From positions 931,501 through 995,500 of the forward strand of contig WVSR01000001.1 in NCBI GenBank assembly GCA_015689775.1: a stretch of DNA of 64,000 nt, in the 5' to 3' direction. Both the position numbers and the translations under genes were made by a program. The notes under the pieces are model-generated. The model was not told the origin of the DNA. It saw only the letters and a list, made by a program, of their open reading frames with translations, and made no database searches. Positions 1-64,000 of this stretch are shown here, one piece after another. The first letter of the stretch is position 1, and each line of letters begins with the position of its first letter. Source of the stretch: Rhodobacterales bacterium LSUCC0387. Lineage in GTDB: Bacteria; Pseudomonadota; Alphaproteobacteria; Rhodobacterales; Rhodobacteraceae.

Positions 1-514
1 CATCTAAGGGCGGGATGCCCATTTCAGCGGCGGCTTCCCGCACAGCATCTAAAATTTCCCATGACAAGCGCTGATTTTCCACGCGCATTTCGCCGCCTGC
101 GCCATGCAGGGCGTCCGCGCCGCGATGATAATCTTCCGAGCGTTTGAAATAGGGCAGGACATCCTCCCATCCCCACCCCGTATTGCCCATCTGACGCCAC
201 AGATCATAGTCGCGCGCTTGGCCGCGCATGTAGATCATTCCATTGATTGAGGAGCAGCCCCCCAAAACCCGCCCACGCGGATAGTTGAGCGCCCGTCCAT
301 TTAACCCCGCCACAGGCGCGGTTTTATAGCACCAATCAAGGCGCGGATTTCCCATCGCATAGAGATATCCCACTGGGATATGCACCCAAGGGTGGCGGTC
401 ATGCCCGCCCGCCTCCAACAACACGACCTTGTATTTGCCATTCTCAGATAGGCGATTGGCCAACACACATCCCGCTGACCCTGCGCCGACAATCACAATA
501 TCTGCTGCCTGCAT
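1..514 (-). CDS. GMC-family FAD-dependent alcohol dehydrogenase (5' part, cut by window edge)
   Basis: The first 171 residues of a glucose-methanol-choline oxidoreductase are visible; the rest lies outside the window. The FAD-binding GAGSAG motif is at residues 10-15 and the GMC signature GGCSSINGM at about 85-93, which is typical of the choline dehydrogenase/alcohol dehydrogenase branch. The ATG at 514 has a GAGG ribosome site just upstream and the reading frame is open to base 1. It lies 85 bp downstream of acuI in the same direction. In DMSP-degrading bacteria a GMC dehydrogenase (DddA) oxidises 3-hydroxypropionate, so that role is possible here. This is inferred from context, and choline or another alcohol could equally be the substrate. 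Confidence 0.85.
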   Translation of the reverse strand, partial: MQAADIVIVGAGSAGCVLANRLSENGKYKVVLLEAGGHDRHPWVHIPVGYLYAMGNPRLDWCYKTAPVAGLNGRALNYPRGRVLGGCSSINGMIYMRGQARDYDLWRQMGNTGWGWEDVLPYFKRSEDYHRGADALHGAGGEMRVENQRLSWEILDAVREAAAEMGIPPLD

Positions 515-599
515 GATTTAACCTCGATTTTGGGGCCTCAACCTCAAGCGCCAACGGGGCAAGAGGGTCTTTCATAGCTGCTATCCTTTTTGGGCCGAA

Positions 600-1592
600 C
601 TAGGCCAGTGCCGCATTCAAAGGCACAACCACGCGGCCGCGGATTTTACCTTCAAGAAATTTTGGCGCCTCTGCGATGACATCTTCAAGGGCCATTTCAT
701 GGGCGATTGCCGCCAATTTGCCCATATCCAAATCTTTGGCCAAGGCTGCCCATGCATCAATCCGCTCATCGCGCGGCACCATCACGCTGTCGACCCCCAA
801 TAGGCTGACCCCGCGCAAAATGAAGGGCGCGACCGAGCTTGGCAAATCCATGCCTGCGGCAAGGCCACAGGCGGCGACAAGCCCACGATATTTCATTTTT
901 GAAATAACATTGGCCAAGACGGTGCTGCCCGCAACATCGACCGCGCCTGCGAAACGCCCCTTGTCGAGGGGGCGGGGTTTGCCTGCGAATTCCTCTCGCG
1001 GCAGGATTTGGCTTGCGCCTAAGGATCTAAGATAGGCTTCTTCCTCGGCGCGGCCCGTGACCGCACAGACAGTAAATCCTTTCGCCGCAAAAAGGGCCAC
1101 GGCAATACTGCCAACGCCGCCCGCTGCCCCCGTGACCACGACCTCGCCCGCCTCTGGCGTGAGACCTGCCTTCAACAAGGCGCTGACGCATAGCTGCGCG
1201 GTGTAGCCCGCCGTGCCGATCTCCATCGCTTGACGCAGGCTTACACCATCGGGAAGTGGAACCAACCAATCGCCTTTGAGGCGAGCGAAACGCGCCAAGC
1301 CACCCCAATGTTTTTCGCCAACACTCCATCCGTTCAAGACCACCCGATCGCCGGGATTATAGCGCGGATCAGCGCTTTCACGGACGATGCCTGATAGGTC
1401 AATACCGGGAACCATCGGGAAACTGCGCACAACTGGCGCGGCCCCTGTGATGGCTTGCGCGTCCTTGTAATTCAAGGTTGACCAAGCTACTTCGACCAAA
1501 ACATCCCCTTCGGGCAAGTCTTCCCTCGCGATTTGGCGCAAGGCCACGCTTTGCTGGTCATCCTCTTTGCTGATTACGATGGCATCGAACAT
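600..1592 (-). CDS. acuI: Acrylyl-CoA reductase AcuI (MDR/zinc-free alcohol dehydrogenase family)
   Basis: This 330-residue medium-chain dehydrogenase/reductase of the YhdH/AcuI group has the usual AcuI length. Family members reduce acryloyl-CoA to propionyl-CoA with NADPH, which detoxifies acrylate released from DMSP or formed during 3-hydroxypropionate assimilation. The NYKDA motif is at residues 41-45, and the nucleotide-binding GAAGGVG is at about 155-161. No structural zinc cysteine cluster is seen, as expected for this branch. The start codon lies inside the end of the upstream regulator gene (19 bp overlap), indicating translational coupling in an acuR-acuI operon. YhdH-type paralogues look similar, but the acuR neighbour favours AcuI. 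Confidence 0.85.
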
Positions 1593-2251
1593 GGGGCATC
1601 TCCTTTTGGGGTGGTGTTAAGCTGTGCAAGAAATTGCGCCGAAAACAGGCGCAAAGGCTCAGGCCCTCGTTCCAATTTGGCCTGTAAAACGGCGCCCTCC
1701 CATCCGATCCAGAACACTCGTGCCAGATCGGTGGGGTTGTGATGGGGCGATATCTCGCCCTGATTTTGAGCAAGCTGTAAAACACGCGCCAAGCGGACTT
1801 GCCAATCTTCCAAGGTCGCAATGAGATCTGCGCGAAATTCTTCGGGCAATGCGCCCATTTCTTGGCCCAGATTGCCAATCAAACATCCGCGCCGAAAGCC
1901 ATGACGGGCCATGCCCGCTTCGGCCGCTGCAGCAAAGGCCGCGACACGGGCAAGCGGGGCAAGACTGTCATCGCTCATGTGGCGTTCCATCTTTGCCACG
2001 AAATAGGCGCGATAGGCCGCAATGGCGGCCTGACCGAAGGCCGCCTTGTTGGGAAAGTAATGATAGAAACTGCCCTTCTGCACACGGGCATGCGTGAGGA
2101 TCATATCAAGCCCGACCGCAGAATAACCCCGCTCTGTGAGATGCACCAACCCTGCGCGGATCAATCGCTGATAGGTGGCCGCGTCTTGGGGCGCAGTGGC
2201 GGGGCGGCCACGGCGTTTGGGGGCGTCATATGTCACATCAGATAAGTTCAT
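1574..2251 (-). CDS. acuR: TetR/AcrR-family regulator, probably AcuR
   Basis: This 225-residue TetR-family repressor has an N-terminal helix-turn-helix at about 27-73, with the family-typical recognition helix and [14 protein letters not shown] at 59-72. The C-terminal half is the usual all-helical ligand and dimer domain. It overlaps acuI by 19 bp, matching the acuR-acuI arrangement in which AcuR represses its own operon until acrylate binds. No Shine-Dalgarno sequence precedes the ATG: the 12 bases upstream are A/T-rich. An imperfect palindrome sits 10 bp upstream, so the message may be leaderless and autorepressed. The family is clear; the AcuR name rests on the neighbour. Confidence 0.72.
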
Positions 2252-2261
2252 GCGATATTTT

Positions 2262-2279
2262 TTAGACGGCTTGGTTTAA
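2262..2279. promoter_or_regulatory. Candidate AcuR operator (imperfect palindrome)
   Basis: On the plus strand TTAGAC is followed by six bases and then GTTTAA, giving five of six symmetric positions. The site ends 10 bp before the acuR start codon and would overlap any -10 element on the minus strand. TetR-family repressors bind such palindromes. The assignment is by position and symmetry only. Confidence 0.35.
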
Positions 2280-2383
2280 TAATAGAAGCCCTCATTTTCA
2301 AAGTGGCATAAATTCCGCTTGCCAAGGGCGCGGAACCCGTCAGGATGCCAACGCAAAGCTAACATAACGGGAGGGAAAAACGG

Positions 2384-3133
2384 GTGAGCAATTTAGCGAT
2401 TGTGACGGGGGCTGCGCGCGGTATCGGATTGGCCACCACGGATCTTTTCCTTGAGATGGGCTGGCAGGTTGCGATGGTGGATCGCGATGCGGCCGAACTT
2501 GGCGCGACAGCCACCCCGCGTGATGGGGCCTTAGGGTTTGTTTGTGATGTCTCAGACCCTGAGGCGGTCGCGGATCTGGCAACCCAGATCAGCGCCAAAA
2601 TGGGGGGGGTAGATGCTTTGGTGAATAATGCAGGTGTCGCGGAATTCGGCCCGATTGAGGAATGCGATTTCACAACATGGCGGCGCGTCATGGCGACCAA
2701 CTTAGATGGCGTTTTTCTGATGTCACAGGCGATGACGCCTGCGCTGAAGGAAACCCAAGGCGCGATTGTAAATATTGGGTCGATTTCAGGTCTGCGCGCG
2801 TCAACCTTGCGGGTGGCTTATGGCACGACCAAGGCGGCAGTTATTCATTTGACTAAACAGCAGGCGGCAGAATTGGGCGAATATGGCATTCGTTCGAATT
2901 GCGTCTGCCCTGGCCCTGTGAGGACGAAATTGTCGATTTCGGTGCACTCGCCCGCCATCATCGCCGCCTATCATGATGCGATCCCGCTCAACCGTTATGG
3001 GTCCGAGCGTGAGATTGCCGAAGCGATCTGCTTCCTGTGCAGTGAAAAAGCGAGCTACATCTCTGGCCAAATATTGGCGGCAGATGGAGGGTTTGAGTCG
3101 ACTGGTGTTGGGCTGCCTGCGCTGCGCAGCTAG
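2384..3133 (+). CDS. SDR-family NAD(P)-dependent oxidoreductase
   Basis: This is a 249-residue classical short-chain dehydrogenase. The cofactor motif TGAARGIG is at 8-15 and NNAG at 81-84. The catalytic residues are Ser133, Tyr146 and Lys150 (YGTTK). An aspartate at the end of the second strand (residue 33, in VDRD) suggests NAD rather than NADP. It starts at GTG with a GGGAGG ribosome site upstream. It is transcribed divergently from acuR and ends 3 bp before the convergent ptsP stop. The substrate cannot be told from sequence; FabG-like and sugar or alcohol dehydrogenases share these motifs. Confidence 0.85.
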   Translation: MSNLAIVTGAARGIGLATTDLFLEMGWQVAMVDRDAAELGATATPRDGALGFVCDVSDPEAVADLATQISAKMGGVDALVNNAGVAEFGPIEECDFTTWRRVMATNLDGVFLMSQAMTPALKETQGAIVNIGSISGLRASTLRVAYGTTKAAVIHLTKQQAAELGEYGIRSNCVCPGPVRTKLSISVHSPAIIAAYHDAIPLNRYGSEREIAEAICFLCSEKASYISGQILAADGGFESTGVGLPALRS

Positions 3134-3136
3134 GGC

Positions 3137-5386
3137 CTAATAGCCGTTTTGATAAGCGAGCCAGTTTGCAACCGCGCTGCGCACGCTCATCGCCCCTGTT
3201 GCCTGCGCTTCGCGGATCACGGCGCGCAATTCACGCAAATCCACCCGCCGCAAGAGGCTTTTGACGGGGCCGATGGAGGCGGGGCGCATCGACAATTTGC
3301 GCAGACCCATCGCGGCAAAGCACAGCGCCTCAAGTGGGCGGCCTGCATCCTCGCCACAAAATGACAAATCGGTTTCGGTTTCCGCGCACCGCGTGACGAT
3401 CATTTCTAGGAAATTCAAGAAACTGACATTGAGCGTGTCATAGCGGCGGCGCACCTGTTCGTTCTCGCGGTCAGCGGCGAAGAAGAACTGCTTGAGGTCA
3501 TTGCCGCCGATTGAGACAAAATCAGCCATTTCAAAAAATTGGCGCGGTGCGAAAGCAAGGCTTGGGGTTTCCAGCATTGCCCCGATTTTAAGGGTTTCGG
3601 GCAACATATGCCCCAAGGCCGCTTCGCGATCCATTTCGCGCAACAGATGATCACGGGCCTCGGTGAATTCTTCGAGCTGGGCCACGAAGGGGAACATCAC
3701 GTAAAGCGGGCGGCCTTGTGCCGCGCGAATTAGGGCCTGCAACTGCATCCGCATAACGCCCGGTTTATCAAGACCCACGCGGATCGCGCGCCACCCCAAG
3801 GCTGGGTTAGGTTCTTCTGGGCGCTTCATGTAGGGAAGCACCTTATCCGAGCCAATATCAAGCGTGCGAAACACCACGTGCTTGCCGCCTGCCGCGTCCA
3901 TGACACGCGCATAGAGCGCGGCCAATTCCCCGCGCCGTGGCACTTGGTTGCGCGTTAGAAATTGCAGTTCCGTGCGAAACAATCCCACGCCTTCCGCACC
4001 AGAGGAGGGCAGGGAGGGAAGATCTGCCATAAGGCCCGCATTCATCTCAAGCGTGATGCGCGTGCCGCAAAGCGTCTCCGCGGGCTTGTCACGGATCGAG
4101 GCATAGCGTTCTTGGGCCGCGGCCTGCATGGCGATTTTATCGCGAAACGCTTTAGCCACATTTTCTTCGGGCCGCAAATGCACAATGCCCTGCTCGCCAT
4201 CAACCAAAATGGGGTCACCGTTCAGCGCTTCGGTTGTGATGCGTTTGGCATTGATGATCAGTGGGATGGCAAGGGCGCGGGCCACAATCGCAGCGTGACT
4301 TCCAACCGATCCTTCCTCAAGCACAACTCCTTTGAGGCGGCGGCCATAATCCAACAATTCCCCTGGCCCGATGTTGCGGGCCACGAGAATCGGATGTTCG
4401 GGCATTTCCGCGCCCGTGTCGCCGCCTTGGCCTGTCAAAATCCGCAACAGGCGGTTTGAGAGGTCATCTAAATCCTGCAAACGTTCGCGCAGATAGGCGT
4501 CAGGCACCGTCTCAAGCCGCGCGCGGGCGGCGGATTGTTCTTTCTCAACGGCTGCTTCGGCCGACAGGCCGCGGGCGATATCCTCTTGCATCCGTTTGAT
4601 CCAACTGCGCGAGTTGGCGAACATGCGATAGGCTTCGAGAACTTGGCGTTCCTCGCTATCATCCCTGTCCATACGGGTCAAAAGCTGATCAACCGATTGG
4701 CGCAACGTGGCGATTGCATCGGACAGACGGGCTTGTTCGGCCTCTGGATCATCGGCCACGGGGCGGGTGACTACGACGCGCGGCTCGTGCAGGTAAACTG
4801 CGCCTTCGGTAACCCCCTCTTGCGCGACACCGCCACGGATCATCACCTGCGATTGGTGACGGGCTGATAGGGCCTCGCCCTCACCGACAAAGGCACCAAG
4901 TTCTGTCATTTCAGCCAGAACCATTGCGACAACCTCTAGGGCATAGAGTTCATCTTCCGAATAGCTGCGCGCCTCTTTAGATTGCACAACCAAAACGCCA
5001 AGCCGTTCCCCCAAGCGCTGGATCGGCACGCCCAAGAAACTGGAATATCGCTCTTCGCCCGTCTCAGGCATATAGCGAAACCCGCGCGCGGCGGGGGCGT
5101 TGGGGGTGTTAATGGGGCGGGCATCGCGGGCAACGCGCCCCACCAGACCCTCGCCGAGACGCATTCGGGTGACGTGAACGGCTTCTGGGGCCAAGCCCTC
5201 GGTCGCGCAAAGCTCGAGGGTATCAGAATCGCGCAGCAGGTAAATTGAGCATACCTCCGTGCCCATCGAATCGGCTATCAAATGGGTGATACGGTCAAGT
5301 CGCTCCTGTCCCGCGCCTGCTTCGGCCAAGCTAGCTTGCAAGCGGCGCAGTAATTTGCGGCTCTCGGTTTCCGTGCGCTCTGGCAT
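3137..5386 (-). CDS. ptsP: Phosphoenolpyruvate-protein phosphotransferase PtsP (EI-Ntr)
   Basis: This is Enzyme I of the nitrogen-related phosphotransferase system. It takes phosphate from PEP and passes it to NPr (PtsO) and then EIIA-Ntr (PtsN), a regulatory rather than sugar-importing chain. The 749 residues hold an N-terminal GAF sensory domain (about 20-165), the HPr-interaction domain, the swivelling phosphohistidine domain with GSHAAIVARA (active His364), and the C-terminal PEP-binding barrel ending in SFCGEDAGRP with the catalytic cysteine. The GAF domain, which binds glutamine in studied homologues, separates it from sugar-type PtsI. Its partners are not in this window. Confidence 0.93.
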   Translation of the reverse strand: MPERTETESRKLLRRLQASLAEAGAGQERLDRITHLIADSMGTEVCSIYLLRDSDTLELCATEGLAPEAVHVTRMRLGEGLVGRVARDARPINTPNAPAARGFRYMPETGEERYSSFLGVPIQRLGERLGVLVVQSKEARSYSEDELYALEVVAMVLAEMTELGAFVGEGEALSARHQSQVMIRGGVAQEGVTEGAVYLHEPRVVVTRPVADDPEAEQARLSDAIATLRQSVDQLLTRMDRDDSEERQVLEAYRMFANSRSWIKRMQEDIARGLSAEAAVEKEQSAARARLETVPDAYLRERLQDLDDLSNRLLRILTGQGGDTGAEMPEHPILVARNIGPGELLDYGRRLKGVVLEEGSVGSHAAIVARALAIPLIINAKRITTEALNGDPILVDGEQGIVHLRPEENVAKAFRDKIAMQAAAQERYASIRDKPAETLCGTRITLEMNAGLMADLPSLPSSGAEGVGLFRTELQFLTRNQVPRRGELAALYARVMDAAGGKHVVFRTLDIGSDKVLPYMKRPEEPNPALGWRAIRVGLDKPGVMRMQLQALIRAAQGRPLYVMFPFVAQLEEFTEARDHLLREMDREAALGHMLPETLKIGAMLETPSLAFAPRQFFEMADFVSIGGNDLKQFFFAADRENEQVRRRYDTLNVSFLNFLEMIVTRCAETETDLSFCGEDAGRPLEALCFAAMGLRKLSMRPASIGPVKSLLRRVDLRELRAVIREAQATGAMSVRSAVANWLAYQNGY

Positions 5387-5561
5387 AGTCCCTCATTTAG
5401 CCCCGTAGGAGCTTATGGTTCAGCCTAGACATACCGCTCGATACAGGTGTCGCGCAACATAGGGTTAGTGCAATCTGCGCCTTGCGGCATAAATTTGTAC
5501 AAAACTCGGGCCTTTGGTTGAAAAAAGCAGCGACAAAACGTGCGCAATGCGCGGGCATCGG

Positions 5562-5590
5562 TTGACCACTTCAAGGCTTGGCGCTAGACC
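5562..5590 (+). promoter_or_regulatory. Candidate sigma-70 promoter of the nuo cluster
   Basis: TTGACC (-35) is separated by exactly 17 bases from TAGACC (-10), in the 258-bp gap between divergent ptsP and nuoA. A start point near 5598 would leave a leader of about 47 bases before nuoA. The -35 is a good match and the -10 is weak, as is common in alphaproteobacteria. Confidence 0.45.
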
Positions 5591-5644
5591 CTGCGGTGAC
5601 CGGACACCCTTTGCCACGGTTCCTGACAACCGAGGGAGAGCATC

Positions 5645-6010
5645 TTGCACGACCTTCTTTCTGAATACGCGCCAATTTTGATCTTTCTTGCTATGGCCAT
5701 CGGCCTTGGCCTGGTCCTTATTTTGGCTGCTGTGATTGTCGCTGTGCGCAATCCTGATCCTGAAAAAGTTTCCGCCTATGAATGTGGGTTCAACGCCTTT
5801 GATGATGCGCGCATGAAATTTGATGTGCGTTTCTATTTGGTGTCGATCCTGTTCATAATCTTCGATTTGGAAATCGCCTTCCTTTTCCCATGGGCAGTTG
5901 CGTTCCCTGATATGTCGATGACGGCGTTCTGGTCGATGATGGTGTTCTTAGGCGTGCTGACCATTGGCTTTGCCTATGAATGGAAGAAAGGAGCGCTGGA
6001 ATGGGAGTAG
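5645..6010 (+). CDS. nuoA: NADH-quinone oxidoreductase subunit A
   Basis: NuoA is a small membrane subunit of complex I lying near the quinone-binding junction. The 121 residues show three transmembrane helices. The conserved loop between the first two contains YECG (Cys47) and a following FDVRFYL stretch. The TTG start is preceded by GAGGGAGAG. It overlaps nuoB by 10 bp. It is the first gene of the 14-subunit cluster. Confidence 0.95.
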
Positions 6011-6534
6011 TGACAAGTCAACACACCGCAGGTGTGGACAAAGAGGTCGCCACCCAAGCGCTTAATCGCGAGCTTCAGGATAAAGGATTTTTGCTGACCT
6101 CGGCAGAGGACATCATCAACTGGGCCCGCACGGGCAGTTTGCATTGGATGACATTTGGTCTGGCGTGCTGTGCCGTTGAGATGATGCACACATCAATGCC
6201 GCGCTATGATGCAGAGCGGTTCGGGATCGCCCCACGCGCCTCTCCACGCCAGTCGGATGTGATGATCGTGGCGGGCACTTTGACCAACAAAATGGCCCCT
6301 GCGTTGCGCAAGGTTTATGACCAGATGCCTGAGCCGCGCTATGTGATCTCGATGGGATCTTGTGCGAATGGCGGCGGTTATTACCATTACAGCTATTCCG
6401 TTGTGCGCGGCTGTGATCGTATTGTGCCAGTAGATATTTATGTTCCTGGCTGCCCTCCGACCGCTGAAGCGCTGCTGTATGGTATCCTTCAGTTGCAGCG
6501 CAAAATCCGCCGCACGGGAACGATTACGCGCTGA
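6001..6534 (+). CDS. nuoB: NADH-quinone oxidoreductase subunit B
   Basis: NuoB carries the terminal [4Fe-4S] cluster N2, which passes electrons to quinone. The adjacent cysteines in [10 protein letters not shown] and the later MGSCANGG and PGCPP cysteines are all present. I chose the ATG at 6001, giving 177 residues, because AAAGGAGCG lies 6 bp upstream and matches the family N-terminus. A longer frame from 5980 would add seven residues inside nuoA. It overlaps the nuoA stop. Confidence 0.96.
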
Positions 6535-6582
6535 GGCGCATCTTTGAGCGCAAGGCGCCTGAACCAAAAAGAGAGTAACGCA

Positions 6583-7206
6583 ATGAGCGACCAGGCCTTG
6601 CAAGAATTGGCGAATTATCTGGCCGAAAAGCAGCCCGAAGCACTGATTGGCAGCACTATCACACGCGGCGAATTGACGGTCGAGGTCTCCTTGGCCCATC
6701 TGTTGGATTTCGTGGAATTCTTGAAACTCAACCGCAATTGCGCCTTCTCGACCTTGGTCGATGTGACTGCTGTGGATTACCCCGGTCGGGAGTGGCGCTT
6801 TGATTTGGTCTGGCATTTCTTGTCCATGTATCAAAATCAACGCATCCGCCTCAAAGCGGCGCTGCGCGAGGACGAGATGGCCCCTTCCATCGTGTCGATC
6901 CACCCATCGGCGAATTGGTTCGAGCGCGAAGTGTTCGATATGTTCGGGATCCTCTTCACAGGCCACCCCGATCTGCGCCGCATTTTGACCGATTACGGCT
7001 TTCGCGGTCATCCGTTGCGTAAAGATTTCCCGACCACTGGCTATGTTGAGCTGCGCTATGACGAGGCGCTCAAGCGTGTGGTTTACGAGCCTGTGAAACT
7101 GGTTCAGGAATACCGCCAATTTGATTTCACGAGCCCATGGGAAGGCGCGCAATATGTGCTGCCCGGGGACGAGAAGGCAGACCAAGCCAAGGAGACGCAG
7201 AAATGA
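6583..7206 (+). CDS. nuoC: NADH-quinone oxidoreductase subunit C
   Basis: NuoC is a peripheral-arm subunit packed against NuoD. The 207 residues contain the family signature ERE-x-FDMFGI at mid-protein and the [19 protein letters not shown] block near the C-terminus. I placed the start at ATG 6583, 7 bp after GAGAG. An upstream in-frame TTG at 6544 is less likely. Its stop overlaps the nuoD start by 4 bp (ATGA). Confidence 0.95.
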
Positions 7207-8426
7207 TGGACGGCTCCAAAGGATTTGAAGACGCGCTGACGGGTGAGCAGAAAATTCGCAATTTCAACATCAATTTTGGGCCACAACACCCTGCCGCGCA
7301 TGGCGTGTTGCGTTTGGTTCTAGAATTGGACGGCGAGATTTGTGAGCGCTGTGATCCGCATATCGGTCTTTTGCATCGCGGCACAGAAAAGCTGATGGAA
7401 AGCCGCACCTATCTGCAAAACCTGCCCTATTTCGACCGTTTGGATTATGTTGGCACGATGAACCAAGAGCACGCATGGTGCTTGGCCATTGAACGTATGA
7501 CAGGTGTCGAGGTGCCGCGCCGCGCCCAGTTGATCCGTGTTCTCTATTGTGAGATCGGGCGTATCTTGAACCATTTGCTGAACGTGACAACGCAGGCGAT
7601 GGATGTGGGCGCACTGACGCCGCCGCTTTGGGGCTTTGAGGAACGCGAAAAGCTGATGGTGTTCTACGAGCGCGCCTGTGGTGCGCGTTTGCACGCAGCT
7701 TATTTTCGCCCCGGTGGCGTGCATCAAGACCTGCCCCCTGAACTGATTGCGGATATCGATGCATGGGCGCAGGACTTCCCGCTCGTATTGTCAGATATTG
7801 ACGGGCTTTTGACCGAAAACCGCATCTTCAAACAACGTAATGTCGATATTGGCATTGTGACGGAACAAGATATTCAAAACTGGGCGTTCTCAGGTGTTAT
7901 GGCCCGCGGGTCTGGTCTGGCATGGGATTTGCGCCGCGCGCAGCCCTATGAATGCTATGACGAGTTCGAATTCCAAATCCCTGTAGGCAAGAATGGCGAT
8001 TGCTATGACCGCTACCTGTGCCGCATGGAGGAAATGCGCCAATCCATTTCGATCATCCGCCAAGCCTGTGCCAAGTTGCAACTGCCTGAAAATCAGGGCG
8101 ATGTTCTGGCACGCGGCAAGATCACCCCGCCCTCACGCGGTGAGATGAAAACCTCGATGGAGGCGCTGATCCATCACTTCAAACTTTACACAGAGGGCTT
8201 CCACGTCCCTGAGGGCGAAATTTACGCCGCGGTCGAAGCCCCGAAAGGCGAGTTTGGTGTCTATCTGGTTTCTGATGGCAGCAACAAACCTTACCGTTCT
8301 AAGATCCGGGCCCCTGGATTTGCGCATCTTCAGGCAATGGATCACCTGTGCCGCGGCCACCAATTGGCAGATGTGTCTGCCGTTCTTGGGTCGCTCGATG
8401 TTGTGTTTGGTGAGATTGACCGCTGA
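7203..8426 (+). CDS. nuoD: NADH-quinone oxidoreductase subunit D
   Basis: NuoD is the 49-kDa-type subunit that forms most of the quinone pocket together with NuoB. The 407 residues include the N-terminal [12 protein letters not shown] motif, [12 protein letters not shown], and the C-terminal DVVFGEIDR typical of the family. Two adjacent ATG codons occur at 7203 and 7206; the first overlaps the nuoC stop as ATGA, implying translational coupling. Length is normal. Confidence 0.97.
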
Positions 8427-8492
8427 TCCCGGATCGGCCTTTGCAGCGGCGGGATCACCGCCGCGTTCAACCTGTTGACGGAAAACTTTACG

Positions 8493-9350
8493 ATGCTCAG
8501 ACGCCTTCATTCGGAACAGCCAGATAGCTTTGCCTTTACCCCTGAAAATCAGGAATGGGCTGAGGCGCAGATCACCAAATACCCTGAAGGACGTCAGGCT
8601 TCGGCTATTATTCCACTGTTATGGCGCGCACAAGAACAGGAAGGGTGGTTGAGTAAACTCGCGATTGAATATGTTGCTGATATGCTTGGCATGGCCTATA
8701 TCCGCGCCTTGGAAGTCGCGACCTTCTATTTCATGTTTCAATTGCGGCCCGTGGGCAGCGTGGCGCATATTCAGGTCTGCGGCACCACCTCCTGCATGAT
8801 CTGCGGCGGGGAAGATTTGATTGGCATTTGCCGCGAGAAAATTGCCCCCAACCCGCATGAGCTGTCGAAAGATGGCAAGTTTTCGTGGGAAGAGGTCGAA
8901 TGTTTGGGCGCCTGTTCCAACGCGCCAATGGCGCAGATTGGTAAAGACTATTACGAAGACCTGACGGCGGCGCGCCTGTCTGAGATCATTGATGAATTGT
9001 TGGCAGGCAAGGTGCCTACACCTGGGCCGCAAAATGGCCGCTACACATCCGAGCCTGCATCGGGTCTGACCAGTCTGGCCGCGCATGAAAAGGGCCGCGA
9101 TCCGCTAAATGCCTCTGCGCGATTGGCTGCAGATATCGGTGATACGGTCAAGCGGATTGATGGCACCGAGGTTCCATTGCTGGCCCCTTGGGGTAAGCAG
9201 TCATCGGCTGGTCTTCCCAAAGAGGCTGCGCGGCCCAAACCTGCAAATGCGGCGAAGAAAGCCCCTGCGGAAAAGCCTGCTGCCAAGAAACCAGCCGCCA
9301 AAAAGGCGGCAGCGAAGCCCGTATCGCGCAAGCCAAAGTCGAACGAATAA
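8493..9350 (+). CDS. nuoE: NADH-quinone oxidoreductase subunit E with Ala/Lys-rich tail
   Basis: NuoE is the 24-kDa subunit carrying [2Fe-2S] cluster N1a. The four ligand cysteines are visible in the [11 protein letters not shown] and [11 protein letters not shown] segments. The start is ATG 8493 (MLRRLH, the family N-terminus); a TTG at 8475 is in frame but less likely. The usual domain ends near residue 165. A further 120 residues follow, the last 50 being a repetitive Ala/Lys/Pro tail resembling histone H1. Some alphaproteobacterial NuoE proteins carry a helix-hairpin-helix domain here; in this genome such a domain is encoded just downstream instead. A terminator-like hairpin follows the gene. 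Confidence 0.94.
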
Positions 9351-9387
9351 GCGGTTTACTAATCAAAATTCAGATCAATTACGCAAG

Positions 9388-9413
9388 AAACCCGCCTTTA
9401 TGGCGGGTTTTTT
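9388..9413 (+). terminator. Rho-independent terminator after nuoE
   Basis: AAACCCGCC, a TTTAT loop and GGCGGGTTT form a perfect 9-bp stem that runs into a T tract. It is the best terminator in the window by eye and sits inside the complex I cluster. Confidence 0.85.
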
Positions 9414-9538
9414 ACATTCACCCCATGAAAGGATGTTTTTTATATGTGAAAAGATAGGGTAAGTTGCGTGGCATTAAGGCGCGACAGGGGCATGTCGAAA
9501 TCAATGATCAAAAATCTACGATCAGACGGGGAAAATAA

Positions 9539-10243
9539 ATGAGCGAGAATTCAGGGGGTTTGACCTGTGCAGCCGTGTCATGGGGCTTGGCGGCGTTGGT
9601 TGGCGCATTTGCAGGGTTGCTTGTGGCAGTCCTTCGCGATTGGAGCTTCATGCAAGCGGTGTTTGCGGCGGTGATCGTGGCAGTGGGTGTGGGGTTGTTT
9701 CTGATGCTCACGCTTTGCCGTAGCTTGCCTGAGCCCGTCAATAAGAGCATTTCTGCGCCACAGCCCGTAGCGGCAAAAACCGCGGCCCCGAAGGCGGCAG
9801 CACCTGCGGCAACCGTAACCGCAAAACCTGCTGCAAAACCAAAAGCCGCGCCCAAGCCACAGGCAGCGGCCCCCAAGGCAGCAGCGAAACCCTAAGCCGC
9901 AGCAAAACCAAAGGCAGACGCCAAAGCCGCCGCACCCGCGGCCACCAAAGGCGCAGGCACGCGCCCTGCCGCCTTGAGCGCCGCGCGCGCCTCTGGGGCG
10001 GATGATCTGAAAATGCTCAAAGGCGTTGGCCCGAAATTGGAGGCGTTGCTTAATCTTTTAGGATTTTACCATTTTGACCAAGTTGCCTCTTGGACGGCGG
10101 ATGAGGTCGCGTGGGTTGCTCAGAACCTCGAAGGGTTCAAGGGCCGCGTCAGCCGCGATAATTGGTTTGCGCAAGCCAAAACCTTGGCTGCAGGTGGGCA
10201 AACGGAATTCTCAAAACGCGTAGGCGATGGGGATGTCTACTAA
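9539..10243 (+). pseudogene. Membrane-anchored helix-hairpin-helix protein interrupted by an in-frame stop codon
   Basis: One reading frame runs from ATG 9539 to the TAA at 10241-10243 but is broken by a TAA at 9893-9895 (codon 119). Before the stop are two predicted membrane helices (about 12-62) and the start of an Ala/Lys/Pro linker. After it the same linker composition continues for about 30 residues. The frame then enters a helix-hairpin-helix domain (DDLKMLKGVGPKLEALL onward, ending in KRVGDGDVY) of the type found at the C-terminus of some NuoE and L21 proteins. An AAA-to-TAA change would explain the break. A downstream TTG at 9974 could restart a free 89-residue HHH protein. Nonsense allele, readthrough and sequencing error are all possible. 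Confidence 0.7.
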
Positions 10244-10268
10244 GCCCTAATCCGAATTCCTTCAAAAG

Positions 10269-10302
10269 GCGGCCCTGCATCCCAGATGAGGGGTCGCTTT
10301 TT
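10269..10302 (+). terminator. Terminator-like hairpin after the HHH gene
   Basis: GCGGCCC pairs with GGGTCGC (one G-T pair) across a 15-base loop, directly followed by TTTTT. It lies between the interrupted gene and the DUF5337 gene. Confidence 0.6.
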
Positions 10303-10303
10303 C

Positions 10304-10332
10304 TTGCAGCTTGCAGCCACCCGCGTTAAAAT
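10304..10332 (+). promoter_or_regulatory. Candidate internal promoter before the DUF5337 gene and nuoF
   Basis: TTGCAG, exactly 17 bases, then TAAAAT (five of six to the -10 consensus). It starts one base after the T tract of the preceding hairpin and ends 37 bp before the DUF5337 start, where a promoter would be needed if that hairpin terminates. Confidence 0.4.
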
Positions 10333-10369
10333 TTCGATCAAATGACATGCCATGTTGCAGACCAAATGA

Positions 10370-10642
10370 ATGACCCGCAAACTGCCCATGCAAAACGCTG
10401 AAGGTGCCGCGCTCGACCGCAAGGGGCGGGTGGCTGCTTTGGTTATTGCGGGGGCAATGCTATTGTGGATGTTGATGCAAGCAATCGGCGCCCATCTTGG
10501 GTGGCCTGCGAGACTGGCTTTTTTGTTTGATCTTGCGGCAATTGCGGCCCTTTTCTGGGCGCTTGTGGTAACGTATCAGGTATGGCAAGGCCGTAAAAAA
10601 CTCCGTGCGGGGCACGGGCAGCGCCAGAACGACAAGGACTAG
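10370..10642 (+). CDS. DUF5337-like small membrane protein in the nuo cluster
   Basis: This 90-residue protein has two predicted transmembrane helices (about 20-45 and 50-70) flanked by basic ends. It resembles the DUF5337 family, which I know from Rhodobacteraceae complex I clusters next to nuoF; the function is unknown. It ends 3 bp before nuoF, so the two are almost certainly co-expressed. A second ATG seven codons in (10388) is an alternative start. No motif suggests catalysis; an assembly or stability factor for complex I is a guess from position. Confidence 0.65.
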   Translation: MTRKLPMQNAEGAALDRKGRVAALVIAGAMLLWMLMQAIGAHLGWPARLAFLFDLAAIAALFWALVVTYQVWQGRKKLRAGHGQRQNDKD

Positions 10643-10645
10643 GAC

Positions 10646-11932
10646 ATGCTTCAGGATAAAGACCGCATCTTTACCAACATCTATGGGATGCATGAGCGCA
10701 GCCTGAAAGGCGCAAAGGCTCGGGGCCATTGGGATGGCACCAAAGACCTAATTGCGCTTGGCCGTGACAAAATCATTGAGATCATGAAAGCATCGGGCTT
10801 GCGGGGCCGTGGCGGGGCAGGGTTCCCCACAGGTCTCAAATGGTCCTTCATGCCGAAGGAAAGCGATGGTCGCCCCTCATACTTGGTGGTGAATGCCGAT
10901 GAATCTGAGCCTGGCACCTGTAAAGACCGCGAAATCATGCGCCATGACCCGCATACGCTGATTGAGGGATGCTTGATCGCTTCTTTCGCGATGGGGGCTC
11001 ATGCCTGCTACATCTATATCCGTGGTGAATATATCCGCGAACGCGAGGCCCTGCAGGCCGCGATTGACGAATGTTATGATGTGGGCCTTCTGGGTAAAAA
11101 TGCCGCGAAATCGGGTTGGGATTTCGATCTATACCTGCATCACGGGGCAGGGGCCTATATTTGCGGCGAGGAGACTGCGCTTCTCGAAAGCCTTGAAGGC
11201 AAAAAAGGCATGCCACGCATGAAGCCACCCTTTCCTGCGGGGGCGGGTCTTTATGGGTGCCCGACCACGGTGAACAATGTCGAATCAATCGCAGTTGTGC
11301 CGACCATCCTGCGCCGTGGGGCTGAATGGTTTGCGGGCTTTGGTCGCCCCAACAATGCGGGGACGAAACTTTTTGCGATTTCTGGCCATGTGAACACCCC
11401 CTGCGTGGTGGAAGAGGCGATGTCGATCACCTTTGAGGAATTGATTGAGCGTCATTGTGGCGGCATTCACGGTGGCTGGGATAACCTCAAAGCTGTCATT
11501 CCCGGTGGATCATCTGTGCCCTGTATCCGTGGTGAGGATATGCGCGAGGCCATCATGGATTTTGATTATCTACGCGAACAGCGCTCTGGTCTTGGCACGG
11601 CTGCGGTGATCGTGATGGATAAATCCACAGACATCATCAAAGCGATTTGGCGCTTGTCGAAATTCTACAAGCACGAATCTTGTGGCCAATGCACGCCTTG
11701 TCGTGAGGGAACGGGCTGGATGATGCGCGTGATGGATCGTTTGGTCAAAGGTGAGGCATCGGTTGAGGAAATCGATATGCTGCTTGATGTGACCAAACAG
11801 GTTGAAGGTCATACAATTTGCGCGCTTGGTGATGCGGCCGCATGGCCGATCCAAGGTTTGATCCGCAATTTCCGTGATGAGATTGAAGATCGCATCAAAT
11901 CAAAACGCGGCGCCGCGATTGCAGCAGAATGA
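10646..11932 (+). CDS. nuoF: NADH-quinone oxidoreductase subunit F
   Basis: NuoF binds NADH and FMN and carries [4Fe-4S] cluster N3, so it is the electron entry point of complex I. The 428 residues contain [13 protein letters not shown] for NADH binding, the FMN-site [13 protein letters not shown], and the cluster motif [12 protein letters not shown] with the final cysteine in HTICALGDA. The length is normal. A strong hairpin follows the stop codon. Confidence 0.97.
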
Positions 11933-11935
11933 TAG

Positions 11936-11962
11936 AAAACGGGCCCCTTTGGGCCCCGTTTT
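11936..11962 (+). terminator. Terminator-like hairpin after nuoF
   Basis: AAAACGGG pairs with CCCGTTTT around a C/G-rich inner stem and TTT loop, starting 4 bp after the nuoF stop. The A-tract and T-tract on either side allow termination in both directions. A second perfect 6-bp hairpin (AAGCCC/GGGCTT, 11981-11997) follows without a T tract. Confidence 0.7.
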
Positions 11963-12049
11963 AGTATCTAAAGGTGGCTGAAGCCCTGCACGGGCTTGTG
12001 AATTGCACTCTGACACCCGATGTGGCCTGATTTGAATATGGTGACGCAG

Positions 12050-12493
12050 ATGCACAAATCTCCCCGAAATGGTGCGCGCGCGATGATTCGCGCCTTGGCC
12101 CTTACGCTGCTTTTGGCGGCAGCGGCGATGCCTGCACGGGCAGAAGATCGATTTGATGCCTTGCGCAACGATCCCCAAATTCATGAGGGGCTTTTGGTCA
12201 TCTCAATCGGTCGATTGGTACGCAACCATTGTGACAGCATCAATGCGCGGATTCTTAGGGCTTGGGCTTTTGCACAAAGCTTGGTTGATCGCGGCATATC
12301 CTTAGGCTATTCGCGTGCTGAGCTAGAAGACTATCTCGATAGCGATGCTGATAAAGCACGATACCGTGCCCTAGCAGCGGCCTATCTGGCAGAGCGTGAA
12401 GCAAGTGTCGAAGATGCCCAATCTATGTGCAGATTGGGCCGCCACGAAATTTCTTTGGAGTCAGCCGTTGGCAGATTGCTTATCGAGGGTTAG
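12050..12493 (+). CDS. DUF5333-like secreted protein in the nuo cluster
   Basis: This is a small exported protein of about 147 residues from ATG 12050, preceded by GGTGA. It has a basic start and a hydrophobic signal peptide ending in MPARAED. The mature part is mostly helical and contains cysteines in NHCDS and SMCRLGR that could form a disulfide. It resembles DUF5333 proteins, which I know from Rhodobacteraceae nuo clusters upstream of nuoG. In-frame starts at 12020, 12038 and 12083 are also possible. Its function is unknown. It is probably periplasmic, opposite the NuoG side of the membrane, so direct contact with NuoG is unlikely. Confidence 0.6.
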   Translation: MHKSPRNGARAMIRALALTLLLAAAAMPARAEDRFDALRNDPQIHEGLLVISIGRLVRNHCDSINARILRAWAFAQSLVDRGISLGYSRAELEDYLDSDADKARYRALAAAYLAEREASVEDAQSMCRLGRHEISLESAVGRLLIEG

Positions 12494-12563
12494 AAGGCAC
12501 CAAAAGCGAATTTGCAGGGCATAAATTCCAGACACGCCCTGAGGCCAACGAAGGACCGCGCGC

Positions 12564-14585
12564 ATGAGCGACCTGAGAAAAATCGTAATTGATGGGAATG
12601 AGATCGAGGTGGAAGGGGCAATGACCCTGATCCAGGCTTGTGAAGTGGCAGGAATCGAAATCCCGCGCTTCTGCTATCACGAGCGCCTCTCCATCGCGGG
12701 CAACTGCCGGATGTGTTTGGTTGAGGTTGTGGGCGGTCCCCCAAAACCTGCGGCCTCTTGCGCGATGCAGGTGCGCGATTTGCGCCCCGGCCCAGAAGGT
12801 CAACCGCCTGTGGTGAAAACCAATTCGCCCATGGTGAAGAAAGCCCGCGAAGGGGTGATGGAGTTTCTTCTGATCAACCATCCGCTTGATTGTCCGATCT
12901 GTGACCAAGGCGGTGAATGTGATCTGCAAGATCAGGCCATGGCTTACGGCGTCGATTTCAGCCGGTATCGCGAACCCAAACGTGCCTCAGAAGATTTGGA
13001 TTTGGGCCCGTTGGTGGAAACCCATATGACGCGCTGCATTTCCTGCACGCGCTGCGTGCGTTTCACCACCGAGGTGGCAGGGATCACCCAAATGGGCCAA
13101 ACAGGCCGCGGTGAGGATGCAGAGATCACCTCGTATCTTGGTGAAACCCTGAATTCGAACTTGCAGGGCAACATCATCGATCTGTGCCCCGTGGGCGCGC
13201 TGACCTCCAAGCCTTATGCTTTTACCGCGCGGCCGTGGGAGTTGAGCAAGACCGAGACAATCGATGTCATGGACGCGCTTGGCAGCAATATCCGCGTGGA
13301 CACAAAAGGGCGCGAAGTGATGCGTATCCTACCGCGCAACCATGATGGCGTGAATGAAGAATGGATTTCGGATAAAACCCGCTTTGTTTGGGATGGTCTA
13401 CGCCGCCAGCGGCTTGATGTGCCCTATATCCGTGAAAAAGGTAAATTGCGTAAAGCAACTTGGGGCGAGGCTTTGGCAAAAGCGGCCGAAGCGCTGAAAG
13501 GCGCGAAGAAAATTGCGGGTCTTGTGGGCGATTTGGCCCCCGTTGAGGCGATTTTCGCGCTGAAACAGATGATCGAGGGTCAAGGTGGCGTTGTAGAGTG
13601 CCGCACAGATGGCGCGAAATTGCCTGAAGCCAATCGTGCCGCTTATGTTGGCACAGCGGCGATTGAAGATATTGATCACGCAGATCATATCATCCTGATC
13701 GGCACCAATCCCCGCCTTGAGGCCCCCGTTGTCAATGCGCGGATTCGCAAAGCATGGGCGCGCGGCGCGAATGTCGAGGTGATCGGCGAAGCGGCCGATT
13801 TGACCTATGACTACGCGCATCTGGGCACGGATCGTGCGGGGTTGGAAAAAACCTTGTCGCGTGCGGCAGGGGCGGGCGCAAAGCAGGCATCGTTGGTGAT
13901 CATCGGTCAAGGGGCCATGCGCGAGGCCGATGGCGAGGCGGTTTTGGCCGCAGCACAAGCCTTGGCTGAGAAAACCAAATCGGGCTTCTTGGTCTTGCAC
14001 ACGGCAGCGGCCCGCGTGGGTGCGATGGATGTGGGCGCTGTCACAAAGGGGGGGCTGACCGCCGCGGTAAAAGGTGCGGATGTCATCTATAACCTTGGCG
14101 CAGATGAGGTTGAGATCGCCGATGGTGCTTTTGTCGTCTATCAAGGCAGCCACGGGGATCGTGGCGCCCATCGTGCGGATGTGATCCTGCCTGCTGCTGC
14201 TTATACCGAAGAAAACGGCCTGTTCGTAAACACCGAAGGGCGTCCACAATTGGCGCTGCGTGCGAATTTCCCACCCAATGAGGCCAAAGAAAATTGGGCG
14301 ATTTTGCGCGCCCTTTCTGCGGAATTGGGTGCGACATTGCCTTATGATACCCAAACCCAATTGCGTCAGGCCTTGGTAAAAGCTGTGCCGCATTTGGCTA
14401 TGGTGGACGAGTTGCCTGCGAATTCAGGCGCGGCTCTTACGCAAAAGGCTTTGGGTAAGGCTGATTTCAAATCGGCTATTGCAGATCATTACCTAACCAA
14501 CCCGATTGCCCGCGCCAGCCAATTGATGGCCGAGCTATCGGCGAATGCAAAGGCACGTAATGCGGCCGCACTAGCGGCTGAATGA
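12564..14585 (+). CDS. nuoG: NADH-quinone oxidoreductase subunit G
   Basis: NuoG is the 75-kDa subunit that carries several iron-sulfur clusters of the electron wire. The 673 residues show the N-terminal [2Fe-2S] ferredoxin cysteines (CYHE, GNCRMC and ASCAM), the His/Cys cluster N5 segment [18 protein letters not shown], and the two further four-cysteine sets beginning at CISCTRC and ending at [13 protein letters not shown] molybdopterin-oxidoreductase-like body follows without cofactor residues, as in the family. The start has GAAGGA upstream. Confidence 0.96.
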
Positions 14586-14634
14586 AGAAATGATGTTCCG
14601 CGATTAACATCATATTATCTCGAAACGGGGTTCT

Positions 14635-15021
14635 ATGATGGTCGCGGGGCTGATATGGGCGGGCTTAGGCATTGTGGGATGCCAGACCATTCCGCGTTAC
14701 GATCAAGGGCCACCCGCTTTTTATAACGGTGTAGAGACAAGACTACTGGACGACGACTTGGTGAATTTCATCGTGCAAATGTCAGGCGCGGCCACGACAA
14801 GTAATGTCGAGGACTGCGCCAAATGTGCGGCAGCGCAATATGCGCTGATCCGCGGATATGGTTTTGCGCGACATGTGCGCACAAATGTATACGAAGAGGG
14901 TGGCATTTGGCGCGGAGATGCGGTTTACACCATCTCGCCATCGCTCCCGCTCGGGTCGCAGACGATAAATGCAGAAGTCATCGTTGCGGCCTGTCAAAAT
15001 AACGGCATACCGACGGTTTGA
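14635..15021 (+). CDS. Small lipoprotein of the nuo cluster (uncharacterised)
   Basis: This is a 128-residue predicted lipoprotein. A short hydrophobic signal ends in the lipobox IVGC (Cys16), followed by Gln, so lipidation and outer-membrane sorting are likely. The mature part contains a CAKC pair and a C-terminal beta-rich segment ending in an isolated cysteine. It lies between nuoG and nuoH with short gaps. I do not recognise a named family. Two adjacent ATG codons start it. Confidence 0.7.
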
Positions 15022-15028
15022 GGACGAC

Positions 15029-16066
15029 ATGGACGGTTTTTTATCAACCACGCCCGGAATGATGCTGATCATCGCAGGACAATGTTTGCTCGTGATCGGC
15101 TTTGTGATGGTTTCGCTACTTTTCCTTGTTTATGGCGACCGCAAAATCTGGGCGGCTGTTCAGATGCGTCGCGGCCCGAATGTGGTGGGTGTGTTCGGCC
15201 TGTTGCAGACTGTGGCCGATGCGCTGAAATATGTGTTGAAGGAGGTCGTGATCCCCGCAGGTGCGGATCGCTCCGTGTTCCTTCTGGCGCCAATGACCAG
15301 TTTTGTCTTGGCTATGATTGCTTGGGCAGTGATCCCGTTCAACGATACATGGGTTTTGGCCGATTTGAACGTAGCAATCCTGTATGTTTTTGCGATTTCC
15401 TCGCTTGAGGTTTACGGCGTGATCATGGGGGGATGGGCGTCCAACTCGAAATATCCGTTCCTTGGGTCGTTGCGCTCGGCAGCGCAAATGATCTCTTATG
15501 AGGTATCCATCGGTCTGATCATCGTTGGGGTAATCATCTCGACTGGTTCGTTGAACTTTGGCGATATCGTGCGCGCGCAGGATGGGGATTTCGGTCTATT
15601 CTCGTGGTATTGGTTGCCGCATTTTCCGATGGTGTTTTTGTTCTTCATCTCGGCGCTTGCTGAAACCAATCGCCCGCCCTTCGATCTGCCCGAAGCGGAA
15701 TCGGAATTGGTTGCAGGCTATCAGGTTGAATATTCTTCGACACCGTTTTTGCTGTTCATGGCGGGTGAATATATCGCGATTTTCTTGATGTGTGCGCTGA
15801 TGACGCTGTTGTTCTTCGGCGGTTGGTTGTCTCCCATTCCAGGGGTTGCTGATGGCGCGCTGTGGATGATCGCTAAGATGACCGTATTCTTCTTCTTCTT
15901 CGCGATGGTAAAGGCGGTTGTGCCGCGCTACCGCTATGACCAATTGATGCGCATCGGTTGGAAAGTGTTCCTGCCCATGTCTTTGGCTTGGGTAGTCTTG
16001 GTCGCCTTTCTCGCAAAGTTTGAACTCTTTGGTGGGGCATATGCCCGTTGGACAATTGGGGGCTGA
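15029..16066 (+). CDS. nuoH: NADH-quinone oxidoreductase subunit H
   Basis: NuoH is the ND1-type membrane subunit that links the quinone site to the proton-pumping arm. The 345 residues show eight or more transmembrane helices, the conserved [18 protein letters not shown] near the N-terminus, and the loop [23 protein letters not shown] segment ([16 protein letters not shown] read directly). I chose ATG 15029 with AGGA 5 bp upstream; a longer frame from 14969 would overlap the lipoprotein gene. Confidence 0.96.
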
Positions 16067-16069
16067 ACG

Positions 16070-16564
16070 ATGACACAGATCGATTATACCCGCGCAGCAA
16101 AATATTTCTTGCTGGTCGACTTTTTAAAGGGCTTCAAGCTGGGCTTTAAGTATTTCTTTGCCCCCAAAGCGACCGTCAATTACCCGCATGAAAAGGGGCC
16201 TTTGTCACCGCGCTTTCGCGGAGAACATGCGCTGCGCCGCTATCCTAATGGCGAAGAACGATGCATCGCGTGTAAATTATGCGAGGCGATTTGCCCCGCA
16301 CAGGCGATCACGATTGACGCTGAACCCCGTGAGGACGGCAGCCGCCGCACCACGCGCTACGATATCGATATGACTAAATGCATCTATTGCGGCTTCTGCC
16401 AAGAGGCCTGCCCTGTGGATGCGATTGTTGAAGGGCCGAATTTCGAATTCGCCACTGAAACCCGTGAAGAGCTTTATTACGACAAGGCCAAACTTCTGGC
16501 CAATGGTGAGAGATGGGAAGCGGAAATTGCCCGCAACCTAGAGTTGGACGCGCCGTATCGGTAA
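16070..16564 (+). CDS. nuoI: NADH-quinone oxidoreductase subunit I
   Basis: NuoI is the TYKY-type subunit holding clusters N6a and N6b. The 164 residues contain two ferredoxin motifs, [12 protein letters not shown] and [12 protein letters not shown], each with four cysteines in CxxCxxCxxxCP spacing. The start follows the nuoH stop by 3 bp. Confidence 0.97.
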
Positions 16565-16587
16565 GTCCGAATCTGTGAGTGTGTAAA

Positions 16588-17004
16588 ATGAGTAACAAGT
16601 CCCCCCAGAACCCATTCGAGGCATTGATGCGTCAAACGCAAGAGATGACACAGGATTTCCTCAAGGCGGTAAACCCCGCCATGGCGAATATTACCGCGTC
16701 AAATCTTGATAAACTTTGGCCCACCATGCCCGCCGAAATGATGGAAGCTTTCTTTGGAAAGCAATTCAATCCTGGGGGGTTGGACGCGAAAACGCGGCTG
16801 CTTTTGACCCTGCATGGTCTGACCGTTCAGGGCGCATTGGCCGAGGCGCAAATCCGCATGACGGTGCGCCACGCGGTCGAGGCAGGGGCAAGCCCGCAAG
16901 AGATTGCTGAGACGATTGGCATGGCCGCGATGTTTGGCGGTGTGCCTGCGATGAACAAAGCGATGGAACTGGCCAAAGCGGCCATTGACGAGGGCGAGGA
17001 CTGA
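16588..17004 (+). CDS. Carboxymuconolactone-decarboxylase-like protein in the nuo cluster
   Basis: This 138-residue helical protein is related to the gamma-carboxymuconolactone decarboxylase/AhpD fold. The core runs from LDAKTRLLLTLHGL to GVPAMNKAMELAK and keeps the VRHAVEAGASPQEIAE segment. The CxxC of AhpD peroxidase-type members is absent, so thiol chemistry is unlikely. It is embedded between nuoI and nuoJ (3 bp before nuoJ), so a role tied to complex I is suggested by position only. The ATG at 16588 is preferred over a GTG at 16579. Confidence 0.7.
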   Translation: MSNKSPQNPFEALMRQTQEMTQDFLKAVNPAMANITASNLDKLWPTMPAEMMEAFFGKQFNPGGLDAKTRLLLTLHGLTVQGALAEAQIRMTVRHAVEAGASPQEIAETIGMAAMFGGVPAMNKAMELAKAAIDEGED

Positions 17005-17007
17005 AAT

Positions 17008-17622
17008 ATGGGCGTGGCTGATATCACCTTCTATGCGTTTTCAACCGTTCTGGTTGCCGCAGCACTTTTGGTGGTGCTGGCTCGCAACCCCGTGCATTCG
17101 GTTCTGTGGCTGATCCTCAGCTTCCTGTCTGCGGCGGGTTTGTTCGTCCTGTTGGGGGCTGAGTTTGTCGCGATGCTGTTGATTATCGTCTATGTGGGCG
17201 CGGTGGCGGTGTTGTTCCTCTTTGTGGTGATGATGTTAGATGTTGATTTCGCCGAACTTAAGGCGGGAATGGCGCAATATATGCCGCTCGCGCTTTTGAT
17301 TGGTGTGGTTTTGTTGATCCAACTGGGCCTTGCCTATGGCACATGGGCCTTTTCAGATGGGATTGATACCCGTCTTGGCAACCCAACCCCCGCAATCGAT
17401 CAGATGCACAACACCAAATCTTTGGGGATGATCCTCTATGATCATTACATGTTGGTGTTCCAATTGGCAGGTTTGGTTTTGTTGGTTGCGATGGTGGGCG
17501 CGATTGTTCTGACGCTGCGCCACCGCGTGGACGTCAAACGCCAGAATGTCTTGGCACAGATGTATCGCGATCCTGCGAAAGCGATGGAACTAAAAGACGT
17601 AAAGCCTGGTCAAGGGCTGTGA
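17008..17622 (+). CDS. nuoJ: NADH-quinone oxidoreductase subunit J
   Basis: NuoJ is the ND6-type membrane subunit. The 204 residues have five predicted transmembrane helices, with the conserved third helix [17 protein letters not shown] containing the pi-bulge region. The C-terminal basic tail is of normal length. It sits between the CMD-like gene and nuoK. Confidence 0.95.
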
Positions 17623-17664
17623 CATAACCGGGGCGTTGGGTCCCGCAGAATATTGAATGACCAT

Positions 17665-17679
17665 GAGGGAAACCCCCTC
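17665..17679 (+). promoter_or_regulatory. Small hairpin next to the nuoK ribosome site
   Basis: GAGGG, five bases, CCCTC. The nuoK ribosome site GAGGGACGAG begins at 17681 and repeats GAGGG, so the CCCTC arm could pair with either copy. This is structure by inspection only; no known family. Confidence 0.25.
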
Positions 17680-17690
17680 GGAGGGACGAG

Positions 17691-17999
17691 ATGACGATCG
17701 GACTGGAACAATACCTGACGGTGGCGGCTGCGCTCTTTGTGATCGGGATTTTTGGCATCTTCCTCAACCGGAAGAATGTCATCGTGATCCTGATGTCAGT
17801 CGAATTGATTTTGCTATCGGTGAATATCAACCTTGTCGCCTTTTCCTCCTACTTGGGTGATTTGACGGGTCAGGTCTTTACCATGTTCGTCCTGACAGTC
17901 GCCGCGGCAGAGGCCGCGATTGGTCTTGCGATCCTTGTCTGTTTCTTCCGCAACCGTGGCACCATCGCGGTTGAAGATGTTTCGAATATGAAGGGCTGA
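17691..17999 (+). CDS. nuoK: NADH-quinone oxidoreductase subunit K
   Basis: NuoK is the ND4L-type subunit with three transmembrane helices. The 102 residues carry the two conserved membrane glutamates of the proton path, in [11 protein letters not shown] and in [22 protein letters not shown] directly precedes the ATG. It ends 4 bp before nuoL. Confidence 0.96.
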
Positions 18000-18003
18000 G
18001 CCG

Positions 18004-20088
18004 ATGGAAACGACCCTGCTTTTTGCACCGCTCATCGGCGCGCTTTTGGCTGGCTTTGGCTGGCGGTGGTTTGGTGAACAACTTGCCTGCATCATTGCAA
18101 CCGCGCTTTTGTTCTTGTCGATGATCCTGTCTTGGTCCTTGTTCATCGGGTTTGATGGCGAAACCTATTCGATCTCAATCTTGCGTTGGGTGGAATCGGG
18201 CAGCCTGTTTACGGATTGGGCCATTCGCATTGATCGCTTGACGGCGATTATGTTGATTGTGATCACCTCTGTCTCGGCGCTCGTGCATCTTTATTCCTTC
18301 GGTTACATGGCACATGACGACAATTTCCGCGAAGGCGAAAGCTATCGCCCGCGTTTCTTTGCCTATCTGTCGTTCTTCACCTTTGCCATGCTGATGCTGG
18401 TGACCGCTGATAACCTGTTGCAACTCTTCTTTGGGTGGGAAGGGGTCGGGGTCGCCTCCTATCTCTTGATTGGCTTCTACTTCCGCAAGCCAAGCGCAGG
18501 TGCGGCGGCGATGAAGGCCTTTATCGTCAACCGCGTTGGTGATTTTGGCTTCCTGTTGGGGATCTTCGGCCTGTATTGGATGGCGGACTCGATCCAATTT
18601 GATTTGATTTTGCCGATGGGTGCGGAACTTGCAGAGCAAAGCTTTGCCTTCCTCGGCTTTGAGGTGAATGCCGCGAACACAATCGCAATGCTGTTGTTCA
18701 TCGGCGCGATGGGGAAATCTGCGCAGCTCTTGCTGCACACATGGTTGCCTGACGCGATGGAAGGCCCGACCCCTGTATCCGCGCTGATCCACGCTGCAAC
18801 CATGGTCACGGCGGGGGTCTTCTTGGTCTGCCGTATGTCGCCGATTATGGAATACGCCCCCTATGCCACAAACTTCATCATCATCCTTGGCGCGCTGACC
18901 GCGTTCTTTGCCGCCACGGTTGGATTGGTGCAGAACGACATCAAGCGCGTCATCGCTTATTCCACCTGTTCGCAATTGGGATACATGTTCGTTGCGGCAG
19001 GGGTTGGGGTCTATTCGGTGGCAATGTTCCACCTCTTTACCCATGCATTCTTCAAGGCGATGCTGTTCCTTGGCGCAGGCTCGGTCATCCACGCGATGCA
19101 TCATGAGCAGGATATGCGCAATTACGGTGGTTTACGGAAGAAGATCCCCTATACATTCGCTGCCATGCTGATTGGGACATTCGCCATCACGGGCGTTGGT
19201 ATCCCGCTTACCTATTATGGCTTTGCAGGGTTCCTTTCCAAAGACGCAGTGATTGAAAGCGCCTATGCCTTTGGCGGTGGTTTGGGCCATTACGCCTTCT
19301 GGATGTTGGTGATCGCTGCTGCCTTCACCAGCTTCTATTCATGGCGTTTGATGTTCCTCACCTTCTTTGGCACCCCGCGTGGTGACAAGCACACGCATGA
19401 TCACGCACATGAAAGCCCCGTGGTGATGTTAATCCCGCTTGGCTTTCTGACCTTTGGTGCGGTGTTCGCAGGTATGATCTGGTTGAAGCCTTTCTTTGGG
19501 CATCCAGATGAGGTCGGCAAATTCTTTGGCGTCCCCTATGCTGAGGCGATGGCACATGGTGAGGGGGATGCAACCCATGCAGCCACGCATGAGGGTACAG
19601 CCGAAGCTGAACATCACTACGTCTTTACGGGCGCACCCGGTGAAGGGGCAATTCACCAAGCCCCTGACAATACCGTTCTCAGTGACGCGCATGAAGTGCC
19701 CAAATGGGTCAAAGTCGCGCCTTTTGTCGCAATGTTGGGCGGGTTGATCGTGGCCTATATCTTCTACATCGCTGTCCCAAGCCTTCCTGCCCGTTGGGCC
19801 GCGGTCAATCGCCCGCTCTATCTGTTCTTGCTTAACAAGTGGTACTTTGACGAGATTTATGACGCGGTCTTTGTGCGCCCTGCTCAGGCGATTGGCCGTG
19901 TCTTTTGGAAGCTTGGCGATATCAAAATCATTGACGGGGGGATCAACGGCCTTGCCCTTGGGATCATCCCCTTCCTCACCCGCCTCGCAGGGCGTGCGCA
20001 GTCGGGTTACGTTTTCCATTATGCATTTGCCATGGTGGTCGGTGTGGTAGCACTGATTACATGGATCAGCCTTTCGATCGGAGGCTAA
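18004..20088 (+). CDS. nuoL: NADH-quinone oxidoreductase subunit L
   Basis: NuoL is the distal antiporter-like proton pump subunit. The 694 residues have about 16 transmembrane helices. The conserved [17 protein letters not shown] (pump glutamate), [20 protein letters not shown] and [14 protein letters not shown] lysine segments are visible. The C-terminus carries the long lateral-helix region. A His/Glu-rich hydrophilic loop (about residues 515-560) precedes it and is longer than in the E. coli protein. Confidence 0.96.
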
Positions 20089-20097
20089 GGGATTTCC

Positions 20098-21642
20098 ATG
20101 GACAACTTACTTTCCATCGTCACCTTCCTGCCCATGGTTGCGGCCCTCATCCTTGCGCTGTTTTTGCGCGGCGAGGATGCGGTGGCACAGCTTGGAGCCA
20201 AGCGTTTGGCGCTGGCAGCCACTACCGCAACCTTCCTGATCTCCTTGGCGATCCTTGTGCAATTCGATGCGAATGACACGGGCTTCCAACTTGTGGAAGA
20301 ACGCGAATGGCTCTTTGGACTCAGCTATAAATTGGGCGTGGACGGGATCAGCGTCTTATTCGTTCTGCTGACCACATTCTTGATGCCGATTACAATTGCC
20401 GCCTGTTGGGGTGTAGAGCATCGCGTCAAGGAATACATGATCGCGCTTTTGGTTCTCGAAAGCCTGATGATTGGCGTCTTTGTGGCACTGGATTTGGTGC
20501 TGTTCTACCTGTTCTTCGAAGCGGGCCTGATCCCGATGTTCCTAATTATCGGGATTTGGGGTGGCAAAAACCGCATCTATGCAGCGTTTAAATTCTTCCT
20601 CTACACCTTCCTTGGTTCGGTGCTGATGCTGGTGGCGATGGTGGCGATATATATTGATGCAGGCACCACCGATATCCCCACATTGTTAACATATGAATTC
20701 TCGGCGGCAGGTATCAGCCTCTTTGGGTGGCAGATTGCAGGTGGGATGCAGATGTTGCTTTGGGTTGCCTTCTTTGCGTCCTTTGCGGTCAAAATGCCAA
20801 TGTGGCCTGTTCATACATGGTTGCCCGATGCACACGTTCAGGCGCCAACCGCAGGGTCTGTGGTTCTGGCGGCAATTTTGCTGAAGATGGGCGGATACGG
20901 CTTCTTGCGCTTTAGCTTGCCGATGTTCCCAATCGCCTCTGACATCATGGCGCCATTGGTGCTGTGGATGTCTGTGATTGCGATCATCTACACCTCACTG
21001 GTCGCGATGGTGCAGGAAGACATGAAAAAGCTGATTGCTTACTCATCGGTTGCACATATGGGCTATGTGACGATGGGGATTTTCGCCGCCAATCAACAAG
21101 GTGTGGATGGTGCGATTTTCCAAATGATCAGCCACGGCTTTGTTTCCGGGGCGTTGTTCCTCTGTGTAGGCGTGATCTATGATCGCATGCATACGCGCGA
21201 GATTGACGCTTATGGCGGTCTGGTAAATCGCATGCCTGCTTATGCGGCGGTGTTCATGCTGTTCACCATGGCCAATGTGGGCCTTCCTGGCACATCGGGC
21301 TTCGTCGGCGAGTTCCTGACCTTGATGGGTGTTTTCCATGTGAACACGCTGATCGGGCTTTTGGCGGCGACAGGCGTGATCTTGTCCGCGGCCTATGCGC
21401 TGTGGCTTTATCGCCGCGTGGTGTTTGGTGACCTGATCAAGGAAAGCCTGAAATCCATCACCGACATGACCGCGCGCGAAAAGGCGATTTTCGCGCCCTT
21501 GGTGGTGATGACCATTCTATTGGGTGTTTATCCCAGCCTCGTCACCGATATTATTGGCCCCTCGGTAGAGGCGCTCTTGTCAAATTATCACACAAGCGTT
21601 GCGGAGTTTGCCCCCGCAACTGCGCTTGCAGCCAGCCATTGA
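20098..21642 (+). CDS. nuoM: NADH-quinone oxidoreductase subunit M
   Basis: NuoM is the second antiporter-like proton pump. The 514 residues have about 14 transmembrane helices, with [18 protein letters not shown] (pump glutamate), [18 protein letters not shown] and the lysine-containing [16 protein letters not shown] segment. It starts 9 bp after the nuoL stop. Confidence 0.96.
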
Positions 21643-21652
21643 GGAATTTCTA

Positions 21653-23089
21653 ATGATCGGTGCAGACCTCGCAGTTTTGATCCCAGAGATTGTCTTGTCC
21701 ATCTATGCGATGGCGGGGCTGATGTTGGCTGTCTATACAACCAAAGATGGCATGGCGCCTGCCTTGACCTACGCGACCGCTGCGGTTTTTGCCATTATGG
21801 CGCTCTATATCGCGGCAACAGGTCAAGGCGATGCAAGCAGCTTTGGTGGCATGATCGTGGTTGATGATTTTGCGCGCTTTGCCAAAATTGTGATCCTTTT
21901 GTCCGCGGCGGCAATTTTGATCGTAGGCCAAGAGGCGATGCAGAAATCAGGCCTTGGTCGGTTTGAATATCCCATGATTGTCACCTTAGCGGTTGTCGGC
22001 ATGATGGTCATGGTGTCCGCTGGCGATTTGATCGTGCTTTACATGGGGTTGGAGCTGCAATCCTTAGCCCTTTATGTGGTTGCAGCCTTGCGCCGTGACA
22101 GTGTCCGCTCAACAGAGGCGGGCCTTAAATATTTCGTCCTTGGCGCTCTCTCCTCGGGCCTTTTGCTCTATGGCGCATCCCTCGTTTATGGGTTTGCGGG
22201 AACCACGCTTTTTGCGGGCATCATCGAGGCATCGATGGGTGGTATGTCTTTGGGCATGATGTTTGGCCTTGTCTTCATGGCCGCAGGTATGGCTTTCAAA
22301 GTATCAGCGGCCCCGTTCCATATGTGGACGCCTGATGTTTACGAGGGCGCACCAACCCCTGTGACAGCCCTTTTTGCTACAGCGCCAAAAATGGCCGCAA
22401 TGGGGCTATTTGCCCGCGTGGTATACGATGCCTTTGGCATGGCCATTTCCGATTGGCAGCAAATCGTTGCGGCCTTGGCGGTTTTGTCGATGTTTGTTGG
22501 GGCCATTGCAGCGATCGGCCAAACCGATATCAAACGCCTGATGGCTTATTCGTCCATCGGGCATATGGGCTTTGCGCTGATGGGTTTGGCTTCTGGCACG
22601 GGGCAGGGAGTCGAGGCGATGCTGATCTACATGGCCATCTATGTGACCATGAATATTGGTATTTTCTCCTTCATCATGTCGATGGAGAAAGATGGCTACC
22701 CCGTCACCGATATCTCAGCCTTGAACGGCTATGCCACTGCGCAATCGGGTCAGGCCTTGGCGGTTTTAGTGCTGATGTTCAGTCTCGCGGGTGTACCACC
22801 AATGTTGGGCTTTTTCGCGAAATACGCGGTCTTGGTGGCGGCTGTTGATGCGGGATTGGTTTGGTTGGCCGTGGCAGGGGTCATCGCTTCTGTGATTGGC
22901 GCCTACTATTATCTGCGTATCGTCTATTTCATGTATTTTGGCGAACCGCGTGAAGGCCTAAATGGGCGGATGTCGATCATCCAATTCTTGGGCCTGACGA
23001 TTTCCGCGGTGGTCATGATTGCGGGCATTGTGAATTTGTTCGGGATTGACCATTTGGCGGCCAACGCGGCGCAGGCACTTGTGCGCTGA
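21653..23089 (+). CDS. nuoN: NADH-quinone oxidoreductase subunit N
   Basis: NuoN is the third antiporter-like proton pump and closes the nuo set. The 478 residues have about 14 transmembrane helices, including [17 protein letters not shown] with the pump glutamate and [19 protein letters not shown] chose ATG 21653 with GAGGA upstream; a frame from 21599 overlaps nuoM. The birA frame begins within its last codons. Confidence 0.96.
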
Positions 23090-23834
23090 CAGGACGGCGG
23101 TTGAACGGGTCATCTTAGCCCGTGTCGACAGCACCATGGCCGAAGCGGAGCGGTGCTTGCGCGCCGCGCCGCCAGACCAACCCACATGGATTTTGGCCCA
23201 TACCCAAGAGGCGGGATATGGTCGGCGGGGGCGGGCATGGCGCGCCCCCCTTGGTAATTTCACAGCCTCGCTCATCCTGCCGCTGACCTGCCCCCCGCAA
23301 GAGGCGGCTTTGCGCTCGTTCACCGCGGCGCTGGCCTTGCGTGATGCTTTGGCCAGTTATGTGGCGCCTGACGCATTGACCTTAAAATGGCCCAATGATG
23401 TGCTGCTTCACGGCCAGAAAATCGCGGGCATCCTGCTGCAAAGCCACGGGATCACTGCGGGCAAGCAGGGGCATTTGGTGATCGGCATCGGTGTGAACCT
23501 TCGACACAGCCCAGATGTGGGGGGCCTTGAGGAGGGCGCGCTTGCGGCCATTGATCTGTTCAGCGTTGCAGGCCGATGCCCAGACCCTGAGACCTTTTTA
23601 GATCAGCTGGCCCCGCGCATGGCTCATTGGGAGGCGCAGATCTTACAGCAGGGTTTTGCCCCTGTGCGCGCCGCATGGATCACTCACGCCGCCAAGCGTG
23701 GCGAAGTCATTTTGGCTCGTTTGCCAAATCGGGACATTCGTGGTGTTTTTGATGATGTCGATGAAACTGGTAATCTGATATTAACCACTCCAAGCGGGCC
23801 TTGTGCCATTGCGGCGGCGGATATTTATTTTTAG
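23079..23834 (+). CDS. birA: Biotin--[acetyl-CoA-carboxylase] ligase (class I, no DNA-binding domain)
   Basis: This enzyme adenylates biotin and attaches it to carboxylase carrier domains. The catalytic domain is clear: [18 protein letters not shown] (biotinoyl-AMP loop), KWPNDVLL and the C-terminal SH3-like part. It is about 251 residues long, without the N-terminal helix-turn-helix of E. coli BirA, so it is not a repressor. The start is uncertain: TTG 23079 overlaps nuoN by 11 bp. The first in-frame ATG (23136) comes after the conserved DST and is therefore too late. It is co-directional with nuoN and coaX. Confidence 0.88.
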
Positions 23835-23846
23835 GGGGCGTGCGAG

Positions 23847-24623
23847 ATGCTTCTTTGTGTGGATTGCGGCAATACGAATACGGTGTTTTCCCTCTGGGAT
23901 GGCACGCAATTTCTGTGCACTTTACGCACCGCGACCGAGCATCAACGCACCGCAGATCAATATTACGTTTGGTATTCAACCTTGATGGATCATTACGGGC
24001 TGAAACCCAAGATTGAGGCAGTGATTATCTCCTCAACTGTGCCGCGCGTGGTCTTTAATCTGCGAGTGCTGTGTGATCGCTATTTCGACTGCCGCCCGCT
24101 TGTGGTGGGTAAATCTGAGTGCCTCTTGCCCGTGCCGCCACGGGTGGATGCAGGCACGCAAGTGGGGCCTGACCGCTTGGTCAATACCGCGGGTGCCTAT
24201 GATCGCCATGGCGGCGATTTGATTGTGGTGGATTTTGGCACAGCAACCACCTTTGACGTTGTGGCCGAGGATGGTGCCTATGTAGGCGGTGTCATTGCGC
24301 CTGGCGTGAACCTCAGCCTTGAAGCATTGCATCACGCTGCAGCCGCCTTGCCCCATGTGGATGTGACAAAACCGCAATCGGTGATTGGCACCAATACAGT
24401 GGCTTGTATGCAGTCGGGCGTGTTTTGGGGCTATGTTGGCCTTGTGCGTGGCATTTGTGACCGCATTCGCACCGAGCGCGACCGCCGGATGCGGATAGTT
24501 GGGACAGGGGGGCTTGCGCCGCTCTTCGCTACGGGCGATGTGTTGTTTGACAGGATTGAAGATGATCTGACCATGCATGGTCTGACCGTGATCCATAAAT
24601 ATAACGAGGAACAGGCAAGCTGA
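23847..24623 (+). CDS. coaX: Type III pantothenate kinase
   Basis: This enzyme catalyses the first step of coenzyme A synthesis, ATP-dependent phosphorylation of pantothenate. The 258 residues show the ASKHA-fold signatures DCGNTNTVFSLWDG (phosphate-1), GPDRLVNTAGAY and DFGTATTFDVV. Type III enzymes are not inhibited by CoA. Its stop shares one base with the RNase J start. Confidence 0.95.
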   Translation: MLLCVDCGNTNTVFSLWDGTQFLCTLRTATEHQRTADQYYVWYSTLMDHYGLKPKIEAVIISSTVPRVVFNLRVLCDRYFDCRPLVVGKSECLLPVPPRVDAGTQVGPDRLVNTAGAYDRHGGDLIVVDFGTATTFDVVAEDGAYVGGVIAPGVNLSLEALHHAAAALPHVDVTKPQSVIGTNTVACMQSGVFWGYVGLVRGICDRIRTERDRRMRIVGTGGLAPLFATGDVLFDRIEDDLTMHGLTVIHKYNEEQAS

Positions 24624-26302
24624 TGAGCGATCGAAACAGGCTGATCTATCTTCCCCTTGGCGGGGCAGGTGAGATCGGAATGAACGCATATGTCTATGGT
24701 GTTGGAGAACAAGGTGCGGAGCGTTTAATCCTTGTCGATTGCGGCGTCAGCTTTCCCGACATGGATGGCCAACCAGGCGTTGACCTAATCCTGCCTGATA
24801 TCGTGTGGTTGGAAGAACGCGCAGATCGTCTTGAGGGGATTTTCATTACCCACGCCCATGAGGATCATGTCGGCGCTCTTGGCTATTTGTGGGGGCGCTT
24901 GCGCGCGCCTGTTTACGCCCGCAATTTCACGGCCATCCATGCCCGCCGCAAATTAGAAGAAGCAGGTCACGACCCTGATCAGGTGCGGGTCGTTGGGGCC
25001 TATCCTGAGGTGGTGGAAGCAGGCCCATTCAAGGTGCAGTTTGCCCCCGTCTCGCATTCCATCCCCGAAAGCTCGGGCCTTGTTATCGACACCGAACATG
25101 GCCGCGTGGTGCATTCGGGTGATTTCAAAATCGACACGAACCCGATGGTCGGCGAACCCTTTGACGAAGCAATGTGGGGGGAGATCGCGGGGAAGGGCGT
25201 CTTGGCTTATATCTGCGACAGCACCAATGTGTTTTCGCGCCATGAAGGGCGCAGCGAAAGCCAGTTGCCAGAACCCATTACCGCGCTGATTGGGCGCGCG
25301 CGGGGCATGATGGTGGCGACTACCTTTGCCTCCAATGTTGCGCGGGTGAAAACCTTGGCTGATGCCGCAGTGGCCAATGGCCGCTCAGTCTGTCTGCTTG
25401 GCCGTGCGATGCAACGTATGATCCGTGCCTCGGTCGAGGCGGGTGTGCTAACCGATTTCCCCTCGACTTTCTCGGTTGAGGAGGCCCGCGATATCCCACG
25501 CGAAAACCTCATGCTGATTGTAACAGGAAGTCAGGGGGAGCGGCGGGCAGCCTCGGCGGCCCTGTCGCGCGGATCCTATTTGGGGATGGAGTTGAAAGAG
25601 GGCGATATGTTCCTGTTCTCGTCCAAAACCATTCCGGGCAATGAGGTTTCTGTGGGGCGTATTCAAAACGCGCTTGCAGAAATCGGGGTAGAGATTGTGG
25701 ATGAACAATCGGGCTTTTTCCATGTGTCGGGCCATGCCAATCGCCCTGATTTGGAAAAGATGCATGATATTTTGCGTCCGCGTATCCTTGTGCCTAATCA
25801 TGGGGAATTCCGCCATTTGCGCGAACATGCGCGGCTTGCGATGGAAAAGGGGATGCTTGGTCTTGTTGCGCCAAATGGCACAATGTTGGAATTGTCGGGC
25901 AATGCGCCCGCTGCAGTGGAATATGTCGAGGTCGCGCGCGATTATCTAGATGGCAGCACACGGGTGGGGGCCTATGATGGGGTGATCCGTGATCGCATGA
26001 AATTGGCCCTGAACGGCCTCGTGATTGCGGCGCTGATTGTCGATGAAGATGACAGCTTGATTGAAGATGCGTGGGTCGAACTGCGTGGCCTGCCAGATCA
26101 TTTGCGCAATGGCCACGGCAGTTTAACTGATATGCTAGAGGATGAATTGGCCGATCTTCTGCCGCGTCTGGATCGCAAGATCACCCGTGATGACGACAAG
26201 ATTGAGGAGGCGGTGCGCCGAGCCATTCGCCAATCTGTTCAGGTTGAAATTGGCAAAAGGCCTGAGGTCAGCGTGATTATCAGCCGCCTTGTCGCAGAAT
26301 AA
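24623..26302 (+). CDS. rnj: Ribonuclease J
   Basis: This metallo-beta-lactamase/beta-CASP ribonuclease matures rRNA and degrades mRNA with 5'-exonuclease and endonuclease activity. The 559 residues include the zinc motif HAHEDHVG (77-84), SHSIPES, HSGDFKID and the beta-CASP segment ending in SGHANRPD. A C-terminal domain follows. RNase J is the usual partner or substitute for RNase E functions in alphaproteobacteria. A bidirectional terminator follows. Confidence 0.94.
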   Translation: MSDRNRLIYLPLGGAGEIGMNAYVYGVGEQGAERLILVDCGVSFPDMDGQPGVDLILPDIVWLEERADRLEGIFITHAHEDHVGALGYLWGRLRAPVYARNFTAIHARRKLEEAGHDPDQVRVVGAYPEVVEAGPFKVQFAPVSHSIPESSGLVIDTEHGRVVHSGDFKIDTNPMVGEPFDEAMWGEIAGKGVLAYICDSTNVFSRHEGRSESQLPEPITALIGRARGMMVATTFASNVARVKTLADAAVANGRSVCLLGRAMQRMIRASVEAGVLTDFPSTFSVEEARDIPRENLMLIVTGSQGERRAASAALSRGSYLGMELKEGDMFLFSSKTIPGNEVSVGRIQNALAEIGVEIVDEQSGFFHVSGHANRPDLEKMHDILRPRILVPNHGEFRHLREHARLAMEKGMLGLVAPNGTMLELSGNAPAAVEYVEVARDYLDGSTRVGAYDGVIRDRMKLALNGLVIAALIVDEDDSLIEDAWVELRGLPDHLRNGHGSLTDMLEDELADLLPRLDRKITRDDDKIEEAVRRAIRQSVQVEIGKRPEVSVIISRLVAE

Positions 26303-26306
26303 AAGA

Positions 26307-26331
26307 AACGCCCCAAGATGGGGCGTTTTTT
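26307..26331. terminator. Bidirectional terminator between rnj and the helicase gene
   Basis: AACGCCCC, AAGAT, GGGGCGTT followed by TTTTT on the plus strand, with an A-rich opposite flank giving T residues on the minus strand. It serves the convergent rnj and helicase genes and overlaps the helicase stop codon. Confidence 0.85.
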
Positions 26332-28033
26332 ATTCTTCTGATACTGCCTCGGCAGAGCCTTCTGGCGCTTCTGCCAGTTCGGCCTCGGGTACGGCCTCAG
26401 ATTTCGCCTTGGGTTTACGTGGGCTGCGCTTGCGCTTTGGCTTTGGGGCGTCCTCAGCGGCGGCGACTGGCGTCTCAATTTCTTGTGCCTCAGCTTGGCT
26501 ATCCTCATCCTCTGCATCGGCAGGGACATAGCTGCTGCTTGGCCCGCGGCGTTCGTCAAAGCTGAGCGCGATAAAGCTCGGTAAATGCTCACCCATGCCA
26601 ATAACACGATGTCCGCTACCTTGTCCGCCGCGATTGCGTCCGCCGCGCTCGTGGCGGTCATGGCTGCGCTCAGGACGCGCCGCACTGCTCCGTGTTTGCT
26701 GGGGCGGGGTGCTGTCTTCGGAAATCCCTTTAAGCGCCTCAGTCTCCATTTCGGTCTTTGCTGCGCTGCCCTCATCGGCCTCTTGCGGCTTGCGGCGACC
26801 ACGCCCCTCGCGGCTGCGACGCGGTTTGTCGCTGTCCTCACTTGCCGCGTCCGCCTCATGAGGCTTTGGCGCGCTTGTGAGGCTCCATGGCAGGGGTTCA
26901 TCTGTCGGAATGGGCTTACCAATCAAGGCCTCAATCGCCGTGAGATATTTTTCATCCGCAGGCACCGCGATTGTGATTGCGCGGCCCTTACGCCCTGCGC
27001 GGCCCGTCCGGCCAATACGGTGGACATAATCCTCGGCGTGCGAGGGGACGTCATAATTGAACACATGGCTTACGCTTGGCACATCAAGCCCGCGCGCCGC
27101 CACATCTGAGGCCACAAGAAAGCGAAGGCTTCCTTCGCGGAACCCGTCCAAGGTGCGCGTGCGTTGCGATTGATCCAAATCGCCATGAATAGGGGCGGCA
27201 TCCAGCCCGTGTTTCTTCAATGATTTTGCGATAATATCGACATCCACCTTACGGTTGCAGAAGATGATGGCGTTTGTGCAACCCTCGCCCTCTGCGGCAA
27301 TCGCAGCGCGCAGCATGGTGCGCTTTTCTTTTGCACTTGTGTCGCGGCGCGTGGGTTTGAATGAAAATAGCGCCTGCGTGATTGTGTCGGATGTCGTAGA
27401 TTGGCGCGCCACTTCGATCCGCGCGGGGTTCGATAAAAAGGTTGATGTGATCCGCTCAATCTCTGGGGCCATCGTGGCCGAGAAAAAGAAGGTCTGGCGC
27501 GTGAAGGGGGTCAGCGAGAAAATCCGCTCAATATCGGGGATGAATCCCATATCCAACATGCGGTCGGCCTCATCCACCACCATGATCTGCACGCCCGTCA
27601 AGAGCAGTTTGCCGCGCTCGAAATGATCCAAGAGACGGCCAGGTGTGGCGATCAGAACATCGACACCCCGATCAATCAGAAGGTCTTGCTCTTTGAACGA
27701 TACCCCGCCAATCAACAGCGCCTTGGTCAGTTTCAGATGCTTGGTATAAGTGTCAAAATTTTCGGCCACCTGTGCTGCCAATTCTCGGGTGGGACACAGA
27801 ACAAGGCTGCGTGGCATCCGCGCCCGTGCCCGACCGCGGGCTAAAAGCGTGATCATAGGCAAGGTGAAACTGGCGGTTTTTCCTGTGCCCGTTTGGGCAA
27901 TCCCCAACACATCGCGCCCTTCCAATGCAGGGGGGATCGCGCCTGCCTGAATGGGGGTTGGGGTTTCATACCCTGCTTCAGATATAGCTTTAAGAACCTT
28001 CGGATTGAGGTTTAGATCAGTGAATTTGGTCAT
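26330..28033 (-). CDS. DEAD-box ATP-dependent RNA helicase (RhlE-like)
   Basis: A 567-residue RNA helicase. The core (about 1-380) shows the Q motif, AQTGTGKT (46-53), PTRELA, VDEADRMLDMGF, SAT, VASDVAARGLDV and HRIGRTGRAGR. The C-terminal 185 residues form a low-complexity tail, first Arg/Gly/Asp-rich and then Ala/Pro/Glu/Lys-rich, as in RhlE and other cold-induced helicases that bind RNA through such tails. The likely roles are ribosome assembly and mRNA turnover. A 6-bp hairpin lies 15 bp upstream of the start codon. Confidence 0.92.
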   Translation of the reverse strand: MTKFTDLNLNPKVLKAISEAGYETPTPIQAGAIPPALEGRDVLGIAQTGTGKTASFTLPMITLLARGRARARMPRSLVLCPTRELAAQVAENFDTYTKHLKLTKALLIGGVSFKEQDLLIDRGVDVLIATPGRLLDHFERGKLLLTGVQIMVVDEADRMLDMGFIPDIERIFSLTPFTRQTFFFSATMAPEIERITSTFLSNPARIEVARQSTTSDTITQALFSFKPTRRDTSAKEKRTMLRAAIAAEGEGCTNAIIFCNRKVDVDIIAKSLKKHGLDAAPIHGDLDQSQRTRTLDGFREGSLRFLVASDVAARGLDVPSVSHVFNYDVPSHAEDYVHRIGRTGRAGRKGRAITIAVPADEKYLTAIEALIGKPIPTDEPLPWSLTSAPKPHEADAASEDSDKPRRSREGRGRRKPQEADEGSAAKTEMETEALKGISEDSTPPQQTRSSAARPERSHDRHERGGRNRGGQGSGHRVIGMGEHLPSFIALSFDERRGPSSSYVPADAEDEDSQAEAQEIETPVAAAEDAPKPKRKRSPRKPKAKSEAVPEAELAEAPEGSAEAVSEE

Positions 28034-28047
28034 ATGCGTCCGTTCTG

Positions 28048-28063
28048 GCCAGTCTCAACTGGC
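28048..28063 (-). promoter_or_regulatory. Hairpin in the 5' leader of the helicase gene
   Basis: On the minus strand GCCAGT, TGAG, ACTGGC forms a perfect 6-bp stem ending 15 bases before the ATG, next to the GGACG ribosome site. CATATG hexamers flank it on both sides. It could be a leader structure or an operator. Confidence 0.35.
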
Positions 28064-28107
28064 ATATGTGAAGGAGCGCATATCCTCGCGCGCTCCGCGG
28101 CGTAATC

Positions 28108-28125
28108 CTTGGCCAGATTGCCAAG
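28108..28125. repeat. Perfect inverted repeat in the prfC-helicase gap
   Basis: CTTGGC, six bases, GCCAAG. It has no T tract, so it is not an obvious terminator for prfC; a protein-binding site is equally possible. Confidence 0.3.
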
Positions 28126-28172
28126 AATGGACAAGCATCTAGCCGAAACCACGGCAAGGGTCAAACGGGGCT

Positions 28173-29792
28173 TTAAACCATCAATTCCTTGATCGCCGAG
28201 AGCCGCACATCGGGGTAGTCGCGTTCGACACGATCAATGTCCCATTGTAGGCGCGTCAGATACACAGGGTCGCCATCATTATCGACCGCCATATGTTGTT
28301 TATTGGCGGTCGCAAATACATCGACTTTATCGCGGGCGCCATGCACCCAACGGGCCGATGTGAATTGGCTGGCTTCAAAGCGCACGGGCAGGCCGTATTC
28401 CAGCTCTATCCGACTGGCGAGAACCTCGAATTGCAGTGCGCCCACAACACCCACAATAAAACCTGAGCCAAGCTGTGGCTTAAAGATTTTTGCAGCCCCT
28501 TCTGCGGCGAATTGCATCAGGGCCTTTTCAAGGTGTTTTGCCTTCATCGGGTCGCCTGCGCGCGCCACTTGCAATAATTCAGGCGCGAAACTTGGGATCC
28601 CCTTAAAGCGCAGCGCTTCGCCTTCGGTCAGGGCATCCCCGATGCGCAACTGTCCATGATTGGGAATACCGATGATGTCGCCTGCCCATGCCTCTTCCGC
28701 CAATTCGCGGTCTGCGGCGAGGAAGAGCACAGGGTTGGATACGGCCATCGGTTTCTTTAAGCGCACATGATGCAGTTTCATGCCGCGCTCAAAATGTCCC
28801 GATGCCAAACGAATAAAGGCCACGCGATCGCGGTGTTTTGGATCCATATTGGCCTGAACTTTGAACACGAACCCTGTCACCTTGCCTTCTTCTGGCGCAA
28901 TTTCGCGCGGATCGGCTGTTTGCACCTGTGGCGCAGGGCCGAATTCGGCAATGCCCTCCATCAATTCACGCACCCCAAAGGAGTTTATGGCCGAGCCGAA
29001 CCAAATCGGTGTCATCGCCCCTGCAAGGAATATGGCGCGGTCAAAGGCGGGCAGCAATTCGCGCGCCATCTCGATTTCTTCGCGCAGCTTGGCAAGCTGT
29101 GCTTCGGGGATGTGATCCGCAAGTTTTGGGTCGTCTAGCCCACTCATTTTGACCGTTTCCGCAACGCGGTTGCGATCTGCGCGATCCATCAATTCAAGCC
29201 GATCATGGATCAGGTCGTAGCATCCCAAGAAATTGCGACCCATCCCAATGGGCCAACTGGCTGGGGCCACATCAATCGCAAGGTTCTCTTGGATTTCGTC
29301 GATGATTTCGAATGTGTCGCGGCTTTCGCGATCCATCTTGTTGCAGAAGGTGAGGATGGGCAAATCGCGCAAGCGGCAAACCTCGAAGAGTTTCTGGGTC
29401 TGGCTTTCCACGCCCTTGGCCCCATCAATGACCATGATGGCGGCATCCACTGCCGTGAGCGTGCGGTAGGTATCCTCTGAGAAATCGCTGTGGCCCGGGG
29501 TATCCACAAGGTTAAAGCGGAACTCGCGGTAATCAAAGGACATGGCCGAAGCCGAGACCGAGATGCCGCGATCCTGTTCCATTTTCATAAAGTCCGAGCG
29601 CGTGCGCCGTGCTTCTCCTTTGGCGCGCACTTGACCCGCCATTTGAATAGCGCCGCCATAGAGTAAGAATTTTTCGGTCAGCGTGGTCTTGCCCGCGTCT
29701 GGGTGGGAAATGATCGCAAAGGTGCGTCTGCGCCCGATTTCGGACGGCAGGGCAGGGCGATTGGCGAGGGGTGAAGGCGATATATCGGACAT
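28173..29792 (-). CDS. prfC: Peptide chain release factor 3
   Basis: RF3 is a GTPase that recycles RF1 and RF2 from the ribosome after termination. The 539 residues carry the GTPase motifs SHPDAGKTT (29-37), DTPGHSDFSEDTYR and NKMDRE, followed by EF-G-like domains II and III. The length matches the family. It is transcribed in the same direction as the helicase with a 139-bp gap. Confidence 0.96.
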   Translation of the reverse strand: MSDISPSPLANRPALPSEIGRRRTFAIISHPDAGKTTLTEKFLLYGGAIQMAGQVRAKGEARRTRSDFMKMEQDRGISVSASAMSFDYREFRFNLVDTPGHSDFSEDTYRTLTAVDAAIMVIDGAKGVESQTQKLFEVCRLRDLPILTFCNKMDRESRDTFEIIDEIQENLAIDVAPASWPIGMGRNFLGCYDLIHDRLELMDRADRNRVAETVKMSGLDDPKLADHIPEAQLAKLREEIEMARELLPAFDRAIFLAGAMTPIWFGSAINSFGVRELMEGIAEFGPAPQVQTADPREIAPEEGKVTGFVFKVQANMDPKHRDRVAFIRLASGHFERGMKLHHVRLKKPMAVSNPVLFLAADRELAEEAWAGDIIGIPNHGQLRIGDALTEGEALRFKGIPSFAPELLQVARAGDPMKAKHLEKALMQFAAEGAAKIFKPQLGSGFIVGVVGALQFEVLASRIELEYGLPVRFEASQFTSARWVHGARDKVDVFATANKQHMAVDNDGDPVYLTRLQWDIDRVERDYPDVRLSAIKELMV

Positions 29793-30146
29793 GAGGCGCG
29801 GTATATGGCGCGATGCGCCCTTTGGAAAGGGTGAGATCTTTGAGTATGCGGTGTTTATCGCCTGCTTCTACCTCGTCAAAGGTGCCAAGCGCAATGCTGT
29901 CATTGGCGCCGAGATCCACGCAAAACTGCGTGGCAGGATAAACATCGAATTTTAATTGCGCGGGTAAGATGGCTATTTCACCCTCCTTTTTCTCAATAGA
30001 AACGGGGCAGGGCGCGGTCAAGCGGCGCTTTTGGTGCAAGGTAAATCTGATGCAAGACTGGATTTGGCGGCAACAGGCACCTAACTTGCCCCCAGAGGCG
30101 CGCCTGCGCGCAGGGACACATAGTATAGAATGCGAGGGAGCAGATT
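29793..30146. other. 354-bp gap between divergent prfC and SDR genes
   Basis: No supported gene. A minus-strand frame (30039 downward) gives about 82 protein-like residues upstream of prfC and then runs on out of frame inside it. I recognise no family, and no ribosome site was evident. The prfC and SDR promoters must lie here, but no convincing -35/-10 pair was seen. Confidence 0.5.
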
Positions 30147-30926
30147 ATGGATTTGGGCATCAAGGGAAAGCGCGCATTGGTTTGTGCATCTTCCAAGGGC
30201 TTGGGGCGCGGGTGTGCCGAAGCCTTGGCTGAGGCAGGGGTTGATCTGGTGCTAAACGCCCGCGGGGCAGAGGCACTTGAGGCGACTGCCTGCCATATTC
30301 GCGACACCTATGGTGTTTCTGTCACCGAGATTGCCGCCGATATCACCGATGAGGTGGCGCGCGCCGATGTCATCGCGGGGGCGGGTGCGATTGATATTCT
30401 CGTGACCAATGCGGGCGGCCCCCCACCAGGTTTGTGGTCGGATTGGACGCGCGATGATTTCATCGAGGCGCTGGATGCCAATATGCTGACACCGATTGCG
30501 CTGATGAAACATTACATGCCGCAGATGATAGAAAAATCATGGGGTCGCGTGGTCAATATCACCTCGCAATCGGTCAAGGCACCGATCCCACAATTGGGCC
30601 TGTCCAATTCTGCACGCGCAGGCTTGACGGGCTATGTTGCAGGCACAGCGCGACAGGTGGCTGCCAAAGGGGTGATAATCAATAATCTCTTGCCCGGTAT
30701 TCACGCCACGGATCGCGCCGATGCGCTTGATAAGGGCGTGGCTGAGCGCGAGGGGATCAGTGTTGAAGAGGCGCGCACCCGCCGCTTTGGCACCCTGCCA
30801 GTTGGGCGCTATGGCACGGCGCAGGAATTTGGCGCCACCTGTGCGTTTTTATGCTCGCAACATGTGGGCTTTATGGTGGGGCAAAATGTGCTCTTGGATG
30901 GCGGTCAGAACGCGATCACCATTTAA
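30147..30926 (+). CDS. Atypical SDR-family protein (BKR-like, non-canonical active site)
   Basis: A 259-residue Rossmann-fold protein related to 3-oxoacyl-ACP reductases. The cofactor loop reads CASSKGLG (13-20), with alanine in place of the first glycine. Ser139 is kept, but the catalytic tyrosine and lysine positions are Ser152 and Arg156 (LSNSAR instead of YxxxK). This matches a known subgroup of SDR-like proteins with imperfect motifs. VTNAG and a normal C-terminus (GQNVLLDGGQ) are present. GAGGGAGC precedes the start. It may be a reductase with altered chemistry or a non-catalytic protein. Confidence 0.85.
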   Translation: MDLGIKGKRALVCASSKGLGRGCAEALAEAGVDLVLNARGAEALEATACHIRDTYGVSVTEIAADITDEVARADVIAGAGAIDILVTNAGGPPPGLWSDWTRDDFIEALDANMLTPIALMKHYMPQMIEKSWGRVVNITSQSVKAPIPQLGLSNSARAGLTGYVAGTARQVAAKGVIINNLLPGIHATDRADALDKGVAEREGISVEEARTRRFGTLPVGRYGTAQEFGATCAFLCSQHVGFMVGQNVLLDGGQNAITI

Positions 30927-31013
30927 CAGGCCGTAGCAATGCGGCGCTTGAAAGGGGAGCTTGTGCCTGATAGCTGACCAAGTTGAGTGTTTTTATCAGG
31001 ATGCAAGCGCCTA

Positions 31014-32117
31014 ATGAACCAAGCACCGCGCCAGAATTCCTCGCGGCTTGAGGTAAGTAACCTCTCTTGCGTCTTTGATGGGACGGAAGTGGTGCGGGGT
31101 ATATCCTTGTCGGTGGCGGCTGGGCAGGTGATGTGTTTGCTGGGTCCATCGGGATGCGGAAAATCCACCACATTGCGCGTCATCGCAGGGGTCGAGCGTC
31201 AAACGGGTGGGACGGTTGCGCTTGATGGTGTCACTGTCTCTGATGCAGGGCTGCATCTGCCACCAGAGGCGCGGTCGGTCGGTTTGATCTTTCAAGATTT
31301 TGCGCTTTTCCCGCATCTCAACGTGGCGCAAAATATCGCCTTTGGTCTAAAGGGGCGCGGCCCCGAAGTGGGCGCGCGGGTTGAGGAATTGCTCGCTCGT
31401 GTTGATCTCAAAGGACATGGTGACAAGGGCATCCACATGCTGTCGGGCGGCGAGCAGCAGCGTGTGGCCTTGGCCCGCGCGCTTGCACCGCGCCCAAAAG
31501 TGATGCTGATGGATGAACCCTTTTCGGGGCTGGATAATCGTCTGCGCGATGGCATCCGCGATGAGACATTGGAATTGCTGAAAGAAGAGGGCACAGCGGT
31601 GGTTCTTGTTACCCATGAGCCCGAAGAAGCGATGCGCATGGCCGATCAAATCGCGCTGATGCGCAATGGCCATATCGTGCAACAGGGCGCGCCCTATAAT
31701 ATTTACAACGCCCCCGTGGACAAAGCGGCGGCGGCGTTTTTCTCGGATGTGAACGTCATCTCTGGCCGTGTGGAAGGGGCGCTGACCGACACCGCCTTTG
31801 GGCAATTCTTGGCGCCGGGTTTTGCCGATGGCACGGCGGTTGAGATTGTCTTTCGTCCCCAACATGTGAAGATTGATTTTGATCGGGGTGGTCGTGGCCC
31901 AAACCCGACTGTCAGCGACGGTGTGCCAGCACGCGGCATGGTCGAGCGTGCGCGATTTATGGGCCATGAAAGCCTTGTTGAGTTTCGCATGGATTTCAAC
32001 TGCGAGGTGATCCGTGCTACGGTGCCGGGCGTATTTCTGCCCAAGAAAGGGATCGCGATGTGGTTGAGCCTACGCCGCGAGAAATGTTTTGTCTTTCCCG
32101 CGGCCAAAGCATCCTAA
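31014..32117 (+). CDS. ABC transporter ATP-binding protein (FbpC/PotA-like), orphan
   Basis: A 367-residue importer ATPase with Walker A GPSGCGKST (44-52), signature LSGGEQQRVALARAL, Walker B VMLMDEPF, switch histidine VLVTHEPEEA and a C-terminal TOBE-like regulatory region. This resembles ferric-iron (FbpC) and polyamine (PotA) ATPases. No permease or binding-protein gene is adjacent: an SDR lies upstream and tatA downstream. The start ATG 31014 is tentative because no strong ribosome site is seen. Confidence 0.88.
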   Translation: MNQAPRQNSSRLEVSNLSCVFDGTEVVRGISLSVAAGQVMCLLGPSGCGKSTTLRVIAGVERQTGGTVALDGVTVSDAGLHLPPEARSVGLIFQDFALFPHLNVAQNIAFGLKGRGPEVGARVEELLARVDLKGHGDKGIHMLSGGEQQRVALARALAPRPKVMLMDEPFSGLDNRLRDGIRDETLELLKEEGTAVVLVTHEPEEAMRMADQIALMRNGHIVQQGAPYNIYNAPVDKAAAAFFSDVNVISGRVEGALTDTAFGQFLAPGFADGTAVEIVFRPQHVKIDFDRGGRGPNPTVSDGVPARGMVERARFMGHESLVEFRMDFNCEVIRATVPGVFLPKKGIAMWLSLRREKCFVFPAAKAS

Positions 32118-32155
32118 ACGGGACTTCATTATACAATCGTGATCAGTTTCCCGGG

Positions 32156-32179
32156 TGCAGGGGCGTTTTGCCCCTTGCA
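32156..32179 (+). other. Hairpin between the ABC ATPase gene and tatA
   Basis: TGCA/GGGGC pairs with GCCCC/TTGCA with one bulged base around GTTTTG, in the 204-bp gap. No T tract follows, so it may be an RNA 3'-end hairpin rather than a classic terminator. No gene is seen in the gap. Confidence 0.4.
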
Positions 32180-32321
32180 GGCGGCGCAGGATTTGGCGAC
32201 ATTCCTTTGGTGGGCAAGCGGCATTGGCCTTTGGAGGCTATGGCGTTGAGGCCAAGATATAAACGCGGCTCGATTGATGTGCGGATTGTGTCATCAGTCG
32301 GCGCTGAAATGGGAGAGCGAA

Positions 32322-32543
32322 ATGTTCAATAATATTGGCCCTGCAGGGCTTTTGCTGATTGCGGTGGTCGTGCTGGTTCTATTCGGGCGCGGCAAAATCG
32401 CAGGCCTGATGGGCGAAGTGGGGAAAGGCATCACCGCTTTTAAGCGCGGCGTAAAAGACAGTACCGAAGAGCTTGAAAACAAAGCTGCCGATGGTGAGGG
32501 CGCGCGCGATGTCACCCCTGAAAATGAGCGTGACAAGGCCTAA
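32322..32543 (+). CDS. tatA: Sec-independent protein translocase subunit TatA
   Basis: TatA is the small pore-forming or membrane-thinning component of the twin-arginine pathway, which exports folded cofactor proteins. The 73 residues give one N-terminal membrane helix (about 5-22), the FGRGK hinge, an amphipathic helix with [11 protein letters not shown], and an acidic tail. ATG 32322 has GGGAGAG upstream; the frame is open further upstream, but that part is not TatA-like. Confidence 0.93.
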
Positions 32544-32570
32544 TGATCGTCTATGGTCTTGCGGCGTTGT

Positions 32571-32595
32571 GCAGGGCGGTATCATGAAGCCCTGC
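32571..32595 (+). promoter_or_regulatory. Hairpin between tatA and tatB
   Basis: A perfect 7-bp inverted repeat, GCAGGGC and GCCCTGC with an 11-base loop, lies 27 bp after the tatA stop and 31 bp before tatB. No T tract is present. It could stabilise a tatA-containing mRNA end. Confidence 0.45.
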
Positions 32596-32626
32596 GCTAA
32601 TCGCAGTTTGTCACGAGAGGGACGCC

Positions 32627-33247
32627 ATGCCTGATATCGGGTGGATGGAATTGATGGTGATCGGCATTGTTGCCTTGATCGTTGTCGGACCAAAAGACTT
32701 GCCGGTCATGTTCCGCAAAGCGGGTCTGTTTGTGGGGCGCATCAAAGGCATGGCGCGAGAGTTTACCTCGGCGATGAATGATGCGGCCGATCAAACAGGC
32801 ATGCGAGAAATGAACCGCGAGATGAAAGCCCTGACCAATCCGCGTCAATACGGTCTGGATAAGGTAAAGCAATCTTTCAACGCCGATCTTGATCTGGATG
32901 CAGATCTCAATAGCGACAAGCCGCTGAAGACAGGCAATCAGGGCAAGCCTGCAGGCGCGCAAGGAAATCCGACCCAAGCCCCCGCAGCTGCCGTCAAGCG
33001 CAGTGAACCCGCAGAAGCGCCAGGCGAGGCGCCAGCGCCGGCAAAAGCCTCGCCTGCAAAAACAGCTGTGACCAAAGCAAAGGTGGCTCCAAAGGCCGCG
33101 CCGAAAAAGGCACCTGCGAAAAAAGCCGAACCCGCAAAAACGACACGAGCCAAGGCTTCACCTGCAAAGGCCAAGGCGACTGCTCCAAAAAAGGCCCGAC
33201 CGAAAGCGGCCTCTAAAACCCGCGCGAAAAAGGCGGATGAGGCATGA
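32627..33247 (+). CDS. tatB: Sec-independent protein translocase subunit TatB with long Ala/Lys/Pro tail
   Basis: TatB forms the twin-arginine signal receptor together with TatC. The N-terminal membrane helix and MPDIGWMELMVIGIVALIVV-type start, then GPKDLP and an amphipathic helix, are typical. After residue 110 the protein becomes a nearly pure Ala/Lys/Pro/Glu tail to residue 206, longer than the E. coli TatB tail and strongly basic. GAGAGGGACG precedes the ATG. It overlaps tatC by 4 bp. Confidence 0.93.
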   Translation: MPDIGWMELMVIGIVALIVVGPKDLPVMFRKAGLFVGRIKGMAREFTSAMNDAADQTGMREMNREMKALTNPRQYGLDKVKQSFNADLDLDADLNSDKPLKTGNQGKPAGAQGNPTQAPAAAVKRSEPAEAPGEAPAPAKASPAKTAVTKAKVAPKAAPKKAPAKKAEPAKTTRAKASPAKAKATAPKKARPKAASKTRAKKADEA

Positions 33248-34137
33248 GCGAAGACGAGATTGAAGATCGCTCCGCCCCGTTGATTGAACATCTGGCGGAA
33301 TTGCGCACGCGGTTGATCCGCTCGGTTTTAGCTTTTGTGGCAGGCATGGTGATCATGTTCATTGTGGCCGAACCCTTGCTTGAATTTATCTCGCAGCCTC
33401 TGGCCGATGTCTTACGCGCGCGGGGCGAAGATGCACGTTTGATCTTCACCGCCCCACAAGAGAAATTCTTTGTCTTGATCCGTATTTCGGTGATCGCGGG
33501 CTTTGCGATTTCTTTCCCTGTGATCGCGCATCAGCTTTGGCGCTTTGTGGCACCGGGTCTCTATAAGACCGAGAAAAATGCGTTTTTACCCTTCTTGATT
33601 GCTTCGCCGCTTTTGTTTCTCTTGGGGGCTGCTTTCGCGCATTTCATCGTCACGCCCTTGGCCATGAATTTCTTCATCGGGTTTTCCGATGCGATCCCTG
33701 CCTTGGCCAACTTGATTGCAGGTGAGGGGGAATTCCAACCCTCCGCGCCCTCACAAGAGCTGCAAACAGTCTTTCTCGGTTCGGTGCGCGAGTCGCTTGA
33801 TCTGGCGCTTAAGTTTATCTTTGCCTTCGGGCTGTGCTTTCAGCTGCCCGTGCTTTTGACCTTGATGGGTAAGGCGGGTTTAGTTTCAGCCGCAGGTCTG
33901 CGCGATGTGCGCAAATATGCGATTGTGGGCATTTTGGTCGTTGCGGCCTTAGTGACTCCGCCCGATGTTGTCACGCAGCTGATCCTGTTCACCGCCGTTT
34001 ATGGGCTATACGAGATCTCCATTTTCTTGGTCGCCATGGTTGAGAAAAAGCGCAAGGAGCGCCTAAAGGCCGAAGGCCTGTGGGATGAAGACGAGGTCGA
34101 TGAAGCGCCCGCAGAGGACGCGGCGAAGAAAGAGTAA
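33244..34137 (+). CDS. tatC: Sec-independent protein translocase subunit TatC
   Basis: TatC is the core receptor of the twin-arginine translocase. The 297 residues have six transmembrane helices. HLAELRTRLIRS near the N-terminus and the FxPE-like cytoplasmic loop region around APQEKFFVLIRIS are family landmarks. An acidic/basic C-terminal tail extends beyond the last helix. It is coupled to tatB by an ATGA overlap. Confidence 0.96.
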   Translation: MSEDEIEDRSAPLIEHLAELRTRLIRSVLAFVAGMVIMFIVAEPLLEFISQPLADVLRARGEDARLIFTAPQEKFFVLIRISVIAGFAISFPVIAHQLWRFVAPGLYKTEKNAFLPFLIASPLLFLLGAAFAHFIVTPLAMNFFIGFSDAIPALANLIAGEGEFQPSAPSQELQTVFLGSVRESLDLALKFIFAFGLCFQLPVLLTLMGKAGLVSAAGLRDVRKYAIVGILVVAALVTPPDVVTQLILFTAVYGLYEISIFLVAMVEKKRKERLKAEGLWDEDEVDEAPAEDAAKKE

Positions 34138-34146
34138 ACGGTAGTA

Positions 34147-34995
34147 ATGGCTATGGCGAAAAAGCAGCTTGCCCGAATTGCGGATGCATTAGAACGGATG
34201 GCCCCGCCCGCCGCGCAAACCCCTGATTGGGATGTGGCGGATGCCTTTGTGTGGCATGCAGATCCTGATCATTTGGAACCTGTCGCGCAGATTTCGCGCG
34301 TGGGTGTTGAAATGTTGGTGGGCGTGGATCGCGCGCGCGACACGCTTATGGCCAATACGCGCCAATTTGCGCGCGGCTATGCCGCCAATAACGCGCTCTT
34401 ATGGGGCGCGCGGGGTATGGGGAAATCCTCGTTGGTTAAGGCCGCACATGGGGCTGTGGTGGCCGAGGGTCTGCCGCTCAAATTGGTAGAAATGCAGCGC
34501 GAAGATTTGCCCACGATTGGAAGGCTTTTGACGCTGTTGCGCGCGGCCCCTGCACGCGTGATCTTGTTTTGTGATGATCTATCCTTCAGCCATGATGACC
34601 AGCATTATAAATCGCTCAAGGCGGTTTTGGATGGTGGTGTGCAAGGCCGCCCTGAAAATGTGATTTTCTATGCCACCTCTAACCGGCGTCACCTGATGCC
34701 GCGTGATATGATCGAGAATGAGCGCAGCGGTGCCATAAACCCATCTGAGGCGGTGGAGGAGAAGGTCTCGCTCTCGGATCGGTTTGGGCTGTGGCTTGGG
34801 TTCCATCCTTGCACGCAAGACGAATATTTCGAGATGATTGATTGCTATTGCCGTGCCTATGGCGTGGCTGTGCCCCAAGATCAGTTGCGTGCCGAGGCGA
34901 CTGAGTGGACTGCAACGCGCGGGGCGCGGTCAGGCCGCGTGGCATGGCAATTTTTCACTGATTTGGCCGGTCGACACGGCGTTGCGCTGAAATAA
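34147..34995 (+). CDS. DUF815-family AAA+ ATPase
   Basis: A 282-residue P-loop protein of the DUF815 group. Walker A is WGARGMGKSS and Walker B is VILFCDDLSF, followed by a sensor-like FYATSNRRHL and an arginine-bearing C-terminal lid. The cellular role of this family is not established to my knowledge. It starts 9 bp after tatC in the same direction, so it is probably co-transcribed. It abuts the convergent AEC transporter gene with no spacing. Confidence 0.85.
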   Translation: MAMAKKQLARIADALERMAPPAAQTPDWDVADAFVWHADPDHLEPVAQISRVGVEMLVGVDRARDTLMANTRQFARGYAANNALLWGARGMGKSSLVKAAHGAVVAEGLPLKLVEMQREDLPTIGRLLTLLRAAPARVILFCDDLSFSHDDQHYKSLKAVLDGGVQGRPENVIFYATSNRRHLMPRDMIENERSGAINPSEAVEEKVSLSDRFGLWLGFHPCTQDEYFEMIDCYCRAYGVAVPQDQLRAEATEWTATRGARSGRVAWQFFTDLAGRHGVALK

Positions 34996-35943
34996 CTATA
35001 GGCCGAAAACCCACTCTCCAAGGCTCAGCCACAATGGCATCGTTGCGAAGGAGAGCAGCGTTTGCACGGTGATCATTGCGGCCATAAGCGGCGCATCCCC
35101 CCCCATTTGTCGGGCCAATGTATAGGCGGCCACGCCTGTTGGCAGCGCGCCAAAGGTCAGCGCGATTTGTGCCTGTAGGGGCGGCACATCGAGGATCAAA
35201 GCCAACCCCATAATTGCGGCAGGAAACAAGCCAAGCTTTGCGATGGCTGCAAGAAATAATGGCCCCGCCTCTGCCGAGAGGCCGCGCAGTTTGAGGTTTG
35301 CCCCAACGCACAGCAACATAATGGGCAGGGCCGCTTGGCCCAGAATTTCGAGGCTGTCATGAAAAACTGGCACACGCGGCAACCCTGCAAGGTTCCATGC
35401 TAAGGCGGCGGCAATCGACAGGATCAAAGGGTTTTTCGCAAGATTTTTCAGCGTGGCGGTTATCTGGCCGCCAATCCCCGTGCCGCGCTCTTGTGGCAAC
35501 ATGAGGACAAGCGTGGTCACCACAGTGAGGTTGACCACAGGCACCAGAATGGCCGCGCCCAAAATCGCAAGCTCCAATCCCTCAGGCCCATAGAGAGCGC
35601 CTGCAACCGCAAGGGCGATGAACGTGTTGAACCGTCCCGCCCCTTGCACCAAAGAACTGCCTGCGGCGCGCCCATGGTGGCGCATTAAGCCTGCCCCGAT
35701 GAGCCCCGCAAGGATGCCCACGAAAAACCCCGCATAGAGCAATGCGGAAAAGCCACCCAAAGCAGCGGCGCCCAAATCGGCTGTAGAAATGCTATCAAAG
35801 AAGATAGCAGGCATCAGAACCAGATAGACCAGACGATCATTGAGGTTCCAAAACTCGGCCGAGGGCAGGCCCGCTCGGCGCAGGCCGTAGCCTGTGGCAA
35901 TCAGAACGAAAATTGGCGCAATGGCGAGGGGTATTGTGAACAT
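34996..35943 (-). CDS. AEC-family transporter (auxin efflux carrier-like permease)
   Basis: A 315-residue membrane protein with about ten transmembrane helices in two five-helix halves, matching the AEC (PF03547) family of bacterial permeases for organic acids such as malonate or malate. The N-terminal LIATGYGLRRAG and the C-terminal TGVAAYTLARQMGGD segments, with the unwound helices, fit the family. It begins 9 bp after the stop of the DMT transporter gene, suggesting an operon. The substrate is unknown. Confidence 0.85.
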   Translation of the reverse strand: MFTIPLAIAPIFVLIATGYGLRRAGLPSAEFWNLNDRLVYLVLMPAIFFDSISTADLGAAALGGFSALLYAGFFVGILAGLIGAGLMRHHGRAAGSSLVQGAGRFNTFIALAVAGALYGPEGLELAILGAAILVPVVNLTVVTTLVLMLPQERGTGIGGQITATLKNLAKNPLILSIAAALAWNLAGLPRVPVFHDSLEILGQAALPIMLLCVGANLKLRGLSAEAGPLFLAAIAKLGLFPAAIMGLALILDVPPLQAQIALTFGALPTGVAAYTLARQMGGDAPLMAAMITVQTLLSFATMPLWLSLGEWVFGL

Positions 35944-35952
35944 GGCGCTGTC

Positions 35953-36864
35953 TTACGCCTCTTGCAGGATAATGGCGAGCAGCGCGGCGAGGATCAGAAC
36001 CAATCCCATCACCTCTTTTTTGGTGCTGCGTTCTTTAAGCCAGAAGATGGAAAAGAGATAGGTAAAGACCAATTCCACTTGCCCGACCGCTTTCACCAAT
36101 GCCGCATTTTGTAGGCCAAAGGCCAAGAACCATCCAAGTGAACCCAAAAGTGAGGTGGCCCCCGTGGCAAGTCCAATGCGCCATTGATGCAGCACAGAAC
36201 CAATTTGTGCGCGCTCGCGCCAAGCGATCCAAAGGCCCAAACTGCTGGCTTGGATGGCGCAGGCCACCGCAAGGGCAAATCCAGATCGCAGCAGCGCATC
36301 CCCCGCTTCAAGGCTGAGGATCGCGCCGCGATAGGTCACGGCAGACACCCCGAAAAGCCCGCCAGAGGCCAGCCCGAAAAATGCGGCCTTGGTGGCAAAG
36401 CGTGCGAGAAGGGTTTGACCATCGCCCTTTTGCCCCCCGTCTGAGATCAAAATGACCCCGATCACCCCAACCACGATGGCGGCAAAAACCCATACTGATA
36501 CGCCTTCGCCTAAAACCACCAAACCGAGGCAGGCGGTCAGGATGGTTTCCGTCTTTTTCAGGGTTACGCCAATTGCGAAATTGCGAAACCCAAACAGCGC
36601 CACAACACAGGCAGTGGCCAGAATTTGGGCCAATGATCCAAGAACGATATAGGCCCAGAACTGGGGTTGGATCTGCGGCAAATCAAACCCGCGTATGCGG
36701 GCATATAGGATCACGCCACAGGCCACGATGGGCGCGCTGTAAAGAAACCGCGCCCAAGTGGCGCCTGCGGTCGACAGCGCGCTTTTGCGCAAGTGATGCT
36801 GCAACAGAAACCTGAGGTTCTGCATGAAGGCGGCAAAGATGGTGGCTGCGATCCAAATTGGCAT
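35953..36864 (-). CDS. EamA/DMT-family transporter
   Basis: A 303-residue drug/metabolite transporter with about ten transmembrane helices in two EamA repeats. Exporters of amino acids or metabolites are typical for the family, but the substrate is not predictable. Conserved features include the LKKTETILTACLGLVVLGE stretch at the end of the first repeat and QVELVFTYLFSIFWLKER in the second. It is the middle gene of a minus-strand run with the AEC transporter and the lipocalin. Confidence 0.85.
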   Translation of the reverse strand: MPIWIAATIFAAFMQNLRFLLQHHLRKSALSTAGATWARFLYSAPIVACGVILYARIRGFDLPQIQPQFWAYIVLGSLAQILATACVVALFGFRNFAIGVTLKKTETILTACLGLVVLGEGVSVWVFAAIVVGVIGVILISDGGQKGDGQTLLARFATKAAFFGLASGGLFGVSAVTYRGAILSLEAGDALLRSGFALAVACAIQASSLGLWIAWRERAQIGSVLHQWRIGLATGATSLLGSLGWFLAFGLQNAALVKAVGQVELVFTYLFSIFWLKERSTKKEVMGLVLILAALLAIILQEA

Positions 36865-36873
36865 GCGATCAGA

Positions 36874-36898
36874 TTGCGCCTTTCCTGTGAAAGGGCAA
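36874..36898 (-). other. Strong hairpin between lipocalin and DMT transporter genes
   Basis: TTGC, one bulged G, CCTTTC, CTGT loop, GAAAGG, GCAA gives about 10 bp of stem. It lies in the 42-bp gap. No T tract is present on the minus strand, so it may process or attenuate the message rather than terminate it. Confidence 0.4.
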
Positions 36899-36906
36899 GC
36901 GCGCAG

Positions 36907-37401
36907 TCATGGGTTCAGCGGGATAAAATCATTCGGGTCATAACCATTGGCCGCAGCAAGGCGCACTGCAGCGTCAATGCGATCAGCGCCCCCCGTTGTT
37001 CTGCGGTCAATGATCCACGCCAAGTGCCCGTCAGGCGCGCCTAGCAATGCGGTGCGATAGTCATCATCAACCCAAAGCACCCAAAGCGCCCGCCCGCGCG
37101 TATCTGTAAAGCGGGCAGGGTGCGGGCCGTCCGAGGTCAGCGCCATCCTCTGGCCAGACCCATCCACATAACGCAAACCTATGATTTGGCCGCCGCCTTC
37201 CTCAAAGCTGAGGTTGCGCGGCGCGGTTCTATCAATGGCGTGGCGCATCACCCATGGCCCCGCAAATCGAGAGGCTTCAAACCGCGTGGTCGAGGCAATC
37301 GGTGCATCCGCCCGTCTTGCCCCCACCATGGGCGGGCTGCAGGCTGTGATCAAACACAGGGCCAAGACGAGCGCGGTTTGGGTGAGGCGCAGGCGCATCA
37401 A
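36907..37401 (-). CDS. Lipocalin-family lipoprotein (Blc-like)
   Basis: A 164-residue predicted lipoprotein: the signal peptide ends in LITAC, so cysteine 20 or so is the lipidation site. The mature part has lipocalin landmarks, namely the first-strand motif FAGPWVMRHA (GxW) and the later DDYRTALLGAPDGHLAWIIDR strand region. Bacterial lipocalins bind fatty acids or lysophospholipids in the outer membrane. It overlaps the aldo-keto reductase stop by 4 bp. Confidence 0.75.
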   Translation of the reverse strand: MMRLRLTQTALVLALCLITACSPPMVGARRADAPIASTTRFEASRFAGPWVMRHAIDRTAPRNLSFEEGGGQIIGLRYVDGSGQRMALTSDGPHPARFTDTRGRALWVLWVDDDYRTALLGAPDGHLAWIIDRRTTGGADRIDAAVRLAAANGYDPNDFIPLNP

Positions 37402-38444
37402 TAGGGCAACGGATGGGCGCGATGGATCGCGTCTATCTCGTCCAGAATGTCGCCCGATAGGGTCACATCTAAGCCATCTAGAATGCGGGTAAGCTGGGCG
37501 CTTGTGGTTGCGCCAAAGATGGTCGAGACAGGGAAAGGGCGCTGCACCGTAAAGGCCAAAGCCATTTGAACGGGGTCAATCCCGTGCTTTTGCGCTAAGT
37601 CTAGATAGGCTGCGACCGCATCAAAGACGCGCGGGCTTTTGCGTCCGCCCAAATCCCCGTTACCCGCCATGCGCGAGCCTTCTGGAATGGCCCCGTTTTG
37701 GTATTTCCCCGTCAAAAGGCCCGCGGCAAGCGGTGAGTAGGCCAGCAGGGTCAGTTGCTCATTCACGGCCAGTTCCGCAAAATCTGTGTCATAGAGGCGG
37801 CACAGGAGCGAATATTCATTTTGCAAGGACATCACACGCGGCAGGCCGCGCTCTTCGGAAAGGCGCATCCATTGCGCAACGCCCCAGACCGTATCATTGG
37901 ACAGCGCGAAATAGCGCATTTTGGCTGCTTTGATCATCCGATCTGCCGCATCCAAGATCTCTTCCATATGGGCCAGCGTCACGGATTTCACCTGTGCCGA
38001 AGGATCATAGCCCCAGTTTTGGCGGAAATGATATGAACCGCGATTGGGCCAATGCATTTGGTAAATGTCGATATACTCTGTGCCCAGTCGTGCGAGCGAG
38101 GCATCGAGTGCTGCGGTAAAACTTGCGGCTGTTATATCCTCACCCATGCGCACAAACGCGGCGTTTTTGCCCGTGATTTTGGTGGCCAAGATATAATCGC
38201 CGCGCCGCGCAGGGTTGGCGCGGTTCCAATTGCCAAGAATGGTTTCGGTATTACCGACTGTTTCCGCCCGCACAGGGTTGACGGGATACATCTCGGCGGT
38301 GTCGACAATATTGATCCCCGCCGCAAGCGCCATATCCATTTGGCGATGTGCGTCTGCCTCTGGGGTTTGGTTGCCCCATGTCATCGTGCCGAGGCAGTAA
38401 TCGGTGATCATTGTGTCTGTGGTGCCAAGCTGAATTTTGCGCAT
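37398..38444 (-). CDS. Aldo/keto reductase (Tas-like)
   Basis: A 348-residue NADP-dependent aldo-keto reductase barrel. The cofactor and active-site elements LGTMTWGNQ, NIVDTAEMYPVNP (catalytic Asp and Tyr), the lysine-containing ILATKITG, and DIYQMHWPNR (catalytic His) are visible. The SIFGATTSAQL loop binds phosphate. The length and the YPVNP variant point to the Tas group. Its start faces the SOS-controlled gene, sharing the 115-bp region that holds the SOS box. Confidence 0.9.
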   Translation of the reverse strand: MRKIQLGTTDTMITDYCLGTMTWGNQTPEADAHRQMDMALAAGINIVDTAEMYPVNPVRAETVGNTETILGNWNRANPARRGDYILATKITGKNAAFVRMGEDITAASFTAALDASLARLGTEYIDIYQMHWPNRGSYHFRQNWGYDPSAQVKSVTLAHMEEILDAADRMIKAAKMRYFALSNDTVWGVAQWMRLSEERGLPRVMSLQNEYSLLCRLYDTDFAELAVNEQLTLLAYSPLAAGLLTGKYQNGAIPEGSRMAGNGDLGGRKSPRVFDAVAAYLDLAQKHGIDPVQMALAFTVQRPFPVSTIFGATTSAQLTRILDGLDVTLSGDILDEIDAIHRAHPLPY

Positions 38445-38529
38445 CCCATCCTATCCGTCGCTGCTATCTTCGGCGTTATTGGTAGCGAGATGCCCAAGAA
38501 GGGCAAGGGGAGTGCGAAAATTTCTTGCA

Positions 38530-38544
38530 GAACAAAAAAAGAAC
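38530..38544. promoter_or_regulatory. LexA (SOS) box, alphaproteobacterial GAAC-N7-GAAC type
   Basis: GAAC, seven A residues, GAAC: an exact match to the alphaproteobacterial LexA consensus. It ends 15 bp before the ATG of the ImuA-like gene, so LexA would cover its promoter or start region. It is 86 bp from the divergent aldo-keto reductase start. Confidence 0.8.
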
Positions 38545-38559
38545 ATTTAGTCTCACATT

Positions 38560-39219
38560 ATGCAAATCACCCATGCCTCTTTTGATCACATTACGGCCTC
38601 TGTGGCGCGCGCAAACCCGTCTTTGCGCCTTTTCGAGGGGTGTGATTTGCGGCTTGGGCGGGTGCATGAGTTTTGCGGCCCCGCACGGCGGCGTCTGGCG
38701 CTTTGGATGGCGGCGCGGATGGAGGGGGCGGTGCTTTGGATCCGCCCTGCGTGGCACCCTGATCATCTGCATATGCAAGCCGTGGCGGAGGAAATTGACC
38801 CCGCCCGCATGATCTTTGTCGCGCCTGAGCGGCGCGAAGACCTGTTATGGTGCATGGAGGAGGCTTTGCGCAGCGGGGCCTGTGAAACCGTGATGGCCGA
38901 AGTTCTAGAGCCACCCAACCTGACCGCGATCCGCCGTTTGCATCTGGCGGCTGAACATGCGGGAAAGCAGCCTTTCGCCGCGATTTTAACACCGCATCAT
39001 GGGGGCGCGGCTGGGGTTGAGACGCGCTTTTCCTTGGCGGCCAATCATGGGGCCTTATCCATGCAAGGGGCGCTTGCGGGAAATCTGCCCGCAGGTCTGG
39101 AGGGGCGCGCATGGCATATGCAGCGTTTGCGCGCGCGCCTTGCCCCGCCCGCCGCATGGCGTGTAACGCGCGCATCCTCAGGCCTTTGTGCGAAATCCAT
39201 CGCGCCCAGTTTTGTTTGA
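38560..39219 (+). CDS. ImuA-like RecA-fold protein under SOS control
   Basis: A 219-residue protein resembling ImuA, the RecA-related partner of ImuB and DnaE2 in the mutasome for damage-induced mutagenesis. Family-like segments are LGRVHEFCGP, DPARMIFVAPERREDLLW, MEEALRSGA and AIRRLHLAAEHAGKQPF. No intact Walker A is visible, as in ImuA. A LexA box lies 15 bp upstream, which independently supports a DNA-damage role. imuB and dnaE2, normally downstream, are absent here: metG follows. It is either a separated imuA or a paralogue. Confidence 0.68.
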   Translation: MQITHASFDHITASVARANPSLRLFEGCDLRLGRVHEFCGPARRRLALWMAARMEGAVLWIRPAWHPDHLHMQAVAEEIDPARMIFVAPERREDLLWCMEEALRSGACETVMAEVLEPPNLTAIRRLHLAAEHAGKQPFAAILTPHHGGAAGVETRFSLAANHGALSMQGALAGNLPAGLEGRAWHMQRLRARLAPPAAWRVTRASSGLCAKSIAPSFV

Positions 39220-39301
39220 CATCTTTGCACCGTCTAGCCATCCGCTTTGCTTTGGGTTAGACGCGAGAGCGAAGGAAATCATCTAAGACAAGGCGGGCGT
39301 G

Positions 39302-41014
39302 ATGGAGCGTGTTCTGATCACTTCGGCGATCCCATATATCAATGGGATCAAGCATTTGGGAAATCTCGTAGGCAGCCAATTGCCTGCCGATCTTTTCGCC
39401 CGTTACAACCGCGGTCGGGGCCGTGAGGTGTTGTTCCTCTGCGCCACGGATGAGCATGGCACGCCCGCCGAATTAGCCGCCGCCAAAGCGGGCATGGATG
39501 TCACAGAATATTGCGCAAAAATGTACGCAGTTCAGGCTGAGATTGCACAGGGTTTTCGCCTGAGTTTCGATCACTTTGGCCGGTCTTCTAGCCCGCAAAA
39601 CCACGAATTGACCCAGCATTTCGCAGGCCGTTTGGCCGAGGCAGGGCTGATCTCTGAGGTGAGCGAGCGGCAGGTCTATTCCAATGCCGATGGCCGCTTT
39701 TTGCCTGATCGCTACATTGAGGGCACATGCCCCAATTGCGGCTATGACAAGGCCCGTGGGGATCAATGCGAGAACTGCACCAAGCAGCTTGACCCGACCG
39801 ATTTGATTGACCCGCGCAGCGCGATTTCTGGCTCAACGGATTTGGAGGTGCGTGAAACCAAGCATCTCTATCTGCGCCAATCCTCTATGCGCGATCAATT
39901 GAACGCGTGGATCGACAGCAAGACAGATTGGCCAATTCTGACCACCTCTATCGCCAAAAAATGGCTCAATGACGGGGACGGGTTGCAAGATCGTGGCATC
40001 ACACGCGATTTGGATTGGGGCATCCCTGTTAAAAAGGGCAAGGATGAATGGCCAGGGATGGAGGGCAAGGTCTTCTATGTTTGGTTCGATGCGCCGATTG
40101 AATATATCGCCTGCGCCGCAGAATGGGTTGACGCAGGCAAGGGAGATGATTGGGAGCGGTGGTGGCGCACTGACAAGGGCTCCCAAGATGTGCGTTACGT
40201 CCAGTTCATGGGCAAGGATAACGTGCCCTTCCACACCTTGAGCTTTCCTGCAACGATCTTAGGCTCTGGCGAGCCATGGAAGCTGGTGGATTACATCAAA
40301 TCCTTCAACTATCTCAATTATGATGGCGGCCAATTCTCGACCAGCCAAGGGCGTGGTGTGTTCATGGATCAGGCTTTGTCGATCCTGCCTTCGGATTATT
40401 GGCGGTGGTGGTTGCTGAGCCATGCGCCAGAAACCTCGGATAGCGAATTCACTTGGGAGAATTTCCAAGCAGGCGTGAACAAGGATTTGGCCGATGTTCT
40501 GGGCAATTTCGTCAGTCGGATCACCAAATTCTGCCGCTCGAAATTCGGTGAAGTGATCCCTGAGGCGGGCGACTACAGCGCACAGGAGGCCCAAGTGATG
40601 GCTGATTTACAGGCCCGCCTTGCGGCCTATCAGGCGCATATGGAGGCGATTGAAATTCGCAAAGCCGCCGCCGAGTTGCGCGCAATTTGGGTTTTGGGGA
40701 ATGAATATTTGCAATCCGCAGCCCCTTGGACAGTGTTTAAGGAAGATCCAGATCGCGCCGCGGCCATCACGCGGTTTTCTCTGAACCTCATCCCGTTTTA
40801 TGCGCTCTTGTCTGCGCCGTTCATCCCAGATGCCGCACAGGCAATGTTGGATGCGATGGGGTGCAAAGATTACGCATGGCCCGAAGATGTCGCAGAAGGC
40901 CTCTCGCGGCTGCCAGCCGGGCAGGGCTTCACTGTGCCTGAGGTTCTTTTCGCAAAGATCAGTGACGAGCAGCGCGAAGAATGGCAAGCTCGCTTTGCGG
41001 GGGTGCGCAGCTGA
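39302..41014 (+). CDS. metG: Methionyl-tRNA synthetase
   Basis: Charges tRNA-Met. The 570 residues contain the class [14 protein letters not shown] signature (HIGH region), the zinc-knuckle cysteines [29 protein letters not shown] and an anticodon-binding helical domain. It lacks the C-terminal EMAP-like domain. The KMSKS loop reads QFSTS at residues 344-348, replacing both lysines. GTG 39299 precedes ATG 39302; I chose the ATG. Confidence 0.95.
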
Positions 41015-41082
41015 TAGAGGGTTGAATTTCAACCTCTTTGGGCCTTTGGTGGTGATAGAGGCGCGGCGCAAAGGCTGGTAAG

Positions 41083-42795
41083 TTGGATAAAGACCCGTCC
41101 CGATCTGGGCAACACCCCCTTAAGGCGATGTTGGCAGCAACATGGCGCCAGCAGCGCGCCTTGTTGTCGGAGGCATGGTTTATCCTGCGCCGCAAAGGCC
41201 CAAGCCAAATTCAGTTTTGGTTTATCGCGCTTGTGCTTGGGGGTGCAGCAGGCAGTGCGGCGGTTTTGTTCCGCCTTGGTGTGGATCACTTGCAAGCCAC
41301 GCTTTATGGCACCGAAGATATTCGTCATTTGCACAGCTACGCCGAAAGTTTGCCGTGGTATCTGATTTTGCTGATCCCCATTTTAGGGGGGCTTTTGGTA
41401 GGGCTGATCCTGCATCGCTTTACGCCTGATGGGCGGGTGCGCTCTGTGGCGGATGTGATTGAGGGGGCCGCGCTGAATGAAGGCCGTGTTGAGATGCGCG
41501 CGGGCCTTGCCTCGGCCTCGGCGTCATTAATCACGCTTGGCTCAGGCGGCTCTACGGGTCGAGAGGGGCCTGTGGTGCATTTGGCCGCCGTGATCTCTAG
41601 TAAAATCTCTGCGCTTATTCGTGCCGATGGGATCACGGGACGGGATTTGTTGGGTTGCGCGGTGGCTGCGGCTGTCTCCGCCTCGTTCAATGCACCGATT
41701 GCAGGGGCGCTTTTCGCGCTTGAGGTGATCTTGCGTCATTTCGCGGTGCATGCATTTGCGCCCATTGTCATTGCCAGTGTGGCAGGCACAGTGATCAGTC
41801 GCCTCACCTTGGGCGATGTGACCGAGTTCACATTGGGTCGTGAAAGCGCCTTGGGCTTTTACGCGGAACTGCCCGCCTATCTTATGTTGGGATTGATCTG
41901 TGGGCTTGTTGCCGTGGTGTTTATACGCGCGGCCTTTTGGGCCGATGATCAAGGAACTCGGGTGCAAAATCTCTTACGCTTGCCGCGGTTCTTGCGCCCT
42001 GCGATTGCGGGGGCGTTACTGGGCGGTTTGGCAATTTTCTTCCCCCATATCATTGGCGTGGGCTATGAAACCACAAGCGCCGCTCTTACAGGACAATTGG
42101 TGCTGCATGAGGCGATTATCTTCGCCATTCTCAAGACGGTTGCTGTGGCAATCACGGTTGCGGGGCGCATGGGGGGCGGGGTGTTTTCGCCCTCATTGAT
42201 GATTGGCGCGCTGACGGGGCTTGCCTTTGGTTTGATCGCGACCGCAATCCTGCCTGAAATGTCAGGGTCGGTGACGCTCTACGCTTTGGCAGGGATGGGG
42301 GCGGTTGCCGCCGCTGTTTTGGGCGCGCCCATCTCAACCACGTTGATCGTGTTTGAATTGACAGGCGACTGGCAAACGGGCCTTGCGGTGATGGTTTCCG
42401 TGTCCCTTTCCACGGCGCTTGCCAGCCGCCTTGTGGATCGCTCGTTCTTTTTGACCCAACTTGAACGGCGAAACATCCATTTGGCGGCAGGGCCACAGGC
42501 CTATCTTTTGGCCATGGTGGGGGCAGGGCGGATCATGCGGCCCATGACCGATCCGCGTGCCGCGCCCGCTGATGCCCTCTTGGCGCAGGTTGCGGAAGGG
42601 GTGTTTGTGACGCTTGAGGATACGCTTGAAACCATCATGCCGATTTTTGAGAAAACCGAAGCCGATTATATTCCCGTGATCAAAGAAAATCCGCATGACG
42701 GGCCGCCTGCCCTGGAGGGGGCGGTGTTCCATATTGATGCGCTCAAGGCCTATACCCGTGCGATGGCGGACACCGCTGCTGAAGAGCACAGCTGA
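41083..42795 (+). CDS. CLC-family chloride channel or antiporter with CBS-region tail
   Basis: A 570-residue CLC protein starting at TTG. The selectivity-filter elements are RSVADVIEGA (Ser121), GREGP with the gating Glu161, and GGGVFSPSLMIG. At the position of the proton glutamate in E. coli ClcA the sequence is LEV: Glu214 then Val215. The C-terminal 90 residues are CBS-like. About 11 membrane helices follow a 45-residue N-terminal cytoplasmic extension. Anion transport is certain by family; coupling to protons is uncertain. Confidence 0.9.
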   Translation: MDKDPSRSGQHPLKAMLAATWRQQRALLSEAWFILRRKGPSQIQFWFIALVLGGAAGSAAVLFRLGVDHLQATLYGTEDIRHLHSYAESLPWYLILLIPILGGLLVGLILHRFTPDGRVRSVADVIEGAALNEGRVEMRAGLASASASLITLGSGGSTGREGPVVHLAAVISSKISALIRADGITGRDLLGCAVAAAVSASFNAPIAGALFALEVILRHFAVHAFAPIVIASVAGTVISRLTLGDVTEFTLGRESALGFYAELPAYLMLGLICGLVAVVFIRAAFWADDQGTRVQNLLRLPRFLRPAIAGALLGGLAIFFPHIIGVGYETTSAALTGQLVLHEAIIFAILKTVAVAITVAGRMGGGVFSPSLMIGALTGLAFGLIATAILPEMSGSVTLYALAGMGAVAAAVLGAPISTTLIVFELTGDWQTGLAVMVSVSLSTALASRLVDRSFFLTQLERRNIHLAAGPQAYLLAMVGAGRIMRPMTDPRAAPADALLAQVAEGVFVTLEDTLETIMPIFEKTEADYIPVIKENPHDGPPALEGAVFHIDALKAYTRAMADTAAEEHS

Positions 42796-42806
42796 CGGAC
42801 GCCCTG

Positions 42807-43151
42807 TTAAATACGCTCGACTGTGACGCGGTCGGTAAAGAAGGCGATGTGGCCCTTAATCGCTTGGGCTTCGTCCGTTTTAGGGTCTTCATAAGACCAC
42901 GCCGCATCGTCAATCTGCCCTGACGCCGTTGAAATGGCATAGTAGCTGGACATTCCCTTCTTGGGGCATTTGGTGGTGCTTTGGGTCTTTTCCAAAAGCG
43001 CCATGGCGATATCTTCGCGGGGAAAGTAGATCACGGCGGGTAGATCGACCTCGCACAATTCCAACGCCGCAGCCGATTCCGCTACGATCGCGCCACCGGC
43101 GCGTACAACATATTTTCCCGATGCAGGGCGAATCGACATTGGGTTGGCCAT
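42807..43151 (-). CDS. DUF427-family protein
   Basis: A 114-residue compact beta-rich protein of the DUF427 family. The segments GKYVVRAGGAIVAES, PAVIYFPREDI, TKCPKKGMSSYY and DRVTVE are typical. Function is not established. It stands alone between the CLC gene (convergent, 11 bp) and the aminopeptidase gene. Confidence 0.85.
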   Translation of the reverse strand: MANPMSIRPASGKYVVRAGGAIVAESAAALELCEVDLPAVIYFPREDIAMALLEKTQSTTKCPKKGMSSYYAISTASGQIDDAAWSYEDPKTDEAQAIKGHIAFFTDRVTVERI

Positions 43152-43221
43152 GAATGGATCTCCTTCTTGGGCCTCTAATACAGGCTTGGTCGGAGAATAG
43201 CTAGGGAAGGTAACGGAAAGA

Positions 43222-45045
43222 CTACGCGATGGGCGCAGTGGCCTGCCGCAGCCATGCTTGCGCCTCGGGCGGCACCAGCGGCATCAGGGCTTCGGCCACG
43301 CGGGCGTGATATTCGTTCAGCCATGCGATATCCGCCGCCGCCATGTCATGACTGACCACCAAGCGCCGATCAATGGGGGCGAGGGTCAAAGTTTCAAATT
43401 CCAACATCGCCCGTGCATCCCCCCCCGCAATTGGGGCGGCCTCTTGGACGACAATCAGGTTTTCAATGCGGATCCCATAAGCCCCCTCTTTGTAGAAGCC
43501 TGGCTCGTTTGATAAAATCATCCCAACCTCAAGGGGCACATCCGAGGCGCGACTGATCCGTTGCGGGGCCTCATGCACGCTGAGATAGACCCCGACACCG
43601 TGACCTGTTCCGTGGTCATAATCGCGTCCAGCGGCCCAGAGGGGCGCGCGGGCCAAAGCATCCAAATCCCGCCCTGCCAATCCTTTGGGGAAGCGCGCGC
43701 GCGACAGCGCAATCATGCCGCGCAACACTTGGGTAAAGGCCTGTTTTTCCTCAAGTCCCACATCCCCCACGGGCAGGGTGCGGGTGATGTCGGTGGTGCC
43801 ATCAAGATATTGCCCGCCTGAGTCGATCAAAAACAGTGTGTTTGGCGCAAGTGGCGCATTGGTGGCCTCGCTCACGCGATAATGCACAATCGCGCCATGT
43901 GCGCCTGCGCCTGCGATTGTATCAAAACTGATATCTTGCAGCGCGCCTGTCTCGCGGCGAAAGCGTTCAAGCGCACAGACGCACTCAATTTCAGTCAACC
44001 CGCCTTGAGGGGCGCGGTGATCAAACCAATGCAAAAACCGCACCATGGCGGCCCCATCGCGCAGATGCGCGGCACGGGTTGCGTCAATCTCGGCGGGATG
44101 TTTGCGCGCCTTGGGCAGGGTGCAAGGCTCGGGGCCTTCGTCAATTTCTGCCCCTGCCTCGGCCAAAATCATCTGCAGCTTATGTGGGGCGGTCTTGGGA
44201 TCAAGGCGGATGGGGCCAGAGTTTGCCTCGTGGCGTAACCGCTCCTCAAAGAAGTTGAGCGGGTAAAGCGTGACCTGATCGGGCAGATCAACATCCGCAA
44301 ATTTCGCAGGGTCGGCAAATACGCTGATGCTGCCCGTGCTTGATAGAATGGCAAAGGCCTGAACAACAGGAAGATGCGGCAGGTCGGCGCCGCGAATATT
44401 TAAAAGCCAACAAATGGAGTCGGGCAGGCTGAGCACAGCGGCACTTACGCCTTGGGCGGCTAGATCAAGCCCAACTTCGCTACATTTTTCAATGGCGCTG
44501 CGGCCCGCATGGCGCAGTGGGTAGGCGCTAGCCTGCCCATCGGGCGGTGGTGGGCGGTCAGACCAAAGCGCGTCAATTGGGTTTTCAGCAAGAGGGCGCA
44601 GGTTGATCTGATGACCTGCAACAGCCTCGGCCAAGCGATCAATCTCGGCTATTGTGTGCAGCCATGGGTCAAACCCGATCACGCCGCCCTTCGGCAATGC
44701 TGCTGGCAGCCATGTTTCAAGTTTGGTTTTGGGCCAATCTACGGGGGTGAAGATGTCTAAATCGACCTCATCGCGCACCTGCAGGCGGTAACGGCCATCA
44801 ATAAAGATACCAACCTGATCTTTGAGAACGGCACAGAACCCCGCCGAGCCAGAAAATCCGCTCAACCACAAAAGCCGTGCATCACAAGGCGCAACATATT
44901 CGCCTTGATGGGCATCGGCGCGAGGCACTAAAACACCGTCCAACCCAAGTTTTGGGAAACAATCACGCAAAGCGGCCACGCGCGGGGCGCCTTGGTCGGG
45001 GCGGGAGGCCGTATCAAAGCTTTGAAACTCTGCCCGCTTATCCAA
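43222..45045 (-). CDS. Xaa-Pro aminopeptidase-type M24 metallopeptidase
   Basis: Removes N-terminal residues preceding proline. It is about 607 residues with two creatinase-like N-terminal domains and a C-terminal pita-bread domain. The metal ligands are in [19 protein letters not shown] (two Asp), [14 protein letters not shown] (His), NEPGFY (Glu) and IRIENL (Glu). I chose the TTG at 45045, which overlaps the cobT end by 8 bp. The open frame extends to 45168, but those residues do not look like the family and would overlap cobT by 131 bp. Confidence 0.88.
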
Positions 45046-46948
45046 ACCGATATAACCCTGATTTTGCGCCCCCGCTGCGCAGTCCCATAACGCGGGCGCG
45101 GGCCCGTGGGTCATTGTCAAAGAGGGCCGCCAATTGTTCGGTGATTGCCCCTGCCAATTGTTCGGCATCAGTGATCGTCACGGCGCGCTCGTAATAGCGG
45201 GTTACATCATGACCAATGCCAATCGCCAGCAATTCAACGGCACGGCGGCGTTCAACCATGCTGATTACATCGCGCAGGTGCTTTTCGAGGTAATTCGCGG
45301 GGTTCACGGATAAGGTGCTGTCATCGACAGGCGCGCCATCCGAGATGACCATCAAAATTTTGCGGGCTTCGGGGCGGGCCAACATCCGCTTATGCGCCCA
45401 TTCCAGCGCCTCGCCATCGATGTTTTCTTTCAAAAGGCCTTCTTTCATCATCAGGCCCAAATTGTCGCGCACCCGCCGCCATGGGGCATCGGCTGATTTA
45501 TAGATGATGTGGCGCAGATCATTCAGACGACCAGGTTGCTGCGCGCGGCCTTGTGCAAGCCATTCCTCGCGCGCGCGGCCGCCTTTCCACGCCCGCGTGG
45601 TAAAGCCCAAGATTTCGACCTTTACATCGCAGCGCTCTAGCGTGCGCGCCAGAACATCGGCGCAGATTGCCGCGATGGAAATGGGCCGCCCGCGCATCGA
45701 GCCTGAGTTGTCCAAAAGAAGCGTCACCACAGTGTCGCGGAATTCGGTATCCTTTTCCACTTTAAAGGACAAAGGCGTTGTAGGATTGGCTACAACCCGC
45801 GCAAGGCGGCCTGCATCCAATATTCCTTCTTCGCGGTCAAACTCCCACGAGCGGTTTTGCTGTGCCTGAAGGCGGCGCTGGAGTTTATTCGCCAAGCGGC
45901 TGACCGCGCCTTTCAAAGGTTCCAACTGCTGATCAAGATAGGCGCGCAGGCGTTCAAGCTCTTGCGCTTCGGCCAAATCTTCGGCGGCGATTTCCTCGTC
46001 GTGGGCGGTTGAGAATACGGTGTAATCTGGATCAGCATCCGAATGAGGGGGCGCTTGGGGCGGTTCAACGGGCGCGTCCCCATCGGGCAGCTCTTGTTCC
46101 TCGCCCTCCTCGGCATCGCCGTTTTCATCCATTTGCACCTGTGCCTGAGAGGCGTCCTGCTGTTCTTCTTGCGAACGCTCTGGGTCGGCATCGGCGCTGT
46201 CATCTTCCTGACTTTCGCTATCGCCTGTGCTGTCTGGTGTTTCTTCTTGATCCTGATCTTGATCGGCGCTGTCCTCATCCTCTTGGTCGTCCAATTGGTC
46301 GGGGTCATCGCCCAGTTGGTCAGCATATCCCAGATCAGAGATGAATTGCCGCGCAACGCGCGAAAAGGCGGCTTGATCATCCAGTGACCCGTTGAGGGCA
46401 TCTAGGCTTTCGCCGCAGCGTTCTTCAATGAAAGGGCGCCAAAGCTCTACGATATTTTGCGCCTCAGGGGGCAGCGGGCGGCCTGTTGCAATCTGGCGCA
46501 GCATATATCCAGCCGCGGTCGACAGGGGCGCATCGCCGCGCTCGGTGATCTCACCATAGGCTTTGCGCCGCGCCTCTGCCCCAATTTTTGCGTCAATATT
46601 CCCAGCCGTGCCCGGCATGACGCGGGCACCAATGGCCTCGCAGCGGGTGGTTTCAATAGCCGTCATCAAATCGCGCGCAATTGGCCCTGTGGGCTCATAT
46701 TTTGCCGCAATGCGGGGGTTGTGAAAGCGATGACGCAGTGCAAAGGCATCCGCCGTGCCGCGCGCAAGCAGCACCTCATCGCGGCTCATGCGGCGGCTGA
46801 TTTGCGGCAGGCGGATCGTGTCATTGCTGGCGCCAGGCGGGTCAACCGAATAGCTGACCCCAAGATCGGGGTCATTGGCCAAAACCCGTGTCGCATCGGC
46901 AAGCGCCTTCTTGAACGGATCGGCTGGATTATCGGTGGGCTTGCCCAT
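45038..46948 (-). CDS. cobT: Cobaltochelatase subunit CobT
   Basis: CobT is part of the ATP-dependent CobNST cobaltochelatase that inserts cobalt into hydrogenobyrinate a,c-diamide in aerobic cobalamin synthesis. The 636 residues have an N-terminal helical domain, a very acidic Asp/Glu/Gln-rich linker (about 215-320), and a C-terminal von Willebrand A domain with the MIDAS-type [12 protein letters not shown]. It lies 17 bp downstream of cobS. CobN is not in the window. Confidence 0.95.
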
Positions 46949-46965
46949 TGGGTTTCGGTCTTTCC

Positions 46966-47952
46966 TTAGCCAAGGCTGACGCTTGCAGCACTTTCTGGCA
47001 ATTCTTCATCAAAGCAGCGTTGATAGAATTCTGCCACAGTCTGGCGTTCTAGCTCGTCACATTTGTTGAGGAAGGACAATCGGAACGCGTAGCCTATATC
47101 CCTGAAAATCTCTGCATTTTGCGCCCAATTGATGACTGTGCGGGGGCTCATCACAGTCGACAATTCCCCGTTCATAAAGGCTGTGCGCGTAAGATCCGCC
47201 ACAGTGACCATCTGGTTTACGGTTTTGCGTCCGTCCGCCGTGTTGTAATGGGGCGCTTTTGACAGCACGATTGCTGCTTCTGCATCATGACTGAGATAGT
47301 TTAAGGTCGCCACGAGGCTCCAACGGTCCATCTGTGCTTGGTTGATCTGTTGCGTTCCATGATAAAGACCCGTGGTGTCGCCCAAGCCCACCGTGTTTGC
47401 TGTTGCAAAAAGGCGGAAACACTTATGCGGCTGAATGATCTCGTTTTGATCAAGCAGGGTGAGCTTTCCATCATGCTCGAGCACGCGCTGGATCACGAAC
47501 ATCACATCTGCGCGGCCCGCATCATATTCGTCAAACACAATCGCCACAGGATTGCGCAACGCCCAAGGAAGGATGCCCTCGTGGAATTCGGTCACCTGCT
47601 TGCCATCGCGCAGTTTGATTGCGTCTTTCCCGATCAGGTCGATGCGGCTGATATGGCTGTCGAGGTTCACGCGCACCGCGGGCCAGTTTAGGCGGGCGGC
47701 AACCTGTTCGATATGTGTGGATTTCCCTGTGCCGTGGTAGCCTTGGATCATCACGCGGCGGTTGTGGGAAAACCCCGCCAAAATCGCCAATGTCGTGTCG
47801 CGATCAAATTTATAGGTTGAGTCGATCTCAGGCACACGATCGGTCGCGTCAGCAAAGCCTTTAACCTTCATATCGCTGTCGATGCCAAAGATATTCCGCA
47901 CCGAAATTTCTTCAGTGGGTTTTGCATCCATTGCTAAGCTGCCATCTGCCAT
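46966..47952 (-). CDS. cobS: Cobaltochelatase subunit CobS
   Basis: CobS is the AAA+ ATPase of the aerobic cobaltochelatase and forms a ring with CobT. The 328 residues show Walker [10 protein letters not shown], Walker [10 protein letters not shown], a sensor-1 region LFATANTVG and an arginine finger region. The N-terminal domain (about 1-55) is the CobS type. It is the first gene of the cobS-cobT-aminopeptidase run. Confidence 0.95.
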
Positions 47953-48080
47953 ATCGTATAACCTCAGGGGAATTAAAATGCGTCACTTATGGTGGTGCAA
48001 CATATCGCGGCGCGCTGCAAGGGGAAGGGGCGTAGGAATTCTGTGCGTGTTTTGGGGACAATTTTCGCCAAAATACACGC

Positions 48081-49859
48081 TTAACGCGAAAGACAGGTGA
48101 CCTTTGCCGTGATCGACTGCGCCAGCCGCGCTAAGGCTTCGCCGCGCAGCGGTTCCTCTCGGATCACGCGGGGCAGGGCAGGCAGACCTGCCGCTACAAG
48201 CGTTGTGGCGATATCGGCAGCAGGTGTGACAGCCCCCCCGCGATAAAGCCCCATAAGCCCGCCTGTAGCATCAAGAACGGGCCCGCCCAACTCGGTTTGC
48301 GAGGGGTTTGGATAGGTGGGCCCTGCGTCCTCCAACGGTCGCAAGGTGGCCGCTGAAAGCCTGCCCTCATAGGCAAATCCCGCGATATATTGCGTCGATC
48401 CCATCCGAGAGGCTGCGGTAAATTCAGCCAAAGCTGGTGGGGTCAGCGGTTTGTCGGGCGCAATCACAACAATTCCAAGGGCGCTGTCGCGGTAAATCTC
48501 GCGCGCGACAATCGCATCATTGAGGCGCAGGGTGGGGCAGGTTTGTGGCAGGCTTGCATCGGTCAAGACATGGCCTGTGTCCGTCACAAAAACGCCTGAG
48601 CGTTGCCCAAGGGGGCTTGGCTCTGTTTCTGATGCATTCAGCGCGGGTGATGTGCCGCTTTGTGCGATGTCACGCTCCAACACGCCCTCTAATGCCAGGA
48701 AATTTTTCTCAATCTGCGGCATCAGCCGTGCGATGGGGGTATATTCTGCGGTGGGGCCGCGGATGATTAGACCCTTAATCGCTCCGCCCTCTAAGCGAGC
48801 AAAACCCGTGGTGAAGCGCGTTGCGTCACTGGCGGCAATATCAAAACGGCCCCGCAGCACATCGCGCAAGCCCCCTTCGGGCATGATGTCCGCATCTGTT
48901 ACGATCTCGAACAAAGACTGTAGGCGTGCCTGATCCCCCTCGGCGGAGATCAACACGACCTCGACCCCGCGCGCATCTGTCGGGGCAAAGATCGCAAAGG
49001 GGGGGGCATAGGTCGCGAATTCCACATATCCCATCGGCAAGAGTGCTGCGATGCCCGCGCGGGTGTCCGTTATCCGCTCCAGCCCAAGTTGCGCCAAATC
49101 TGCCTGCCATTGCGCGATCAAATCTGACCGTTCAGCGGTGCTTAATACCCCCGTTTCGGGCCAGTCATTCCTGCTTTGCCATGCCGCCATGGCCCCCCGC
49201 GTGCCCGCGCCAAATACCCCATCAATCCCCCCTTCATAAAGTCCGAACCATTGCAGAGCGCGCTGTAAATCATCGCGCGCGGCGGGATCAAGATCCGCTT
49301 CGCCTGCGCGCGCTTGGGCAAGGGTTTCTTGCGGTGGCGCATCTGTTTGGGGCGCGGTTACAGGGGTGGCTTTTGGTTCTACGGTTGTTTGTGATGGTTT
49401 TTCAGGCGCGTCTTGTGGCGAGACCTTGGGCAAAGGTTCAATGGCTATCACCTGTAGTGCTGTCGCTTGGGCCGCAGTAGGCCAGAATTGGCGCCTGTAA
49501 TTTTGTGGGGTTTGCATATAGCTGTCGCTGGGAATTTGACCCGAGGCCCGCAGATCGCGCAGGCGTGCCTGTGCCACCTCACGCGGATAGGGGCCGAGGG
49601 CCAGTGCATATAGGCCTGTGCGCATCATGAACCCTGCCACCCCCATGGTGGCGCTGCGGCTCTCATAGACGCGCAGACGCGATTGTGCCGTAACCAGATC
49701 AGGATGCGCTTCGATTTGCACCCAAACCAAATCTGTTTGGGCCTGCGCTTGAGCCTGTGGCAAATGGCCGATCAGGCTGGCGCATAGAATAGCCAAAGAG
49801 ATCACAATTGCCGCCCGCAACCGTGCAGTCTGACCTGCCCTAACCCCGTGATTTTGCAT
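48081..49859 (-). CDS. Secreted SPOR/peptidoglycan-binding protein with degenerate trypsin-like domain
   Basis: A 592-residue exported protein. The order is: signal peptide (ending around QAQAQA), a SPOR-like domain (about 40-115), a Pro/Thr-rich linker, a peptidoglycan_binding_1 domain (LQRALQWFGLYEGGIDGVFG onward), a long middle domain, and a C-terminal chymotrypsin-like fold. In the last part the catalytic histidine site reads LTDAS and the serine site reads TELGGPV, so neither residue is present. It probably binds the cell wall and acts as a non-catalytic scaffold. It is divergent from glyQ. Confidence 0.75.
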   Translation of the reverse strand: MQNHGVRAGQTARLRAAIVISLAILCASLIGHLPQAQAQAQTDLVWVQIEAHPDLVTAQSRLRVYESRSATMGVAGFMMRTGLYALALGPYPREVAQARLRDLRASGQIPSDSYMQTPQNYRRQFWPTAAQATALQVIAIEPLPKVSPQDAPEKPSQTTVEPKATPVTAPQTDAPPQETLAQARAGEADLDPAARDDLQRALQWFGLYEGGIDGVFGAGTRGAMAAWQSRNDWPETGVLSTAERSDLIAQWQADLAQLGLERITDTRAGIAALLPMGYVEFATYAPPFAIFAPTDARGVEVVLISAEGDQARLQSLFEIVTDADIMPEGGLRDVLRGRFDIAASDATRFTTGFARLEGGAIKGLIIRGPTAEYTPIARLMPQIEKNFLALEGVLERDIAQSGTSPALNASETEPSPLGQRSGVFVTDTGHVLTDASLPQTCPTLRLNDAIVAREIYRDSALGIVVIAPDKPLTPPALAEFTAASRMGSTQYIAGFAYEGRLSAATLRPLEDAGPTYPNPSQTELGGPVLDATGGLMGLYRGGAVTPAADIATTLVAAGLPALPRVIREEPLRGEALARLAQSITAKVTCLSR

Positions 49860-49980
49860 ATTGCCCTAATCCGTAACCTTAAGAGTGATTTTGTTCAGAT
49901 TATCCGCGAAACGGGCGTGATGCACCCCGTTTTCACCAGTAATTTCGTGAATTTCCCATCGCGCAGGTCATAAGCTGTGA

Positions 49981-50009
49981 TTGACCCTCGGCATCCTGCG
50001 TCCTATGTG
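49981..50009 (+). promoter_or_regulatory. Candidate glyQ promoter
   Basis: TTGACC, exactly 17 bases, TATGTG, ending 34 bp before the chosen glyQ ATG. Architecture and strength resemble the proposed nuo promoter. The 184-bp divergent gap also holds a 7-bp hairpin (AAACGGG/CCCGTTT). Confidence 0.42.
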
Positions 50010-50043
50010 GTCGACAACTTTCGTTAAGCCCAAGGAACGATCA

Positions 50044-50982
50044 ATGTCGTGCATGGAAAAGCCCCGCAGTTTCCAAGAAATCATCCTGCGTCTTCAAACC
50101 TACTGGGCGCAGAAAGGCTGTGCCGTGATGCAGCCCTATGACATGGAGGTCGGGGCGGGCACCTTTCACCCTGCCACAACCTTGCGCAGCTTAGGCTCGC
50201 GGCCTTGGGCGGTGGCTTATGTGCAGCCCTCGCGCCGCCCCACCGATGGCCGTTATGGGGAGAACCCAAACCGCTTGCAGCATTATTACCAGTATCAGGT
50301 GCTGATCAAACCAAGCCCACCCAATTTGCAAGATCTCTATCTTGGCAGCCTTGAGGCCATCGGGATTGATATGGCGATGCATGACATTCGCTTTGTGGAG
50401 GATGATTGGGAAAGTCCAACCTTGGGCGCTTGGGGCCTGGGTTGGGAAGTTTGGTGTGATGGCATGGAGGTCAGCCAATTCACCTATTTCCAACAGGTGG
50501 GCGGGCATGATTGCCACCCTGTGTCGGGCGAGCTAACCTATGGCCTTGAGCGATTGGCGATGTACGTTCTGGGCGTGGATCATGTGATGGAGATGCCGTT
50601 CAATGATCCAGACGCAACGATTGCATTGAAATATGGGGATGCGTTCCGTCAAACAGAGGAAGAATATTCCCGTTTTAACTTTGATACGGCCAATACAGAT
50701 ATTCTTTTGCGTCAGTTCGAAGAGGCTGAAGCGGAATGTCAGCGCATCCTTGCCGCAGAAAATATTGATCCTAAAACGGGCAAGCGGATCATCATGGCCC
50801 ATCCTGCCTATGATCAATGCATCAAGGCAAGCCACATGTTCAACCTGCTGGATGCCCGTGGGGTCATTTCGGTGACGGAGCGGCAAGGTTACATTGGTCG
50901 TGTGCGCGCTTTGGCGAAACTTTGCGCTGATGCTTTCGTGCAAACTGAGGCGGGCGGATTTGAGGTGGGGCAGTACGCATGA
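50044..50982 (+). CDS. glyQ: Glycyl-tRNA synthetase alpha subunit
   Basis: Catalytic subunit of the bacterial alpha2-beta2 glycyl-tRNA synthetase. The 312 residues begin with the family's [16 protein letters not shown] and include [29 protein letters not shown] and [13 protein letters not shown] (class II motifs). I chose ATG 50044, with AAGGAACG upstream; 50053 is also possible. It overlaps the next ORF by 4 bp. Confidence 0.95.
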
Positions 50983-51518
50983 GCAATAAACGCGTGGGTC
51001 GTTTTGTGGTGGCGGCGATTGCCCTGTCGGCTTTGGCGGCAGGGGTGGGAATGTGGTATGCGCAGACCCGGGCCTATTATGCCCCTGTCATGCCCGATGA
51101 TCCGCGCGCGCAAATCACGCTCAGCGTTGATGGCACGCCCATGCCCTTGGCCAGTTCCAACTTCGATGGCATTGACAGCAACAGCTCGCCCGTTCGGTTC
51201 CGTGCTTGTTTTGATCTTGAGGTAGGCCAAGACGCAGTTATTGCAGCGGCGGAACCATATGACGGTGCAACGCCCTTGATCGCGCCATCTTGGTTCCGAT
51301 GTTTTGACGCCGAAGCGATTGGTGCAGCCCTAGAGGCGGGGCGCGCAACCGCCTATTTGGGTGCGCGTGATTTTGTCTATGGGGTCGATATCGTGGTTGC
51401 CTTGGATGACGCGGGGCGGGGCCATGCTTGGCGGCAGATCAACCCGTGCGGCGAAGCGGCCTTTAACGGGGATCCTGTGCCAGAAGGGTGCCCCCCTGTC
51501 CCTGAGGGGATGCAATGA
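50979..51518 (+). CDS. DUF6446-like membrane-anchored protein between glyQ and glyS
   Basis: A 179-residue protein with one N-terminal membrane helix (about 9-27) and a periplasmic domain containing cysteine-bearing [14 protein letters not shown] and INPCGEA, possibly disulfide linked. It resembles DUF6446, a family I know from the glyQ-glyS gap of Rhodobacteraceae; its function is unknown. ATGA overlaps at both ends show tight coupling to its neighbours. Confidence 0.72.
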
Positions 51519-51898
51519 TCGAAACCCCCACCGAACTTGAACAGCTGCAAGCCGAGTTTGATCGGTTCCGCCGCCGCGCGCGCTGCAATGCGCGCAAGGC
51601 GCAGGCGGATGGGCTGTTGATGGTGGTTTTGTCGATGCTGACCCCGCGTGATGTGGTCTGCAATTGTGGGGCGAATGTGGGGGATGTGACCGCACAGCTT
51701 TCCGCGTCAGGCCTCTTTGACAAAACTCGCCTGACTGTGGCTAAAGCCCATGAAAACAAATTCGCTGAAACCCATGAAAACAAATTCGCTGAAACCCATG
51801 AAAATAAATTCAAAGAGCTTCGCCCCCGTTTCCGCGCTTTGAGCGAACGCCTGAGCGAGGCCTATCCGATCACCCGCGTCAACCTTGATTGGATCTAA
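51515..51898 (+). pseudogene. Shrunken FkbM-methyltransferase-like remnant with 24-bp repeats
   Basis: A 127-residue intact frame. Residues 40-70 (MLTPRDVVCNCGANVGDVTA) look like the first SAM-binding motif of FkbM-type methyltransferases. This is followed at once by a tail, ENKF repeats then LRPRFRAL and VNLDWI, that resembles the C-terminal end of such proteins. The middle, holding the rest of the catalytic domain, is missing, so it cannot be an active enzyme. An internal in-frame deletion is the simplest explanation. Three near-identical 24-bp repeats sit at the presumed junction. It is translationally coupled to DUF6446 and lies 24 bp before glyS. Confidence 0.55.
51747..51818 (+). repeat. 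Three tandem 24-bp repeats inside the gly operon
   Basis: The unit is CCCATGAAAACAAATTCGCTGAAA; copies start at 51747, 51771 and 51795. The first two are identical and the third has diverged after base 10. They encode HENKFAET repeats in frame, so copy-number changes would keep the frame. Confidence 0.9.
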
Positions 51899-51922
51899 CG
51901 CGACCGCAATAGGACGAAATCT

Positions 51923-54001
51923 ATGCCCGATCTTCTGCTGGAACTGTTTTCCGAAGAAATCCCTGCCCGTATGCAAGCCAAAGCAGCCGAGGATTTGAAA
52001 TCGCTTGTCACCAATAGTCTGGTTGAGGCCGGGCTGACCTATGCATCCGCGGCAAGTTTCGCGACCCCCCGCCGCCTGTGTTTAGTGGTGGACGGGCTGA
52101 GCGCCAATTCCCCAACCACCACAGAAGAACGCAAAGGTCCGCGCGTGGATGCGCCAGAGGCCGCGATCGAAGGATTTTTGCGCGGCGCAGGCGTGTCACG
52201 CGATGCGCTTGAGACACGCGAAGATAAGAAGGGCGAGATTTATGTCGCCCGTATCACCCAGGAGGGGCGTGATGCCGCGGATATTATTGCGGAATTAGTG
52301 CCATCAGTAATTCGCAATTTCCCATGGCCAAAATCCATGCGCTGGGGGGCAGGGTCTTTGCGTTGGGTGCGGCCTTTGCATTCCATCCTATGCCTCTTGA
52401 CCGATGAGGCAGGAGCACGCGTTGTGCCCTTCGAGGTTGATGATATCGTGGCGGGTGACAAAACGCGCGGCCATCGCTTTATGGGCCCTGATGTCTTTGC
52501 AATAAGAAGTTTTGAGGATTATGAAGCCAAGCTGAAACGTGCCCATGTGATCTTGCGCGCTGATGAACGCGCAGACGCCATTTGGCACGAGGCCAGTCAA
52601 ATGGCCTTCGCCGCGGGGTTGGAATTGGTCGAAGATCGCGGCCTTTTGGCCGAGGTGGCGGGTCTTGTGGAATGGCCCGTTGTTTTGATGGGCGAGATTG
52701 GCACGGATTTCTTGAACCTGCCACCAGCGGTTTTGCAGACCTCAATGAAAGAGCATCAGAAATTCTTTTCTGTGAAGAACCCCAAAACGGGACGCATTGA
52801 GCGCTTTGTGACTGTGGCCAACCGCATCACCGCTGATGAGGGTGCGACCATTTTGGCGGGCAATCAAAAGGTGCTTTCTGCGCGTCTGTCAGATGCGAAA
52901 TTCTTTTGGGAAAATGATTTGCGCGTAGCGAAGTCGGATATCACCCAATGGACGCAAAGCCTTGAGAATGTGACCTTTCAGGCGAAACTTGGCTCGCAGG
53001 CCGCGCGGATTGCGCGGATCGCGGAGTTGGCGGCCGAACTGGCCCCGATTGTAGGGGCGGACGCAGATCAAGCGCGCCAAGCGGCAAAGATCGCCAAGGC
53101 GGATTTGTCCTCTGAAATGGTCTATGAATTCCCTGAATTGCAGGGCCTGATGGGCCGCTATTACGCCGCTGAAGCAGGCTATGCGCCTGAAATTGCGGCG
53201 GTCGCGCAGGAACATTACCAACCCCTTGGCCCGTCAGATGATGTGCCAAGCGCGCCTCTCTCGGTCGCCGTGGCCTTGGCCGATAAAATTGACACGCTGA
53301 CGGGCTTCTGGGCGATTGATGAAAAGCCCACAGGCAGCAAAGACCCCTATGCGCTGCGCCGCGCAGCCTTGGGCGTGATCCGCCTGATTTTGGACAATGG
53401 GGTGCGCTTGAACCTATCCGCACCCTTTGTGTCGCGTGTTGCAGCCTTTGGGGCTGATGCACCTGAGGCTGCGGCCGCAGACCTCCTTTCGTTCTTCCAT
53501 GATCGCCTCAAGGTGCATTTGCGCGATCAGGGCATCCGCCATGATGTGATCGATGCCTGCCTGTCGATGGCAGGCAATGATGATCTGGACTTAGTCGTGG
53601 CGCGGGCGCGCGCCGTGCAGGCGGTGCTGTCGACCGAAGATGGTGAAAATCTGATCCTAGGCTATCGCCGTGCCAATAACATCTTGACGCAAGCAGAGGC
53701 CAAGGATGGGGTGGAATATCGGTTTGGTGCAGATATGAAATTTGCAGAAACCGATGAAGAGCGCGCGCTTTTCACGGCCCTTGCCGCTGCGCGGGACGCG
53801 GCAAACCCCGCCCTTGCCGCTGAGGATTTTGCAGCCGCCATGGCCGCTTTGGCCGCGCTTCGCGGGCCGATTGATGGCTTCTTCGAAAAGGTGCAGGTCA
53901 ATGCCGATAGCGAAATTGTGCGGCGCAATCGTCTGAACTTGCTGCATGAAATCGTGGAAACTTGTGGCAAGGTCGCCGATTTGTCGCGCATTGAGGGGTA
54001 A
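51923..54001 (+). CDS. glyS: Glycyl-tRNA synthetase beta subunit
   Basis: tRNA-binding subunit of the tetrameric glycyl-tRNA synthetase. The 692 residues start with PDLLLELFSEEIPARMQ, the family N-terminus, and include RWVRPLHSI, TSMKEHQKFF and the HD-like and anticodon-binding C-terminal domains. The length is normal. Confidence 0.95.
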   Translation: MPDLLLELFSEEIPARMQAKAAEDLKSLVTNSLVEAGLTYASAASFATPRRLCLVVDGLSANSPTTTEERKGPRVDAPEAAIEGFLRGAGVSRDALETREDKKGEIYVARITQEGRDAADIIAELVPSVIRNFPWPKSMRWGAGSLRWVRPLHSILCLLTDEAGARVVPFEVDDIVAGDKTRGHRFMGPDVFAIRSFEDYEAKLKRAHVILRADERADAIWHEASQMAFAAGLELVEDRGLLAEVAGLVEWPVVLMGEIGTDFLNLPPAVLQTSMKEHQKFFSVKNPKTGRIERFVTVANRITADEGATILAGNQKVLSARLSDAKFFWENDLRVAKSDITQWTQSLENVTFQAKLGSQAARIARIAELAAELAPIVGADADQARQAAKIAKADLSSEMVYEFPELQGLMGRYYAAEAGYAPEIAAVAQEHYQPLGPSDDVPSAPLSVAVALADKIDTLTGFWAIDEKPTGSKDPYALRRAALGVIRLILDNGVRLNLSAPFVSRVAAFGADAPEAAAADLLSFFHDRLKVHLRDQGIRHDVIDACLSMAGNDDLDLVVARARAVQAVLSTEDGENLILGYRRANNILTQAEAKDGVEYRFGADMKFAETDEERALFTALAAARDAANPALAAEDFAAAMAALAALRGPIDGFFEKVQVNADSEIVRRNRLNLLHEIVETCGKVADLSRIEG

Positions 54002-54084
54002 TGCTGCATCGCGGCGCTTTACAGATAGCGTTATGATTGTATCTTAGTGTCTTAGCCAGTTTCGGCTAAGAGTAAGAATTGCAA

Positions 54085-56616
54085 ATGAAAAATCGACCCG
54101 ACTATACGCTGATCACCGCCACGGCGGATATGCACACAGCCACCCACGGCAATCGCGCCAAATGCTTGCAACGTTTAGTGCGCTTGGGTTTGCCCGTGCC
54201 TTTGACAGCGGCCTTGTCCTTTGACGCTGTGCGCCAAATTGCGCAAGGGGTGGTTCCTGATCTGGCCCCGCTTTGGGCCGATTTTGGCCCCCATGCCTTG
54301 GTTTCTGTGCGCTCAAGCAGCCAGGCGGCGGATTGGGGCGGGCCTGGCACGGTGTTAAATATTGGGATGAATGACGAATTGGCCGAACATTTGGCTAAGG
54401 TTCATGGGCGCAGCGCGGCAGATCAGCTTTATGTCAATTTCATCCGCGCCTATGCGGTGGATGTCTTGCGTCTGGATGCCGATGAATTTGAGGGGCCGCT
54501 AACCCCGCGGATTGCCAAAGACCATTTCGAGGATGAAGCGGAGGAGGCCTTTCCCCAAGACCCCGCAATGCAGTTGCGCGAGGTTCTGCGGTCTATGGCG
54601 CGGGCGTGGGAGGGGACAACCGCGCGGCTGTTGCGGCAGGCGCAAGGCGCACCTGCTGATGCGGGGCTTGGTCTTGTGGTGCAGCGCATGGCGCTGGGTG
54701 TCGGTGAGGGCGTTTCGGGGTCTGGCATCGTTCAGATGATTGACCCTGACACGGGAGACGCCGATGTGATCGGTCGTTTCGTGCCGCAGGCGCAAGGTCG
54801 GGTGGCATTGCGTGATGATGACGCGCTCTACATCCGCAGTGATGCGCGTGGCCATTCCCTTCAAAATGCAGCGCCAGAGGCCTATCATGACTTGATCGCT
54901 GCGGGCGCCTTGATGCGCGAGAAATTGCGCGAAGAAATGCAGATTGAATTCACCTTGATGAATGGTCAGCTGAACATTCTTGACGCAGTGTGCGCGCCCC
55001 GTTCTGCACGCGCGGCTGTCGCAACAGTGGTCAATATGGCCAATGATCGCGTTATTTCGCGCGGCGAGGCTTTATCGCGGATACCGCCGTTTTCTTTGGG
55101 GCAATTGTTGCACCGTCACGTGGATGCAGGTGCCCCTCGTGATGTCTTGGGGCGTGGGATTGCCGCCGCACCTGGTGCTGCGACTGGCAAGATTGTGTTT
55201 TCTTCTACTGCTGCACAGGCCTTGGCCGCGCAGGGCGAGGCCACAATTTTGGTTAAACGCGAAACCAGTTCGGAAGATGTGCGCGGGATGCACGCCGCGC
55301 AGGCCGTTTTGACCGAGCGGGGCGGTATGACCAGCCATGCTGCCGTGATCGCACGGGGGCTTGGCTTGCCTTGTGTGACAGGGGCAAGCATCCTGCAACT
55401 CGATATGCGCAAAAAAACGCTCACCACCGCAGGACGGCGCGTTTTCCACGAGGGGGATGTGATCACTGTTGACGGCTCCTCTGGCGATATCTTGGTTGGG
55501 GCTGCCAAGTTGATTGAGCCTGCTATTGGCGGGGCCTTTGCCACGCTGATCCAATGGGCCGATGAAATTCGTGACATTGGTATTCGCGTTAATGCGGACA
55601 CAGTCGAGGATGTGGAAACCGCGCAGCAATTCGGTGTTGATGGGATTGGCCTGTGCCGAACAGAGCATATGTTCTTTGATCCAAATCGCCTGACCTTGAT
55701 GCGCGAGATGATTTTTGCCGAAACAGAAAGCGACCGCGCGGCTGCCTTGGATCGGTTGTTACCGATGCAACGGGGCGACTTCACCGAGCTGTTTAAACGG
55801 ATGCAGGGCAAGCCCGTTTGTATCCGTCTCTTTGACCCGCCTTTGCACGAATTTTTGCCCTCAGATCGAGACGGCATTCGTGCCTTGGCCGAAGCATTGG
55901 ATTTGCCCGTAAGCCGCGTTGCCGCGCGCATTGAGTCGCTGCAGGAATATAATCCCATGTTGGGAATGCGCGGTGTGCGTCTTGGTATTACTATGCCTGA
56001 GATTTACGATATGCAGGCCCGCGCGATTTTTGAGGCAACCATTGCCGCAAGCGAGGGGAAAAACCTTGTTGTTCCTGAAATCATGATCCCGCTTGTCTCG
56101 GCCAAGCGCGAGGTTGAGTTGGTAAAATCACGGGTGGATGCGGTGGCCGCCGCCGTTGCCGCTCACAGTGCTAAAACGTTCACCTATCGTCTTGGGGTGA
56201 TGGTTGAGACACCACGCGCGGCTCTGCGGGCGGGCGAGATCGCGGAATCTTCGTCCTTTTTGTCATTTGGCACCAATGACTTGACCCAGATGACCTATGG
56301 TTTGTCGCGCGATGATGCGGGGCGCTTTATGTCGGCCTATGTCCAGCAAGGTGTGTTTGTGGAAGACCCGTTCACCCGTTTGGACACAGAAGGGGTTGGC
56401 GAATTGCTGCTCATCGGTGCAGAACGTGGGCGGGCTGTTCGCCCCGAAATGACCCTCGCCATCTGTGGTGAGCATGGCGGTGATCCAGATTCTATTCGCT
56501 TCTCTCGGATCGCTGGTTTCGATTATGTGTCCTGTTCACCTTTCCGCGTTCCCTTGGCTAAGCTATCGGCGGCACAATGCGTTTTGGAGGATGAGAGTCT
56601 CCCCGCAAAGCGTTGA
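54085..56616 (+). CDS. ppdK: Pyruvate, phosphate dikinase-like protein with divergent ATP-site signatures
   Basis: PPDK interconverts pyruvate and PEP through a phosphohistidine. The swivelling domain GGMTSHAAVIARG (His418) and the PEP/pyruvate barrel (GLCRTEHMFF, NPMLGMRGVRL, and AICGEHGGDP with Cys794) look intact. The N-terminal ATP-grasp part is divergent: the GGKGANL lysine loop reads GNRAKCL (Arg24). The LQTRNGKR site after EFT reads LDAVCAPR (Asp300, Val302). Arg in SVRSSS is kept. At 843 residues it is shorter than canonical PPDK (about 870-890). It is co-directional with glyS. It may be an active variant or a specialised paralogue. Confidence 0.85.
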   Translation: MKNRPDYTLITATADMHTATHGNRAKCLQRLVRLGLPVPLTAALSFDAVRQIAQGVVPDLAPLWADFGPHALVSVRSSSQAADWGGPGTVLNIGMNDELAEHLAKVHGRSAADQLYVNFIRAYAVDVLRLDADEFEGPLTPRIAKDHFEDEAEEAFPQDPAMQLREVLRSMARAWEGTTARLLRQAQGAPADAGLGLVVQRMALGVGEGVSGSGIVQMIDPDTGDADVIGRFVPQAQGRVALRDDDALYIRSDARGHSLQNAAPEAYHDLIAAGALMREKLREEMQIEFTLMNGQLNILDAVCAPRSARAAVATVVNMANDRVISRGEALSRIPPFSLGQLLHRHVDAGAPRDVLGRGIAAAPGAATGKIVFSSTAAQALAAQGEATILVKRETSSEDVRGMHAAQAVLTERGGMTSHAAVIARGLGLPCVTGASILQLDMRKKTLTTAGRRVFHEGDVITVDGSSGDILVGAAKLIEPAIGGAFATLIQWADEIRDIGIRVNADTVEDVETAQQFGVDGIGLCRTEHMFFDPNRLTLMREMIFAETESDRAAALDRLLPMQRGDFTELFKRMQGKPVCIRLFDPPLHEFLPSDRDGIRALAEALDLPVSRVAARIESLQEYNPMLGMRGVRLGITMPEIYDMQARAIFEATIAASEGKNLVVPEIMIPLVSAKREVELVKSRVDAVAAAVAAHSAKTFTYRLGVMVETPRAALRAGEIAESSSFLSFGTNDLTQMTYGLSRDDAGRFMSAYVQQGVFVEDPFTRLDTEGVGELLLIGAERGRAVRPEMTLAICGEHGGDPDSIRFSRIAGFDYVSCSPFRVPLAKLSAAQCVLEDESLPAKR

Positions 56617-56720
56617 TATTGCGCCGAGTCTGTCATCTGATTTGCCATGGCCCATGTCTAAATGATGCGGTGATCTAAGCACCAAACACAAAAACGCCGG
56701 TCGATTTGTCGGTTTTGGAA

Positions 56721-56736
56721 AGCCGTGCTAACGGCT
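56721..56736 (+). other. Perfect 6-bp hairpin before the SleB-type gene
   Basis: AGCCGT, GCTA, ACGGCT in the 179-bp gap after the PPDK-like gene. There is no T tract. Nothing else convincing is seen in the gap. Confidence 0.35.
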
Positions 56737-56795
56737 CTAACGCATTCTGATTAATGGATTGCTACATTGGGGAACAACCCCAAGGAGCAGAGGCA

Positions 56796-57500
56796 ATGGG
56801 TTTCAAACAGGCATGTGCTGCGATTGCGGCCTACTTGTTGTTTATGTCAAATGCCGCCCTGGCGGAAACGTCCTCAATCTATGATGGGGATTATCCCGTT
56901 GTGATGTCATCTTCGCAGCCGCAATCGGGTTCGATGGAATTGCGCCTATCGTCTTTGATGTTTGATGAGCGCGCTGCGTTGCGGGGCATCAGCCCCTCAC
57001 AAGTTGCCCGTTTGGGTGCGCGTGTGCGCTCCCCCTTTGGCCGAAATGGGGCGCCGCGTCAGATTTATAACGAAGCCCAATTGATGTCATTGCCCCGTCC
57101 ACGCAGTAACGCACAGCATCGATGCCTCACCGAGGCGCTTTATTTCGAGGCGCGCGGCGAGCCGATCCGCGGTCAATATGCCGTTGCCGAAGTGATTTTG
57201 AACCGCGTGGATAATGACAATTATCCAGATAACATTTGCGATGTCGTCTACCAAAACGCGCATCGGCATTTTGCCTGCCAATTCACCTATGCCTGTGATG
57301 GTATCCCAGAAAATGTGACGGATCGTGCCACATGGGATCGCCAGTCGCGCATCGCCCGTTTGATGATGGATGGCGCGCCGCGTACCCTCACCTCAGGGGC
57401 CACGCATTATCACGCGGATTATGTCCATCCTAACTGGGCGCGGGTTTATCCGCGCACTGCCACGATTGGGCAGCATCTTTTCTATCGTCAGCAATATTAA
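56796..57500 (+). CDS. SleB-type cell wall hydrolase
   Basis: A 234-residue exported peptidoglycan hydrolase of the Hydrolase_2 (SleB/CwlJ) family, probably a lytic transglycosylase-like enzyme. A signal peptide (MGFKQAC to ALAE) is followed by about 90 residues of linker, then the domain LTEALYFEARGEPIRGQYAVAE with the catalytic glutamate, NRVDNDNYPDNICDVVYQ, and the C-terminal THYHADYVHPNWA. AAGGAGCAGAGGC directly precedes ATG 56796. The role is cell-wall remodelling, not spore germination. Confidence 0.88.
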   Translation: MGFKQACAAIAAYLLFMSNAALAETSSIYDGDYPVVMSSSQPQSGSMELRLSSLMFDERAALRGISPSQVARLGARVRSPFGRNGAPRQIYNEAQLMSLPRPRSNAQHRCLTEALYFEARGEPIRGQYAVAEVILNRVDNDNYPDNICDVVYQNAHRHFACQFTYACDGIPENVTDRATWDRQSRIARLMMDGAPRTLTSGATHYHADYVHPNWARVYPRTATIGQHLFYRQQY

Positions 57501-57609
57501 GCGCGGTGCAGCAGCGGGTCGCTGATAGCGCGGGTTGCGGCGGTTTTGACGCCTGTCTTTCGCCGTGTTTTGAGCTATAGGACCTGCGGAAAGAAGATCA
57601 CGAAAGTCT

Positions 57610-58542
57610 ATGCCTATGACGGATGATATTCGACTTGCTTTTGCCCACCCGTCCGAGCGGGCCAAGGCGACCGCCACAGATGCCCCGCTTGATCGTATTT
57701 CGATGTCAAATCATGAACGGGATGTTGAAATTGGGGCCTTTCAGGCAGAGCGTGGCATTTTGCAGCGCATCCGCTTTAATGTGGTTGTAGAGGTGCGCTC
57801 TCAGGCTGAAAGTGCAGAGGATGATGTGGATCGTATCTTATCCTATGATCGCATTGTCGAAGCGATTGACGCCGAGCTTGCGCAAGGCCGCGTCAATCTT
57901 CTGGAAACGCTATCAGTGCGGATTGCAGAGCGGGTATTGAGCCATCCCTTGGCCGCACGTTGTTTCGTGCGGATCGAGAAATTGGATCGCGGGCCCTATG
58001 TTTTGGGAGTCGAGATTGTGCGCGAAGCCGAGGCCAACCAGCGCCTCAGTCTTCTGGCAGATGATGGCCCGCATCCTTTGATTGTTTATTTGGCCAATGA
58101 TGCGATTGCGCGCCCTGATTTGCCGCGGCTCTTAGATCACCTCGCGCAGGCAGGCGCCCCTGTCATTCTTTGCGTGGGCAGCACGGGCTTGGCGCAGCCC
58201 CAAGCACGCCACGGCCTTCCGCAGCGGCGGATTGACCTTTTGGATATAGAAAAGAACGCTTGGGTCTTGGCCTCGTGCGATGATCGCTGTGTGGTGGTGG
58301 ACAGTCGCACGGAATTAGACTGGGCCATGCGGCAGGGGCAAATTTCGGTTTGGGCCCCCTCAAAACTGGTTTTGGACAGTGCCGAACCACCCAAAGGGGC
58401 AAAAGTGACAGGGGAGCAATTGGCGCTGTGGTTGGCCGAACAATTTGAGGCGCAGCGTATTGTTTATTTGGGTGGCCACCCTCCGTTGAAATCGTCTATC
58501 CCTGTGCAGGCATGGCCGTTTGACGTGATGCCCGATCTTTAA
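57610..58542 (+). CDS. folB: Dihydroneopterin aldolase fused to an amino-acid-kinase-like domain
   Basis: The first ~145 residues are FolB, which cleaves dihydroneopterin in folate synthesis. QAERGILQRIRF (general acid-base region), ILSYDRIVEAI (Tyr) and FVRIEKLDRG (catalytic Lys) are present. A further 165 residues follow, running LIVYLANDAIARPDL to VWAPSKLVLD and KVTGEQLALWLAE, which resemble the C-terminal part of amino acid kinase domains. The kinase glycine loop is not clear, so activity is doubtful. The usual FolB length is about 120. It lies upstream of folP with short spacing. Confidence 0.82.
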   Translation: MPMTDDIRLAFAHPSERAKATATDAPLDRISMSNHERDVEIGAFQAERGILQRIRFNVVVEVRSQAESAEDDVDRILSYDRIVEAIDAELAQGRVNLLETLSVRIAERVLSHPLAARCFVRIEKLDRGPYVLGVEIVREAEANQRLSLLADDGPHPLIVYLANDAIARPDLPRLLDHLAQAGAPVILCVGSTGLAQPQARHGLPQRRIDLLDIEKNAWVLASCDDRCVVVDSRTELDWAMRQGQISVWAPSKLVLDSAEPPKGAKVTGEQLALWLAEQFEAQRIVYLGGHPPLKSSIPVQAWPFDVMPDL

Positions 58543-58595
58543 TCTGGTGGGCGGTGAACTTGATGGACGCCGAGCCACAGGGTAGGGCTAATCTT

Positions 58596-59618
58596 ATGAC
58601 TGATTATTATCGCCCCATACCCGTTACTGGCCCTGCTATCGGGCCAGATGCCGTGCCCCTTGCAGGGGGCTGGTGCCATTTTACGCATGTTGAGCGGATG
58701 GGTCGCGCGTGCGCGCGCGAGATTTTGCCCGCCGCAGACTTGCCCGAGGCATGGTACGACCTCCTTACGGCGGCGCGCGGTGATTTTGCCACCGTGAGCA
58801 TGGCGCGCCCAAGCGTAATGGGCATTTTGAATCTGACCCCAGACAGCTTTTCCGATGGTGGTCGGCACGATGATATCCAAGCCGCGATGGAGCAAGCCCA
58901 TCGCCTTGTGGCGGACGGTGCAGATATTTTGGATTTGGGCGCAGAAAGCACCCGACCGGGTGCCAAAGAAGTTCCGCCAAACCAAGAAATCACGCGCCTG
59001 ATGCCTGCGCTAGAGGCCTTGCGCGGCTCTGGGGTGATCTCGCTTGACACGCGCAAGGCCGATGTGGCGCGTGCGGGCCTTGCCGCGGGCGCGCAGGTGA
59101 TCAACGATGTTTCGGGGCTACGCTTTGATGCAAGCATGATTGAGGTTCTGCGCGAGAGCCGCGCGCCCGTGATCCTGATGCATTCGCTTGGCACGCCTGA
59201 AACCATGCAAGATTTGGCCCCCGATGCCTATCAAGATGTCGTTCTCGATATCTACGATGGGCTTGCTACGATGCGCGATCAGGCGCTTTCTGTGGGGCTG
59301 ACGCATGACCAGATCCTGCTGGATATTGGGGCGGGCTTTGGCAAGACCTTTGCGCAAACCAGCGCGTTGTTGCGTGATATCAGCCTGTTCCACGGGCTTG
59401 GCTGTGGTTTGCTTTTGGGCGTATCGCGCAAAGGGTTTGTGGGCCATGTGACGGGGATCAAACAGGCAGATCAGCGTGATGCCGCATCGGCGGCAATCGG
59501 CCTATGGGCCATATCGCAGGGGGTTCAGATGCTACGTGTCCATGATATAGCCGTGCATCAAGCGATTATTTCTGCCTATATGGCAGCAAGCGGTTTGACC
59601 CTTGGGGAGGGGCAATAA
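58596..59618 (+). CDS. folP: Dihydropteroate synthase
   Basis: Condenses p-aminobenzoate with dihydropterin pyrophosphate; this is the sulfonamide target. The 340 residues contain [46 protein letters not shown] and GVSRKGFVG. About 80 N-terminal residues precede the barrel, a feature I know from Rhodobacteraceae FolP. The start ATG 58596 is preferred; 58563 and 58554 are in-frame alternatives. It ends 1 bp before glmM. Confidence 0.94.
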
Positions 59619-59619
59619 A

Positions 59620-60963
59620 ATGGCACGAAAATTATTTGGCACGGATGGGGTGCGGGGTAAGGCAAACAGCTATCCCATGACCGCCGATATAGCGATGAAA
59701 TTGGGGGCGGCGGCAGGGCGCTATTTCCGCCGCGATATGGAGCGTGGCCATCGTGTCGTAATCGGGAAAGATACGCGCCTGTCGGGCTATATGTTGGAAA
59801 ATGCCCTGACGGCGGGTTTCACCTCCACGGGAATGGATGTACTGTTGTTGGGGCCTGTACCAACCCCTGCTGTGGGTCTTTTGACCCCCTCCATGCGGGC
59901 CGATGTTGGTGTGATGATATCCGCAAGCCACAACGCCGCCTCAGATAATGGGATTAAGTTTTTTGGCCCTGACGGGTTCAAACTGTCAGACGAGGTGGAG
60001 GCCGAGATCGAAGCACTTGTATTTGGCGACATTCAACCTGCGCAGGCAAGCAATATTGGTCGGGCCCGGCGCATTGATGATGGTCGTTTCCGCTATGTCG
60101 AACGCGTCAAAGGCACATTCCCCCAAGGTCTGAGCCTTGAAGGTTTGAAGGTCGTCATCGACTGCGCCAATGGAGCCGCGTATCGCGCCGCCCCCGAAGT
60201 GCTGTGGGAATTGGGCGCCGAAGTCGTGGCGATTGGCGTGAGCCCAGATGGATTCAACATCAACGAAAATGTCGGATCAACAAAGCCGCAAGCCGCGATT
60301 GCCAAGATCAAGGAAACAGGGGCCGATGTGGCCTTGTGCTTAGACGGCGATGCAGATCGCATTGTGATCATTGATGAGATGGGCCAAGTTGCGGATGGGG
60401 ATCAGATCATGGCGCTTTTGGCGGCGCGGTGGGCGGATGACAACCGTCTCAAAGGTGGTGCATTGGTCAGCACTGTGATGTCGAATTTGGGATTGGAGCG
60501 GTTCCTGAGCGGGCGCGGGATTGGCCTGCAGCGCACGGCCGTTGGGGATCGCTATGTTGTCGAAGCGATGCGCGCAGGTGGCTATAATCTTGGCGGTGAG
60601 CAATCAGGCCATATCGTCATGAGTGACCATGCCACCACGGGTGATGGTTTGATGGCAGGTTTGCAATTCTTGGCTGAAATGGTGCGTCAGAACAAGCCCG
60701 CAAGCGCGCTTGCGCGCAGCTTCGATCCCGTTCCGCAGATGTTAGAGAATCTGCGCTTTTCACCTGACAAAGCCCCATTGGAGGCGGCATCTGTCAAGGC
60801 CGCCATCGCTGAGGCAGAGGCCCGATTGGGGAAAGCGGGGCGTATTTTGATCCGTAAATCAGGCACAGAACACCTTATTCGCGTTATGGCCGAAGCCGAG
60901 GATGAGGGGCTAATGGCGGCTGTGGTCGGGGATATTGCAGCGGCCATTCGCGCCGAGCTGTAA
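59620..60963 (+). CDS. glmM: Phosphoglucosamine mutase
   Basis: Converts glucosamine-6-phosphate to glucosamine-1-phosphate for UDP-GlcNAc, feeding peptidoglycan and lipopolysaccharide. The 447 residues carry the phosphoserine loop [19 protein letters not shown], metal loop CLDGDADR and sugar-binding GGEQSGH, ending with the phosphate loop [22 protein letters not shown] precedes ATG 59620. Confidence 0.96.
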
Positions 60964-60975
60964 CCCCGCGCTGAC

Positions 60976-60996
60976 TGTCCCTTTTGGGATTTTTCG
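60976..60996 (+). terminator. Weak terminator-like hairpin after glmM
   Basis: TCCC, TTTT, GGGA followed by TTTTT. The stem is only 4-5 bp, so termination would be inefficient. Confidence 0.3.
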
Positions 60997-61071
60997 CAAA
61001 ACCACCTTTTCAGATCGGCTTTGCAATGTCATACCCCGCGCAACGCCTGATCTTGTTGCGCGAGGTGGATC

Positions 61072-62460
61072 ATGTTGGACGAACAAGACCTCCATCTAGA
61101 TGATGATCGTGACGCTTATGCGTTGGACGATAGTCTGCGCGCGCAATTGCGGCGTTCGGTCAGTGCCGAGGATGTAGACGCCATCGATGTGCTGATGGAG
61201 CCGCTACACCCTGCTGACATCGCTGATATTCTTGAACAAATCTCCAGCGGCGAGCGTGCAGCACTTCTTGCGCTTTGGTCGCGTGGGATTGATGGTGAGG
61301 TTCTTTCCGAACTTGATTGGTCAATTCGCGAAGACATTCTGCCGCTTTTGCCAAGCGATGTTCTGGCCGATGCCGTGCGCGAGTTGGACTCGGATGATGT
61401 TGTTGATCTGGTCGAAGACCTAGAAGAAGATCAACAAGGGGCCATTCTTGGCGCTCTTGACGATGCGGATCGTGTCGCGGTTGAACAGGCGCTGAGTTTT
61501 CCAGAAGGGTCTGCAGGGCGTCTTATGCAGCGCGAGGTCGTGCGTGCGCCCGAACATTGGAATGTTGGGCAGATGATTGACTATCTGCGTTCCGAAAAGG
61601 CGGAATTGCCTGAACAATTCTATCACATCATTCTCGTGACCCCTGCGATAAAACCTGTGGGTTATGTCTCGCTTGGGCGGCTGTTGTCGAGTGGGCGGGC
61701 AACATCATTGAAGGACATTCTGGAAGACAGCTTTCGCACCATCCCGGCGAAGCAGGATGAGGATGATGTCGCCTATGCCTTTAACCAGTATCACCTGATC
61801 TCTGCACCCGTTGTCGATGATGATGGGCGATTGGTGGGCGTGATCACCATTGATGACGCGATGAGCGTTCTTGATGAGGTCAATGAAGAGGATTTGCGCC
61901 GCCTTGCAGGTTTGGGTGTAGATGAAAGCCTCAGCGACACCACCTTTGAAACTGTGCGCCAACGCTTTCCTTGGTTGTTTGTCAATTTGGGCACGGCGAT
62001 TTTGGCCTCGGCGGTGATTGCACAATTCGAAGCGGTGATTGCGCAATTGGTGGCCTTGGCCGTGTTAATGCCGATTGTGGCCTCTATGGGGGGTAATGCG
62101 GGAACGCAAAGCCTTGCCTTGGCTGTGCGTGGGCTTGCAACACGCGACCTCACCTCAGCCAACCTTTGGCGCGTTGTGATGCGTGAGGCGGGCGTGGGGG
62201 CGTTGAATGGTTTGGCCTTTGCCCTTGTGATGGGCGTAGTGGGTTATGTTTGGTTCGATTCCGTTCTCTTGGGCGGCGTGATTGCAGGCGCGATGGTGGT
62301 TAATCTCGTTGTCGCGGGATTGGCTGGGATATTGATCCCCGTTGCGTTGGAACGCTTTGGCGCTGATCCTGCGCTCGCCTCTGGCACATTCGTGACCACA
62401 GTCACCGATGTTGTGGGTTTTTTCGCCTTTCTTGGCCTCGCATCACTTGTCCTGATCTAG
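61072..62460 (+). CDS. mgtE: Magnesium transporter MgtE
   Basis: A Mg2+ channel gated by cytosolic magnesium. The 462 residues have the acidic N domain (LHPADIADILEQI, DLVEDLEEDQQGAIL), a CBS pair around RTIPAKQDEDDVAYAF and GVITIDDAMSVL, and a five-helix membrane domain with the pore motif PIVASMGGNAGTQ. The length is normal. Its stop codon overlaps the stop of the convergent downstream gene within one CTAG. Confidence 0.94.
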   Translation: MLDEQDLHLDDDRDAYALDDSLRAQLRRSVSAEDVDAIDVLMEPLHPADIADILEQISSGERAALLALWSRGIDGEVLSELDWSIREDILPLLPSDVLADAVRELDSDDVVDLVEDLEEDQQGAILGALDDADRVAVEQALSFPEGSAGRLMQREVVRAPEHWNVGQMIDYLRSEKAELPEQFYHIILVTPAIKPVGYVSLGRLLSSGRATSLKDILEDSFRTIPAKQDEDDVAYAFNQYHLISAPVVDDDGRLVGVITIDDAMSVLDEVNEEDLRRLAGLGVDESLSDTTFETVRQRFPWLFVNLGTAILASAVIAQFEAVIAQLVALAVLMPIVASMGGNAGTQSLALAVRGLATRDLTSANLWRVVMREAGVGALNGLAFALVMGVVGYVWFDSVLLGGVIAGAMVVNLVVAGLAGILIPVALERFGADPALASGTFVTTVTDVVGFFAFLGLASLVLI

Positions 62461-64000
62461 CCGTTTGGCACTTCTAGCGTGATGTTTTCGCCGTCCTTGA
62501 TGTATTGAAGTCTGTCATCGCCAATCGCGGCCACGCGCCCCCCGTCAAGACGATCTCCAACTTCGACCGTGACAAACCGACCCGATGGCAGGCGCACCAA
62601 GGCGCGGCGGCTGCCAGAGGGGCCAATGACACCAATCAAATTCGTGTCGCGCAAATTGATGGCATTGCGATTGGTCGCGGCGCGGGTCACCCGTTCGCCG
62701 GATGGCGTGTCGGTGCTGACGGCGGCGATTTCCGCCTCGATTTCCTCATCTGCGCCTGATTGTGCCGCGGCCTCTGCAGCAACACCGTTTGGTGCAGAGG
62801 CGCTTGCAGGGGTTGCAGCGGCCACCACCGCCTCAAAGCCCGAGGGGCGGGCCTGTGGCAAAAGCGAACGCGCGAGAGCCAAATCGCTGCTCAAGGCCTG
62901 ATTGGCGCTGCGCCCTTCACTGACGGCGAGGGCGGCTGCCTCAGCGGCGCGGGCCGCTTCGGCAATTTCTTGAAGCGAGGCGGGGCGCAATTGCGGCGTG
63001 ATGCTGCTTAATTCGCTGCGCGTAAAGCCGTTTAATTGCTGGCGCTCAAGGATTTCTGCGAAATTCTCAGGTCTGAGGCGCGGCAGCGTGCCTGCCAATG
63101 TTTCGATTTGCTCAAGCCGTGCAGCACGGGCCGCCTCTACTATGGCATCGGGGCGAGGGATTGCCGCAACGATGGGAGCCGCATCAAAGACCAATACACC
63201 ATCGGGGTTCAATGCCCCCTCAGGGGTTGGATCGACAAGGCCCGTGCTGTTCAAAACGCTGCCTGTGGCAAAGGGGATCGGTGAGAGGATTGGCGGCGGG
63301 GCAACATCGCCGATACCGCCCAAGGGTGGGCGTAGAGCCAGCGCATCTTGTTGGGTTAAAATCGAGTCAATCGCGGCAAGAATAGTGCCGTCACGCCGTG
63401 GCCTTGGCGCGGTAAGGGCAGGCGGTGTCGCCATAAGTGCCACATCGGGCGCGGGCAGGCTGCTTGCCACAGGCGCGATGCTTGGGGCAGGTTCGGCGAC
63501 TGGGTGCGTTGCTGCTACAACTGTGGGGGCTTCAGGCGTCACATCCTGCTGTGGGGCAGAAAGCATCAGGAGAAATGCCGCAACAATAACGGCAAGCGCC
63601 CCTCCAAGACCAAGGGCCATTCCTTTACGAAAACGCGGCACGAAGAGCGCGATGTCCTCTAGTCGAATTTTGCGCTTGGGGGCAGGGATGGTCGCAAGGT
63701 TTTGCACATGCGGTGTCGGTTTGGGGCGCTTTGCCAAAGGAAAGATGGGCGTTCCATCATAATCATCGGGCAGTGTTTCCACGGTCACTGCCACAGCCGT
63801 GATCCCGTAGGATTGTATAAACTCTTGCCCGGCTTGGATGGTTTCCGCAGCAATGGCGGCGATTTGGATCACGGAATTCGTGCGCAGCCAATCATATCGC
63901 AATTCTGACAATTTATAGGGGGTGAGGCCGTCCAGTTTGGCCTCTACCGCGCGCAGCTCAGTGGCAGGGGTGGCTTCATCAGGCGCTTCGCAGCTTGTTA
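62457..64000 (-). CDS. Large membrane protein with PilP/GspC-like C-terminus (5' end outside window)
   Basis: The frame is open from the stop at 62457 to the right edge, so only the C-terminal 514 residues are seen. Visible parts are a helical N-terminal piece, one membrane helix (ALGLGGALAVIVAAFLLML), a long Ala/Pro-rich region with several PRPRR- or LPRLRPE-like patches, and a compact C-terminal domain (NAINLRDTNLIGVIGPSGSR to YIKDGENITLEV). The last resembles the inner-membrane-anchored PilP/GspC pilus or secretion proteins. I do not recognise a named family. An internal TTG at 63911 is unlikely to be the start. Confidence 0.6.
   Translation of the reverse strand, partial: TSCEAPDEATPATELRAVEAKLDGLTPYKLSELRYDWLRTNSVIQIAAIAAETIQAGQEFIQSYGITAVAVTVETLPDDYDGTPIFPLAKRPKPTPHVQNLATIPAPKRKIRLEDIALFVPRFRKGMALGLGGALAVIVAAFLLMLSAPQQDVTPEAPTVVAATHPVAEPAPSIAPVASSLPAPDVALMATPPALTAPRPRRDGTILAAIDSILTQQDALALRPPLGGIGDVAPPPILSPIPFATGSVLNSTGLVDPTPEGALNPDGVLVFDAAPIVAAIPRPDAIVEAARAARLEQIETLAGTLPRLRPENFAEILERQQLNGFTRSELSSITPQLRPASLQEIAEAARAAEAAALAVSEGRSANQALSSDLALARSLLPQARPSGFEAVVAAATPASASAPNGVAAEAAAQSGADEEIEAEIAAVSTDTPSGERVTRAATNRNAINLRDTNLIGVIGPSGSRRALVRLPSGRFVTVEVGDRLDGGRVAAIGDDRLQYIKDGENITLEVPNG

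Follow-up and report, generated by a model that had tools for sequence, protein, structure and literature searches.

The imuA-imuB-dnaE2 mutagenesis cassette is found in Caulobacter and other bacteria, and the subunits of a complex are usually thought to benefit from such a common operon. Cassette types also occur in other Rhodobacteraceae (e.g. L172-L176, L178-L187 and L189-L191), the family in which we also place, as an assumption, the two species tabulated for the alphaproteobacterial SOS core. That core includes imuA-imuB-dnaE2 in the part of the source consulted (PMC3323433). According to the sections consulted of two further papers, ImuB is catalytically dead, ImuA binds its RecA-NT motif, and both proteins are required together with DnaE2 (PMC6511836, PMC12926913). 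Within the Rhodobacteraceae, imuB and dnaE2 are described in one operon in Phaeobacter inhibens (PMC10883770), and a cassette of the imuA-imuB-dnaE2 type is recorded on the 126-kb plasmid NC_009957 of Dinoroseobacter shibae (PMC9426580). Among the papers listed for these genes, judged by titles and abstract openings, there was no scattered or divided mutasome in this family, and priority is uncertain to that extent.

Here we describe an imuA gene in a 64-kb stretch of Rhodobacterales DNA (the window) whose presumed partners are encoded elsewhere in the genome. As in the cassette, the same three homologous proteins and LexA boxes are present; unlike the cassette, the genes form separate transcription units, DnaE2 is encoded as core and OB ORFs, and each unit has its own box. 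Mutasome parts are also encoded apart in mycobacteria, where, in the sections consulted, imuA'-imuB lie together and dnaE2 apart (PMC6511836), whereas here imuA and imuB are separated and DnaE2 is cut. The profile match, predicted fold, conserved boxes, co-occurrence, trees and divided DnaE2 favor the explanation that this imuA is, very probably, the SOS subunit of an ImuA-ImuB-DnaE2 mutasome encoded at four LexA-boxed places in this Rhodobacteraceae clade.

The box at imuA, GAACAAAAAAAGAAC, is the sole exact GAAC-N7-GAAC within the window. Just as the sequence-only reading had it, this box ends 15 nt before the ATG. The features of the locus are as follows, in window coordinates:

38525..38530, plus strand: predicted -35 element TTGCAG, read from the sequence, sharing base 38530 with the LexA box
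38530..38544, plus strand: LexA (SOS) box GAACAAAAAAAGAAC, between -35 and -10; exact in 72 of 74 relatives
38548..38553, plus strand: predicted -10 element TAGTCT, with a 17-nt spacer to -35; 65 of 72 relatives have TA here
38560, plus strand: A of the ATG, predicted as the start of transcription of a leaderless mRNA; placed by spacing
38560..39219, plus strand, stop codon included: imuA, 219 aa, ImuA-like by profile, alignment, predicted fold and tree

The next ORF starts at 39299 and is presumably metG, named here from its sequence; the earlier observation that metG rather than imuB or dnaE2 adjoins the gene holds. We considered a functional link between metG and imuA and rejected it: within the flanks examined, metG lies downstream on the same strand in 47 of 75 related loci, and within 400 nt in only five.

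By number, the box is unremarkable. A shuffled 64-kb sequence contains on average 1.32 exact GAAC-N7-GAAC sites, so a single box is not beyond chance, and the 2.51-Mb genome has 52 (25 + 27 on the two strands) against 161 (81 + 80) for a reversed-pattern control, a rough comparison given that the control pattern reads differently. Box count was accordingly discarded as evidence, since chance yields a similar number and there is no genome-wide excess. What decides is the conserved place of the box: an exact copy in the same orientation stands at imuA in 72/74 relatives, as opposed to 8/7014 control windows (100 bp, from the same loci, scored for either orientation). The relatives come from a collection scan that gave 75 related imuA loci, titled as Rhodobacteraceae, as genera that we assign to this family, or as alphaproteobacterial bins; all except L115 have enough upstream DNA. 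The two exceptions, L068 and L110, have one-mismatch boxes where the upstream DNA was read by eye. A conserved GAAC-N7-GAAC at the promoter, the mark of the alphaproteobacterial LexA regulon, is thereby found at imuA, and lexA and recA in the same genome also carry boxes. As a separate observation, an MmcB-like DNA repair ORF (PF06319; C3:92678-93172, L224) has an exact LexA box over its first codons as called, and is likely a further SOS gene judging from this sequence.

Alignment of the 72 promoters gives the consensus aTTGA-[GAACAAAa.aaGAAC]-ATgcTA..cT.., with the start codon next. TTGA stands immediately 5′ of the box in 63/72 promoters and TA at the -10 position, with the 17-nt spacer, in 65/72, both together in 57/72; with this placement, LexA would occupy the imuA -35/-10 spacer. 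Between the box and the first in-frame start codon there are 16 nt in 50/72 loci and 15–18 nt in 65/72, and with so nearly fixed a spacing the mRNA would start at or near the ATG. Shine-Dalgarno-like 4-mers between the box and the start occur in 4/72 relatives, and the imuA mRNA is probably leaderless. GANTC is seen within -40 to +45 of the imuA box in 24/72 related loci, compared with 9% of random windows.

The 219-aa product matches the NCBIfam profile NF033429 (ImuA_translesion) with an E-value of 3.5e-14 over 113 of 181 profile positions. The homology is significant, but the score of 53 bits lies below the curated 150-bit cut-off, which was reached in none of 20 chosen relatives and none of 14 control genomes, and the C-terminal tail is different, reading RRRAR..PP..W as against KNKSGT in the sister operon-type proteins. 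Neither Pfam nor a phmmer search of PDB sequences returned anything for this protein at E ≤ 1, and RecA was reached only by fold comparison. An alignment with 42 homologues picked for spread among the 75 relatives (40–81% identical to the window's ImuA) contains 34 invariant columns, and an AlphaFold model built from these 43 sequences has a pLDDT of 89.6. RecA accounts for 23 of its best 25 PDB fold matches, with E-values of 1.3e-7 to 9.1e-7 and TM-scores of 0.49–0.57 by query length, so that the core fold is predicted to be RecA-like. Unlike RecA, the protein is shorter and lacks the Walker A GKT loop, having instead the consensus CGPARR.LA at that place, where G40 and R43 are invariant among the 43 aligned sequences; a separate, boxed recA is present in the genome. 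ImuA1 and ImuA2 are likewise described as being without Walker A and B (PMC12926913, sections consulted). The protein groups with ImuA of intact cassettes in the tree and co-occurs with ImuB; in the window's genome at E ≤ 0.1 the ImuA profile matches imuA, recA and, weakly, a 458-aa frame. The two lines from which a DNA-damage function had been proposed have both gained ground, the operator through conservation and the ImuA-like protein through profile (below the cut-off), predicted fold and tree, and such a function appears well founded at the level of sequence.

A genome search for imuB and dnaE2, as had been suggested along with the sequence-only reading, located both away from imuA, and a third element, an OB ORF, was also found:

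C1:361145-362836, minus strand: imuB, 607 kb from imuA; its exact box is at C1:362856
C1:362894-362903: GACTCGACTC, in the imuB promoter
C1:309274-312183: dnaE2 core, with the one-mismatch box GAACAAAACGTGAAT 11 nt before its start
C2:342542-342904 (L221), minus strand: OB ORF, 120 aa, PF01336, with GAACAAAAATAGAAC, an exact box, 18 nt upstream of its start

Adjacent, co-directional genes, as in an imuA-imuB-dnaE2 operon, are absent at imuA, and among the 75 related loci, with flanks reaching at most 5 kb, none showed imuB or dnaE2 near imuA. The earlier description of a "stand-alone" gene is thus apt for the locus but not for the gene, which would be one part of a complete mutasome with scattered genes. 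In 20 genomes chosen for spread from the 75 relatives, ImuB and DnaE2 were each present in 20/20, and the ImuA profile matched at two places in 19/20, which by position and frame length we take to be ImuA and RecA; G001 had three, the third being a weak match in a 458-aa frame. The imuB box is exact in 19/20 (in L132 in the GTTC orientation) and has one mismatch in L139. At the dnaE2 core the box is exact in 3/20, has one mismatch in 15/20, always as GAAC-N7-GAAT, and is absent within 200 nt in 2/20, a count that omits the second, full-length dnaE2 of G010 (L162).

Across 121 genomes of the order, 79 had an ImuA match (E ≤ 1e-6) and 117 an ImuB match (E ≤ 1e-20), with ImuB present in all 79 genomes that had ImuA. 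The two genes adjoin in 33 of these 79 and are unlinked in 46, in a survey that includes many draft genomes and scores genes on separate contigs as unlinked; G126, with imuA and imuB 4 kb apart on opposite strands, was also counted as unlinked. Linkage divides by sequence: where identity of ImuA to the window's reaches 45% or more, the genes are unlinked in 41/41 genomes, and below 45% they are linked in 33/38. Among the 42 genomes without an ImuA match, the five that were read (L186, L187, L189-L191) have contiguous imuA-imuB-dnaE2 with a more distant ImuA. Partial arrangements also occur: imuA and imuB together, with dnaE2 not found in the locus DNA examined (G130); imuA and dnaE2 together and imuB separate (G101); and imuA separate from imuB-dnaE2 (G120, G133 and G108, the last of which bears the label 'split2' in the trees and has its dnaE2, next to imuB, cut off by the end of L193).

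DnaE2, too, is split. In the window's genome its product has 969 aa and stops after the HhH domain, and in the 20 relatives it has 953–1019 aa (1092 in one), ending 1–41 residues (in G004, 102) beyond the last aligned position. Operon-type DnaE2 continues into a C-terminal OB region, for which none of 21 scattered-type rows gave a match at E ≤ 1e-3. The separate OB ORF is 42–64% identical to the DnaE2 tails of 25/25 non-scattered rows, with that of G108 matched in part only, cut by the locus edge. An OB ORF with the identical 15-bp box was present in 3/3 scattered genomes examined. In the window's genome, a ferredoxin gene lies divergent from it. The G083 copy (L253; coordinates identify G083 with the L041 genome, strain XHP0102, which is also G001) is 91% identical and has the same box and divergent ferredoxin neighbor, with ATC where the start codon would be expected, so that its start is unsure. 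The G140 copy (L288; G140 has the same genus code as G096, which coordinates identify with the L042 genome, a Ruegeria) shows 69% identity across 105 residues, again beside ferredoxin, and has an ATG 2 nt past the box. The examined flanks of scattered-type dnaE2 or imuA contained no OB ORF matches. Mobile elements were considered as carriers and dismissed: viral contigs gave two 11-residue matches only, attributed to chance, and plasmid matches covered at most 65% of the query among the 30 listed of 799 records, where 22 of the 30 were annotated as error-prone DNA polymerase and the others carried no annotation.

Trees were built from 51 ImuA, 51 ImuB and 46 DnaE2 hand-selected rows (the last without G126, G089, G128, G035 and G130, whose dnaE2 lay outside the examined DNA). 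Scattered-type ImuB forms one side of a branch with 25 rows (support 99), and scattered-type DnaE2 one side with 21 rows (support 100). The scattered-type ImuA group (28 rows, support 96) contains, besides the 25 scattered genomes, the three hybrids G091, G117 and G118, which combine this ImuA with operon-clade imuB-dnaE2, so that co-evolution of ImuA with ImuB-DnaE2 is not strict. All were computed by a quick method that gives a single support value, DnaE2 under a simpler model, and for ImuA and DnaE2 there were warnings of long branches that meet.

The imuB promoter carries a further conserved element, GACTCGACTC, consisting of two tandem GANTC sites and starting 28–37 nt before the imuB box in 35/43 imuB upstream regions (among those covered being the window's own genome, L035, L120-L139 and L172-L185). 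By set, it was present in the own genome (1/1), 15/20 of the scattered set, 4/4 further scattered genomes, 5/6 detached operon-type and 10/12 embedded loci; L139 was counted by start-codon distance because its imuB box has one mismatch. It was found in 0/8 more distant arrangements (L177, L182, L186-L191) and 0/8287 random 85-bp windows. The 2.51-Mb genome has a single copy, at imuB, and two of a reversed control pattern, which is no excess, so that only its conserved place counts. GANTC is the site of CcrM, with GcrA as its reader, and conserved GANTC motifs at Caulobacterales imuA have been attributed to overlap with the LexA box (PMC7987155, sections consulted); the tandem pair here does not overlap the box. 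The genome encodes GcrA and a CcrM-type RAMA domain, and one may guess from the sequence that CcrM or GcrA controls the imuB promoter. No paper on imuB with GANTC was found in the collection searched.

In 12 operon-type loci (L172-L176, L178-L181, L183-L185) the imuB promoter and box lie within the 3′ end of imuA, where in most of them the promoter encodes DSTL..W..IKNK(S/K)GT. Identical residues are written in identical codons in 617/733 pairs within the embedded promoter, against 1906/4502 in the imuA sequence before it, and no other of 133 imuA windows exceeds 0.545. Codon identity is also high in the imuA tail past the box that overlaps imuB (454/567). The first in-frame imuB start codon is 2–26 nt 3′ of the box, so that the constraint 5′ of the box is not accounted for by overlap with imuB coding. 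The probability that the peptide alone would yield an exact box is 0.6–8% per locus, values that cannot be multiplied as independent since the 12 loci are related. In the hybrid G091, an imuA remnant 5′ of imuB is broken by stop codons and the promoter elements are intact. An exact box at the dnaE2 start was found in 0/23 operon-type loci scanned, with a one-mismatch site nearby in six, and within 110 bp upstream of the 12 embedding-type imuA genes two have an exact box, two a one-mismatch box and eight neither. Two histories would fit: an operon with a pre-existing separate promoter for imuB was later scattered, or scattered genes were re-joined over the imuB promoter. In L178, L184 and L185, a gene with a MCNLYSQTKSQDA start, which we take to be SRAP-like, extends to imuA on its 5′ side, and L178 and L185 have exact GTTC boxes 655–663 nt upstream of imuA.

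Other explanations of the imuA locus can be weighed against these data. In this clade ImuA may have been repurposed, perhaps to inhibit cell division in the SOS response or to modulate RecA, and may have ceased to act with ImuB-DnaE2. The complete separation of imuA from imuB in the 41 genomes with the closest ImuA would agree with this, as would the changed C-terminal tail and the existence of hybrids with operon-type imuB-dnaE2. We nevertheless consider repurposing unlikely, as every genome with an ImuA match also has ImuB, a second ImuA that could serve it turned up in none of the 20 genomes checked, and LexA boxes are shared by the parts. Much less probable still is that imuA is the decaying remnant of a cassette since lost; the absence of an adjoining partner gene would be expected of a relic, but the 34 invariant columns among 43 homologues, and the open frames and conserved promoter in relatives, are not. 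That the box is fortuitous and the gene outside LexA regulation is hardly credible, for while chance supplies about one box per 64 kb, it would not place one at imuA across the relatives in fixed orientation and at a near-fixed spacing to the start codon. A dispersed SOS mutasome with a working ImuA is therefore the most likely reading of the sequences.

In such a dispersed mutasome, DNA damage would lead RecA filaments to provoke self-cleavage of LexA, which would bind the boxes until then, and the imuA promoter, with the box filling its -35/-10 spacer, would open and give a probably leaderless mRNA. ImuA, as a RecA-like pseudo-ATPase, would bind the RecA-NT-like motif of the dead Y-family ImuB, which would dock DnaE2 on the clamp for error-prone bypass, giving ImuA a role in mutagenesis. 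The scattered parts would assemble after LexA cleavage as in cassette systems, with the OB protein rejoining the DnaE2 core as a subunit. A fuller version, to which we incline by a small margin, comprises four units under LexA control, with DnaE2 naturally cut into a catalytic core and a separately encoded OB subunit, tandem GANTC sites at imuB that may tie induced mutagenesis to CcrM/GcrA and replication timing, and, in sister genomes, an imuB promoter overprinted on imuA, by which part of the ImuA tail would be shaped by promoter DNA.

A mutagenesis machine encoded at four places under one regulator would allow the dose and timing of each subunit to evolve alone. The arrangement makes it testable which subunit limits SOS mutagenesis and whether DnaE2 functions with a separate OB protein, and the promoter within imuA of the sister genomes may illustrate a way for an operon gene to have an SOS promoter of its own.
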